From Bacteroidota bacterium (GTDB lineage Bacteria > Bacteroidota > Bacteroidia > JABEUT01), in NCBI GenBank assembly GCA_013288345.1, contig JABDCA010000002.1, positions 113,686 through 155,443 on the forward strand: DNA of 41,758 nt. The letters run 5' to 3'. Numbering within the stretch: position 1 is the first letter of the stretch; each line of letters begins with the position of its first letter. Made by a program: the position numbers and the translations under genes. Under the pieces are notes generated by a model. The model was not told the origin of the DNA and did no database searches. It saw only the letters and a program-made list of their open reading frames with translations. Of the stretch, positions 1-41,758 are shown one piece after another.

Positions 1-2
1 AT

Positions 3-602
3 ATTAATTTCCGCTCACCGCTAATGGAGTTAGGGCTTCAGGCTGAATATTATTTTTATCAGAGTAGTCACATAGGGCACCGTTATCATATTCAGCATGC
101 CAGTGGTTTTAAGCGTTTAAATATCGATGGGTATGTTTTTGTTGGCATAGGAGGCTTTTATTTTAATCCGCAAGGACAATATAGTGATGGTACATGGTAT
201 AACTTGAGGCCATTACATACTGAAGGTGAAGGAATGCCCGGTGGTCCTGCTGAGTATTCTCAAATAGGGATTTGTATACCTGCAGGTATTGGTGTTAAGT
301 ATAATATAACTCCACAATTTACTATTGGCTTAGAAATATCAGACAGGATATGGACAAGCAGTGATTATATGGATGATACCCATAATGTTTATTACGATTA
401 TTCTGCCATATTAAGTAAGTATGGCCCTATAGCTGCGTATTTTTCCGATCCATCATTGCATAGCATAATACAACCTATTGAGCCTGATAAGGCAGGCGAA
501 GAACGTGGAGATCCTAAGCATAACGATACTTATATGTTCTCTTTTATAACGGTTACTTATTCCACATCTTCATTTCACCGAAGGACAAGGTCGAAGTTTT
601 AA
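3..602 (+). CDS. DUF6089-like outer-membrane beta-barrel protein, 5' end cut off by window
   Basis: The reading frame is open from base 3 (I-N-F-R-S-P-L before the first ATG at 24), so the gene begins upstream of the window and about 200 C-terminal residues are present. Seen: alternating aromatic/polar strands (LGLQAEYYFY, YVFVGIGGFYF, IGVKYNITPQFTIGLEIS), a typical small Bacteroidota outer-membrane barrel. The phrase N-F-R-S-P-L-x-E-L followed by a Y-F strand is what I associate with the DUF6089 family, whose function is unknown. The basic tail RRTRSKF is odd for a barrel, which usually ends in an aromatic residue; here F is last, which fits. The stop shares the palindrome TTAA (599-602) with the stop of the convergent DUF1015 gene. 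Family assignment is from motif memory only. Confidence 0.6.
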   Translation: MNFRSPLMELGLQAEYYFYQSSHIGHRYHIQHASGFKRLNIDGYVFVGIGGFYFNPQGQYSDGTWYNLRPLHTEGEGMPGGPAEYSQIGICIPAGIGVKYNITPQFTIGLEISDRIWTSSDYMDDTHNVYYDYSAILSKYGPIAAYFSDPSLHSIIQPIEPDKAGEERGDPKHNDTYMFSFITVTYSTSSFHRRTRSKF

Positions 603-1837
603 TTACTCAGGCTATACACAAGTAATCCGCTTTCAAATTTAGGTTCTATCCAGGTAGATTTTGGTGGCATCTCTTTGCCAATATCAGCTACTGCCTTCAG
701 TTCTTCAAACGAGATGGGGTAGAGGCAGAAGGCTGCTTTCATTTTCTCTCCGTCAACACTGTTCTTTATTTCTTCAATATCTTTTACTCCTGGAATAAAA
801 GCTATCCTCTTATCATTTCTCAAATCTTTAATGCCTAGTATAGGGCTCAAAATAAAATTCGACAGCATGCTTACATCAAGGCTGTTTACCGGATCTGCAT
901 CTTTATTGAGACCGTCTTTTATTTTCAGCAGATACCATTGTTTATTTATATACATACCAATTTCTCTGGCAGAGGAGGGCTTGCATACGGTATCGCCGTA
1001 TGCTGCTATGGTGAAACACTTTTCAATTTCCTTAAAGAACGATTCCTGTGTATGGCCGTTAAGGCTTGTAACCATACGGTCGAAGTTGAAGATGGTTAGC
1101 TCCGTATCGGCAAAAATGGCAGCCATAAAAAAGTTGTAGGGCTCATTACCCGTATGGGAAGGGTTGTTTTCTTTTTTTGATTTTGCTAATAATGTTGATG
1201 AAGCAGCCCTGTGGTGACCATCGGCAATATACAGGTTAGGGATATTATTAAATAACCCGGATATTTTTTTCAGATCATCTGCCTCCGATACCTTCCAAAT
1301 GGAATGCTCTATATCGTCAGCTTTGAAATTATAGAGTGCAGCAGCTTTTGTTTTTAGAAGTAAAAAGTCGTGCAGCTCTTTATTATATGGATGTGTAAGA
1401 CATACAGGTTCTGCATTAAAATCGCAGATGGTCAAATATTCCTTCAGTTTCTTTTCGCGCTCTGCAAGGGTTTGCTCGTGTATTTTTATAATACCTTTTT
1501 CGTACTCATCAACCGAAGCGAGGGCTATTATGCCAACGTGCGAGATACTATCTTTCACTTGCCTGTACACATAAAAGCAAGGCTCTCTGTCTTGCTTAAA
1601 TAACTGGTTGTGCCTGAATTCGTCGAACTTATTTTTAATAGAATGCAGTTGCTCACTGTATATTTCCTTTCTTGTTTTTGCAGCATAAATTACCTGTAAA
1701 AACGAATCAGGGTTATTGGCAAGTATATGTTGAATGGTTGATGCCTTATATCTTTCCACTGCATGCGATACAATGTGTTGTACTTTATCTGCAGCGGGCC
1801 TGATGGCTTTAAAAGGTTTTATTGTCGACATAAACAA
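599..1837 (-). CDS. DUF1015 family protein
   Basis: 412 residues, close to the family's usual length of about 400. The diagnostic motif is IADGHHR at residues 204-210, and the N-terminus IKPFKAIRP is also typical. No signal peptide or membrane segment is seen, so it is probably cytoplasmic. The biochemical function of DUF1015 is not established; the paired histidines suggest a catalytic or metal site (inference). Either ATG at 1837 or the one at 1831 could be the start, and 1831 gives the more usual N-terminus. It lies 15 nt after lepB on the same strand and is probably the last gene of the operon beginning at 5526. Its stop overlaps that of the opposing barrel gene. Confidence 0.85.
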   Translation of the reverse strand: MFMSTIKPFKAIRPAADKVQHIVSHAVERYKASTIQHILANNPDSFLQVIYAAKTRKEIYSEQLHSIKNKFDEFRHNQLFKQDREPCFYVYRQVKDSISHVGIIALASVDEYEKGIIKIHEQTLAEREKKLKEYLTICDFNAEPVCLTHPYNKELHDFLLLKTKAAALYNFKADDIEHSIWKVSEADDLKKISGLFNNIPNLYIADGHHRAASSTLLAKSKKENNPSHTGNEPYNFFMAAIFADTELTIFNFDRMVTSLNGHTQESFFKEIEKCFTIAAYGDTVCKPSSAREIGMYINKQWYLLKIKDGLNKDADPVNSLDVSMLSNFILSPILGIKDLRNDKRIAFIPGVKDIEEIKNSVDGEKMKAAFCLYPISFEELKAVADIGKEMPPKSTWIEPKFESGLLVYSLSN

Positions 1838-1852
1838 TATAAAAGTAACAGA

Positions 1853-2917
1853 TTATTTTATCCCTTTAAAGCAACGGCTGCCATTTGTTCGTTTCCATAG
1901 CGATTGCCCCCTTGGGCCGGGGTTTGCCGAAAAGGCAACAAATGAAGCTTTGCCAATAATATGGTCTTCGGGTACAAAGCCCCAATAGCGCGAATCAATT
2001 GAATTGTTGCGGTTATCGCCCATCATAAAATAGTAATCCATTTTAAAAGTATAGTGGGTTGTGTACGTGCCATCAATAAATATAGAATCATTCCTGGTTG
2101 TAAGCTTATGGTGTTCGTATATGCCTATTATCTTTTCATATAAGGATATGCTGTCCGTATTTAAATGAACGGTCATTCCTTTTTTTGGCACAACTATAGG
2201 GCCATAATTATCTTCGGTCCATAAAAAGTGTGGGCCATTAGGGAAAAGAACATTAGGTGTATAGGAAGTAATAGAAGGATTTACTGAAGTAACAAATGGA
2301 AATTTACGTAATGAGTCGGCCTGTGCCTTGGTCATCATAAAAATATATTCCTTGCTGCTCGTGGCTACTTCTGTTTCTTCGATGTGTAGTTTATTATGTG
2401 CAAACGATTCAAGTGTATCGGTTGTTGCTTTTATAAAATACGAATAATGAAAATCGGGCAAGTCATCAATTGGCTTTTTACCAATAAAAACATCCCTATC
2501 GAATATTTGTAGGGTATCTCCGGGTAAGCCAATGCAGCGTTTCATGTAGTTGCCGCGTTTATCTACGGGCCTGTCAATTTCGAGCGGGTAATTAAAAACC
2601 ACCACATCATTGCGTTTAATATGCGAATAGGCCGGTAGCCTGAAATAAGGAATCTCTATCCAGGTAAGGTAGGAATGGGTATGAGATGTAAAAGGTATTC
2701 TGTTGCCTGAAAAAGGAAGTGAGAGCAATGTTTGAATGAAGCGCGGGCCGTAAGCCAGTTTATTTACCCATACCAAATCTCCCGGTTCAACCTCGCCCTC
2801 CATCGAACTTGATGAGATGTAAGAAAATGAACCCACAAAATTGATGAGTATAAATACTATAACAAACACCCATAAAAGAAGCGAGAACATTTCCCTTAAG
2901 AATGATTTTTTTTTCAC
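1853..2917 (-). CDS. lepB: signal peptidase I (S26 family), enlarged Bacteroidota form
   Basis: Cleaves signal peptides from exported proteins at the periplasmic face of the inner membrane. Seen: one N-terminal membrane segment (about residues 12-30), then box B around the catalytic serine S38 (S-S-S-M-E-G with following G-D-L-V-W-V), the general-base lysine K126 in YMKRCIGLPGD, and the conserved box E GDNRNNSIDSRYWGFVP near the C-terminus. At 354 residues it is longer than many bacterial enzymes. An insertion of about 150 residues lies between the lysine box and the GDNR box, as is common in this phylum. It sits in a same-strand run with an outer-membrane barrel gene (33 nt between the annotated ORFs) and the DUF1015 gene. 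Confidence 0.93.
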   Translation of the reverse strand: MKKKSFLREMFSLLLWVFVIVFILINFVGSFSYISSSSMEGEVEPGDLVWVNKLAYGPRFIQTLLSLPFSGNRIPFTSHTHSYLTWIEIPYFRLPAYSHIKRNDVVVFNYPLEIDRPVDKRGNYMKRCIGLPGDTLQIFDRDVFIGKKPIDDLPDFHYSYFIKATTDTLESFAHNKLHIEETEVATSSKEYIFMMTKAQADSLRKFPFVTSVNPSITSYTPNVLFPNGPHFLWTEDNYGPIVVPKKGMTVHLNTDSISLYEKIIGIYEHHKLTTRNDSIFIDGTYTTHYTFKMDYYFMMGDNRNNSIDSRYWGFVPEDHIIGKASFVAFSANPGPRGQSLWKRTNGSRCFKGIK

Positions 2918-2950
2918 AATGAATTCTTTAATTCCGTGTTAATTTAAAAC

Positions 2951-3751
2951 CTACAGGCGCAAGCCGAATTTAAAGGCCAGCGTATTTAATGAAAACTGAA
3001 CATTATTTGAGCCCATTCCGTTTCCATTATAAATAAACGGAGACACCCCGTATTTATATTCAATTTCTAAATACCAGGCATTGCCATTACGCAGTGCGTT
3101 GTGCTGGTAACCAAGGCTGGCTTCAATAATGCCACTGCCTTGTGCGGTTATAAGGTGGTAAGCGCTTACTATATCATTCTGTCCTTCCCATACAAAGGGG
3201 TGTTTAGTGTCTTCTGTACTGGTTACGGTTGCATTATTAAATAGCAGATAGCGAAAGGCCCATCCCAAGGTGGCATAAAATGTTTTTACATTCCTCTCTT
3301 CATTCGAGAAATTCATCTTGTACAAAATAGGTATTTGTATTTCGTCAAGCGAAATATCGTGGTTGTATACCAGGCTATCGTTGTAAAGAAAAGAATAACC
3401 TTTGGCAAAAAAATAAGAGTCAAAATTAAAGCCCTCGTTCATATAATCGATACCCGTTATTATGTCAGAATTTTTCATGATAGGTATCTCCAGCTTAAGG
3501 CCAAGGGTATAGGGTGTGCCGTCTCCGGTTGTGTTTTCGCCGGTGGTATAATTGGGGTCGGTTACATAAAACTGCTGCAACAGGCCAAAGTCTATACGCA
3601 CTTTTACCTTTCTCCCCTGCATGGGCGATTCGGGTTGTACTTGTTTAAACGGGTCGAAATGGAATAGATACCTTGAGGCACTTTGTGCATTACAGTTGTA
3701 TGACAAAAGTAAAAGCATTCCCGCAAAGAGTAAGCGACTTGTCTTTGTCAT
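2951..3751 (-). CDS. outer-membrane beta-barrel protein (PorT-like fold)
   Basis: 266 residues from ATG 3751. A TTG 33 nt upstream (3784) is in frame, but the ATG gives a clean signal peptide (MTKTSRLLFAGMLLLLSYN, then C-N-A-Q), so I prefer it. The mature protein has alternating strands (KVRIDFGLLQQFYV, LGLKLEIPI, SLGYQHNAL, LEIEYKYGV) and ends in an F-x-F-G-L-R-L strand, as expected of an 8- to 10-strand barrel. No specific ligand or partner can be named. It starts 35 nt after the permease stop and precedes lepB, so it is probably co-transcribed. Generic 'outer membrane beta-barrel' is as far as the sequence takes me. Confidence 0.7.
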   Translation of the reverse strand: MTKTSRLLFAGMLLLLSYNCNAQSASRYLFHFDPFKQVQPESPMQGRKVKVRIDFGLLQQFYVTDPNYTTGENTTGDGTPYTLGLKLEIPIMKNSDIITGIDYMNEGFNFDSYFFAKGYSFLYNDSLVYNHDISLDEIQIPILYKMNFSNEERNVKTFYATLGWAFRYLLFNNATVTSTEDTKHPFVWEGQNDIVSAYHLITAQGSGIIEASLGYQHNALRNGNAWYLEIEYKYGVSPFIYNGNGMGSNNVQFSLNTLAFKFGLRL

Positions 3752-3786
3752 AAAAGTCAACAATTGCCTTTTAGCAATAGGCAAAT

Positions 3787-5526
3787 TTAAGCATTTAGCT
3801 TTCTTAAATTACTATGCTTCATGCCATAGCTGAAATATATTATCAGCCCTATCATTAGCCATATAGCAAACCATGCCCAGTTAACCACTGCTAACTGAGT
3901 CATTAGGTAGAAACACGATAATACCCCCAACACCGGAATAAGCGATAGCTTACGCAGTATAGAGAACACCAGCAGCAGCGAGCAGATGATCAAGAAAACA
4001 AAGTATGGTATGCGCTCAATAAATGCATCAGAATAGCTTATGTTTTCGCTTTTTGCTATGCCGTTCAGGTTAAAGAAATCGGATAAAGTGCCCGGTGCAA
4101 AATATTGGAATATAGCAATAGTAGCTATAAAGATTATTGGCAGTAAATACCTGCCGTTTATATAAGGCACTTTAAATTTAGGTGCAGGCCCGCTTTTGTC
4201 TTTCGATAGCATAAGTATACCGCCGCAAACCAATATAAATGCAAACAAAGTGCCAATACTGGTAAGGTCGGTTACAAAGTTCGAATCGAGTACCAGGGCA
4301 GGAATACCTACTAAAAAGCCGGTAACTATCGTTGCGAATGAAGGGGTCTTGAATTTAGGATGCACTCTTTTAAATGCAGGTGGCAAAAGGCCATCGCGGC
4401 TCATACTCATCCAAATACGGGGTTGGCCCAACTGGAACACTAACATTACACTTGTAGTAGCTACAACAGCGCTTAATGCAATAATGCCGCCAAACCAATA
4501 CATACCTATCGAGTTGAAAGCATTGGCCAAAAAGGCTTCTGTGTTCAGGTTGGTGTATTTGGTCATACCTGTCAAAACTAGGGCCAATAAAATATATAAT
4601 ACCGTACAGGCAATGAGCGAATACATCATACCCTTTGGCAGATCTCGTTGAGGGTCCTTGCATTCTTCTGCCGTGGTAGATATAGCATCGAAGCCTATAT
4701 AGGCAAAGAATATTGCCGATACACCCTTCATAACTCCACCCATACCATTAGGTAAAAAAGGAGTCCAGTTGGCAGGTTTAATATGCAGGAAGCCTATTGC
4801 AATTACAGCTACTACTACCAATAATTTAAATGCCACCATCAGGTTACTGCCGGTGCGCGATTCTTTAATACCTACAAATGCCAGCCATGTAATAAGGAAT
4901 GTGATTAACAATGCAGGGAAGTTGAGTATGATGGGTATACTACCCAAATGCGGAGCGCCGGTCCATAGTTGGTGGTAGGCAGTTATATCTGGAGTAATAG
5001 TAGCATGTTGCTCAGTAAGTTTTAAAAACTGGTCGTTGCCGCTTTTTACCTCAAAAAAACTGGTGCTTAAATAATCGGGTATAGTAACACCCAAATTTTG
5101 AAACAAAGTCTTTAGGTTCGATGACCAGGAAATGGCTACGACTACGTTACCAATAGCATATTCCATAATAAGGGCCCAGCCAATTATCCATGCGGTTAAT
5201 TCGCCAAAAGCAACATAAGAGTAGGTATAAGCGCTACCTGAAATAGGTACACGTGAAGCAAACTCGGCATAACAAAGCGCAGAAAAAGCACATACAATAG
5301 GAATGATAATAAAAAGGAAAATTACGCCCGGGCCACCATCAAAACAAGCTTTACCAACGGTCGAAAATATACCTGCGCCTACAATAGCTGCAATACCCAA
5401 TGCAGTAAGATCTCGTACGGTCAGTATTTTGTTCATGGCACCGCCACTGTGTGCATCTTCTTCGAGGCGGTCGAGTATTTGCTGGTGCGATTTTCGTTGA
5501 AACAGGTGCTTGCGGTTAAATGCCAT
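3787..5526 (-). CDS. APC-family amino-acid permease (cationic amino-acid transporter type)
   Basis: 579 residues with 12 or more hydrophobic helices. The first helix carries the APC consensus G-I-A-A-I-V-G-A-G-I-F, the unwound substrate-binding turn of the LeuT fold. The cytoplasmic head 'DAHSGGAMNKILTVRDLTALG' and the block SAIFFAYIGFDAISTTAEECKDPQRDLPKGM are typical of the CAT/YfnA branch, which imports amino acids with protons. Length and the two extra C-terminal helices fit that branch rather than shorter exchangers. The actual substrate cannot be read from sequence. A TAnnTTTG promoter lies directly upstream, so this is probably the first gene of the operon running to 599. Confidence 0.88.
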   Translation of the reverse strand: MAFNRKHLFQRKSHQQILDRLEEDAHSGGAMNKILTVRDLTALGIAAIVGAGIFSTVGKACFDGGPGVIFLFIIIPIVCAFSALCYAEFASRVPISGSAYTYSYVAFGELTAWIIGWALIMEYAIGNVVVAISWSSNLKTLFQNLGVTIPDYLSTSFFEVKSGNDQFLKLTEQHATITPDITAYHQLWTGAPHLGSIPIILNFPALLITFLITWLAFVGIKESRTGSNLMVAFKLLVVVAVIAIGFLHIKPANWTPFLPNGMGGVMKGVSAIFFAYIGFDAISTTAEECKDPQRDLPKGMMYSLIACTVLYILLALVLTGMTKYTNLNTEAFLANAFNSIGMYWFGGIIALSAVVATTSVMLVFQLGQPRIWMSMSRDGLLPPAFKRVHPKFKTPSFATIVTGFLVGIPALVLDSNFVTDLTSIGTLFAFILVCGGILMLSKDKSGPAPKFKVPYINGRYLLPIIFIATIAIFQYFAPGTLSDFFNLNGIAKSENISYSDAFIERIPYFVFLIICSLLLVFSILRKLSLIPVLGVLSCFYLMTQLAVVNWAWFAIWLMIGLIIYFSYGMKHSNLRKLNA

Positions 5527-5554
5527 GCAGAATGTTTTTGTTGTTATATAGTAT

Positions 5555-5588
5555 CAAAGATAAAATGTTTTAGTTACTTGTATTTCAA
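5555..5588 (-). promoter_or_regulatory. Bacteroidota-type promoter of the permease operon
   Basis: On the minus strand the -7 box is TATCTTTG (5555-5562), a full match to TAnnTTTG. A TTG -33 box sits at 5586-5588, 23 nt upstream. Transcription would start about 25 nt before the permease ATG. The -33 box is at the very edge of the CACAGAG inverted repeat at 5586-5700. Confidence 0.6.
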
Positions 5589-5700
5589 CACAGAGTTCAC
5601 GGAGCATTATGAGTTACACAGAGTTGTATATATCATTATAGAAGTGTCATTACATTATTTTTCTCTGTGAAACTCTGTTAACCCTGTGCTCTCTGTGTTG
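5586..5700. repeat. CACAGAG-type interspersed element with imperfect inverted arms
   Basis: The left end reads CAACACAGAG, with ACACAGAG recurring 28 nt further in. The right end is the inverse, CTCTGTGTTG, with CTCTGTG and CTCTGT inside. The arms of about 38 nt can fold over an AT-rich centre. Similar CACAGAG sequences are scattered between genes in many Bacteroidota genomes (recollection). It occupies the gap between two same-strand genes and could also act as a weak transcription barrier. Confidence 0.6.
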
Positions 5701-5721
5701 ATGATGAGTCATAATTATGCT

Positions 5722-7389
5722 TTAACTCTTTGCTGTTTTTTTGTATTTATCCTTGTCGTAGATCAGAAGCAGCAAAATAAGCATAAAAGGTATTACTACC
5801 GACTTATAACGTTCAATACCACCATAAAGAGGGGTCGAAATGCCAATAAGCACAAGCATTAGCAAACAATAATTAACGCAAAAAGCAATAGTATTATTGT
5901 TCGGGTTGTTCTTCTTGTAAAACACGAATGCAAGTATTATAAGTAATAGTATAAAAACATTTTCGCCGGAATAGATAAGAATTGCAGCCGAGCTTATCTC
6001 CTTAGGGAATGGCCTGATAATGGAAACAACAAGAGCATTAGGCACGGCAGAGATCAAGCCAAATAGAGTGGGCCTGAAAGGCGGAATGGCAATTGCACTT
6101 TTGGCAGGTTCTATGTAAGTATTGATAATGTAAGTGGCGCTGTCGTGCGCTGTAAGGTGTAATGTATCGTTATGGCCTTCGTGTATAAGGTCGAATTTTA
6201 AACCGGCTTTTAATCTGAAAGGGGCAATTTTTTTTGTGACTTCTTCCTGGTAACAAAAGGCAGCAGTAGAAAGATATTGAATGCCTCTTTTTCGGAGGCT
6301 ATCGGCATAGGCATTAACGGGTATAATGTTTACCGAATCTGTTACAGGTATGTAAGCAAATAGCGAATCATTGGCTGTTTCTTCCAAATAAATGCCTCCT
6401 TTGGTCAGGCGGATAAATTCCTTTTGCTTGTCCGATAATGTTTGGATGGGGTTAATGCTCGGGTAAATAGTGTTTATGTTCAGCCCAACTAAAAGATAAA
6501 TGGCTGTTACTGTTATATAGGTTATAAAGGGATGCTTAGCGGCAGGTTTTACTTTGCTGATAAGCACCTCTGAAATAAAACCCGGAATAATGCAGAGTAA
6601 AATGTAGGCTTTTGCTTCGAACAGCAAGATAAACCCGAGTAGTAGTAGCATGATAGACCACGGATTAAACGGATTAGGCGGGTTTTCACTGATTTTATCC
6701 CTGCCTTGTCGGCAGACAGGCGTTTTTATCTGTTGCATCCGTGTTATCTGTGTTCCATTAAGCAGCAACTTGAAGTAGTATATCGATAATCCCAAGCCCA
6801 GAAAAACAAAGCCCTCTTTTAAAATACCCGAGCTCCAAAGCAATACCGATGGAAAAAGGAATATGGCTGCAAACAATAACTTGGCTTTATCTTGTAGGTA
6901 AGGATAAAAAGCCTTGTATAAATAGGTAAGGCCTATGAATGAAATAAAGCACATAACAAGCACATGCACCCCATAATGCCCACCCGAAAAGAACATTAAC
7001 AAAGCATTGAACCTGATGATGAAATGGCTGTTGTTATATAAAGTGCTATCGTGCCCGTTTACCCAGCTTGCCATGGAGTGGTAATAGCCCTGTATTTTAC
7101 TGCCCCAATCTCCAATGCCTGTCATCATGGCTAAAAAATCAGATATATTGGTATGGACAGTTTGGTACATGAACTTTCCATCGTCGAAGTATTTAAAAAT
7201 ATCGGAGGTGTACCTGTTTTTGTAGTGGTGGGTATATATATACCAAAGCAAAGCGGCAAATAATAGCTTTAGCCCGAATGCCCCAACAGACCAAGCGCTA
7301 TTTAGGCCCGGAAGTTTAAATAATTTGGCTTTTAGAATGATAAAGGAGAACAGGAGCAGGTAAAAAGAGCAAAAAACTATATCTCCCAT
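5722..7389 (-). CDS. polytopic inner-membrane protein, possible polysaccharide-polymerase (EpsG/Wzy-like) type
   Basis: 555 residues with roughly ten hydrophobic helices (first at about 5-20, last at about 520-545) and a large polar loop after the middle. I recognise no diagnostic family motif. The run P-S-V-L-L-W-S-S-G-I-L-K-E-G after a helix resembles the P-x6-S-x3-K-E signature of EpsG-like exopolysaccharide polymerases, so a role in surface polysaccharide is possible but weakly supported. Oddity: residues around 'NGTQITRMQQIKTPVCRQGR' through 'NPFNPW' are translated from an interspersed repeat (6656-6756) in frame, placed between two helices. The gene has a -7 box, TATTTTTG, at 7417-7424 on its strand, with no clear -33 box. 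Confidence 0.6.
   Translation of the reverse strand: MGDIVFCSFYLLLFSFIILKAKLFKLPGLNSAWSVGAFGLKLLFAALLWYIYTHHYKNRYTSDIFKYFDDGKFMYQTVHTNISDFLAMMTGIGDWGSKIQGYYHSMASWVNGHDSTLYNNSHFIIRFNALLMFFSGGHYGVHVLVMCFISFIGLTYLYKAFYPYLQDKAKLLFAAIFLFPSVLLWSSGILKEGFVFLGLGLSIYYFKLLLNGTQITRMQQIKTPVCRQGRDKISENPPNPFNPWSIMLLLLGFILLFEAKAYILLCIIPGFISEVLISKVKPAAKHPFITYITVTAIYLLVGLNINTIYPSINPIQTLSDKQKEFIRLTKGGIYLEETANDSLFAYIPVTDSVNIIPVNAYADSLRKRGIQYLSTAAFCYQEEVTKKIAPFRLKAGLKFDLIHEGHNDTLHLTAHDSATYIINTYIEPAKSAIAIPPFRPTLFGLISAVPNALVVSIIRPFPKEISSAAILIYSGENVFILLLIILAFVFYKKNNPNNNTIAFCVNYCLLMLVLIGISTPLYGGIERYKSVVIPFMLILLLLIYDKDKYKKTAKS
6656..6756. repeat. interspersed repeat with palindromic core, inserted in frame in a coding region
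   Basis: The ends are 'ATCCGTG'-type motifs (CCACGGATTAAACGGATTA at the left, CATCCGTGTTATCTGTGTTCC-like at the right) around a palindromic core at 6700-6721 (CCTGCCTTGTCGGCAGACAGGC). The ATCxGTGAAAA part resembles 10404-10437, and the core resembles those at 10887-10909 and 40919-40938. Neighbouring hydrophobic helices look uninterrupted on both sides, so the repeat seems to have added about 34 residues to a loop. Confidence 0.75.
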
Positions 7390-7416
7390 GTTTTATACGT
7401 GTTGCTCAAAAATAGG

Positions 7417-7424
7417 GAATTTTA
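7417..7424 (-). promoter_or_regulatory. -7 promoter box upstream of the membrane-protein gene
   Basis: TATTTTTG on the minus strand matches TAnnTTTG and lies about 28 nt before the ATG at 7389. No convincing -33 box is visible. Confidence 0.4.
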
Positions 7425-7462
7425 AGAGAGTAGTAAGGGGTATGGAATAAGGGATAAGAAAA

Positions 7463-7759
7463 TTAACAGATGTATTGCATACTGGTTTTAATATGCTCCC
7501 AGTAACGTGGCTTTATACCTCCACGGGAAACAAGGTCCACCTTTCTGCCAACTATTTTTTCTAATTCATCTGCCAGGTCAATAAATTCCCAACCCATGTC
7601 GCCATTAAGTTCAACCATAATATCCACATCACTTTTGGTGGGGTCAAAGTCGGTACGTAACAATGAGCCAAATAGAGCCATTGCCGCAATAGGGTATTTT
7701 TTTTGCAACAGCGGTAAATTACTTACCAATAACGACCGTATTTTATCTGCTTCTTTCAT
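7463..7759 (-). CDS. MNT-type minimal nucleotidyltransferase
   Basis: 98 residues from ATG 7759. The frame stays open upstream to 7885, but a good promoter at 7775-7805 lies inside that extension, so the short form is chosen. Seen: the polymerase-beta-fold signature G31-S32 followed by S-D-V-D with D44 and D46 as metal ligands, and GRKVDLVSRGGIKPRYWEHI, typical of the family C-terminus. Stand-alone MNT proteins are usually antitoxins that modify a HEPN toxin by adding nucleotides (MntA/HepT systems). No HepT-type gene adjoins this one. The nearest HEPN-like gene is at 8133-9065 on the same strand, separated by a small divergent gene. It may therefore be an orphan. Confidence 0.85.
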   Translation of the reverse strand: MKEADKIRSLLVSNLPLLQKKYPIAAMALFGSLLRTDFDPTKSDVDIMVELNGDMGWEFIDLADELEKIVGRKVDLVSRGGIKPRYWEHIKTSMQYIC

Positions 7760-7774
7760 CGCTCTTTCTAAAAC

Positions 7775-7805
7775 AAAGGTACAAAAACTGTGGTTTATAG
7801 CCAAA
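7775..7805 (-). promoter_or_regulatory. promoter of the nucleotidyltransferase gene
   Basis: The minus strand reads TTTG (7802-7805), 19 nt, then TACCTTTG (7775-7782), a full match to the Bacteroidota consensus. Transcription would begin about 10 nt before ATG 7759, which excludes the longer reading frame as the product of this promoter. Confidence 0.65.
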
Positions 7806-7888
7806 TTGCTTATCTGTATTAATAAGCAGCGCAAGTTTTTATTTGTAGCGTCGTCAAATAAGATGTAGAACCAATAAAACCCCAAAAA

Positions 7889-7996
7889 ATGAAAAAGTTC
7901 ATCGTAATGTTGGTGATTCTTGCAGTAGCTGGTTCAGTAATGGCGCACCCCCATGGAAATGGAAAGCACCATCACGGCCATCACAAAGGCAAGTAA
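7889..7996 (+). CDS. small secreted His-rich peptide (35 residues)
   Basis: This is a short gene of ATG, 35 codons and TAA. The first 19 residues, MKKFIVMLVILAVAGSVMA, form a complete signal peptide ending in a V-M-A cleavage site. The remaining 16, HPHGNGKHHHGHHKGK, contain seven histidines, three lysines and no acidic residue. A strong intrinsic terminator follows 28 nt after the stop, supporting a real transcript. After cleavage the peptide would begin with histidine, and metal binding (Zn, Cu, Ni) in the periplasm or outside is a reasonable inference. I know no named family. A poor -7-like box TTTATTTG lies at 7838-7845. It is divergent from the nucleotidyltransferase gene. Confidence 0.7.
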   Translation: MKKFIVMLVILAVAGSVMAHPHGNGKHHHGHHKGK

Positions 7997-8023
7997 GAGC
8001 GCAGTTGTTATTTGAGAAAAGAG

Positions 8024-8046
8024 GAGGGCGAAAGCCCTCTTTTTTT
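8024..8046 (+). terminator. intrinsic terminator of the His-rich peptide gene
   Basis: Perfect stem GAGGGC (8024-8029) with GAAA loop and GCCCTC (8034-8039), followed by T8040 and six more T. It is directional for the plus strand and ends the 7889-7996 transcript. Confidence 0.9.
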
Positions 8047-8132
8047 GTTTTATTATTTCTGTTCTCTTTGTGTTAGGAGGAATGGGGTAAGCTTTATATG
8101 AGAAGAAATCCCTATAGATATAAGAAAGTGAA

Positions 8133-9065
8133 TTAATCTTTAAGTTCACTTTGTTCAATTAAGAATAATATGTTTGTTCCAGTCAAGTTCAATGCATAAC
8201 GTGCAAGGCTATCACTAACAATTACTTTGCTTTTCCCTTGGCCATGACCGCTAAATTTATTTCTTATGGAAGGAATGCCAGTTTCAAGTAAACTCCTTAT
8301 GGAGCTAAACTGGTTTGACATATTTGTAGGGATTAGGCTGTTTTTTAAGCATAAATCTATAAGGCCATTTGCAGTTATATTTTGTTGAAATTCCCATTTC
8401 TTATCTAAGCAAATAATTTTCATAACGCTTTCAAAAGCCTTTAAACATTCATTTAAGCATTCTTTATTCTTTTTATGCTTGTAGTGTTCATGTGCAGCCA
8501 TGAATTCTTCATTTGCGCCTTGAAACTTATCATTATATAGAAGATTAATAACGGGTTTAGTAACTTCCTTATATATATAAGTAGAGTCAACTCTAATAAT
8601 TTCATTCCTTTCAAATTGAAATCCTACCCCGCTTTCTCTAAATCTTGTATTAAGCTCTTCTACGGCTTCATCTGGGCTGCTTTTGATTCGATTGGTTTGT
8701 TTGTAATCCGTTTGATTCCTGATTTCAGTATTGATGATTTGAAAAGATAACTGTACTACATCTAAAGCCTCATCAATATCAGCCTCTTCAAAAAAATCTA
8801 ACACTTTCATTTGAAATGTAAGCACCATTCGATTTTCTGTCTTTAACCTATCGACACCATATTCTCTACAAAGTATTTTATAAATATTATAGTAATGGCT
8901 ATTAGCCATAGATCTTCCTGCAATTTCTGCTTCACCTATGGCATCTGAAATAACTTCAGAGATTTGTTTTCTGAGTTTTCTTGGAAGATCATCATGAATA
9001 ACAGTTTGAGGAACTTCACCCCTTAACCGTTTTTGTTTTTTTGAATACAAATCATATACAGCCAT
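8133..9065 (-). CDS. AbiJ_NTD4/HEPN-type protein (STM4504/CBY_0614-like), putative abortive-infection RNase
   Basis: 310 residues. The N-terminus MAVYDLYSKKQKRLRGEVPQ is the hallmark of the STM4504/CBY_0614 family (AbiJ N-terminal domain 4). The C-terminal half (about 185-305) is helical and carries R268-N-K-F-S-G-H274, an R-x5-H motif inside 'IPSIRNKFSGHGQG', as in HEPN/Abi_C ribonuclease domains. HEPN proteins with R-x4-6-H usually cut RNA when a defence or toxin system is triggered; that activity here is inferred from the family. The gene lies 44 nt after the kinase-like gene on the same strand, suggesting a two-gene transcript. The region looks richer in A+T than purL and other neighbours, which would fit lateral acquisition. 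Confidence 0.75.
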   Translation of the reverse strand: MAVYDLYSKKQKRLRGEVPQTVIHDDLPRKLRKQISEVISDAIGEAEIAGRSMANSHYYNIYKILCREYGVDRLKTENRMVLTFQMKVLDFFEEADIDEALDVVQLSFQIINTEIRNQTDYKQTNRIKSSPDEAVEELNTRFRESGVGFQFERNEIIRVDSTYIYKEVTKPVINLLYNDKFQGANEEFMAAHEHYKHKKNKECLNECLKAFESVMKIICLDKKWEFQQNITANGLIDLCLKNSLIPTNMSNQFSSIRSLLETGIPSIRNKFSGHGQGKSKVIVSDSLARYALNLTGTNILFLIEQSELKD

Positions 9066-9109
9066 AGTAGTATCTTAGTGTTCGAAATGAAGATTATATT
9101 GATTTTCGA

Positions 9110-9670
9110 TTATTCTGGTTTTTGTTTATTATAGAATTCAGGTTGAAGGGTACAAAAGTCAACTATTGCAAAATCAATTAGTTTGAAGGTTTTTATGGTT
9201 GAGATTATGCTCATGTCTATAGTAAAACCGATGCCTGCATCCTTCATTTCTCTTATAATCGCATCAATATTTATAGAGTATGTTGTGTTGAAATCATTTT
9301 TGTCAATCAGCCCTAGTTTATTATTTTCACCTTGTATGTATTCTAAATCTAAGCAACAATCTAATAAATAATTATTGCTAACATCAGCCCCCTTTGAATT
9401 GTAAACTTTTGTAATAGTTGGGGTTCCATAGAATATTGGAAATAGAGATCTATCATTCAACAGTTTACAATTTTGGGTAATTTGATAAGCCTTTTTTTCT
9501 GACTCAAATACTCTTTTTCTATAAGCATTAAATTCTAGTTCACCATAATCAAACTTATCAATGTTAGGGTGTTGGTAGCTTTTGAAAAGCTTGTAAGCCC
9601 TGCCAGTAGATTTGTCAATAAATATATCTGCAAATGAGCCTTCTTCTTTTTCTGTTTCTTTGATTTCCAT
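9110..9670 (-). CDS. small kinase-like protein (minimal protein-kinase fold, possibly degenerate)
   Basis: 186 residues and not a family I can name. By eye it follows a compressed protein-kinase plan: E-E-G-S-F-A-D-I-F (9-17) as a loop before strand 2; AYKLFK with K27 as the ATP lysine; F-E-S-E-K-K-A-Y (55-62) as helix C; LDLEYIQGE (108-116) as the hinge; and GFTIDMSIIS (148-157) as a catalytic loop with D152. FKLIDFAIVDF (162-172) then places D166 where DFG would be. The HRD histidine and the loop asparagine are absent (T150, S157), so it may be inactive or atypical. It precedes the HEPN gene by 44 nt and is probably co-transcribed with it. Alternative: an unrelated alpha/beta protein. Confidence 0.4.
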   Translation of the reverse strand: MEIKETEKEEGSFADIFIDKSTGRAYKLFKSYQHPNIDKFDYGELEFNAYRKRVFESEKKAYQITQNCKLLNDRSLFPIFYGTPTITKVYNSKGADVSNNYLLDCCLDLEYIQGENNKLGLIDKNDFNTTYSINIDAIIREMKDAGIGFTIDMSIISTIKTFKLIDFAIVDFCTLQPEFYNKQKPE

Positions 9671-9951
9671 TTTGATTGTTTTGTTGCAGTGAATTCTAGA
9701 TTACTAATGTATATATAATCTAACTACCTTTTGAAGTTAGATAGTAAGTAGTAAAAATGTCTATTTATTCAAGTTGTTCAAAACTATATCCACTTTTTAC
9801 GCCATATACTAAACAAAATGTTTATTTTTGTGGTGTAGACTATTATACCACTAATTCATTGCTCCTGGTTTATGCTCCGCATATTGCTTATAGGGGGTAG
9901 CAAAGTGTAAAAAATATTTTTACTGTATTTAATGGAAATCAATGAGTTAAG

Positions 9952-9982
9952 GTGTAGCAGGGTGGTAGCAGGTGATACCCCC
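9952..9982. repeat. TGATACCCCC block, copy 1
   Basis: Begins GTGTAGCAGGG and ends TGATACCCCC. The reverse complement of 33441-33470 aligns over its full length with one 1-nt gap and about four substitutions. It marks a repeat family present in both large gene-free stretches of the window. Confidence 0.6.
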
Positions 9983-10705
9983 CCTTATCAATTACGAATT
10001 ACGAATTAAAAATTACGAATGGAAACTCTGCGGCACTCTGCGTGTATTTCTTTGCGGTCTCTGCGGTAAAAAAAATTAGAAATTATCCGTATCTCGTTTA
10101 TTTATATTGAACTCATGAGGGCTTCGCTGTTACGAATCGAAAAATTATACTATGTTATTTGTTGGAAATCAAATTGTTGTGATGGTAATTGGCGTATACT
10201 ACATGAAAAAAACAGGGCAAAAAATGCGAAAGCGATTGAAAACCAATGGTAAGGGGTAAAATAAAATGTATTATCCGCCAAAAACCGCCAGTTTCCGCCA
10301 AATCTTGGCGAACTCTGAGGGCTGTTTGCTTAGCGTTCTTAGCGTGGAAGGTTTCTCGCAAAGTGCGCAAAGCAATAAACGCAAAGAACACCAGGGGAAA
10401 TAAATCTGTGAAAATCTGAGTAATCTGTGGTGAAAAAGATAAGGAATAGATACTTCACTCTGCTCAGAATGACAATAATATCCTGCCCCTCCAGCGGGGA
10501 ACAAAAACTTTGCGACTTTGTGTCTTAGCGGTAAAAAAACTTGCCTTTTGGGGCAAAAATGATGAAAATAAAATAAATTGATAACCAATAGATTAATGAA
10601 TACCATCCCCCCTGAAAAGGGCAAAAAGATGAAAGAAAGGGAAAATTATACTCAATTAAAAATTAAGAATTAATAATTAGGAATGATAATAGCACGTGAT
10701 AGGCT

Positions 10706-10793
10706 GTTCGCGTTAGGGATAGCAGCGGAAAGCCCACAGCGCAGCGAGGACTTGTAGCGTATAGCCCGACCCGAGGAACGAGGGGAACGCCCA
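10706..10793. repeat. GTTAGGGATAGC repeat element
   Basis: Starts GCGTTAGGGATAGCAGCGGA and ends with CCCGACCCGAGGAACGAGGG followed by GAACGCCC. The ends GGCGTTCCC/GCGTTAGGG are roughly complementary. I recognise this as a widely dispersed intergenic repeat of Bacteroidota whose function is unknown. The strand is arbitrary. Confidence 0.65.
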
Positions 10794-10886
10794 AAGAAGT
10801 TAAAAGTGTAAAGTTAAAAGTGAAAAGCAAATACGGAGATTGCCACGCTGCGCTCGCAATGACGAACAAACACAATGGAATTAGAT

Positions 10887-10909
10887 GCCTGCCTTGTCGG
10901 CAGACAGGC
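10887..10909. repeat. palindromic mini-element, CCTGTCTGCCGACA family
   Basis: GCCTGCCTTGTCGGCAGACAGGC, read on the minus strand, is the 20-nt element of 40919-40938 with one extra A and flanking GC. It lies directly before CTTCGCTAACTCAGCATGAC, another repeat-like sequence. Confidence 0.75.
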
Positions 10910-11005
10910 TTCGCTAACTCAGCATGACAATAAAATTCGTGTAATTCGTGGCTTGCCTTTAATAAACTGTTCATAAAATAACGAAACAAATTGCAGCCCA
11001 AAACC

Positions 11006-11013
11006 TATCTTTG
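11006..11013 (+). promoter_or_regulatory. -7 promoter box of purL
   Basis: TATCTTTG, a full match to TAnnTTTG, 20 nt before the ATG at 11034. No TTG lies at the usual distance upstream. Confidence 0.5.
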
Positions 11014-11033
11014 CCGCAGAATAAATACGCACT

Positions 11034-13265
11034 ATGGAAGTAATGGAGAAAACACCCAAGGTAACAGTAGAAATAGCCCAGCAACTGGGGCTTTCAGCAG
11101 AAGAGTTTGATAAGATTAAGGTGGCCCTTGGCAGAACCCCGAACTATACCGAACTGAGTATATTTTCGGTGATGTGGAGTGAGCATTGCTCGTATAAGAA
11201 CTCTATCCATTATATAAAGACCCTCCCACGCGATGGCGAGCATTTACTGGCTAAAGCAGGCGAGGAGAACGCAGGACTTGTTGATATTGGCGATGGCTAC
11301 GGCTGCGCATTTAAAATAGAATCGCATAACCACCCTTCGGCAGTTGAGCCTTACCAGGGAGCAGCTACGGGTGTGGGCGGTATTAACCGCGATATATTTA
11401 CCATGGGTGCCCGCCCTATAGCCCAACTGAACTCGTTGCGTTTTGGCAGCATTGAGGCTGAGCGTACCAAGTGGTTGGTAAAGGGTGTTGTAAAAGGTAT
11501 TGGCGATTATGGTAATGCTTTTGGTGTACCTACGGTTGGCGGCGAAGTTTATTTTGACGAATGTTATAATGTAAACCCATTGGTAAATGCCATGTCGGTG
11601 GGGATAGTAAAAGTGGGTAAGCAGGCATCGGCCATTGCTAAAGGTGCAGGCAACCCTGTTTATATTATTGGTTCGTTTACCGGCAAGGATGGCATACACG
11701 GTGCAACCTTCGCATCTGCCGATATTACCGAAGACTCTGCAGAAGATCTTCCATCGGTACAGGTTGGAGACCCTTTTCAGGAAAAACTATTGTTAGAGGC
11801 ATCGCTTGAAGTGATAAAGACCGGAGCGGTAGTAGGCATGCAGGATATGGGTGCGGCAGGTATTACCTGTTCCACATCTGAAATGTCGGCCAAGGGCGAA
11901 AGCGGAATGATAATACACCTGGATAAGGTGCCACTGCGTCAGCAAAATATGCAGCCATTTGAAATACTGTTATCGGAATCGCAGGAGCGTATGTTGGTAA
12001 TTGTAGAAAAGGGTAGGGAGAAAGAAGTGGAAGATGTGATGAAGAAATGGGATTTGCACTACGCTATTATTGGCGAAGTAACCGATACCAAAGATTTGAA
12101 ATACTACATGCACGGCGAACTGGTTGCCAATGTGCCTGCAGATATTTTAGTGCTGGGTGGTGGTGCGCCTGTTTACATGCGTGAGTTTAAAGAGCCTGCA
12201 TACTATAAAGAATTTAAGAAGTTTAACATAGATAAAGTAGCTGAACCATCGGACTATGCCGAGGTGGCTGCATTCCTGTTATCTCACCCCAATATTGCAT
12301 CAAAAAGATGGGTGTATGAACAATACGATTCGATGGTGGGTACTGTAAATATGAGTACCAACAAACCATCGGATGCTGCTATTGTAAATGTAAAAAAGAC
12401 CAATACCGCTTTAGCGTTGAAGGTAGATTGTAATTCGCGTTACGTATATGCCGACCCGCAAGTGGGCGCAGCCATAGCAGTATGCGAAGCTGCAAGAAAC
12501 ATTGCCTGTTCGGGTGGCGAAGGTGTGGCTATTACCAACTGCCTCAACTTTGGTAACCCTTATAACCCGGAGGTGTTTTGGCAATTTGTAAATGCCATTA
12601 AAGGCATTGGCGAAGCCTGCAAAAAATTCAATACACCTGTAACAGGTGGTAACGTTAGCTTCTATAATCAATCATCGTACGAGGGCCCTGTGTTCCCAAC
12701 CCCTACCATTGGTATGTTGGGCATAGTAAAAGACAAGAACCGTGTAATGACCCTTGATTTCAAGAAAGAGGGCGACATGATATATCTGATTGGTGAGAGC
12801 CATGACGATATCAATAGCTCGGAATACCTATACTCATATCATAAAGTAAAAGGATCTCCTGCACCGTACTTTAACCTCGATGAGGAATTTGAAGTACAGG
12901 CTGCTGTTAAGGGCCTTATTGCTGCTGACTTAATTGAATCGGCACACGATTGTTCCGATGGCGGTTTGTTTGTTACCATAGCTGAATCGGCTATGCCACG
13001 TGGCTTTGGCTTCGATATCAACTCAGACGGAGTAGTGCGTAAAGATGCTTTCCTGTTCGGCGAAAGTCAGGGCAGGGTAGTGGTATCGGTTAGCCCTGCT
13101 AAAGAAGATGCCTTTGTAGAATACATGCTCAAAACCAAATCAGAATTCAGTATGCTGGGTGTGGTTGTGGGCAAAGAGTTTGTAGTTGATGAAGAATCGC
13201 TTGGCGAAGTAAACAGCTTTAAGAAGAAGTACGATAACTCAATAGGAGATATACTGAGCGCTTAG
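11034..13265 (+). CDS. purL: phosphoribosylformylglycinamidine synthase subunit PurL
   Basis: Synthetase of the fourth step of purine synthesis: FGAR, ATP and ammonia give FGAM. 743 residues is the small, glutaminase-free form, which needs PurQ and PurS; neither is in the window. Seen: [21 protein letters not shown] near the N-terminus, the ATP/metal block [22 protein letters not shown] (about 95-116), and [21 protein letters not shown] with [10 protein letters not shown] further on, all hallmarks of the AIR-synthase-like superfamily. A start at the second ATG (11043) is also possible. The stop (TAG, 13263-13265) overlaps the stop of the convergent NlpC gene. No neighbouring gene belongs to purine synthesis. 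Confidence 0.97.
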
Positions 13266-13810
13266 GCTTTGATCCTTCCGCCCTTGTAGAAATAGGTCTT
13301 GTAATAGGTCTCGGTAAGGTCGCTTATAATTACTCCGTTGTGTACACTGGCATGCACAAACTTGTTGTTTTGAAGGTAAACCCCCACATGCGATATGCTT
13401 TTGCTGTTGATCCGGAAAAACACCAGGTCGCCTTCCTGTAAGTTCGATTTCTTAACAGCGGTGCACATCTCAAACTGATCGCCCGCAGTACCGGTAATAG
13501 TTTTAGAGTAAACAGTTTGAAGGAGAATAGAAACAAAATCGGAACAATCGATACCGTTCTTTGAATGGCCTGCATAATGATACGGAGTACCGTACCAGTC
13601 ATCTATGAAAGAGTAGAGGGAGCAATTACAAATGTCGTCTACGCCAACTTCAAGTTTAGCGGCATACTTTTCTTTGATCGTTTTTTCCTTCTCTTCTTCA
13701 GCCGCTTGATGAGCGCGTTCAGCCTGGCGTGAAGTGGCACAGCCGGTAAATAGGAGGATGATGAGGAAAACCCGACAATAGAAACCATATGTAGAGATGT
13801 GTTTATTCAC
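13262..13810 (-). CDS. NlpC/P60 cell-wall peptidase lipoprotein
   Basis: 182 residues. The signal peptide ends in a lipobox LLFTGC, with C24 the lipidated residue, so it should be anchored in a membrane facing the periplasm. After a charged helix (29-52) comes an NlpC/P60 domain: nucleophile C89 in [10 protein letters not shown]141 in ISHVGVYL and H153 in KFVHAS form the triad. The family cuts peptidoglycan stem peptides (D-gamma-Glu to diamino acid), so this is likely a murein hydrolase of Spr type. It is convergent with purL with a 4-nt stop overlap, and the repeat-bearing gap to phhA argues against co-transcription. Confidence 0.92.
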
Positions 13811-13893
13811 TTGTCAAAAATAGGTTACATGATAATTCAAATTCCACTGCAAGAGACTTAGTTTTTAAACCCCCAATGTTAATATCCGGAATA

Positions 13894-13917
13894 TGTTTCG
13901 ACAGGCTCAACATGACG
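13894..13917. repeat. TTTCGACAGGCTCAACATGAC repeat fragment
   Basis: Contains GTTTCGACAGGCTCAACATG, a recurrent intergenic sequence in Bacteroidota and other phyla as I recall. It lies in the 113-nt gap between the NlpC gene and phhA. Confidence 0.5.
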
Positions 13918-13923
13918 CCAATC

Positions 13924-14673
13924 CTAAATAGTAACCTTCTCCGATGCCTTCAATCTGCGCTTTAATCCTGTGTTTATCTCATCCAAGGAGTTATATAACT
14001 GCTCGTAGGAATCAATTACATAGTAGAGGTTTTGCATCTGGTCGTTACGGTACTCGGTCGAGAATATCTTCTCCACATCAAAATCGACATGCTTTACCTT
14101 ATCACTCAGGCAATGCTTTACCTCACCAAACGATGACATTATTCCGGCACCATATATCTTCATATTGTTCTCTTCGCGTATCAAACCAAATTCAATAGTG
14201 AACCAGTATATCTTACCTAGTAATTCAACCGCAAAAGGGTTGTCAATATGCTCCAAGGCAATAGTACTTATCCCTTCGAAGAATTTGCAATAGCTTTTAT
14301 TGGTAAGCAAGGGTACATGGCCAAACACATCATGGAACATGTCGGGCTCTTCCAAATAGTCGAGCTGCTCCATGGTACGAAGCCAGCAGGTTGCAGTGAA
14401 CTTCTTTTTCGAAAGCAATTGGAAGAAGTCCTTTTGCGGGCTGATACAAGGCACAACTTGCAGGTTCCAACCGGTTATGCCACCCACAATGGCGTTCACT
14501 TCCTTAAAGTCAGGTATCCTGTCAGGAGAGAATTTGATGGTCTTATGCGCCTCCAGGTATTCCTTCGAAGCCGTTTCCTTCAGCAGGACTATCTGCCTGT
14601 TAAAGAGGGTTTCCCAAACAGCAAAGTCGTGTTGGGTGTAGTTGCTGTAGATCTGTTCTGTTGGCCTGTGCAT
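13924..14673 (-). CDS. phhA: phenylalanine 4-monooxygenase (phenylalanine hydroxylase)
   Basis: Converts phenylalanine to tyrosine with tetrahydrobiopterin, O2 and a non-haem iron. 249 residues covers the catalytic domain alone, the usual bacterial form without a regulatory ACT domain. The iron ligands are visible: H114 and H119 in MFHDVFGHVPLL and E161 in YWFTIEFGL. LEEPDMFHD and KIYGAGIMSSFGE are also family hallmarks. Either phenylalanine degradation or tyrosine supply is possible. Pterin recycling (PhhB) is not in the window. It is divergent from the glycosyltransferase gene, with 239 nt containing several inverted repeats between them. Confidence 0.95.
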   Translation of the reverse strand: MHRPTEQIYSNYTQHDFAVWETLFNRQIVLLKETASKEYLEAHKTIKFSPDRIPDFKEVNAIVGGITGWNLQVVPCISPQKDFFQLLSKKKFTATCWLRTMEQLDYLEEPDMFHDVFGHVPLLTNKSYCKFFEGISTIALEHIDNPFAVELLGKIYWFTIEFGLIREENNMKIYGAGIMSSFGEVKHCLSDKVKHVDFDVEKIFSTEYRNDQMQNLYYVIDSYEQLYNSLDEINTGLKRRLKASEKVTI

Positions 14674-14706
14674 GATGATTTGTTTTATCGGTTAAATGAA
14701 ATTATT

Positions 14707-14732
14707 AAGGCTTACTTTTTAAGGTAAGCCTT
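14707..14732. promoter_or_regulatory. hairpin in the phhA leader region
   Basis: AAGGCTTAC (14707-14715) and GTAAGCCTT (14724-14732) form a perfect 9-bp stem with an 8-nt loop. The hairpin starts 34 nt upstream of the phhA ATG. GGCTTACT recurs at 14775-14782. It could be an RNA hairpin in the leader or an operator. Confidence 0.45.
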
Positions 14733-14766
14733 TCAGGAATTGTTCTTGTGTTGGGTTATTGACAAT

Positions 14767-14839
14767 ACACTTACGGCTTACTCTGAGTAGAGATAGGCCC
14801 AATAATAACTATGTAAGTGTGTTAGCTTCATACAGCTAA
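14767..14839. promoter_or_regulatory. inverted repeats between phhA and the glycosyltransferase gene
   Basis: ACACTTAC (14767-14774) is mirrored by GTAAGTGT (14813-14820), and TTAGCT (14822-14827) by AGCTAA (14834-14839) with a 6-nt loop. The second palindrome ends 7 nt before a TAnnTTTG box, where an operator could act. No cognate regulator is nearby. Confidence 0.35.
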
Positions 14840-14846
14840 TATATAC

Positions 14847-14854
14847 TATTTTTG
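14847..14854 (+). promoter_or_regulatory. -7 promoter box of the glycosyltransferase gene
   Basis: TATTTTTG is a full TAnnTTTG match, 58 nt before ATG 14913. The possible -33 element is only TTAG at 14822-14825. Confidence 0.4.
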
Positions 14855-14912
14855 AAAACAAAGAGTTTTCTTAACTACTATCTTAAGTATTTTAGCACAT
14901 CTATAATTGAAT

Positions 14913-15809
14913 ATGTTATCCATCTGTATACCTGTTTATAACGTTAAGGTGGGCAAGCTTGTAATGGCATTGTCGGAACAGGCAAAGGGCTTGGATGTGC
15001 CTGTTGAGATTGTAATTATAGATGACCATTCAGATGAGGTATACCATAAAGAGAATAAGGCACTTGAAACTGAGGGAATAAAATACATATATCTGCCCGA
15101 AAACATTGGTAGGTCTCGCATCCGGAACTTGTTTTTAAAGCATGTTCAGTATAACTATTTACTCTTTCTCGATTGCGATTCAGAAGTATTAGATAAGCAG
15201 TTCCTTGCTAAGTACATTACAGAAATAGAACGTGACGAAAGGGTTATTTGTGGTGGAAGAGTATATGCCAATACTATGCCTGATAGAAGCACTCGCTTGC
15301 ATTGGAAATATGGCAGAACGAAAGAAAGTAAGCCTGCAAACATAAGGCAGCTAAACCCCAACGCATCTTTTATGACAAACAACTTTGTTGTAGAGAAGAA
15401 TGTTTTTGAAGCCGTACAACTCAATGAAAAACTAAATGGTTACGGGCACGAGGATACCTTATTCGGGCATGAACTTAAGTTGAAAGGAGTTGCTATAAAG
15501 CATATTGATAACCCTGTATTACATGCTGAATTGCACAGCAATGAAGTGTTTATGGATAATACCGATTCAGCCATTCGTAACCTGAACAGCATAATGAAGT
15601 TTATGGGCAATGACGAGGACTTTATTAATGATATTACACTACTGCGGGTTTACTATAGGTTTAAGAAGTGGAATTTGCTTTTTCTGATCCGGTTTCTGTT
15701 TGCAATAAACCGTCCTTTAATAAGGCCTTCACTTTGTTCCGGCTTTGATAATATGTTTGCCCTTGACTTCTATAAGCTTGGCTATTTTGCTTCTACAGCC
15801 GATAAGTAA
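14913..15809 (+). CDS. family 2 glycosyltransferase
   Basis: 298 residues from ATG 14913. A TTG two codons upstream (14907) is an alternative, but MLSICIPVYN is the standard GT2 opening. Seen: IDDHSD (37-41) in the nucleotide-sugar site, the metal-binding D87-C-D89 in LLFLDCDSEV, and NGYGHEDTLFG (175-185) with E180/D181 matching the acceptor-side ED motif. The C-terminal helical part has no clear membrane segment, so it probably works at the inner face of the membrane. Donor and acceptor sugars are unknown. It is a single gene, not within a polysaccharide cluster, and precedes the large T9SS protein by 121 nt. Confidence 0.88.
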   Translation: MLSICIPVYNVKVGKLVMALSEQAKGLDVPVEIVIIDDHSDEVYHKENKALETEGIKYIYLPENIGRSRIRNLFLKHVQYNYLLFLDCDSEVLDKQFLAKYITEIERDERVICGGRVYANTMPDRSTRLHWKYGRTKESKPANIRQLNPNASFMTNNFVVEKNVFEAVQLNEKLNGYGHEDTLFGHELKLKGVAIKHIDNPVLHAELHSNEVFMDNTDSAIRNLNSIMKFMGNDEDFINDITLLRVYYRFKKWNLLFLIRFLFAINRPLIRPSLCSGFDNMFALDFYKLGYFASTADK

Positions 15810-15874
15810 AGTATAATGAACCTTAAGGCTAGTATAAGCTGGCTTGGAATAGTGCATTATTCGCTATTTTTTCG

Positions 15875-15882
15875 TATTTTTG
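15875..15882 (+). promoter_or_regulatory. -7 promoter box upstream of the large T9SS protein
   Basis: TATTTTTG, a full TAnnTTTG match, about 49 nt before the ATG at 15931. The nearest TTG (15844-15846) is 28 nt away, too far for a standard -33. Confidence 0.35.
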
Positions 15883-15930
15883 ATTAAAATGTAACCACTT
15901 TGCATTTGCAACATAACCCTGTATAAGTAA

Positions 15931-18900
15931 ATGATTCTCTATAAAAAATACTTTATCCCTTTTTGCATATTGCTGTTAGTGTTGTTTGGCAATAGCGCAT
16001 TCGCACAAAACTATTGGATGCAAAAGGCAGGAGGAACTACGATTGATGAGGCATATGGCATTTCATCGGATGGTAGCGGAAACACTTATACAACAGGGTA
16101 TTTTTCGGGCTCAGCTACCTTTGGTGCAACTACACTCAATACTAGTGGAATATCCGATGTTTTTATTGCAAAGACTGATAATGCAGGTAATTTTATTTGG
16201 GCAGTAAAAGCAGGCGGTGCCGGTTCGTGCAGAGGCCTTGCCATAAAAGCAGATGCAGCAGGCAATAGTTATGTTACTGGTTTTTATTATGGCTCTGCAA
16301 CTTTTGGTACGCATACTATTACAGCAGCAGGCTTGCAAGATGTATTTATAGCTAAATATGATAACTTAGGTAATGTAGTATGGGTAGTAAGTGCAGGTGG
16401 TACCTTGTCAGATGTTGGTAATGCTATAACAGTAGATAATGGTGGGAATGTAATAGTTACGGGAGAATTTGCAGGTACAGCTACTTTCGGTGCGTTTAAT
16501 TTAACGAGTGACAAAAACAATGTAAATGTTTTTACAACTGAACTGGATGCTAACGGTAATTTCCTTTGGGCACAAATGGGCTACGGGCCACATACCGATA
16601 GAGGGCTTGGAGTAGGGGCTGATGCAAGTGGTAATGTATATGTAACAGGGCAGTTTACCGATACCATAACTTTTGGGAGTATTCATAAGAGTAGTTTGTA
16701 TAATGCTATTTTTCTTATAAAGTATAATAGCAGTGGACAAGAGCAATGGTTTACCATGGCTGGTGGCGGAAGTATGAATATTGCCAATGGTATTGCTCTC
16801 GACAATAATTCAAATATTTATTTGACAGGCGATTTTACAGGAACACTGAGTTTTTTTGCAAGCCCAACCGTAACACTAAGCAATACTTATGCAAATCGGA
16901 TTTTTGTTGCAAAGTACGATGGTACAGGAAAATTATTATTTGATGTTTCTGATGGATCCTCAAGTGCAGTAACATCAAAAGCTATTTCACTTGATGCTTC
17001 AGGCAATGCATATATTACCGGGAATTTTGAATGCCGTTTTAACAGCTATGCCGATCAGTATGGACAGGGAGTATTTAACTCAGTTGGCACATGGGATATT
17101 TTTGTTGCTGAGTATGGTGCAGCGGCAGGTGCCTGGCAATGGAGCAGGCAAATAGGCGGGCATAAGGATAATCTGGCATATGGAATTTCGGTAGATGGCA
17201 GTGGAGATGTATATACAGCCGGAAGCTTTAACCAGGATATGATAGTTACCAGCGATGCAAATTACATTGGCTACAATTCTTCATCCATAAATTGTAATCT
17301 GGGGTATTGTTCTGATAATGATTACGGCAGTTTTCAATATTTTAATACTGCCGGCAACAGCGATATATTTATTGCAAAACCTATTGACCTTGCCCGTCAA
17401 CCCTACGATTTCTTTATCCGTAATGGCTCAACATGTACCAGGCCTGTAGAGGGTGTATGTATAAACTTTGGTTGCCCTGATACAGTTACGTTTTGTGAGT
17501 CGGGTGGGTTGAATGCCATTACAAATACATGTACCCAAATTGCCCCTGCATTTAATTATAAATGGTCAACAGGTTCTTTGTCGAATGGTGCAACAGCAAG
17601 TAAAACAGGCTGGTATTATGTAACAGAAACATCAACTGATGGTTGCCTGCAAAGTAACGATAGTATATATGTTGTGATTAATCCAAATCCATCCACACCT
17701 ACCATTTCAGATAACGTAATTGTAAATACCAATTCGCAACACCCTAAGCCTATAGATGTTTGTGAGAAACCCGTTATTTTAACAGGGGGCAATTTTGGTA
17801 CTAATACATATTCATGGTCGGGCGGAAGTACTGCAACCACTCAAAATATTACCGTTACAACCAGTGGTACTTATTGTTTCAATGTTAAAAATAAATATGG
17901 CTGCGATAGTTCAACCTGTGTTAATGTAATAATAGAAGATTCGTTACCTCCTATAAAACCTGGCTTAGTATGCCCTAAATGCATACACGATTCAATAGCC
18001 TTTTGTAAAGGAAGTACATTTCAAATGCTGGCATTCGATTCTATTACAAATATTGCTGAAAATGCAGGTATATGCATCCCTCCCGGTTCGCCTTATATAA
18101 CCAATAAGTGGTCAGTAACTCCGAATACTGCATCTTACAATTCTATTACTACTTGTCCATGTACTAATTATGTTCAACCAATCGATTCTGGTTGGTACTA
18201 TATTACAGACACTATTAAAAGGGCTAATAAATGTGATACACTTGTATCTGTTGTACATGACTCTGTTTATGTTCATCTTTTTCCGGTTCCTACACTTGCT
18301 CCTTTAAAAATAACACCTACAAATAAACTTGTTTGCCCGGGTGATTCTGTCTTACTGACTGCTTCAGGTATTACAACAGGAGCGGGTTTTGCTTGGTCCA
18401 CCGGTAGTACTCAAGATAGTATATGGGCTAAGGTTGGTAGTTATAGTGTTTCTGAAAAGGTTGTCAATTCATACGGATGTCCTGCATTTGCTAGTGCATT
18501 TGCTTCTATTGGACTGAAGACTGCACCTTCTATTAATGTTACCCCAACCACTGGCATAATTTGCCCCGGCGATTCGTTATTACTTACCTGTTCAGGTACC
18601 GGGAATTTTCAATGGCAGGGAGCAACAGGCCCTATCGGAGGCAATAGCTCTACTATTTATATTAAAACAGCCGGTTCGTATTACTGTATTCTAACCGATA
18701 CTAATTTGTACTGTTCCCCTATATTATCAAATACCGTTACGCTAGACCTTTACGCTACTCCATACCTGGCTTCATCTCCAAGCCCGGCAATTTGCCCCGG
18801 CGATTCTGTTCACTTGCATGTTGTGGGTTCAGGTGGAAGTACAATAAATTGGCTGCCACCGTTAAGTGGCCACGATACATCGGAGGTTATTACCAAGCCC

Positions 18901-19710
18901 GGAACATATAGCTGCACTATTACCAGTTGTGGTATACTTACTACTTGTACCATTACAATTACCTCATCAAATCCGGTGGCTAGCATAACTGCCTCCGGCC
19001 CTGAAACATTCTGTGTTGGCGATTCTGTTACCCTTACTGCAAATACTGGCATGTCTCAGTATATATGGAATCCGGGTGGTGTAAGCAGCCAAACTTTGGT
19101 GGTATATACTACAGGTACTTATACCTTAATAACTACCAATTCGGATGGATGTAAAGCACGCGATTCGAGTAAGATCATAGCAAACCCGAATAATACGAAG
19201 CCCCCTATAGTTGCCGATACAAATGTTTGCCTGGGTGAACAGGCTACTTTATCAATTTCAGGTTCAGGAAGTGCTTCATGGTATTCAGTTCCAATAGGCG
19301 GAACACCAATTGCAATAGGCCCTTCATACACCACTCCTGCAATAAGCGGGGCAACTTTGTTTTATGTTCAGGAAGTGATTGGCGGATGTATTACACCGAG
19401 AAGTACCGTTAAGGTAGACACGACAGATTGTGATGGCACCTATTTCCCAAATGTATTTACACCTAACGGAGATAATCAGAATGATGTATTTAAGCCAAAC
19501 ATAAAAGGTACGACCTGTTTTCATGCCGAAATATTTAACAGGTGGGGTGTAAAGGTTTACGAGTGGGATGACCCACTGGGAGGATGGAATGGTATTATTA
19601 TGCAAACAAAGCTTCCGGCATCTGATGGGGTGTATTATTACATTATAAAATACTGTACTTACCTTGGTGCAAAAGGCACGAAAGAGGGATTCTTGACACT
19701 GATAAGGTAA
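15931..19710 (+). CDS. large secreted protein: SBBP beta-propeller repeats, Ig-like repeats, CHU_C (T9SS type B) C-terminus
   Basis: 1259 residues with a signal peptide (ends G-N-S-A-F-A, then Q). About residues 27-490 hold seven SBBP-type repeats centred on TGxFxGxATFG (for example TTGYFSGSATFG, VTGEFAGTATFG). About 500-1165 hold Ig/PKD-like modules, with the phrase CPGDSVxLxxxG or a variant five times (VCPGDSVLLTASG, ICPGDSLLLTCSG, FCVGDSVTLTANTG). The last 90 residues, from YFPNVFTPNGDNQNDVF to the end, are a gliding-motility-associated CHU_C domain, the signal for type IX secretion. It is therefore probably exported to the cell surface or medium as an adhesin-like protein. No SprF partner adjoins it; one is at 39856. 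Confidence 0.93.
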   Translation: MILYKKYFIPFCILLLVLFGNSAFAQNYWMQKAGGTTIDEAYGISSDGSGNTYTTGYFSGSATFGATTLNTSGISDVFIAKTDNAGNFIWAVKAGGAGSCRGLAIKADAAGNSYVTGFYYGSATFGTHTITAAGLQDVFIAKYDNLGNVVWVVSAGGTLSDVGNAITVDNGGNVIVTGEFAGTATFGAFNLTSDKNNVNVFTTELDANGNFLWAQMGYGPHTDRGLGVGADASGNVYVTGQFTDTITFGSIHKSSLYNAIFLIKYNSSGQEQWFTMAGGGSMNIANGIALDNNSNIYLTGDFTGTLSFFASPTVTLSNTYANRIFVAKYDGTGKLLFDVSDGSSSAVTSKAISLDASGNAYITGNFECRFNSYADQYGQGVFNSVGTWDIFVAEYGAAAGAWQWSRQIGGHKDNLAYGISVDGSGDVYTAGSFNQDMIVTSDANYIGYNSSSINCNLGYCSDNDYGSFQYFNTAGNSDIFIAKPIDLARQPYDFFIRNGSTCTRPVEGVCINFGCPDTVTFCESGGLNAITNTCTQIAPAFNYKWSTGSLSNGATASKTGWYYVTETSTDGCLQSNDSIYVVINPNPSTPTISDNVIVNTNSQHPKPIDVCEKPVILTGGNFGTNTYSWSGGSTATTQNITVTTSGTYCFNVKNKYGCDSSTCVNVIIEDSLPPIKPGLVCPKCIHDSIAFCKGSTFQMLAFDSITNIAENAGICIPPGSPYITNKWSVTPNTASYNSITTCPCTNYVQPIDSGWYYITDTIKRANKCDTLVSVVHDSVYVHLFPVPTLAPLKITPTNKLVCPGDSVLLTASGITTGAGFAWSTGSTQDSIWAKVGSYSVSEKVVNSYGCPAFASAFASIGLKTAPSINVTPTTGIICPGDSLLLTCSGTGNFQWQGATGPIGGNSSTIYIKTAGSYYCILTDTNLYCSPILSNTVTLDLYATPYLASSPSPAICPGDSVHLHVVGSGGSTINWLPPLSGHDTSEVITKPGTYSCTITSCGILTTCTITITSSNPVASITASGPETFCVGDSVTLTANTGMSQYIWNPGGVSSQTLVVYTTGTYTLITTNSDGCKARDSSKIIANPNNTKPPIVADTNVCLGEQATLSISGSGSASWYSVPIGGTPIAIGPSYTTPAISGATLFYVQEVIGGCITPRSTVKVDTTDCDGTYFPNVFTPNGDNQNDVFKPNIKGTTCFHAEIFNRWGVKVYEWDDPLGGWNGIIMQTKLPASDGVYYYIIKYCTYLGAKGTKEGFLTLIR

Positions 19711-19725
19711 TCAAGTACTTTCTTA

Positions 19726-19733
19726 TATCTTTG
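19726..19733 (+). promoter_or_regulatory. -7 promoter box of the methyltransferase gene
   Basis: TATCTTTG, full consensus, 17 nt before ATG 19751. It lies 15 nt after the preceding stop, so this gene probably has its own promoter. Confidence 0.5.
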
Positions 19734-19750
19734 GCGCCCAATTTCAATTT

Positions 19751-20347
19751 ATGATAGCGGAATGTAAGGTCTTGGATATTAATGTGAGTGATGAAGATTT
19801 CAATCTTATTTATCCTGAAAAAATAAGAGAGATAGCTTATAATCAATGGACACCATTGGATGTTTCAAGACTTGCTGCAAAATTCCTGGCCGAAAAGCCA
19901 AATGCAAGGGTCCTTGATATTGGTTCGGGCGTTGGTAAATTCTGCATGGTAGGCGCTTCGTGTACCAATGGCCTTTTTACAGGTGTTGAGCAAAGAGATT
20001 ACCTGGTTGAAATGTCGAATAAAATATCGGCGCGTTATGGTCTGGCAAATGCAAAGTACATTCACTCTAACATTATGGATATACCATTTGTTGACTACGA
20101 TTCTTTTTATTTTTTCAATGCCTTTTACGAAAATATTGACAGAGCAGCAGTTATCGATAATACAGTAGAGCGAGGTTTTAACTTTTACAATATGTACACC
20201 CGCTATGTAAGCGGGCAGTTGGCTAAGAAACAAATAGGAACCAGACTGGCAACATACTGGAGCCCCTTGAATGAGATACCTGATAGCTACGAATTGAAGT
20301 TTTCGGCTTTTGAAGAGAAGCTGAACTGCTGGGAAAAAGTGAGATAA
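19751..20347 (+). CDS. class I SAM-dependent methyltransferase
   Basis: 198 residues. The SAM-binding motif I is clear: ARVLDIGSGVGKFC (about 54-67) followed by GVEQRDYLVEMSN with the acidic end of strand 2, and the motif-III-like phrase DYDSFYFFNAFYENI. The substrate cannot be read. The layout, with a helical cap before motif I (W-T-P-L-D-V-S-R-L-A-A-K), resembles small-molecule or protein methyltransferases of Bacteroidota that remain unnamed. It has its own -7 box and is followed by the cvfB-like gene, which also has one. Confidence 0.8.
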   Translation: MIAECKVLDINVSDEDFNLIYPEKIREIAYNQWTPLDVSRLAAKFLAEKPNARVLDIGSGVGKFCMVGASCTNGLFTGVEQRDYLVEMSNKISARYGLANAKYIHSNIMDIPFVDYDSFYFFNAFYENIDRAAVIDNTVERGFNFYNMYTRYVSGQLAKKQIGTRLATYWSPLNEIPDSYELKFSAFEEKLNCWEKVR

Positions 20348-20360
20348 TTACCCTTTAGCG

Positions 20361-20368
20361 TATATTTG
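20361..20368 (+). promoter_or_regulatory. -7 promoter box of the cvfB-like gene
   Basis: TATATTTG, full consensus, 22 nt before ATG 20391. No -33 box is recognised. Confidence 0.45.
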
Positions 20369-20390
20369 GTAGGTACAATAAATAAAGCGT

Positions 20391-21221
20391 ATGGCAGAAA
20401 TTGGGAAATGGAATAATTTGAGGGTGGTTAAGCTTTTAGATTTCGGCGCTTACCTTGATGGAGGTGAGCATGGTGAAATACTTACGCCTATACGCTACGT
20501 GCCTGCTGATTGTAAGATAGATGATGAGGTAGATGTTTTTATTTACCTCGATTCCGAAGATCGTATTATTGCTACAACCGAAAAGCCTTTTGCGCAAGTT
20601 GGCGATTTTGCTTTACTTGAAGTAGTTTCGGTTAGTGGTATTGGTGCTTTTCTTGATTGGGGACTCATGAAGGATTTGTTTGTTCCTTTCCGCGAACAAA
20701 GGCAAAAAATGGAAGAAGGCTATTCTTATGTGGTGCATATATATGTCGATGATGTGAGTAACCGCATTGTGGGCTCAGCCAAGGTGGAGGATTTTCTGGA
20801 TCTAACCCCACACGAATTTACCGAAGGACAGGAAGTTGATTTAGTTCTTTACAGCCATACCGATATTGGATATAAGGCCATAATAAATAATACACATACA
20901 GGCGTTGTATATAACAGTGATGTATTCAGAAAGCTGGATAGAGGTGAGAAAACGAAAGGCTATATAAAGAGAATACGTGAGGACAGAAAAATAGACCTGC
21001 TTATAGATAAGCCTGGTTACGAAAAGATAGATGATATATCGCAAAAAATATTGGATAAGCTGAAAGAAGAAAAAGGGTTTATTCCATTGGTAGATAAGAG
21101 TCCTGCTGAAGCTATTTATGATATGTTCGGTATCAGTAAAAAAACCTTTAAAAAGGCTATAGGCAGCTTGTATAAAGCCAGACTAATAACCATAGAGGAA
21201 GCAGGTATAAAGTTGAATTAG
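20391..21221 (+). CDS. CvfB/YitL-family S1 RNA-binding protein
   Basis: 276 residues, the usual size. Seen: three or four S1-like beta-barrel segments. The first is at 8-62 (LRVVKLLDFGAYLDGGEHGEILTP), the second at 68-130 (LLEVVSVSGIGAFLDWGLMKDLFVP), the third about 145-210. A C-terminal winged-helix module follows (SPAEAIYDMFGISKKTFKKAIGSLYKARLITI). This is the CvfB layout; members bind RNA and affect virulence-factor expression in Firmicutes, but the role in Bacteroidota is not known. It has a -7 box directly upstream. The DUF6155-like gene follows 11 nt downstream, so the two are likely co-transcribed. Confidence 0.9.
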   Translation: MAEIGKWNNLRVVKLLDFGAYLDGGEHGEILTPIRYVPADCKIDDEVDVFIYLDSEDRIIATTEKPFAQVGDFALLEVVSVSGIGAFLDWGLMKDLFVPFREQRQKMEEGYSYVVHIYVDDVSNRIVGSAKVEDFLDLTPHEFTEGQEVDLVLYSHTDIGYKAIINNTHTGVVYNSDVFRKLDRGEKTKGYIKRIREDRKIDLLIDKPGYEKIDDISQKILDKLKEEKGFIPLVDKSPAEAIYDMFGISKKTFKKAIGSLYKARLITIEEAGIKLN

Positions 21222-21232
21222 CATTTTCTTTT

Positions 21233-21748
21233 ATGTCTAAGCTCACTAAAAAAGCACTGTTAAAGCACCTTGATAAATCTGATAAGGAAGATATTATTAA
21301 GGAAATAGTAACGCTGTTTGATAAGTTTAAAAATGTAAAGGAGTTTTATGCCGCAGAGCTTTCTGATAGTGCTAACCCTATACTTGAAAAGTATAAGAAG
21401 AAGATAAGGGAGGCTTACTTATTAATGAATCCTAAAGAGCGTAGTACCAATATGAATTTAAACAGGCTCATTACCGAGTTTAAGAAAGTGAGTATTTATG
21501 ATCGTGAGCTTGCCGACCTTATGTTGTATAGGGTAGAATGCGGGGTCGCAGCTTTCAGGAGGAATGATAAACGAACCGTAACATTCTATAACTGCATTTT
21601 ATCTACTTTTGAAGAAGCAGTTAAGCTTATTGAATCAGGTGGTTATGCGGAGGAATTCAGGCAAAGGATCAGGAAAGTAATTAAAGACGCAGAAGCTGGA
21701 AAATACGAAATAGCGGAGAGTATGAGTGATATCGCATTGGAGATTTAA
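21233..21748 (+). CDS. DUF6155-like protein
   Basis: 171 residues, highly charged and helical, without signal peptide or membrane segment. The opening LTKKALLKHLDKSDKEDIIKEIVTLFDKF and a following phrase on changes in 'EFYAAEL' resemble the DUF6155 family as I remember it; function is unknown. It sits 11 nt after the cvfB-like gene and 5 nt before the small secreted protein, probably one transcript. Family assignment is tentative. Confidence 0.65.
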   Translation: MSKLTKKALLKHLDKSDKEDIIKEIVTLFDKFKNVKEFYAAELSDSANPILEKYKKKIREAYLLMNPKERSTNMNLNRLITEFKKVSIYDRELADLMLYRVECGVAAFRRNDKRTVTFYNCILSTFEEAVKLIESGGYAEEFRQRIRKVIKDAEAGKYEIAESMSDIALEI

Positions 21749-21753
21749 AGAGA

Positions 21754-22233
21754 ATGAAATTTATGGGAATAAGGCCGAAAATGTTTTACAGAGGGTTATT
21801 AAGTGTGATGCTTGTCTTGGCAAGCGCTACTAGTGGCAAATGCCAAAAGCAAGACACTGCTTTTATGGGCAAAAGCATTTCTGATATAAAGAAAATGCTG
21901 GTAGGTAGCTGGGTTATGGTAGATGACAGTACCATTAAAATAAAGATAACTGCTGATTCCATTCAATATTTAAAGCGCAATAATAATGGCATACCTGAAC
22001 ATCGGATAAGAGGAAATGTTTATGAGATCACTCAAACCCATTGTGGCGCTTCGTTCGTTAATAGCCAAAGCGGATTTTATGTGGTTGAGCATACAATGAG
22101 GAATGGTAAGCAATTAGACTCATGTTTGCCTATACAGGTGTTAAATCAAAACTGGCTGACTTTATTTCAAAGCATTCCACAAGCTGATATCTATTCAGGT
22201 GCGTTGGAACTTAGATACAGAAGGATTAAATAA
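21754..22233 (+). CDS. small secreted protein, unknown function (lipocalin-like size)
   Basis: 159 residues. The signal peptide is LLSVMLVLASATSG, then K-C-Q; a start at the internal Met (21781) would give a more usual n-region. The mature part has a short LVGSWVMVDDSTIKIKITADSIQYL strand pattern. That arrangement (L-x-G-x-W near the N-terminus) occurs in lipocalin-like domains, but the evidence is weak. It lies 5 nt after the DUF6155-like gene. It converges with the ABC-F gene, leaving 28 nt between stops. Confidence 0.6.
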   Translation: MKFMGIRPKMFYRGLLSVMLVLASATSGKCQKQDTAFMGKSISDIKKMLVGSWVMVDDSTIKIKITADSIQYLKRNNNGIPEHRIRGNVYEITQTHCGASFVNSQSGFYVVEHTMRNGKQLDSCLPIQVLNQNWLTLFQSIPQADIYSGALELRYRRIK

Positions 22234-22261
22234 AATTAAATAGGGGGTAGATTGTCTTAAC

Positions 22262-23932
<1,671 letters not shown>

Positions 23933-23953
23933 TTAGGCATTTTCCCTAGAAAA

Positions 23954-24039
23954 GAAGCCCGAAGGGCTTCAATGTGAGTAGCCATCCATGAAATGGGTGG
24001 TAAATAATAAACGGCAATATAGCAACCCTGAAGGGGTTG
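23954..24039. repeat. triple-hairpin intergenic repeat
   Basis: Three stems in a row: GAAGCCC-GAA-GGGCTTC (23954-23970); CCATCCAT with ATGGGTGG (23982-24000, one wobble); CAACCC-TGAAG-GGGTTG (24023-24039). Conserved-looking spacers read AATAATAAACGGCAATATAG. This is the type of nested-hairpin intergenic repeat I associate with Bacteroidota. It lies between the HNH and ABC-F genes and may help separate their transcripts. Confidence 0.6.
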
Positions 24040-24086
24040 AACACAGGCTAGCATCTGTAAATATTTGAGTGTTTTTTTTAAGGAAT

Positions 24087-24575
24087 TTACTCCTCCTTAT
24101 TTAATTGAAATTTCTTTAATCTTTTATGTCTTGTCAGTTTAGTATGTCGCTTCATTAGATTGTGTCGTTTACACAACACCTGTAGATTCTCTATTTCAGT
24201 TAGACCTCCTCTGTTGAAAGGTTCAATGTGGTCGATTTCTAATTTCTTTTTACTGCCACATATATAACATTGGTGATTATACCTTTTTAAGACTTTTACT
24301 CTCAAGAATGAGGGGATTTTATAACCATAAAGCATTTGATTGAATGATGTATTATACATCCTTTCTAAATGTTTTAAGAAATTAGACGTTCCGCCCCCTT
24401 GATCGGTTCGATGCATATAGAAGTATTGCTCAATAATTTCTTTAACACCTTCATCTGAAATATAGACGGTATCACTTCCATACCAGCCATCACTTTCTTT
24501 ATATTTCTTGCCAGTAATGGCGCAAGTATACTTTTTTTTACTGCTATGCCTTATATGGAAAGTATTGAAACTCAT
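24087..24575 (-). CDS. HNH endonuclease
   Basis: 162 residues. The C-terminal HNH module is complete: C-Y-I-C-G (112-116 or so), LEIDHIEPFNRGG with the metal-activating D-H, then ENLQVLCKRHNLMK with N and H. Cys pairs are CYIC and LC-K-R-H-N, one cysteine fewer than a zinc ribbon. The N-terminal half has no known domain but carries ITGKKYKESDGWYG and a helix. HNH nucleases of this size occur in restriction, mobile elements and repair. The gene lies 24 nt after paaZ on the same strand, and nothing else ties the two together functionally. Confidence 0.8.
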   Translation of the reverse strand: MSFNTFHIRHSSKKKYTCAITGKKYKESDGWYGSDTVYISDEGVKEIIEQYFYMHRTDQGGGTSNFLKHLERMYNTSFNQMLYGYKIPSFLRVKVLKRYNHQCYICGSKKKLEIDHIEPFNRGGLTEIENLQVLCKRHNLMKRHTKLTRHKRLKKFQLNKEE

Positions 24576-24599
24576 TCACGGGATTCTTATTGGATCATT

Positions 24600-26642
24600 C
24601 TATTTGTTCTTCCTCGCAACAATGGTCAATATAGTTGCCAAGGCAACAGTTTCGCCTGTTTCATCGTATACATCTACCTGCCATTTTACAATGCCCTGTG
24701 GTGTTTCGCCTTCGCGGTTCTCCTTGGCCACTTTTTCCTTTACGGTCAAGCGTACACCAATGGTGGCACCCACATAAACAGGTTTAATAAAGCGGCATTC
24801 ATCAAGGCCATAGTTAGCTAATACAGGGCCTTTTTTAGGGTCGACAAATAAACCTGCAGCGGCAGATAATACAAAGTATCCGTGTGCTACTCGGCTGGTA
24901 AACATGGTGCCTTCTAAGGATGTTACATCCATGTGGGCGTAGAAGTTATCTCCGCTAATGTTAGCAAAGTTTACAATATCTGCCTCGGTAACGGTGCGCT
25001 TATGGGTAACAACTGTTTCTCCAATTTTCAAATCCTCAAAATGCTTACGGAAAGCATGAACTATCTCCTCTGTTTGTTCAGCCTTAGGCTGGTAAACATC
25101 GGTTATCTTCATAATGGTTGTTGGGTGCGATTGTATGGCAGTACGTTGCATATAATGGAATATGCCTCGCATACCGCCCATTTCTTCTCCGCCTCCTGCT
25201 CTGCCCGGGCCACCATGTACAAGGTGGGGCAGGGGAGAACCGTGGCCTGTGTTTTCTCCGGCACAACGTGAGTTGATAATGACCATACGGCCGTGGTATG
25301 CAGCGGTGCCTAATACTATTTCGCGGGCATAGTCATCGTTTTCTGTAAATACAGAACCAACCAGACTGCCTTTGCCCATACGTGCCAGTGTTGCAGCATC
25401 GGCAATGTTTTTATACGGCATAATAGTGCTTATTGGTCCGAATGCCTCTATTTCGTGTGGGGCTTTATTATGAAGCGGGTCAGCAGCAAATAGCAACATG
25501 CTAGGGAAGAATGCGCCTTTCTTTTTATCGGCAGCCCTTACTTCAAAGTCATCGTAATTACCATAAACAGTCTGGCAGCTCTTTTGCAGTTCTTTTACTT
25601 TTTCCAATACTTCTTTTACCTGATCCTTACCTGCCAGTGGGCCCATTCTTACCCCTTCGGTACTTGGGTCGCCTAATGCAATAGTGCTTAGTCTTTTCTT
25701 TAATGCTTCCATAGCCGGTTCGGCTAAATTTTCAGGAATAATAGTACGGCGGATGGCAGTACATTTCTGCCCTGCTTTCACAGTCATTTCCTTAGCTACT
25801 TCTTTTATAAACAAGTCGAATATAGGAGTGCCGGGTTGTGCATCAGGGCCGAGTATGCAACAATTGAGCGAATCGGCTTCCATATTAAAACGTATGGAGT
25901 TATCTAAAATATTCGGGTGCGATTTTAATTTTTTGCCTGTAGATGCGCTTCCTGTAAAGGTTACTACATCTTGTAATGTTAAATGGTCAAGCAGATCGCC
26001 TGTGCTGCCACAAAGCAGTTGCAATACGCCATCCGGCAAAATACCCGAAGCTGCAATTTCTTTTACCATAATCTGTGTAAGGTAACATGTAACAGTTGCT
26101 GGCTTAACAATAGCCGGCATACCCGCAAGCAAGTTCACAGCTATCTTCTCCAGCATACCCCAACATGGGAAATTGAATGCATTAATATGTACAGCAGCAC
26201 CTTCAAGCGGAACACAAATGTGGTGCCCAATAAACGTACCATTCTTCGATATCATTTCGGGTTTGCCATCAACAAAAAAAGGCTCGTTTGGTAGTTCGCG
26301 CCTGCCTTTACTGGCATACACAAACAGGTTGCCAATGCCACCTTCTATGTCAATCCAAGAATCTACTTTGGTTGCACCGGTAGCAACAGAGACTTTATAG
26401 AAAATATCTTTCTTTTCGGTAAGGTAAAGCGCAAGCTTTTTAAGCATTAATGCACGCTCATGAAAGGTCATTTTACGAAGCTTTGGCCCGCCCACATTAC
26501 GTGCATATTCGAGCATGGCCTTGTAGTCTGTGCCTTTTGTTGTGGCCTCAGCTATTTGCTGGCCTGTAACTGCGTTAAAGAGAGCAACACCATCGCCGTC
26601 TCCTTCAATCCATTTCCCTTGTATATAATTGGCAAGTTTCAT
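24600..26642 (-). CDS. paaZ: bifunctional PaaZ: aldehyde dehydrogenase plus oxepin-CoA hydrolase
   Basis: 680 residues, the usual PaaZ length. Residues 1-510 are an aldehyde dehydrogenase with nucleophile C294 in AGQKCTAIRR and general base E255 in FNMEADSLN. Residues about 525-680 are a MaoC-like hydratase with D565 and H570 in SGDNFYAHMD. In phenylacetate degradation the hydratase opens the oxepin-CoA ring and the dehydrogenase oxidises the resulting semialdehyde. No other paa gene is in the window, so a solitary role or a distant paa operon is implied. A strong promoter lies upstream, divergent from the DUF5606 gene. Confidence 0.95.
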   Translation of the reverse strand: MKLANYIQGKWIEGDGDGVALFNAVTGQQIAEATTKGTDYKAMLEYARNVGGPKLRKMTFHERALMLKKLALYLTEKKDIFYKVSVATGATKVDSWIDIEGGIGNLFVYASKGRRELPNEPFFVDGKPEMISKNGTFIGHHICVPLEGAAVHINAFNFPCWGMLEKIAVNLLAGMPAIVKPATVTCYLTQIMVKEIAASGILPDGVLQLLCGSTGDLLDHLTLQDVVTFTGSASTGKKLKSHPNILDNSIRFNMEADSLNCCILGPDAQPGTPIFDLFIKEVAKEMTVKAGQKCTAIRRTIIPENLAEPAMEALKKRLSTIALGDPSTEGVRMGPLAGKDQVKEVLEKVKELQKSCQTVYGNYDDFEVRAADKKKGAFFPSMLLFAADPLHNKAPHEIEAFGPISTIMPYKNIADAATLARMGKGSLVGSVFTENDDYAREIVLGTAAYHGRMVIINSRCAGENTGHGSPLPHLVHGGPGRAGGGEEMGGMRGIFHYMQRTAIQSHPTTIMKITDVYQPKAEQTEEIVHAFRKHFEDLKIGETVVTHKRTVTEADIVNFANISGDNFYAHMDVTSLEGTMFTSRVAHGYFVLSAAAGLFVDPKKGPVLANYGLDECRFIKPVYVGATIGVRLTVKEKVAKENREGETPQGIVKWQVDVYDETGETVALATILTIVARKNK

Positions 26643-26664
26643 AATAATATAATTAGGTTTTGTT

Positions 26665-26695
26665 CAAAGATAGGAAAAGCACAAAATTAGACAAA
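26665..26695 (-). promoter_or_regulatory. promoter of paaZ
   Basis: The minus strand reads TTTG (26692-26695), 19 nt, TATCTTTG (26665-26672), a full consensus match with spacer equal to that of the nucleotidyltransferase promoter. The -7 box is 23 nt before the ATG. Confidence 0.65.
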
Positions 26696-26721
26696 GTGCA
26701 ATAATTGCATTGTAAAAACGT

Positions 26722-26729
26722 TATATTTG
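26722..26729 (+). promoter_or_regulatory. -7 promoter box of the DUF5606 gene
   Basis: TATATTTG, full consensus, 17 nt before ATG 26747. It fixes the start: an earlier in-frame codon at 26705 would lie upstream of the promoter. It forms a divergent pair with the paaZ promoter. Confidence 0.6.
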
Positions 26730-26746
26730 CATCAAAACCTATAGAC

Positions 26747-27295
26747 ATGAACTTAAGCGAAATTATAGCAGTATCGGGTCAGAGTGGCCTTTATAAAACC
26801 ATAGCGCAGTCGAAGAACAGCGTAATTGTAGAATCGGTAGTAGATAAAAAGCGTATGCCTGTATATGCTACACAACGTGTACATACACTGGAAGCGATAA
26901 GCATTTATTGCACCGATAAGGATATGCCATTGGGCGAAGTATTTAAAAAGGTAAGCGAAAAAGAAAAGAAAGGCGCTACACCGGTTGATCATAAAGCCGA
27001 TGAGCCTGAATTGTTGAAGTACTTTGGCGAAGTATTGCCTGAGTTTGATAAAGAGCGTGTGCATATTTCTGATGTTCGTAAGCTTATACAGTGGTACAAT
27101 ATTTTGCAAAAGGCCGATATGCTGAACTTTGATGAAGTGAAGGCTGAAGAAGGCGAAGAAGCAAAATCATCTTTACCGACAGATAATATGAAAGCTAAAC
27201 CTACACATGCAAAGACTCAAAGAGCAACTGGCAAGCCTCGTACCCAATCAGCTGCGGTTCAAAAGCAGACTGTACGTAAGACTGGAGCAGCTTGA
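26747..27295 (+). CDS. DUF5606 family protein
   Basis: 182 residues from ATG 26747. The frame extends 42 nt upstream, but MNLSEIIAVSGQSGLYKTIAQ is the conserved opening and the -7 box at 26722-26729 excludes the longer form. The conserved part is residues 1-130, with a globular N-terminal half (V-S-G-x-S-G-L-Y-K, SVIVESVVDKKRMPV, ATQRVHTLEAISIY). The tail from 135 is basic and low in complexity (KPTHAKTQRATGKPRTQ). Restricted to Bacteroidota as far as I recall, function unknown; a nucleic-acid-binding tail is conceivable. Confidence 0.82.
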   Translation: MNLSEIIAVSGQSGLYKTIAQSKNSVIVESVVDKKRMPVYATQRVHTLEAISIYCTDKDMPLGEVFKKVSEKEKKGATPVDHKADEPELLKYFGEVLPEFDKERVHISDVRKLIQWYNILQKADMLNFDEVKAEEGEEAKSSLPTDNMKAKPTHAKTQRATGKPRTQSAAVQKQTVRKTGAA

Positions 27296-27321
27296 TATTT
27301 ATTTGGATTATTTAATTCTGG

Positions 27322-27345
27322 TAATACCTCCTTCGGGAGGTATTA
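27322..27345. terminator. bidirectional hairpin terminator between convergent genes
   Basis: TAATACCTCC and GGAGGTATTA form a perfect 10-bp stem with the stable TTCG tetraloop, between the stops of the DUF5606 gene (27295) and the aminotransferase gene (27370). The downstream T-run is short (TTGTTT), so it may be only moderately efficient. Confidence 0.75.
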
Positions 27346-27369
27346 TTGTTTAGTGAACTTGCTATTGTC

Positions 27370-28509
27370 TTATTTCAAAAACTCTAATACCGCTCCTGTA
27401 ATATAGCTTTGGGTTTCTTCGCTCAGTTCGGTATGTATTGGTAACGATATAACCGAAGCGCAAAGATGCTCGGTAACCGGGAAAGCACCTTCTTTATAAC
27501 GTGGGTCCTTATAGGCCTTTTGTAAATGCAATGGCACAGGGTAATATACCATGGCAGGAATATCTTTGGTCGCTAAATACTCTCTCAGTTTATTGCGGTC
27601 AGCGCCTTCAAGCACCAATGTGTATTGGTGGAATACATGTGTAGAATGCTGGCTACGAGCAGGTGTTTTAATTTTAGGATGATTGGCAAATGCTTTGTTG
27701 TAGTATGCAGCGGCCTTTTGGCGAGCCTTTGCATATTCATCAAGGTGTCTCAATTTGATTCTGAGCACGGCAGCTTGTATGCTATCTAAGCGTGAGTTTA
27801 CTCCAACCACATCATGGTAATATTGTACCGATTGGCCATGGTTCGCAATCATTCGCATCTTCTTTGCCAGTTCATCATCATTGGTAAACATTGCTCCACC
27901 ATCCCCGTAGCAACCTAAGTTCTTCGATGGGAAGAACGATGTGCAGCCAATGTGGCCAATGGTTCCGGCCTTTACTTTTTTGCCATCGGGGTAGGTATAG
28001 TCAGCGCCAATAGCCTGAGCCACATCTTCAAAAACGTAGAAATTATGTTGCTTAGCCAGTTTCATTAGTTCATCCATTTCAGCACACTGGCCAAACAGGT
28101 GAACAGGAACAATAGCTTTAGTTTTAGGTGTGATTGCCTTTTTTACTTCTTCAATATTTAAGGTGAAAGTGCCCGGATAAACATCAACCAAAACAGGTTT
28201 CAGTCCCAATAAGCCTATAACCTCAGCAGTAGCAACGTATGTAAAGTCGGCAGTTATAATTTCATCGCCCGGTTTCAGGTCCATAGCCATCATAGCTATT
28301 TGCAAAGCATCGGTGCCATTGGCACAAGGAATAACATGCTTTACTCCCAGGTATTTTTCAAATTCAGCCTGAAAATTCTTAACCTCGGGCCCGTTAATAA
28401 ATGCCGCGGAACGTACTACGTCTAATATGGCTTTATCTATTTCCGGTTGTAGTTTTTCGTATTGGCCAATCAGGTCGACCATCTGTATTTTCTTTACTGC
28501 TGCTTGCAT
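27370..28509 (-). CDS. DegT/DnrJ/EryC1/StrS-family PLP aminotransferase
   Basis: 379 residues from ATG 28509. The frame is open 63 nt further upstream, but family members begin at K-I-Q-M-V-D-L. The PLP lysine is K196 in TSFFPSKNLGCYGDGG, with the aspartate-containing VFEDVAQAIGA before it, and FGQCAEMDEL is also typical. The enzymes transaminate keto-sugars of nucleotide-linked intermediates for surface polysaccharides. The exact sugar (for example 3-amino-3,6-dideoxy or GDP/UDP-linked) cannot be told. The gene stands alone, with no sugar-nucleotide genes around it. It ends 24 nt beyond the bidirectional terminator. Confidence 0.9.
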   Translation of the reverse strand: MQAAVKKIQMVDLIGQYEKLQPEIDKAILDVVRSAAFINGPEVKNFQAEFEKYLGVKHVIPCANGTDALQIAMMAMDLKPGDEIITADFTYVATAEVIGLLGLKPVLVDVYPGTFTLNIEEVKKAITPKTKAIVPVHLFGQCAEMDELMKLAKQHNFYVFEDVAQAIGADYTYPDGKKVKAGTIGHIGCTSFFPSKNLGCYGDGGAMFTNDDELAKKMRMIANHGQSVQYYHDVVGVNSRLDSIQAAVLRIKLRHLDEYAKARQKAAAYYNKAFANHPKIKTPARSQHSTHVFHQYTLVLEGADRNKLREYLATKDIPAMVYYPVPLHLQKAYKDPRYKEGAFPVTEHLCASVISLPIHTELSEETQSYITGAVLEFLK

Positions 28510-28624
28510 AATAAGAGGAAATTTTACGCGAATGTAGGCATTTTTGCCTTTGGTAATATTGAAGAAACACATTAAAGGGCGACAGTTGAAAAATTACTAA
28601 CTTGCAGGCTTAAATCCATCTATT

Positions 28625-29587
28625 ATGAACATGAATATTGTCTATTCCGCTATCGCACTTTTTGTGGTTGCATTTGTCTTTTCAGGCTTTGTTACCGTAC
28701 AACAGGGCTATATTGCGGTAATTACCGTTTTCGGAAAATATAAAAGAATACTTTCTCCGGGGCTTAATTTTAAGATCCCTTTTATTGAGACCATTTATCG
28801 CCGTATAAGTATCCAGAACAATTCTGTTGAGTTAGAGTTTCAGGCAATTACACAAGACCAGGCAAATGTGAACTTTAAAGCCATGTTGCTTTTTGCAGTA
28901 ATGGATCAGCAAGAGTCGACTATATTAAATGTAGCCTTTAAGTTTATCGATAATAAGAACCTGATGCAGGCTCTGATACGTACAATTGAAGGTGCCATAA
29001 GAAGTTATGTTGCTAATTTAAAGCAAGCAGAAATATTAGGATTACGTGGCGAAATAGTGGTGCATGTAAAAGAACAACTTGATCCAACTTTAGCGGGCTG
29101 GGGATACCATTTAATAGATATGCAGCTTAACGATATTGCCTTTGACGACGCTATTATGAAATCGATGGCTAAGGTGGTTGCTGCCAATAACCTTAAACAA
29201 GCTGCCGAAAACGAAGGACAGGCATTGTTGATCACTAAAACCAAAGCTGCAGAAGCAGAAGGTAACGCCATACGTATTACTGCTGAAGCTGAACGTTTGG
29301 CTGCACAACTTCGCGGACAAGGTGTTGCATTGTTCCGTGCTGAAGTTGCAAAAGGTATTTTGGCTGCAGCAAAAGAAATGCAGAGTATCAATGCCGATAT
29401 GTCAGTTATTATGTTCTCAATGTGGACAGAAGCAATCAAGAACTTTGCTGAAGCCGGTAAGGGCAATGTAATATTCCTCGATGGCTCATCAGATGGTATG
29501 CAGCGTACCATGCAGCAACTTATGTCGTTCCAGAATAAGAGTTTGTTTAGCATGATACCTGATAGCGAACTGGGAGATAAGAAATAG
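28625..29587 (+). CDS. SPFH/band 7 (prohibitin-like) membrane protein
   Basis: 320 residues. One N-terminal membrane anchor (about 7-24: VYSAIALFVVAFVFSGF), followed by the band 7 domain starting VQQGYIAVITVFGKYKRILSPGLNFKIPF. Helical coiled-coil-like heptads (180-260, AAENEGQALLITKTKAAEAEGNAIRI-type alternation) lead to a C-terminal membrane-proximal part. Such proteins oligomerise at the membrane and organise microdomains or regulate proteases. The following barrel gene begins 5 nt after the stop, so the pair is probably translated from one message. No second SPFH or NfeD partner is present. Confidence 0.9.
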   Translation: MNMNIVYSAIALFVVAFVFSGFVTVQQGYIAVITVFGKYKRILSPGLNFKIPFIETIYRRISIQNNSVELEFQAITQDQANVNFKAMLLFAVMDQQESTILNVAFKFIDNKNLMQALIRTIEGAIRSYVANLKQAEILGLRGEIVVHVKEQLDPTLAGWGYHLIDMQLNDIAFDDAIMKSMAKVVAANNLKQAAENEGQALLITKTKAAEAEGNAIRITAEAERLAAQLRGQGVALFRAEVAKGILAAAKEMQSINADMSVIMFSMWTEAIKNFAEAGKGNVIFLDGSSDGMQRTMQQLMSFQNKSLFSMIPDSELGDKK

Positions 29588-29592
29588 AGTAT

Positions 29593-30345
29593 ATGCGTAA
29601 AAGCATTCATGGTTTACTTATAGTTATTGCTTTTTATCTGTACAAGCCTGCTTTGGCTCAGTACAATGTAAAGGATTCTATTGCCGCAGGTTTTCTTTGT
29701 GAAGCATCGTATGCGGCACAATTGCCCGGTGGCGATCTGGCTAAGGATTTCGGTTGGAATTCTAATATTCAACTGGGGGTATATTACAAAACAAAGAATA
29801 ACTGGATATTTGGTGCGCAGGGCGCTTTTATATTTGGTGATGTATTGCGCAATTCTGGCATATTAGATAGCATTGCTACCAGCGATCGTAACCTTATTGC
29901 CAACGATGGAACCTATCCATCGATAAGCTATTTCGAGAGAGGGTACGATATTCAATTTTCGGTGGGTAAGCTATTTACATTTAAAAAGCCAAATCCTAAT
30001 TCGGGCATTTTGGTTACTGTTAATGGTGGTTATATAAGGCATCATATTCGTATTCAGGCTGCTAATACTCCGCAGGTTGATAGTCTTTATGAACAGGGCT
30101 ATGACCGTCTTACCCAAGGCTATTGCGTTACTGAATTTATTGGCTATCAATACTTAGGCAACAGGCGCATGGTTAACTTTTTTGCCGGCTTTGAGTTTAC
30201 TCAGGCATTCACAGCAGGCTTGCGCTACAATTTCGACCTTAGGGCAATGGATTCGCAAAACAAACATGATCTGCTCAGCGGATTCCGCATTGGTTGGATA
30301 CTGCCTATATACAGGCAGGAATCTACCAGGTTCTACACCTACTAG
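29593..30345 (+). CDS. outer-membrane beta-barrel protein, unnamed
   Basis: 250 residues with a signal peptide ending K-P-A-L-A, then Q. Mature segments alternate for membrane strands (NIQLGVYYKTKNNWIFGAQGAF, IQFSVGKLFTF, ILVTVNGGYI, NFFAGFEFTQAFTAGLRYNFDL, GFRIGWILPIY). Several aromatic ends (YIRHHIRIQ, RFYTY) suggest a barrel of about ten strands. No family name is recognised. It lies 5 nt after the SPFH gene, hinting that the pair works across the envelope, but this is inference. It converges with the large Asp-box gene (7 nt between stops). Confidence 0.65.
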   Translation: MRKSIHGLLIVIAFYLYKPALAQYNVKDSIAAGFLCEASYAAQLPGGDLAKDFGWNSNIQLGVYYKTKNNWIFGAQGAFIFGDVLRNSGILDSIATSDRNLIANDGTYPSISYFERGYDIQFSVGKLFTFKKPNPNSGILVTVNGGYIRHHIRIQAANTPQVDSLYEQGYDRLTQGYCVTEFIGYQYLGNRRMVNFFAGFEFTQAFTAGLRYNFDLRAMDSQNKHDLLSGFRIGWILPIYRQESTRFYTY

Positions 30346-30352
30346 GGTTTAA

Positions 30353-33304
30353 CTACTCTCCCGGTTCTTCCTGCTCCCGTTGGTGCTTCTCAGCAGGCTT
30401 AACTGTAAAGCTTACTTTCGAGCTAACACCTTTTTGAGTCGTAACTATCAGGTCGTATTTACCCGGCCTTAAATAATACTTCTTGTTGTCTGCCTTCTCA
30501 AGTTTTTTATCATCGGCATTTAAATCTTTGTTTGCGTTTAATATAGTTTGGTACTGTGCCTTATAAGTTGAATCGATACTAAGGTCATAACTTACATAGT
30601 TCAATCCTGCTTTATCCGTATCCTTTATCGTCTTTAATACAGTGCCATTATCTCCCGATGTTTTAATAGTCAATGAAGTGATTCCTTTTTCTTTTACATA
30701 GTAAGCGAAAGTGGTTTTACCTTCTACCGTATCGCTCCACGATACAGGTATTTTGCCCCATTCGGCACTGTATTTAACCGGTTTGGTTTTAAAAACAAAA
30801 ATATCTTTAGCAAGCGTACTGTCGGTGAGTTGTTGCAATTCTTCAACATGGGCTATGTAAATAGAACGCCCGTGAGTACCAACGATCAGGTCATTATCCC
30901 TTGGGTGAACTATCAGGTCGTGAACAGAAACTGCCGGTAAGCCACCCGACATGTGCATAAACGATTTGCCTCTGTTAATCGAAACATAAAGTCCATTATC
31001 AGTTCCTGCGTAAACCACATTTTTGTTTTTAGGATCTTCCTTAACCACATTTACTATTTCGCCCATAGGCAAATCAGTGCCTATTTGTTCCCAGGTCTTT
31101 CCATAGTTTTTCGACATGTAAATGTATGGTGTAAAGTCATCGTTGAAATAGCCACTGAGTGAAATGTAAACAGTTGCAGTATCGAAGTTAGATGAGAACA
31201 CCCTTGTTACTTTCAGGTTCTGAGGAAGGTTGTCCGAAATCTTCTTCCAGTTATAACCATCATCCTGCGAAACATAAATAAGTCCGTCATCGCTGCCAAT
31301 ATAAAGTAGTCCGAATTTTAAAGGTGATTCGTTAATGGTAGTAATAGTTCCGTAAGGAATATTGCCTTTTTTGCCTCCCTTGGTAAGGTCAGGTGTGAGG
31401 GTTTTAAAATCATCACCCTTGTTCATGGCACGGTGGAATTTATCGGAGCCTATATATAGAATATCCTGGTTGTGCTTAGATAGCCATATAGGTGTTTCCC
31501 AGTTAAAACGCAATGGCCTTTCGCCCAGTTTATGTTTAGGCTGAATGAATTTAGTATCGCCTGTGTTTTTGTTTACACGATAATAATACCCAAACTGAAA
31601 ACCCGTATAACAGGTTGCATTGTCGCGGGTATCGACCATTACCTGCATACCATCGCCACCCATAATACGTTTAAAAGGATATTGTCCCTCCTGGTACCAT
31701 TCCGTATTATCTGCATTGGTCGAAGGGCCTGTCCATACGCCATTATCCTGCAAGCCGCCATACACGTTATAGGGTTTTTCCATATCTATGTTCACCGAAT
31801 AGAATTGCCCTACTGCAGGGGTATTAGCCTTGAAATAAGTTTTGCCATCGTCGTAACTTATGTTAATACCACCATCGCAACCTACTATCATGTGCCCGTC
31901 GTAGTTAGGGTCGAGCCACAGAGCATGAAAATCTCCATGTGTGTTACCAGCATCTGCCGATCTCCATGTCTTTCCTCCATCAATCGATTTTACAATAGGC
32001 ACACCAACAATAAATATTTTATCGGGGTTAACAGGCGATACCCGTATTTGTCCGAAATAATAGCCGTATGTATTAACCACTTCATCTATATACCCTTCAT
32101 GAGTGCGTTTCCAGGTTTTACCTGCATCATCTGACCGGTATACTTCAGCGCCTTTTACATTGGTCTGGCTAATAGCAGTTTCTGCATCTTCTAAATATTC
32201 TACAAGGCTAACAGGCTTAATACTGTCTGCTTTTACCATCTTCATTATTCGCTCTCCTGTATACTCATCATCAAAATTATTATCGCGCAAAAACTTTTCC
32301 ACCACCGAATCACCAAGAGTAAGGAAGGCTGCTTTTGTCATGGTACGCAAGGTATCCACTGTCAATCCGCTTTTTTTCTTTTTAATTCCTCTGTCTGCCT
32401 GGTTATCTAATACTGCGTATACTATGCTCGTGTTCTTTGGGTAAATGGCAAGCCCAATTCTTCCAACTCCATCTCCGATAGGGAAGCCACTTTCTTTTGC
32501 AGTTATCAAATTCCATGTTTCTCCTCCGTCGGTGCTTTTGTAAATACCACTTGTTGCTCCGCTTCCGTCAAAGTTCCATGCCCTGCGTGTGCGATGCCAC
32601 ATAGCAGTATATAATACTTTCGGGTTTGTAGGGTCCATAGTTATATCAATAGCTCCGGTATTATCGTCGATATATAAAGTCTTTTTCCAGGTAGCGCCTC
32701 CATCGGTAGTTTTATAAACGCCACGTTCTGCATTGGCTGAGTATAAGTGTCCAAGAACTGCAATGTCAATTGTGTTAGGGTCAGTAGGGTCAATAACTAT
32801 TCTGCCAATATGTTGCGATTCGCCAAGTCCTTTGTACTCCCATGTTTTTCCTTTATCTGAGCTTTTAAAAATACCTATACCGGCATAGGATGAACGGCTC
32901 GAATTGTTTTCTCCTGTTCCTACCCATATCGTTTCTCCATGATTCCAGTCAACTGCAATATCACCAATGGTCATTACAACCTGATTATCGAATAGCGGGG
33001 TAAATGATTGTCCGTTGTTATAGGTTACCCATAATCCGCCCGAAGCGTAAGCCACATAAAAGTGCGTAGGATCGGTTGGCGATACATCTACGTCAACCAC
33101 ACGGCCACTCATAACTGAAGGCCCAACGTTGCGGAACTTTACGTTCGATACCAATGAATTATCATCGAGTTTTTTACGCTCGTCAAAACCTGCAAGCCTT
33201 TTTGCTGAAGAGGTAGAGGCAGGGCTGACTTCTTTTTGTGCAGATACACTAAATGGCAAAAGAAGTGCAGCTATCTTTAATGTATTCAGGTAGGATTTTG
33301 ACAT
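30353..33304 (-). CDS. secreted Asp-box (BNR/sortilin-like) multi-propeller protein
   Basis: 983 residues with a signal peptide (residues 1-22, ends S-V-S-A). Nine Asp-box motifs (S-x-D-x-G-x-T-W and variants) are visible: SSDKGKTW, TTDGGATW, STDGGETW, SDDAGKTW, SIDGGKTW, SYDDGKTY, SQDDGYNW, SKNYGKTW and SINRGKSF. They imply one or two seven- or ten-bladed propellers. A C-terminal beta-sandwich (about 850-970) follows, then a charged tail. The family is often annotated as glycosyl hydrolase or sortilin-like, without a tested activity; no sialidase R-I-P or catalytic tyrosine arrangement is evident. The location is probably periplasm or surface. Confidence 0.8.
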   Translation of the reverse strand: MSKSYLNTLKIAALLLPFSVSAQKEVSPASTSSAKRLAGFDERKKLDDNSLVSNVKFRNVGPSVMSGRVVDVDVSPTDPTHFYVAYASGGLWVTYNNGQSFTPLFDNQVVMTIGDIAVDWNHGETIWVGTGENNSSRSSYAGIGIFKSSDKGKTWEYKGLGESQHIGRIVIDPTDPNTIDIAVLGHLYSANAERGVYKTTDGGATWKKTLYIDDNTGAIDITMDPTNPKVLYTAMWHRTRRAWNFDGSGATSGIYKSTDGGETWNLITAKESGFPIGDGVGRIGLAIYPKNTSIVYAVLDNQADRGIKKKKSGLTVDTLRTMTKAAFLTLGDSVVEKFLRDNNFDDEYTGERIMKMVKADSIKPVSLVEYLEDAETAISQTNVKGAEVYRSDDAGKTWKRTHEGYIDEVVNTYGYYFGQIRVSPVNPDKIFIVGVPIVKSIDGGKTWRSADAGNTHGDFHALWLDPNYDGHMIVGCDGGINISYDDGKTYFKANTPAVGQFYSVNIDMEKPYNVYGGLQDNGVWTGPSTNADNTEWYQEGQYPFKRIMGGDGMQVMVDTRDNATCYTGFQFGYYYRVNKNTGDTKFIQPKHKLGERPLRFNWETPIWLSKHNQDILYIGSDKFHRAMNKGDDFKTLTPDLTKGGKKGNIPYGTITTINESPLKFGLLYIGSDDGLIYVSQDDGYNWKKISDNLPQNLKVTRVFSSNFDTATVYISLSGYFNDDFTPYIYMSKNYGKTWEQIGTDLPMGEIVNVVKEDPKNKNVVYAGTDNGLYVSINRGKSFMHMSGGLPAVSVHDLIVHPRDNDLIVGTHGRSIYIAHVEELQQLTDSTLAKDIFVFKTKPVKYSAEWGKIPVSWSDTVEGKTTFAYYVKEKGITSLTIKTSGDNGTVLKTIKDTDKAGLNYVSYDLSIDSTYKAQYQTILNANKDLNADDKKLEKADNKKYYLRPGKYDLIVTTQKGVSSKVSFTVKPAEKHQREQEEPGE

Positions 33305-33439
33305 GATGATAAATGTTTTGCTGCCGAAAGTAACGTTTTTCCTGTATTAAGAATATGCGAATAAGGGTTTTTGAAATGGCACACTTTTACACACGCTTCG
33401 CAATTTCGTGTACACTTTTCTACTTAACATAATAAAATG

Positions 33440-33463
33440 AGGGGGTATCATCTGATACCCCCT
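33440..33463. repeat. perfect palindrome of the TGATACCCCC family
   Basis: AGGGGGTATCA, two spacer bases TC, TGATACCCCCT: 11-bp perfect arms. The right half plus flank (33441-33470, read inverted) corresponds to the block at 9952-9982. Confidence 0.75.
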
Positions 33464-33731
33464 GGTACACTATCAAATGCTTGATTATCAATATTAACAC
33501 TTTGAAATAATTTGGCATTTTGATACCCCCTGTTTGGCGGAACTGCGAAGCAATCACGAATTCCATAAATATTAAATATGCCATGAGTAAAGTGGCGGTT
33601 TCTGGCGGTATATACATTCTTTTTAGTGCTTCCCCAAACATGATAAGTGCAGATTTATTTCAAGATGCATAATTGCATTATTGTACATACTGAATGATTT
33701 CATATTTAGGTTTTGCTGCTTAGTGGTAATG

Positions 33732-33765
33732 CAAAGGTACTGCACCCTTCTGCTAAATTCTCAAA
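33732..33765 (-). promoter_or_regulatory. orphan Bacteroidota-type promoter facing left
   Basis: The minus strand reads TTTG (33762-33765), 22 nt, TACCTTTG (33732-33739), a full consensus match. Downstream come only a 26-codon frame and the 73-codon repeat-derived frame, then the convergent-free space before the Asp-box gene at 33304. It may drive an RNA, a small peptide, or the Asp-box gene with a long leader of about 420 nt. Confidence 0.5.
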
Positions 33766-33858
33766 AAAGTGATCAAGGTTTTCAACAACCCGATTTCTTG
33801 AAGTAATTGCAAGACCTACTATTATAGGGGAGGATGGTAAAATGAGAAATCAAATATC

Positions 33859-35550
33859 TTAAAATGTCAGTCTTGCACCAAGCATAAAGTTTATGCGTTG
33901 GGTTGGGTAGTTATCCCATTGCGAATAAGCCGTGTTGGCAAGGTTATTCAGGTGTAAAAAGGCAGTAATGAGCTTGCTGTATTTATAATCGACACCAAGG
34001 TTTAAATCGGGGTAGCCGGGCAGTTGTTTTGCTGTAAGTATGCCACCCACATATTCGGGTGCGTACTGCGAGTTAAGGTAAAATACCTCGGCCTTTAATG
34101 TTACTTTTTTCTGTAAAGCATATTCACCTATAAGGTTAATCTTAAGGGTAGGGTGGTACCAAACCTGCAATTGGTTGGTTGGGTTGTATTGAAAATAATC
34201 GCCACCTAAAATAATGCGAACATCTTCTTTCATTTGATAGCTTAAATCAGCGTGTACATTGGTAACTCTAACATCGTCGTATACCACTGCAAAACGGTTA
34301 CGGAGAAGCTCCAATGTATCGGTAACAAATAGCGCCATATCTTTTACCTGCGACTGTGAAGCATTTATATCATACGTAAGCTTATTGGTAATACTGCCTG
34401 TTAAGCCGAGGTATAAATGATACATGGTTTTGGTATAGCGATTATCAATGGTATCCTGCATAAAAGGATTAGTTGTGCTCAGGTTCTTATAGCTATTATA
34501 TTCTTTATCTCCATCAATACCTGCATATACAATAACAGCATCTTCACCTATATGATAACTTGCCGACAGGTCAGGGAATACATCAGTACCGCCGTTAACA
34601 GCATCTAAATATGCTTTTAAGCCGATGTGTGCATCCCAATGGGTTCCTCCACCCGATACATAAGGATTAATACCAAGGTCCCACTCATGATTGCTTTTAA
34701 GCCTGTTTGCTTCATTATAGTAAGCAACTTCAGCATTTACATCAATCTTTTGTTTTTGTATATACGAAAACAGGTGCGCATCTATATTAACATTATTCTC
34801 TACTGCATTATATAGATCCTGGTAGTTGTAATAGTGCATCCTTATGTCGTGATTTACTTTACCTGAATCTTTGTAGTGGCTGGTATATTGCAAGCCTGCA
34901 TTGAACAAATTATAACGCTCACGGGTAACATCGTTACCCATGATGTTTTCAAGACTGTCTTTGGTGGTATTATATCCATAATCGTGCACTACACGCTGAT
35001 CGAAATCTAATTGTGCAACAAGAGTATGGTTCTCCATATACGACTTGCCATAAAGGTTTATATCGTTATACGAAAGATTGCTTATTGCTTTATTGTTATC
35101 ATAATAGTCAGATGAAAGGTGGTTTACATGTACACCATAATCCCAATCGCGCGAACGGATGGAATTGTAAAAGTATTCGAGGTAAGTGGTGCCGTAATTA
35201 CCGCCTCCTAAATTCAATAATGAATGTTCCTGCTTATCCAAAGGTTCGCCCTTCAACTGCACAGGCTTTAAAGCATCCGGTGTATAGGTGGTAGGGTATT
35301 GGTTGCCAATTGTACTGTAGGTAACATTGCGCAATGGCTTAACTGTATCTGCAATGCTCGGGCTGCTATTCAGTTTAACACCGTTTGCAATATTAGCATT
35401 AGCTTGCTCTACCACTCTGTACTCAATAGTATCGAAAGATTTGTGCTGCGCACTACAGTTAAAAGTTATAAAGTTTATAAAGCCAAAAGTCAACAGGACT
35501 TTATACCCTTTAAGAACTTTACACACTTTATTAACTTTATACTTATTCAT
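33859..35550 (-). CDS. TonB-receptor-like outer-membrane barrel without a plug domain
   Basis: 563 residues. The signal peptide is unusual: its n-region carries five consecutive x-K-V/G tripeptides from a 9-nt tandem repeat (35497-35541). A short periplasmic segment follows (about 36-110), then about 22 alternating strands ending ...RINFMLGARLTF with a C-terminal F, as in barrels handled by BAM. There is no TonB plug (no conserved plug motifs near the N-terminus), so I call it receptor-like only. It follows the TPR gene by 3 nt on the same strand, so the pair is translationally linked; such TPR/barrel pairs are known in Bacteroidota but unnamed. Confidence 0.75.
   Translation of the reverse strand: MNKYKVNKVCKVLKGYKVLLTFGFINFITFNCSAQHKSFDTIEYRVVEQANANIANGVKLNSSPSIADTVKPLRNVTYSTIGNQYPTTYTPDALKPVQLKGEPLDKQEHSLLNLGGGNYGTTYLEYFYNSIRSRDWDYGVHVNHLSSDYYDNNKAISNLSYNDINLYGKSYMENHTLVAQLDFDQRVVHDYGYNTTKDSLENIMGNDVTRERYNLFNAGLQYTSHYKDSGKVNHDIRMHYYNYQDLYNAVENNVNIDAHLFSYIQKQKIDVNAEVAYYNEANRLKSNHEWDLGINPYVSGGGTHWDAHIGLKAYLDAVNGGTDVFPDLSASYHIGEDAVIVYAGIDGDKEYNSYKNLSTTNPFMQDTIDNRYTKTMYHLYLGLTGSITNKLTYDINASQSQVKDMALFVTDTLELLRNRFAVVYDDVRVTNVHADLSYQMKEDVRIILGGDYFQYNPTNQLQVWYHPTLKINLIGEYALQKKVTLKAEVFYLNSQYAPEYVGGILTAKQLPGYPDLNLGVDYKYSKLITAFLHLNNLANTAYSQWDNYPTQRINFMLGARLTF
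35497..35541. repeat. 9-nt tandem repeat in the signal-peptide coding region
   Basis: On the minus strand five nnTAAAGTn-like units (TATAAAGTT, AATAAAGTG, TGTAAAGTT, CTTAAAGGG, TATAAAGTC) encode Y-K-V, N-K-V, C-K-V, L-K-G, Y-K-V. An inverted-looking partner (CTTTATAAACTTTATAACT) follows within the same signal peptide. Confidence 0.6.
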
Positions 35551-35553
35551 GGG

Positions 35554-38500
35554 CTATTGTTTGAACAGGTCTTTATACTTTGTACTATCTGCATTGAATG
35601 GTATTACCATATCTTGCTGAATTGGCTTAGGTAGGGCATTCTGTTCTTTATCTTTCAGTATACTCAGTTTACGTTTGGCAAGGTTCACATTGGTAGTGTC
35701 CGATGCGTTATCAATAACAGTATTCAGGGTTTGCTTAGCCTGGAAATTATCGTGTGCCGCCACATAATCGTCTGCTAGTAATATCAGGCCCTTAGCCATC
35801 CATGTTGGGTACGATGGTTCTTGATTCACCAGATCAAATACTGTTTTCTCAGAAGTAGGTATTTCACCTTTCAGGTATTCTATATAAGCCACATTGTACT
35901 TGGCTTCAGCTTCCAGTTCGCTATTGGTAAAAGGTATTACGCGCTTAAAGCTTTCTTCCGCCGAATCATACACTTCCTTGACCAATAATGATTTCCCTTT
36001 AAGCAGGTCAGCTTCGGCATATACTTGTTTATCAAGTTGTGCAGTTTGTAATACAGTATCGGCCGAACCAATGGTGGCATCGTATTTCTTAAGGAAGAAG
36101 TTGCATCGCATTTTGCCAACTCTTGCCCCGGTTAGGTTTGCGGGAAACTGCGCAATAGGGCTAAGCTCATTAAAGTAATCGAGAGCCTGTGTATAGTTCT
36201 TTTTATCGTAAGCAATCTTCGATGCTTTTGCCAATGCCGTTTCAGTATAATAGTTCTTAGGTAGTTTTAGCACATACGCATAGTCGGTAAGGGCGCTGTC
36301 GTAGCTCTTGGCTTTGTAAAAGCATTCGGCTCTGTAAAAATGCGCCTCGCCTGAGAATATACCTTGTGGGAACTTTTGTAAGTAGTTGTTGATGTTTGGC
36401 ATTGCCTTGCTGTTATCTTCAGCCAGGTATTCCGATTTTACTACCGAGAAGGTTGCGGAATCCAACGTGTTTTGAGAAAGGTTTACACCATAGCTCTGGA
36501 ACTTCTTTTGCATATTGTCTATCTGTCCCGATGAAGTGTAAAGCATTTTCAAATGGTTAAGCGCTTCAATTCCGTCAGCCGAATTTTTATCGCGGTGTAC
36601 CACTTCATCCCATGCAGTTTCTGCTTTTTCGTTCTGGCTCTGGTTAAAATAGATCATGCCACGTTGTAATAAGCAATGATTGGTAAACTGACTATTAGGA
36701 TAGGCATCCAATACTTTCTGGTATTCATCTAATGCTTTGTCAGGCTGTTGATCCAGTTCATAAGTATTGGCCAGTTCCACCATTGCCGAAGGGCGGTAAC
36801 TGCTCTTTGGGTATTGGGTAAGGAATGTTTCGAGGGTACTTATCTTTTCTTTCAGGTTATGCATAACACCCAGTGCAAGGGCTTTTTGGTAAGCTGCATA
36901 ATCCATTTCGTACACGTTAAGGTCAATGTTTTTGGTGTAAAAGGGAACGCTTGATGCAAAATCGCGGCGGACAAAATAACTATCGCCAATGCGGTTGTAT
37001 GCATCACTCAATCTCTTGCTATCATCGTTCTTCTCTTCATTCACATATTTCCTGAATGCTATATTGGCATTTTCATAATCTTTTTGCTCGAAGTTGGCAT
37101 AACCTATACCGTATTCAGCCAGGCCATATTCCTTTGTGCCAAAGGCTTCCGGTTGCTCAATGTATTTAGTATAGGCTGTAATGGCATCATTATATTTCTT
37201 TTCGCGGTAAAGAGCTTCAGCTTTCCAGTAATAGGCTTGCAAGTGTAGCTTTTGGTCGAAGTTGAACTTAAGCGAATTATCAAAATAAGTAGCAGCCAGG
37301 CCCATTTGGTTATTGTTGAACAGATCTACACCACGGTAATAGGTTAATCGTTGGTAAACCGATTGCAACTGGCTGTCCCAGTTCTTAATATTATCGAGCG
37401 ATGCAAGCGCGGCAGCATAATTGCGCGTACCTAAATACACATTAACAAGGTAACGGTTCACTTCTTCCTTATGTGGGGAATTAGGGTAATCGGTAAGATA
37501 TTCGTTAAAGGCCTGCAGTGCCTCATTGAACGGGTCGTAAGATATTTCGTACGAGAGCTTTGCATAGTTGAAGAGAGCATCTTCCTTTAGTTTAGGGTCG
37601 AAATTCATTTTGCTGGCAGCGTAAAACTGATTGCTTGCTGATTGTTTGTTACCACTCTTTAAATACGAACAAGCTAAGTAATACAAGGCATTTTGCGAGA
37701 TAGAATCTTTGCCATAAGCGGCATTCTGGAACCAAGGGATGGCTTCTTTATACTTGGTTGTTGAGTAATAGCAGAATGCTAATTCATAGGCTTCGGTTTC
37801 TCCAAGGCTACCACCGTTCGAAAACTTTATGTAATACGGAATAGCATCAGTATATTTAGCCATATGGTAATACGACTCTGCAATAAGTTTATTGGTAAGG
37901 TCAGCATTAAATAGTGCACCCGGGTTACGTACTGAATCAATAAGCGGAATAACGTACTCCGGTACTTTGTCGTAATCGCCTTGCAGGTAATAAAGCTGTG
38001 CTATATAATATGGAACCACTGAACTGAAACGGGCATCGTGCTTAAGTGTTATAAAGCAGTTAATAGCTGTTTGATAGTTGTGTTGTTTATATGCTATGTA
38101 GCCATAATAATAAGTAGCAGCAGGGGAGTAGCTATTGCCGGCATCTTTTACTTCTGCCAGATCTGTTTTAGCTGAATCGTAGCGGTTTACATAAAAATCA
38201 GAATAACCTCTTTTGTAATAGAATTCCTGCACTTCATCTTTATCAAGGTTCGATGCTTCTACCTTATAATACCAAACAATTGCATCTTTAAACTTGCGTT
38301 TGCGGTAGGCATAATTACCTAATAAAAAATCTATCTTCTTTACTTTAGGGCTTTGCGGATGCATTTCAATAAAGCCTGTCATACGCCTTTCAGCATCATC
38401 ATGGAACAGGTACATTGAACAAACAGCAGCATAGTAATCTGCATCTATTTTCATATTCGATTCCTCGGTACAAACCTTAGCAACCTGTTCAAATAAGTGT

Positions 38501-38646
38501 TCTGCAGCAGAGTAGCGTTGATTGTCGAAGAGGTCGAGCGCTTTGGTAAAGTTTGCAACGGGTTCGGCATATACTTGTGTTTGCTGCGATAGGCCGGGCA
38601 ATGATAACAAACCAAATAAAGCAATAAGAGGGAACCGGTAATGCAT
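35554..38646 (-). CDS. large periplasmic or outer-membrane-associated TPR protein
   Basis: 1030 residues. The signal peptide is residues 1-20 (ends S-L-P-G-L-S, then Q). The rest is a superhelix of about 20-25 TPR/Sel1-like helical hairpins (repeated A-x-x-Y-Y-x-A-x-x-Y and Y-x-x-A-I-x-x-Y patterns, for example YDSALTDYAYVLKLPKNYYTE, YNDAITAYTKYIEQPEA). A short tail ends ...KDLFKQ. It is the first gene of a pair with the barrel gene 3 nt downstream. A scaffold at the inner face of the outer membrane is a reasonable inference. A full -7 box (TAACTTTG, 38670-38677) lies directly upstream. Confidence 0.85.
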   Translation of the reverse strand: MHYRFPLIALFGLLSLPGLSQQTQVYAEPVANFTKALDLFDNQRYSAAEHLFEQVAKVCTEESNMKIDADYYAAVCSMYLFHDDAERRMTGFIEMHPQSPKVKKIDFLLGNYAYRKRKFKDAIVWYYKVEASNLDKDEVQEFYYKRGYSDFYVNRYDSAKTDLAEVKDAGNSYSPAATYYYGYIAYKQHNYQTAINCFITLKHDARFSSVVPYYIAQLYYLQGDYDKVPEYVIPLIDSVRNPGALFNADLTNKLIAESYYHMAKYTDAIPYYIKFSNGGSLGETEAYELAFCYYSTTKYKEAIPWFQNAAYGKDSISQNALYYLACSYLKSGNKQSASNQFYAASKMNFDPKLKEDALFNYAKLSYEISYDPFNEALQAFNEYLTDYPNSPHKEEVNRYLVNVYLGTRNYAAALASLDNIKNWDSQLQSVYQRLTYYRGVDLFNNNQMGLAATYFDNSLKFNFDQKLHLQAYYWKAEALYREKKYNDAITAYTKYIEQPEAFGTKEYGLAEYGIGYANFEQKDYENANIAFRKYVNEEKNDDSKRLSDAYNRIGDSYFVRRDFASSVPFYTKNIDLNVYEMDYAAYQKALALGVMHNLKEKISTLETFLTQYPKSSYRPSAMVELANTYELDQQPDKALDEYQKVLDAYPNSQFTNHCLLQRGMIYFNQSQNEKAETAWDEVVHRDKNSADGIEALNHLKMLYTSSGQIDNMQKKFQSYGVNLSQNTLDSATFSVVKSEYLAEDNSKAMPNINNYLQKFPQGIFSGEAHFYRAECFYKAKSYDSALTDYAYVLKLPKNYYTETALAKASKIAYDKKNYTQALDYFNELSPIAQFPANLTGARVGKMRCNFFLKKYDATIGSADTVLQTAQLDKQVYAEADLLKGKSLLVKEVYDSAEESFKRVIPFTNSELEAEAKYNVAYIEYLKGEIPTSEKTVFDLVNQEPSYPTWMAKGLILLADDYVAAHDNFQAKQTLNTVIDNASDTTNVNLAKRKLSILKDKEQNALPKPIQQDMVIPFNADSTKYKDLFKQ

Positions 38647-38669
38647 ACCTATTAACGAGTTTAAGAGAA

Positions 38670-38677
38670 CAAAGTTA
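38670..38677 (-). promoter_or_regulatory. -7 promoter box of the TPR/barrel operon
   Basis: TAACTTTG on the minus strand, full consensus, 23 nt before the ATG at 38646. Just outside it, TAGCCC-ATGCC-GGGCTA (38682-38698) forms a 6-bp stem in the gap to the divergent gene; its role is unclear. Confidence 0.5.
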
Positions 38678-38767
38678 AGAGTAGCCCATGCCGGGCTATT
38701 TATGCATACTGAAAGTTTTCAACCTGTTCGTGTTGATAGACGCTGTTTCTGTAAGAGCCTTATTAGT

Positions 38768-38775
38768 TACTTTTG
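38768..38775 (+). promoter_or_regulatory. -7 promoter box of the MORN-like gene
   Basis: TACTTTTG, full consensus. Its last base is only 4 nt before ATG 38780, so transcription would start at or next to the start codon and the message may be leaderless. It also rules out the earlier in-frame codon at 38702 as the start from this promoter. Confidence 0.5.
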
Positions 38776-38779
38776 TAAG

Positions 38780-39418
38780 ATGAAGAACAACCTGATTTTT
38801 ATATTAACGCTGATAGTATGCATTAAAGTATGTAACGGCCAGGTTAAGAATAAAATGTTTATTGGTTCAAATAATTCGGGCCAGTACAAACTCAATATAA
38901 TTCCAATTAAATACGACACCACTGTAACTGATTTAAAAATATTGTTGTGTATTGATAGCTTGCCGGGCGGGCTCTTCCATTCGAAAATGTACAATCTGCT
39001 TTATGCCGACGATTCAACCCGAATGGCCATACAGGTTAACGAGGCAACATATTTTTTTCATACCCGCTACGAAGTAGTGGAGTATTATAAGAATGGCGCT
39101 GTAAAACGCAGAACCTATTACACTAAACATTTAAAAAAATACTGGGAGTTTGATTATTATGCTGATGCATCGCCAAAAGCTAAGGGGCGTTATCGCAATG
39201 TAAAGTCATTTATGCCTAAAGGAGATTGGGGTAGAGGAGCTACGCTAAGAAAAGGCACCTGGAAATATTTCAATGCTGATGGCAATTTGGCAAAAATCGA
39301 AAAATATGCCAAAGATGGTTCAGTAAAAACCAGCCGAGATTATAGCCCTGCCAAACGAACCGGTACAACCGTTATGAACCCTAAGCACCCAAAGGGTATG
39401 CCTTACATACTACAGTAG
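38780..39418 (+). CDS. secreted protein with MORN-like repeats
   Basis: 212 residues from ATG 38780, giving a proper signal peptide (KNNLIFILTLIVCIKVCNG, then Q). The frame continues upstream to 38702, but that part is polar and precedes the promoter. The C-terminal half has three MORN_2-like units (EYYKNGAVKRRTYY, DYYADASPKAKGRYR, GTWKYFNADGNLAKIEKY), as in YwqK-type proteins. The biological role of these repeats in secreted Bacteroidota proteins is not known. It precedes the CHU_C lipoprotein gene by 51 nt. Confidence 0.7.
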   Translation: MKNNLIFILTLIVCIKVCNGQVKNKMFIGSNNSGQYKLNIIPIKYDTTVTDLKILLCIDSLPGGLFHSKMYNLLYADDSTRMAIQVNEATYFFHTRYEVVEYYKNGAVKRRTYYTKHLKKYWEFDYYADASPKAKGRYRNVKSFMPKGDWGRGATLRKGTWKYFNADGNLAKIEKYAKDGSVKTSRDYSPAKRTGTTVMNPKHPKGMPYILQ

Positions 39419-39429
39419 GTAGAGTAACT

Positions 39430-39437
39430 TATTTTTG
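39430..39437 (+). promoter_or_regulatory. -7 promoter box of the CHU_C lipoprotein / PorP operon
   Basis: TATTTTTG, full consensus, 33 nt before the presumed start at 39470. No -33 box was found. Confidence 0.45.
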
Positions 39438-39469
39438 CTATATTCGTAAAGGTATTTTAAAACCACACC

Positions 39470-39844
39470 ATTAAAAAGAATACTATCATATTAGTTTGCC
39501 TTGGCTTAGTGCTGCTGAGTATTTCGGGTTGTAAAAAAACTACTGAGCCAATATGTGCTGGATATGCTTTTTATATACCCAATTCATTTAACCCTAACGG
39601 TGATGGACTGAATGATACATTTGGCCCGAAAGGAACAGGCATTGGCAATTTTGAAATGTGGATGTTTGATAATAATGGTAGCCTAATTTACCATACTACT
39701 GATATAAATAGCCAATGGGATGGAATCGTGCAAGGTGGTTCGGGTACTATATGCCCACAAGGCAACTATTTGTATAAAATGACCACAACCGATGAGTGTG
39801 GCAATAACCATACTTATGAAGGAAGTGTTTCGTTATTAAAATAA
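39470..39844 (+). CDS. stand-alone CHU_C-domain lipoprotein with an apparent ATT start codon
   Basis: If translation starts at ATT 39470 the N-terminus is a textbook lipoprotein signal (KKNTIILVCLGLVLLSISGC with lipidated C21). No ATG is in frame upstream within the short leader. The nearest alternative, GTG at 39509, would leave only seven residues before the cysteine and no charged n-region. The rest (about 100 residues, IPNSFNPNGDGLNDTFGP to the end at L-K) is a CHU_C (gliding-motility C-terminal) domain, normally the tail of much larger T9SS substrates. PorP/SprF follows 11 nt later, suggesting the two are co-expressed and that this protein is its partner. ATT initiation versus an ATG-to-ATT change cannot be settled here. 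Confidence 0.65.
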   Translation: MKKNTIILVCLGLVLLSISGCKKTTEPICAGYAFYIPNSFNPNGDGLNDTFGPKGTGIGNFEMWMFDNNGSLIYHTTDINSQWDGIVQGGSGTICPQGNYLYKMTTTDECGNNHTYEGSVSLLK

Positions 39845-39855
39845 ACATAAGAAAA

Positions 39856-40797
39856 ATGAAAAAACTACTTGTCATTCTTTCATTGCTCGGTTTAAGTTGC
39901 AATAGTTTATTTGCTCAAGATGCCAATTTTTCTCAGCCTTATGCCAATCCTTTATACCTAAACCCTGCCTTTGCAGGTACGGGCACCAATCAGCGTATTG
40001 GTTTGAATTTTAGGGATGAGTGGCCAAACATTCCGGGTAGTTTCGTTACCTACAATGTGTCATATGACAGGAATATCATTGATTCATCGAATGCAATTGG
40101 TGTACTGGGTAATTATGATGAAGCAGGGCAAGCTACTTTAACAACAACCAACATTAGTATTATCTATGCTCATCAGTTTCACATTTTTAAGTCATTTACA
40201 CTGAGTTTTGGTGTGCAGGGTACTTATCATGAAAAAAGTGTAAACTGGAACAAACTTACAATGGGAGATATGATTGACGCAACCAGAGGGTTTGTCTATA
40301 ACTCACAGGAAGTTTCTACCCGAACGAGCATCGCAGTGAGTGATTTTTCGGCAGGTGTGTTGGGTTATGGTAAAAACTATTTTGTAGGTTTTGCAGTAAA
40401 CCACTTCACTCAACCTGATGAATCATTTGTTACGGGTTCAAGCCCATTACCTATTAAATATACATTTAATGCAGGCTACATGATACCAATAGGCAGTTTT
40501 ATGCTGTCGCCCACTATACTCTATGAAAAACAGCAAGATTTTTCTCAAGAGATGATTAATTGCTATATAAGTAAAGGGCATTTTACCCTTGGTATTGGTT
40601 CCCGCATTATGGATGCTATGATTTTTACCCTCGGTTATCAAAATACATGGATGAGAGTAGGATATAGCTACGATTTAACCACTTCTGCCTTAGGCACCCA
40701 AACGGGTGGCAGCCACGAAGCCTCGCTTGCTCTGGTATTGCCCTATAAGTCAACTAAATTTAAGAAGGTCAATGCCATAAATTGCCCGAATTTCTAG
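39856..40797 (+). CDS. type IX secretion PorP/SprF-family membrane protein
   Basis: 313 residues with a signal peptide ending N-S-L-F-A, then Q-D. The conserved opening QPYANPLYLNPAFAG is diagnostic of PorP/SprF proteins. The rest is an outer-membrane barrel with many aromatic strands (FTLSFGVQGTYHEKS, FTLGIGSRIMDAMIFTLGYQ). SprF-type paralogues hold specific CHU_C substrates at the surface. The substrate here may be the lipoprotein encoded immediately upstream, or the large protein at 15931, which has no SprF neighbour. Confidence 0.93.
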   Translation: MKKLLVILSLLGLSCNSLFAQDANFSQPYANPLYLNPAFAGTGTNQRIGLNFRDEWPNIPGSFVTYNVSYDRNIIDSSNAIGVLGNYDEAGQATLTTTNISIIYAHQFHIFKSFTLSFGVQGTYHEKSVNWNKLTMGDMIDATRGFVYNSQEVSTRTSIAVSDFSAGVLGYGKNYFVGFAVNHFTQPDESFVTGSSPLPIKYTFNAGYMIPIGSFMLSPTILYEKQQDFSQEMINCYISKGHFTLGIGSRIMDAMIFTLGYQNTWMRVGYSYDLTTSALGTQTGGSHEASLALVLPYKSTKFKKVNAINCPNF

Positions 40798-40880
40798 GGT
40801 TATTGATGCTTTTCACTTTATCTCCCCTCAATATCGATTTTTATAGAAGCGAACTTATTTCCAACTTTCAATAATTCTTT

Positions 40881-40888
40881 TACCTTTG
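40881..40888 (+). promoter_or_regulatory. promoter box of tandem unit 1
   Basis: TACCTTTG, full consensus, 18 nt before the tRNA-like segment. Its context, TACCTTTGCACCTCC followed by an A-run, is what I would expect before a Bacteroidota stable-RNA gene. Confidence 0.55.
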
Positions 40889-40906
40889 CACCTCCAAAAA
40901 AAGTTT

Positions 40907-40961
40907 GGCCCGTTCGTCCCTGTCTGCCGACAGGCAGGTAGGGGTGAGGATGTCAGGTTTT
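40907..40961 (+). pseudogene. tRNA-Glu 5' half, interrupted in the D-arm (unit 1)
   Basis: Removing 40919-40938 leaves 35 nt that read as a tRNA-Glu from the first base to the anticodon loop: acceptor GGCCCGT, TC, D-stem GTC, D-loop TAGGGGTGAG, GAT, G, anticodon-stem TCAGG, then TTTT. The 3' half is missing (no acceptor complement, no GGGG TTCGATT CCCC). Only TTCGATT (40971-40977) resembles a T-loop, without its stem. The inserted 20 nt are the palindrome CCTGTCTGCCGACAGGCAGG. Confidence 0.6.
40919..40938. repeat. palindromic mini-element inside the tRNA remnant (unit 1)
   Basis: CCTGTCTGCCGACAGGCAGG. CCTGTC can pair with GACAGG around TGCC, or CTGCC with GGCAG around GACA, giving alternative hairpins. 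The same family lies at 6700-6721 and 10887-10909. Confidence 0.8.
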
Positions 40962-40983
40962 TATATCAATTTCGATTAATTTC

Positions 40984-41247
40984 ATGAAAGTTTTTACTTA
41001 TGCAATATATTCGGCATCAGCTGATATAATATATGTTGGCATTTCTAAAGATGTAAGCCAGAGATTAGCGGAACATAATTCGGGAAAAGCAAAATTCACT
41101 AAATCATTCAGGCCTTGGATTGTCTTTTATTCTGAAGAATTTGCAAGCTATTCTGAAGCGAGAAGCAGAGAAAAACAGTTGAAAGCTAGTTCAGGAAAAA
41201 GTTTTTTGAGGGAAAAATTGAATGCTTTTCGGCAAAGAGCTGAATAA
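40984..41247 (+). CDS. GIY-YIG nuclease domain protein, copy 1
   Basis: 87 residues, a minimal GIY-YIG domain of UPF0213/YhbQ type. Motif parts: Y6-A-I-Y9 (GIY side), Y17-V-G19 (YIG side), R27, H31 and the catalytic glutamate E63 in SREKQLK. Stand-alone members occur in mobile elements and in repair. It follows the tRNA remnant by 22 nt, so the promoter at 40881 would transcribe both. No ribosome-binding site is recognisable, as is usual in this phylum. The protein is identical to copy 2. Confidence 0.9.
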   Translation: MKVFTYAIYSASADIIYVGISKDVSQRLAEHNSGKAKFTKSFRPWIVFYSEEFASYSEARSREKQLKASSGKSFLREKLNAFRQRAE

Positions 41248-41308
41248 ATCTATAATCCGGTTATTTTATTGAGATGTTTAACTTATTTCCAACTTTCAAT
41301 AATTCTTT

Positions 41309-41316
41309 TACCTTTG
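41309..41316 (+). promoter_or_regulatory. promoter box of tandem unit 2
   Basis: TACCTTTG, the copy of 40881-40888. Confidence 0.55.
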
Positions 41317-41334
41317 CACCTCCAAAAAAAGTTT

Positions 41335-41389
41335 GGCCCGTTCGTCCCTGTCTGCCGACAGGCAGGTAGGGGTGAGGATGTCAGGTTTT
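41335..41389 (+). pseudogene. tRNA-Glu 5' half, interrupted in the D-arm (unit 2)
   Basis: Second copy of the segment at 40907-40961, including the palindrome at 41347-41366. The identity argues for duplication of the whole unit rather than repeated independent insertion. Confidence 0.6.
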
Positions 41390-41411
41390 TATATCAATTT
41401 CGATTAATTTC

Positions 41412-41675
41412 ATGAAAGTTTTTACTTATGCAATATATTCGGCATCAGCTGATATAATATATGTTGGCATTTCTAAAGATGTAAGCCAGAGATTAGCGGA
41501 ACATAATTCGGGAAAAGCAAAATTCACTAAATCATTCAGGCCTTGGATTGTCTTTTATTCTGAAGAATTTGCAAGCTATTCTGAAGCGAGAAGCAGAGAA
41601 AAACAGTTGAAAGCTAGTTCAGGAAAAAGTTTTTTGAGGGAAAAATTGAATGCTTTTCGGCAAAGAGCTGAATAA
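41412..41675 (+). CDS. GIY-YIG nuclease domain protein, copy 2
   Basis: 87 residues, identical in sequence to the product of 40984-41247, with E63 and the Y-A-I-Y / Y-V-G motifs intact. Because both copies are complete, each is presumably functional or very recently duplicated. Confidence 0.9.
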   Translation: MKVFTYAIYSASADIIYVGISKDVSQRLAEHNSGKAKFTKSFRPWIVFYSEEFASYSEARSREKQLKASSGKSFLREKLNAFRQRAE

Positions 41676-41707
41676 ATCTATAATCCGGTTATTTTATTGA
41701 GATGTTT

Positions 41708-41758
41708 AACTTATTTCCAACTTTCAATAATTCTTTTACCTTTGCACCTCCAAAAAAA
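41708..41758. repeat. 428-bp tandem unit, copy 3 (cut by window end)
   Basis: First 51 bp of a third unit, with its TACCTTTG box at 41737-41744, ending in an A-run just before the tRNA segment would begin. The array may therefore extend further. Confidence 0.85.

Follow-up and report, generated by a model that had tools for sequence, protein, structure and literature searches.

Small GIY-YIG nuclease units with displaced tRNA pieces and palindromes as probable homing elements of bacterial tRNA genes

Large islands integrate into tRNA genes and rebuild the gene by a copy borne on the element, and REP palindromes are partnered with RAYT (Y1) transposases. In fungal mitochondria, the mORFs of Glomus atp6, atp9, cox2, and nad3 and of Allomyces atp6 are described, in the part of the source used here, as endonuclease ORFs inside a gene, where a replacement end restores the gene and the native end is displaced beyond the ORF (PMC3630166). 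The same part gives the Glomus atp9 mORF as GIY-YIG (PMC3630166). Passages on phages T4 and T6 describe SegB as a free-standing GIY-YIG homing endonuclease in a tRNA region (PMC13096335; PMC2988022). In T6, tRNA-Tyr and segB are amplified in tandem, which one of these passages attributes to recombination of the tRNA 5' region with the segB 3' region (PMC13096335). Among the literature matches listed, no title or abstract opening describes GIY-YIG elements at tRNA genes of bacterial chromosomes; most subscription journals and bioRxiv lay outside the coverage of this search.

A nuclease unit before an intact tRNA-Glu gene

The window is the whole stretch of DNA that was analysed, 41,758 nucleotides at G000:C2:113686-155443, where G000 is the window genome (about 87% complete). 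It ends in a tandem array, and all features given here lie on the + strand. Unit 1 (40852..41279) and unit 2 (41280..41707) are each 428 bp long and equal letter for letter, and TRF reports a 428-bp period with a 100% match. This bears out the initial annotation, which had described two identical units and a third one begun. The last piece (41708..41758) is either the start of this third unit or the promoter of an intact tRNA-Glu gene and is cut at the window end by a scaffold gap. Each unit consists of a promoter, a tRNA-Glu 5' half with a palindrome in its D-loop, and an 87-codon GIY-YIG gene, in that order. The promoter contains TACCTTTG (40881..40888), a –7-like element that fits TAnnTTTG, which we take to be the Bacteroidota –7 promoter consensus. 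A similar TA..TTTGC block stands before tRNA-Glu in the printed relatives. Displaced tRNA-Glu positions 1-12 (40907..40918; unit 2, 41335-41346) agree at 12 of 12 letters with the genome's own intact tRNA-Glu, and positions 13-35, which reach the anticodon loop (40939..40961; unit 2, 41367-41389), agree at 21 of 23, with two changes. Between positions 12 and 13 lies a 20-bp palindromic insert, CCTGTCTGCCGACAGGCAGG (40919..40938; unit 2, 41347-41366), and no tRNA letters are lost. The alignment with intact tRNA-Glu that had been proposed as a check thus upholds the earlier reading of the segment as a tRNA-Glu 5' half with its promoter.

Neither ARAGORN nor Rfam called a tRNA anywhere in the window, as is expected because the tRNA half is interrupted. 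At the gathering score, Rfam found 0 families in the whole window and no self-splicing intron core (group I intron or IStron), so we rejected a reading of the unit as a tRNA intron. Beyond the window end, the scaffold resumes after a gap of 100 N with the 44 bp that close the unit; the promoter then recurs, and behind it stands an intact tRNA-Glu(TTC) gene, which is uninterrupted and hence no host of an intron or intein. The direct repeat R, which is the promoter region plus tRNA-Glu positions 1-12 (40852..40918), recurs before this intact gene at 99% identity, with one extra A. The layout in the genome is promoter, broken 5' half, and nuclease at least twice, then promoter and whole tRNA-Glu. 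One tRNA-Glu was present among 30 loci examined out of 37 tRNA matches in G000. Since there is a whole tRNA-Glu behind the array, the tRNA gene is kept, and the 5' half is either a duplicate or a remnant that was displaced. The initial proposal of a homing-like element that captures a tRNA 5' half and amplifies therefore holds for the homing-like, tandem character of the unit and has to be changed for the half itself. Likewise, the anticodon loop, mentioned before as a frequent target of integrating elements, is just the place where the tRNA match stops in the window copy, and this edge varies among elements.

The nuclease gene (40984..41247) and its identical second copy (41412..41675) are intact ORFs. 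The 87-residue product was correctly assigned from the outset and matches PF01541 with E 1.9e-17. This gene is the sole complete ORF of at least 60 codons within the 428-bp unit, and no integrase of the kind carried by a tRNA-integrating island is present there. GIY-YIG (PF01541) is also the only Pfam family matched by the window protein, so no RAYT (Y1) transposase partner was found. In an alignment of 15 sequences, the window included, Y6, Y17, G19, R27, H31, A59, E63, and K67 are invariant, and these conserved residues include the GIY-YIG active-site positions. The AlphaFold2 model of the nuclease has a mean pLDDT of 95.2. The nearest solved sequences are UPF0213 proteins BH0048 (E 4.1e-15) and EF2693 (E 1.8e-14), then SLX1 and I-TevI. 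A PDB fold search agrees with this, with BH0048 at the top and alone under E 0.001 and little found beyond UPF0213 and SLX1. The nearest solved folds belong to DNA-acting proteins (SLX1, I-TevI, UvrC) or to uncharacterised GIY-YIG proteins. BH0048 and EF2693 resemble the window protein as small GIY-YIG proteins and are its closest solved sequences, but the match lists name no function for UPF0213. A search of viral contigs with the window protein returned no relatives, and none were found in plasmids; 11 phage records matched, all at less than 60% identity.

Within the genus, the tRNA-Glu region was matched in nine of 11 genomes, the window's own included. One of these, G007, has tRNA-Glu without the nuclease, with a like promoter and similar flanks (69% nucleotide identity upstream and 74% downstream). 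Other genes between these flanks differ too, so the comparison lends some support, but G007 does not show an empty site that is separated from the window by insertion alone. The window genome contains a second arrangement of this kind on contig 45 (L010:1-660), where another GIY-YIG gene stands between a tRNA-Ala 5' half with a palindrome and an intact tRNA-Ala, behind which comes a displaced 3' half that has a second palindrome. The nuclease of contig 45 is 37% identical to the window nuclease.

Linkage to tRNA genes across genomes

To survey other genomes we used a search profile of 15 tRNA-linked proteins, which, being built from tRNA-linked members, cannot speak for all small GIY-YIG proteins. 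Among the matches listed, at least 92 of 149 class genomes have a match at E ≤ 1e-15, a threshold that also admits weaker matches, mostly not tRNA-linked in the window genus. In that genus, one of 13 GIY-YIG matches scoring below 70 on the profile was tRNA-linked (a broken copy), and three more were near a contig end. The class sample consisted of 106 loci from 58 genomes outside the window genus, all with a score of at least 70, and was the top of the listed matches by protein score plus one array. Matches above about 75 bits were taken blind to tRNAs, followed by a few just below; G015 and contig 29 of G076, of similar score, and all lower matches were left out. L128 was removed as a duplicate of L203.

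An intact same-strand tRNA was called by ARAGORN within 400 bp of the best-scoring nuclease copy at 85 of the 106 class loci, in 52 genomes and 33 families. At none of the 106 was there a tRNA on the opposite strand only. The fetched loci are the top of the listed matches, so 52 tRNA-linked genomes and 33 families among the 149 genomes are a lower bound. Among the 21 loci that fail the 400-bp rule, ARAGORN called no tRNA at 16, and at the other five a tRNA stands at a greater distance along an array; five of the 21 were scored near a contig end. BLAST of 15 of these 16 and of two other tRNA-less loci found tRNA pieces of at least 30 bits at seven of the 17 and none at ten. The sixteenth adjoins tmRNA. 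GIY-YIG genes lie beside tmRNA at L197:998-1822 and L047:2473-3231, and at L197, beyond the nuclease, 19 nt of the tmRNA 3' end are present again as a displaced copy. Among relatives in named genomes outside the genus, four of nine are beside a tRNA with displaced pieces, which are Arg in Cyclobacteriaceae, Arg in Bacteroidales, Asn in Nitrospirota, and Glu in Shapirobacteria, where the displaced piece was seen by eye and the BLAST test found none. The other five had no ARAGORN tRNA in the DNA examined. Neither of two named-genome relatives scoring 80-90 was tRNA-linked, and one of them is beside tmRNA.

This gave 102 linked loci (87 from the class, 11 from the genus, and four from named genomes) with 14 tRNA isotypes. 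The window unit is thus no one-off, and the architecture is found at 14 isotypes in both polarities, in addition to one displaced tmRNA end. The intact tRNA is upstream of the nuclease at 70 of the 102 loci (U) and downstream, as in the window, at 32 (D). On the side of the nuclease away from the intact tRNA, part of that tRNA was found a second time at 79 of 102 linked loci (51 of 70 U and 28 of 32 D) and was absent by the same test at 23, compared with 435 of 9336 (4.7%) when loci were paired with tRNAs of other isotypes as a control. Either the 5' part is displaced upstream or the 3' part is displaced downstream, and both occur. Sequence beyond the tRNA is also duplicated, with a score above 99% of controls, at 25 of 42 U and 11 of 23 D loci and not at the rest. 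At L045:3236-3270, the nuclease reading frame enters the 5' part of an intact tRNA-Asn, so the last residues of this nuclease are coded by the tRNA gene.

On a nuclease tree of 102 proteins and 84 columns, in which 55 of 99 inner branches are unresolved, tRNA isotype required 44 changes versus 74.6 when shuffled (0 of 200 shuffles as low). By contrast, host family required 85 changes versus 85.7 (88 of 200). Because isotype clusters and host family does not, these data indicate that lineages keep their tRNA type while crossing hosts. The side of the tRNA clusters weakly (24 changes versus 27.6; 11 of 200).

Tandem nuclease genes were present at 15 of 141 loci, with up to ten copies at a 457-bp period, a count that is biased because L217 (G116:C9:623200-627600) was fetched since its matches looked array-like, that omits the broken second copy at L043, and that includes L045, where the two tandem genes are unlike each other. 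At 14 of the 15 loci, the window included, identity between the first and the second copy is 93.5-100% in the part that can be aligned. At L171 (G116:C9), ten tandem GIY-YIG units with the 457-bp period follow tRNA-Met. In the U arrays at L217 and L171, the repeat consists of the nuclease, the tRNA 3' part, and the sequence that follows the tRNA, and in the window (D) it consists of the promoter, the tRNA 5' part, and the nuclease. These are the contents that unequal recombination of the duplicated pieces of the tRNA would be expected to give.

Palindromes and nuclease lineages

The initial annotation had set the palindrome aside for a tRNA search. It turned out to be a recurrent part of these elements. 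A palindrome score of at least 18 was reached by 47 of 79 displaced copies, as compared with 2.7% of 1580 background windows and 12 of 79 intact tRNAs. By position index, most D loci have the palindrome in the D-loop or anticodon arm, and of the U loci where it could be placed nearly all have it in the anticodon or T arm. Past the palindrome, the tRNA match continues towards the nuclease for a median of 18 nt (U, n = 22) or 20 nt (D, n = 9). As a comparison, I-TevI is described in the passages used as cutting 23 and 25 nt from its insertion site (PMC2988022), and we regard the two spacings as a possible resemblance only. The palindromes vary in their letters yet stay palindromic, as with TCCCGATATATCGGGA and TCCCGACGCGTCGGGA within locus L210. 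Several palindromes of the same family accumulate in single pseudo-tRNAs, and CTGCC palindromes can be inserted with every tRNA letter kept. At L217 (upstream of tRNA-Asn), L231 (tRNA-Met), L144, and L193, we observed repeated pseudo-tRNAs, with periods of for example 127 bp and 93 bp, that have palindromes and no nuclease inside the repeat.

The family to which a palindrome belongs goes with the lineage of the nuclease, also where isotype and host differ. On the nuclease tree, palindrome family required nine changes versus 29.2 when shuffled (0 of 300), and again 0 of 300 shuffles were as low when the shuffling was within isotype or within host family. When each protein was compared with the closest one whose isotype and host family both differ, the palindrome family was the same in 39 of 55 cases, where 12.3 were expected. 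The classes behind these counts were set after the sequences had been seen and cover 55 of 70 palindromes, with 15 that could not be classed left out. A class-free Mantel test with all 70 palindromes gave r 0.40, and 0.33 for pairs that differ in both isotype and host family (0 of 2000 permutations each). Nine of the 79 displaced copies, with a palindrome score below 14, were omitted from both the tree and the Mantel tests.

Similar palindromes also occur elsewhere in the genomes. The 18-bp core of the window palindrome has nine exact copies in G000, seven of them outside the array, while the reversed control has 0. The ten palindrome sites outside the array (seven exact and three with one mismatch) have no tRNA, and six are in a common longer repeat. 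At L240 and L242-L246 in G000, the palindrome has a fixed place in a longer dispersed repeat, which reads GGGCGTTCCCC...GGGTCGGGC, palindrome, CTATCCGCT... The exact class form, CCTGCCTGCCGGCAGGCAGG, is absent in G000 and present in 20 of 149 genomes. Counted by eye among the matches listed, 16 of these 20 carriers have a nuclease match at 1e-15 versus 76 of 129 others. G040 has 58 TCCCGANNNNTCGGGA (TCCCGA..TCGGGA) palindromes and no nuclease match at 1e-15 among the matches listed. In the samples examined, most palindromes of these families sit away from tRNAs. The data do not support the idea that dispersed TCCCGA..TCGGGA palindromes are mainly tRNA footprints, since only two of 13 fetched regions of G066 have a tRNA.

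Proposed mechanism, alternatives, and known systems

Considering the architecture, the tRNA linkage, the tracking of isotype and palindrome by the nuclease, and the arrays, we think it likely that the unit is an intronless homing element of a tRNA gene, with a lineage-bound palindrome and tandem amplification driven by recombination; cleavage and mobility are the steps that we infer. In this model, the small free-standing GIY-YIG endonuclease would cut tRNA-Glu genes that lack the element. Repair would then bring in a copy of the nuclease gene along with a new promoter and tRNA 5' half that replace the old ones. The tRNA gene would thereby be rebuilt intact downstream, and the old 5' half would stay upstream as the remnant that is observed. 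The palindrome may be placed at or near the cut site, which would make the remnant uncuttable and non-functional. The R repeats of tRNA origin flank the nuclease gene, and unequal recombination between them could amplify the element in tandem or delete it cleanly. Sister lineages would act likewise at other tRNA isotypes and in either polarity. Possible, but less probable than not, is a two-part system, in which each minimal GIY-YIG lineage (about 85 aa) would home into one tRNA isotype or tmRNA and would also recognise or deposit its own palindromes, which would scar and silence the displaced tRNA. If so, the scattered small palindromes of many Bacteroidota genomes would be footprints of these nucleases.

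Because its units are identical and the scaffold breaks within it, the window array could be suspected of being an assembly artefact of a single unit. However, the window assembly contains a join of unit tail, 67-bp repeat, and palindrome that should be absent from a single unit; this join would need at least two tandem units, so that a pure artefact is unlikely and the copy number would be at least two. Other genomes have arrays with non-identical copies, including the ten-copy array at a 457-bp period, which is inside a 994-kb contig. In view of these arrays we rejected an artefact as the whole explanation, and we consider one improbable for the window array. Nor does local duplication by replication slippage of the tRNA, with an unrelated GIY-YIG gene hitchhiking, appear at all probable. 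Such slippage could account for the nuclease-free pseudo-tRNA arrays (three copies at 127 bp in L217), but it fits neither the linkage, which is same-strand at 85 of 106 loci and opposite-strand only at none, nor a nuclease phylogeny that tracks isotype and not host. Type III toxin–antitoxin systems, with an RNA antitoxin that neutralises an RNase toxin, provide a comparison for a third possibility, namely that the nuclease cuts a given tRNA isotype and the hairpin pseudo-tRNA is an RNA antitoxin or decoy. Isotype specificity and the tandem hairpin pseudo-tRNAs beside the gene at L217 and L231 would suit this idea, but it leaves unexplained both the place of the gene at that tRNA gene, between duplicated promoter or terminator pieces, and the unoccupied site in G007. 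In addition, the nearest solved folds that have been characterised act on DNA. We therefore regard action at the RNA level as quite unlikely.

A further alternative concerns the palindrome and would replace that part of the account only, since it overlaps with the homing reading. The GIY-YIG enzyme might itself deposit or mobilise a cognate palindrome, for which tRNA remnants are simply tolerated places of insertion. This would agree with the palindrome family following the nuclease lineage across isotypes and hosts, with the window palindrome being the host's own dispersed variant, with the piling-up of palindromes of one family in the same pseudo-tRNAs, and with CTGCC palindromes that insert without loss of tRNA letters. 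On the other hand, palindrome-rich G040 and G056 have no nuclease match at the cut-off used (among the matches listed), few of the palindrome regions fetched from G066 have a tRNA, carriers of the exact form CCTGCCTGCCGGCAGGCAGG are only slightly likelier to have a nuclease match, and no target-site duplication was noticed. Such a partnership is possible, although on this evidence we lean against it.

Together, these data suggest that a minimal selfish gene of about 0.4 kb uses tRNA genes while keeping the tRNA whole in either polarity. The same arrangement, with a matching palindrome, recurs beside tRNA genes of many kinds, both within related bacteria and in a few that are distant. The homing reading offers an explanation for pseudo-tRNAs and for tandem tRNA-nuclease arrays, and it gives a lead on the origin of some dispersed bacterial palindromes. 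The target-specific lineages of these very small nucleases are also a natural set for the study of how GIY-YIG specificity changes.

As for known systems, tRNA islands are alike in that the gene is rebuilt, but here the unit of about 0.4 kb contains no integrase, and a 5' half that includes the promoter can be what is displaced. REP palindromes and RAYTs likewise join a family of short palindromes to a nuclease lineage, whereas here the partner is a GIY-YIG protein and the palindromes are in tRNA remnants. SegB shares with the window a GIY-YIG nuclease in a tRNA region and tandem amplification of tRNA and nuclease, and the amplification proposed here resembles that driven by SegB in phage T6. 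However, SegB belongs to a phage genome and targets a tRNA intergenic region, and the passages on it mention no displaced tRNA half or palindrome (PMC13096335; PMC2988022). With the mORFs, as far as the part of the source used describes them, the elements share a rebuilt host gene and a partial second copy beyond the ORF, as seen in the window and at 79 of 102 loci. The mORFs differ in that they are found in mitochondrial protein genes and displace the carboxy-terminal end, whereas the elements here are at bacterial tRNA genes, involve either end, are about 0.4 kb long, have a lineage-specific palindrome, and form arrays (PMC3630166). The homing principle of fungal mitochondria would thus appear to be moved to bacterial chromosomes.
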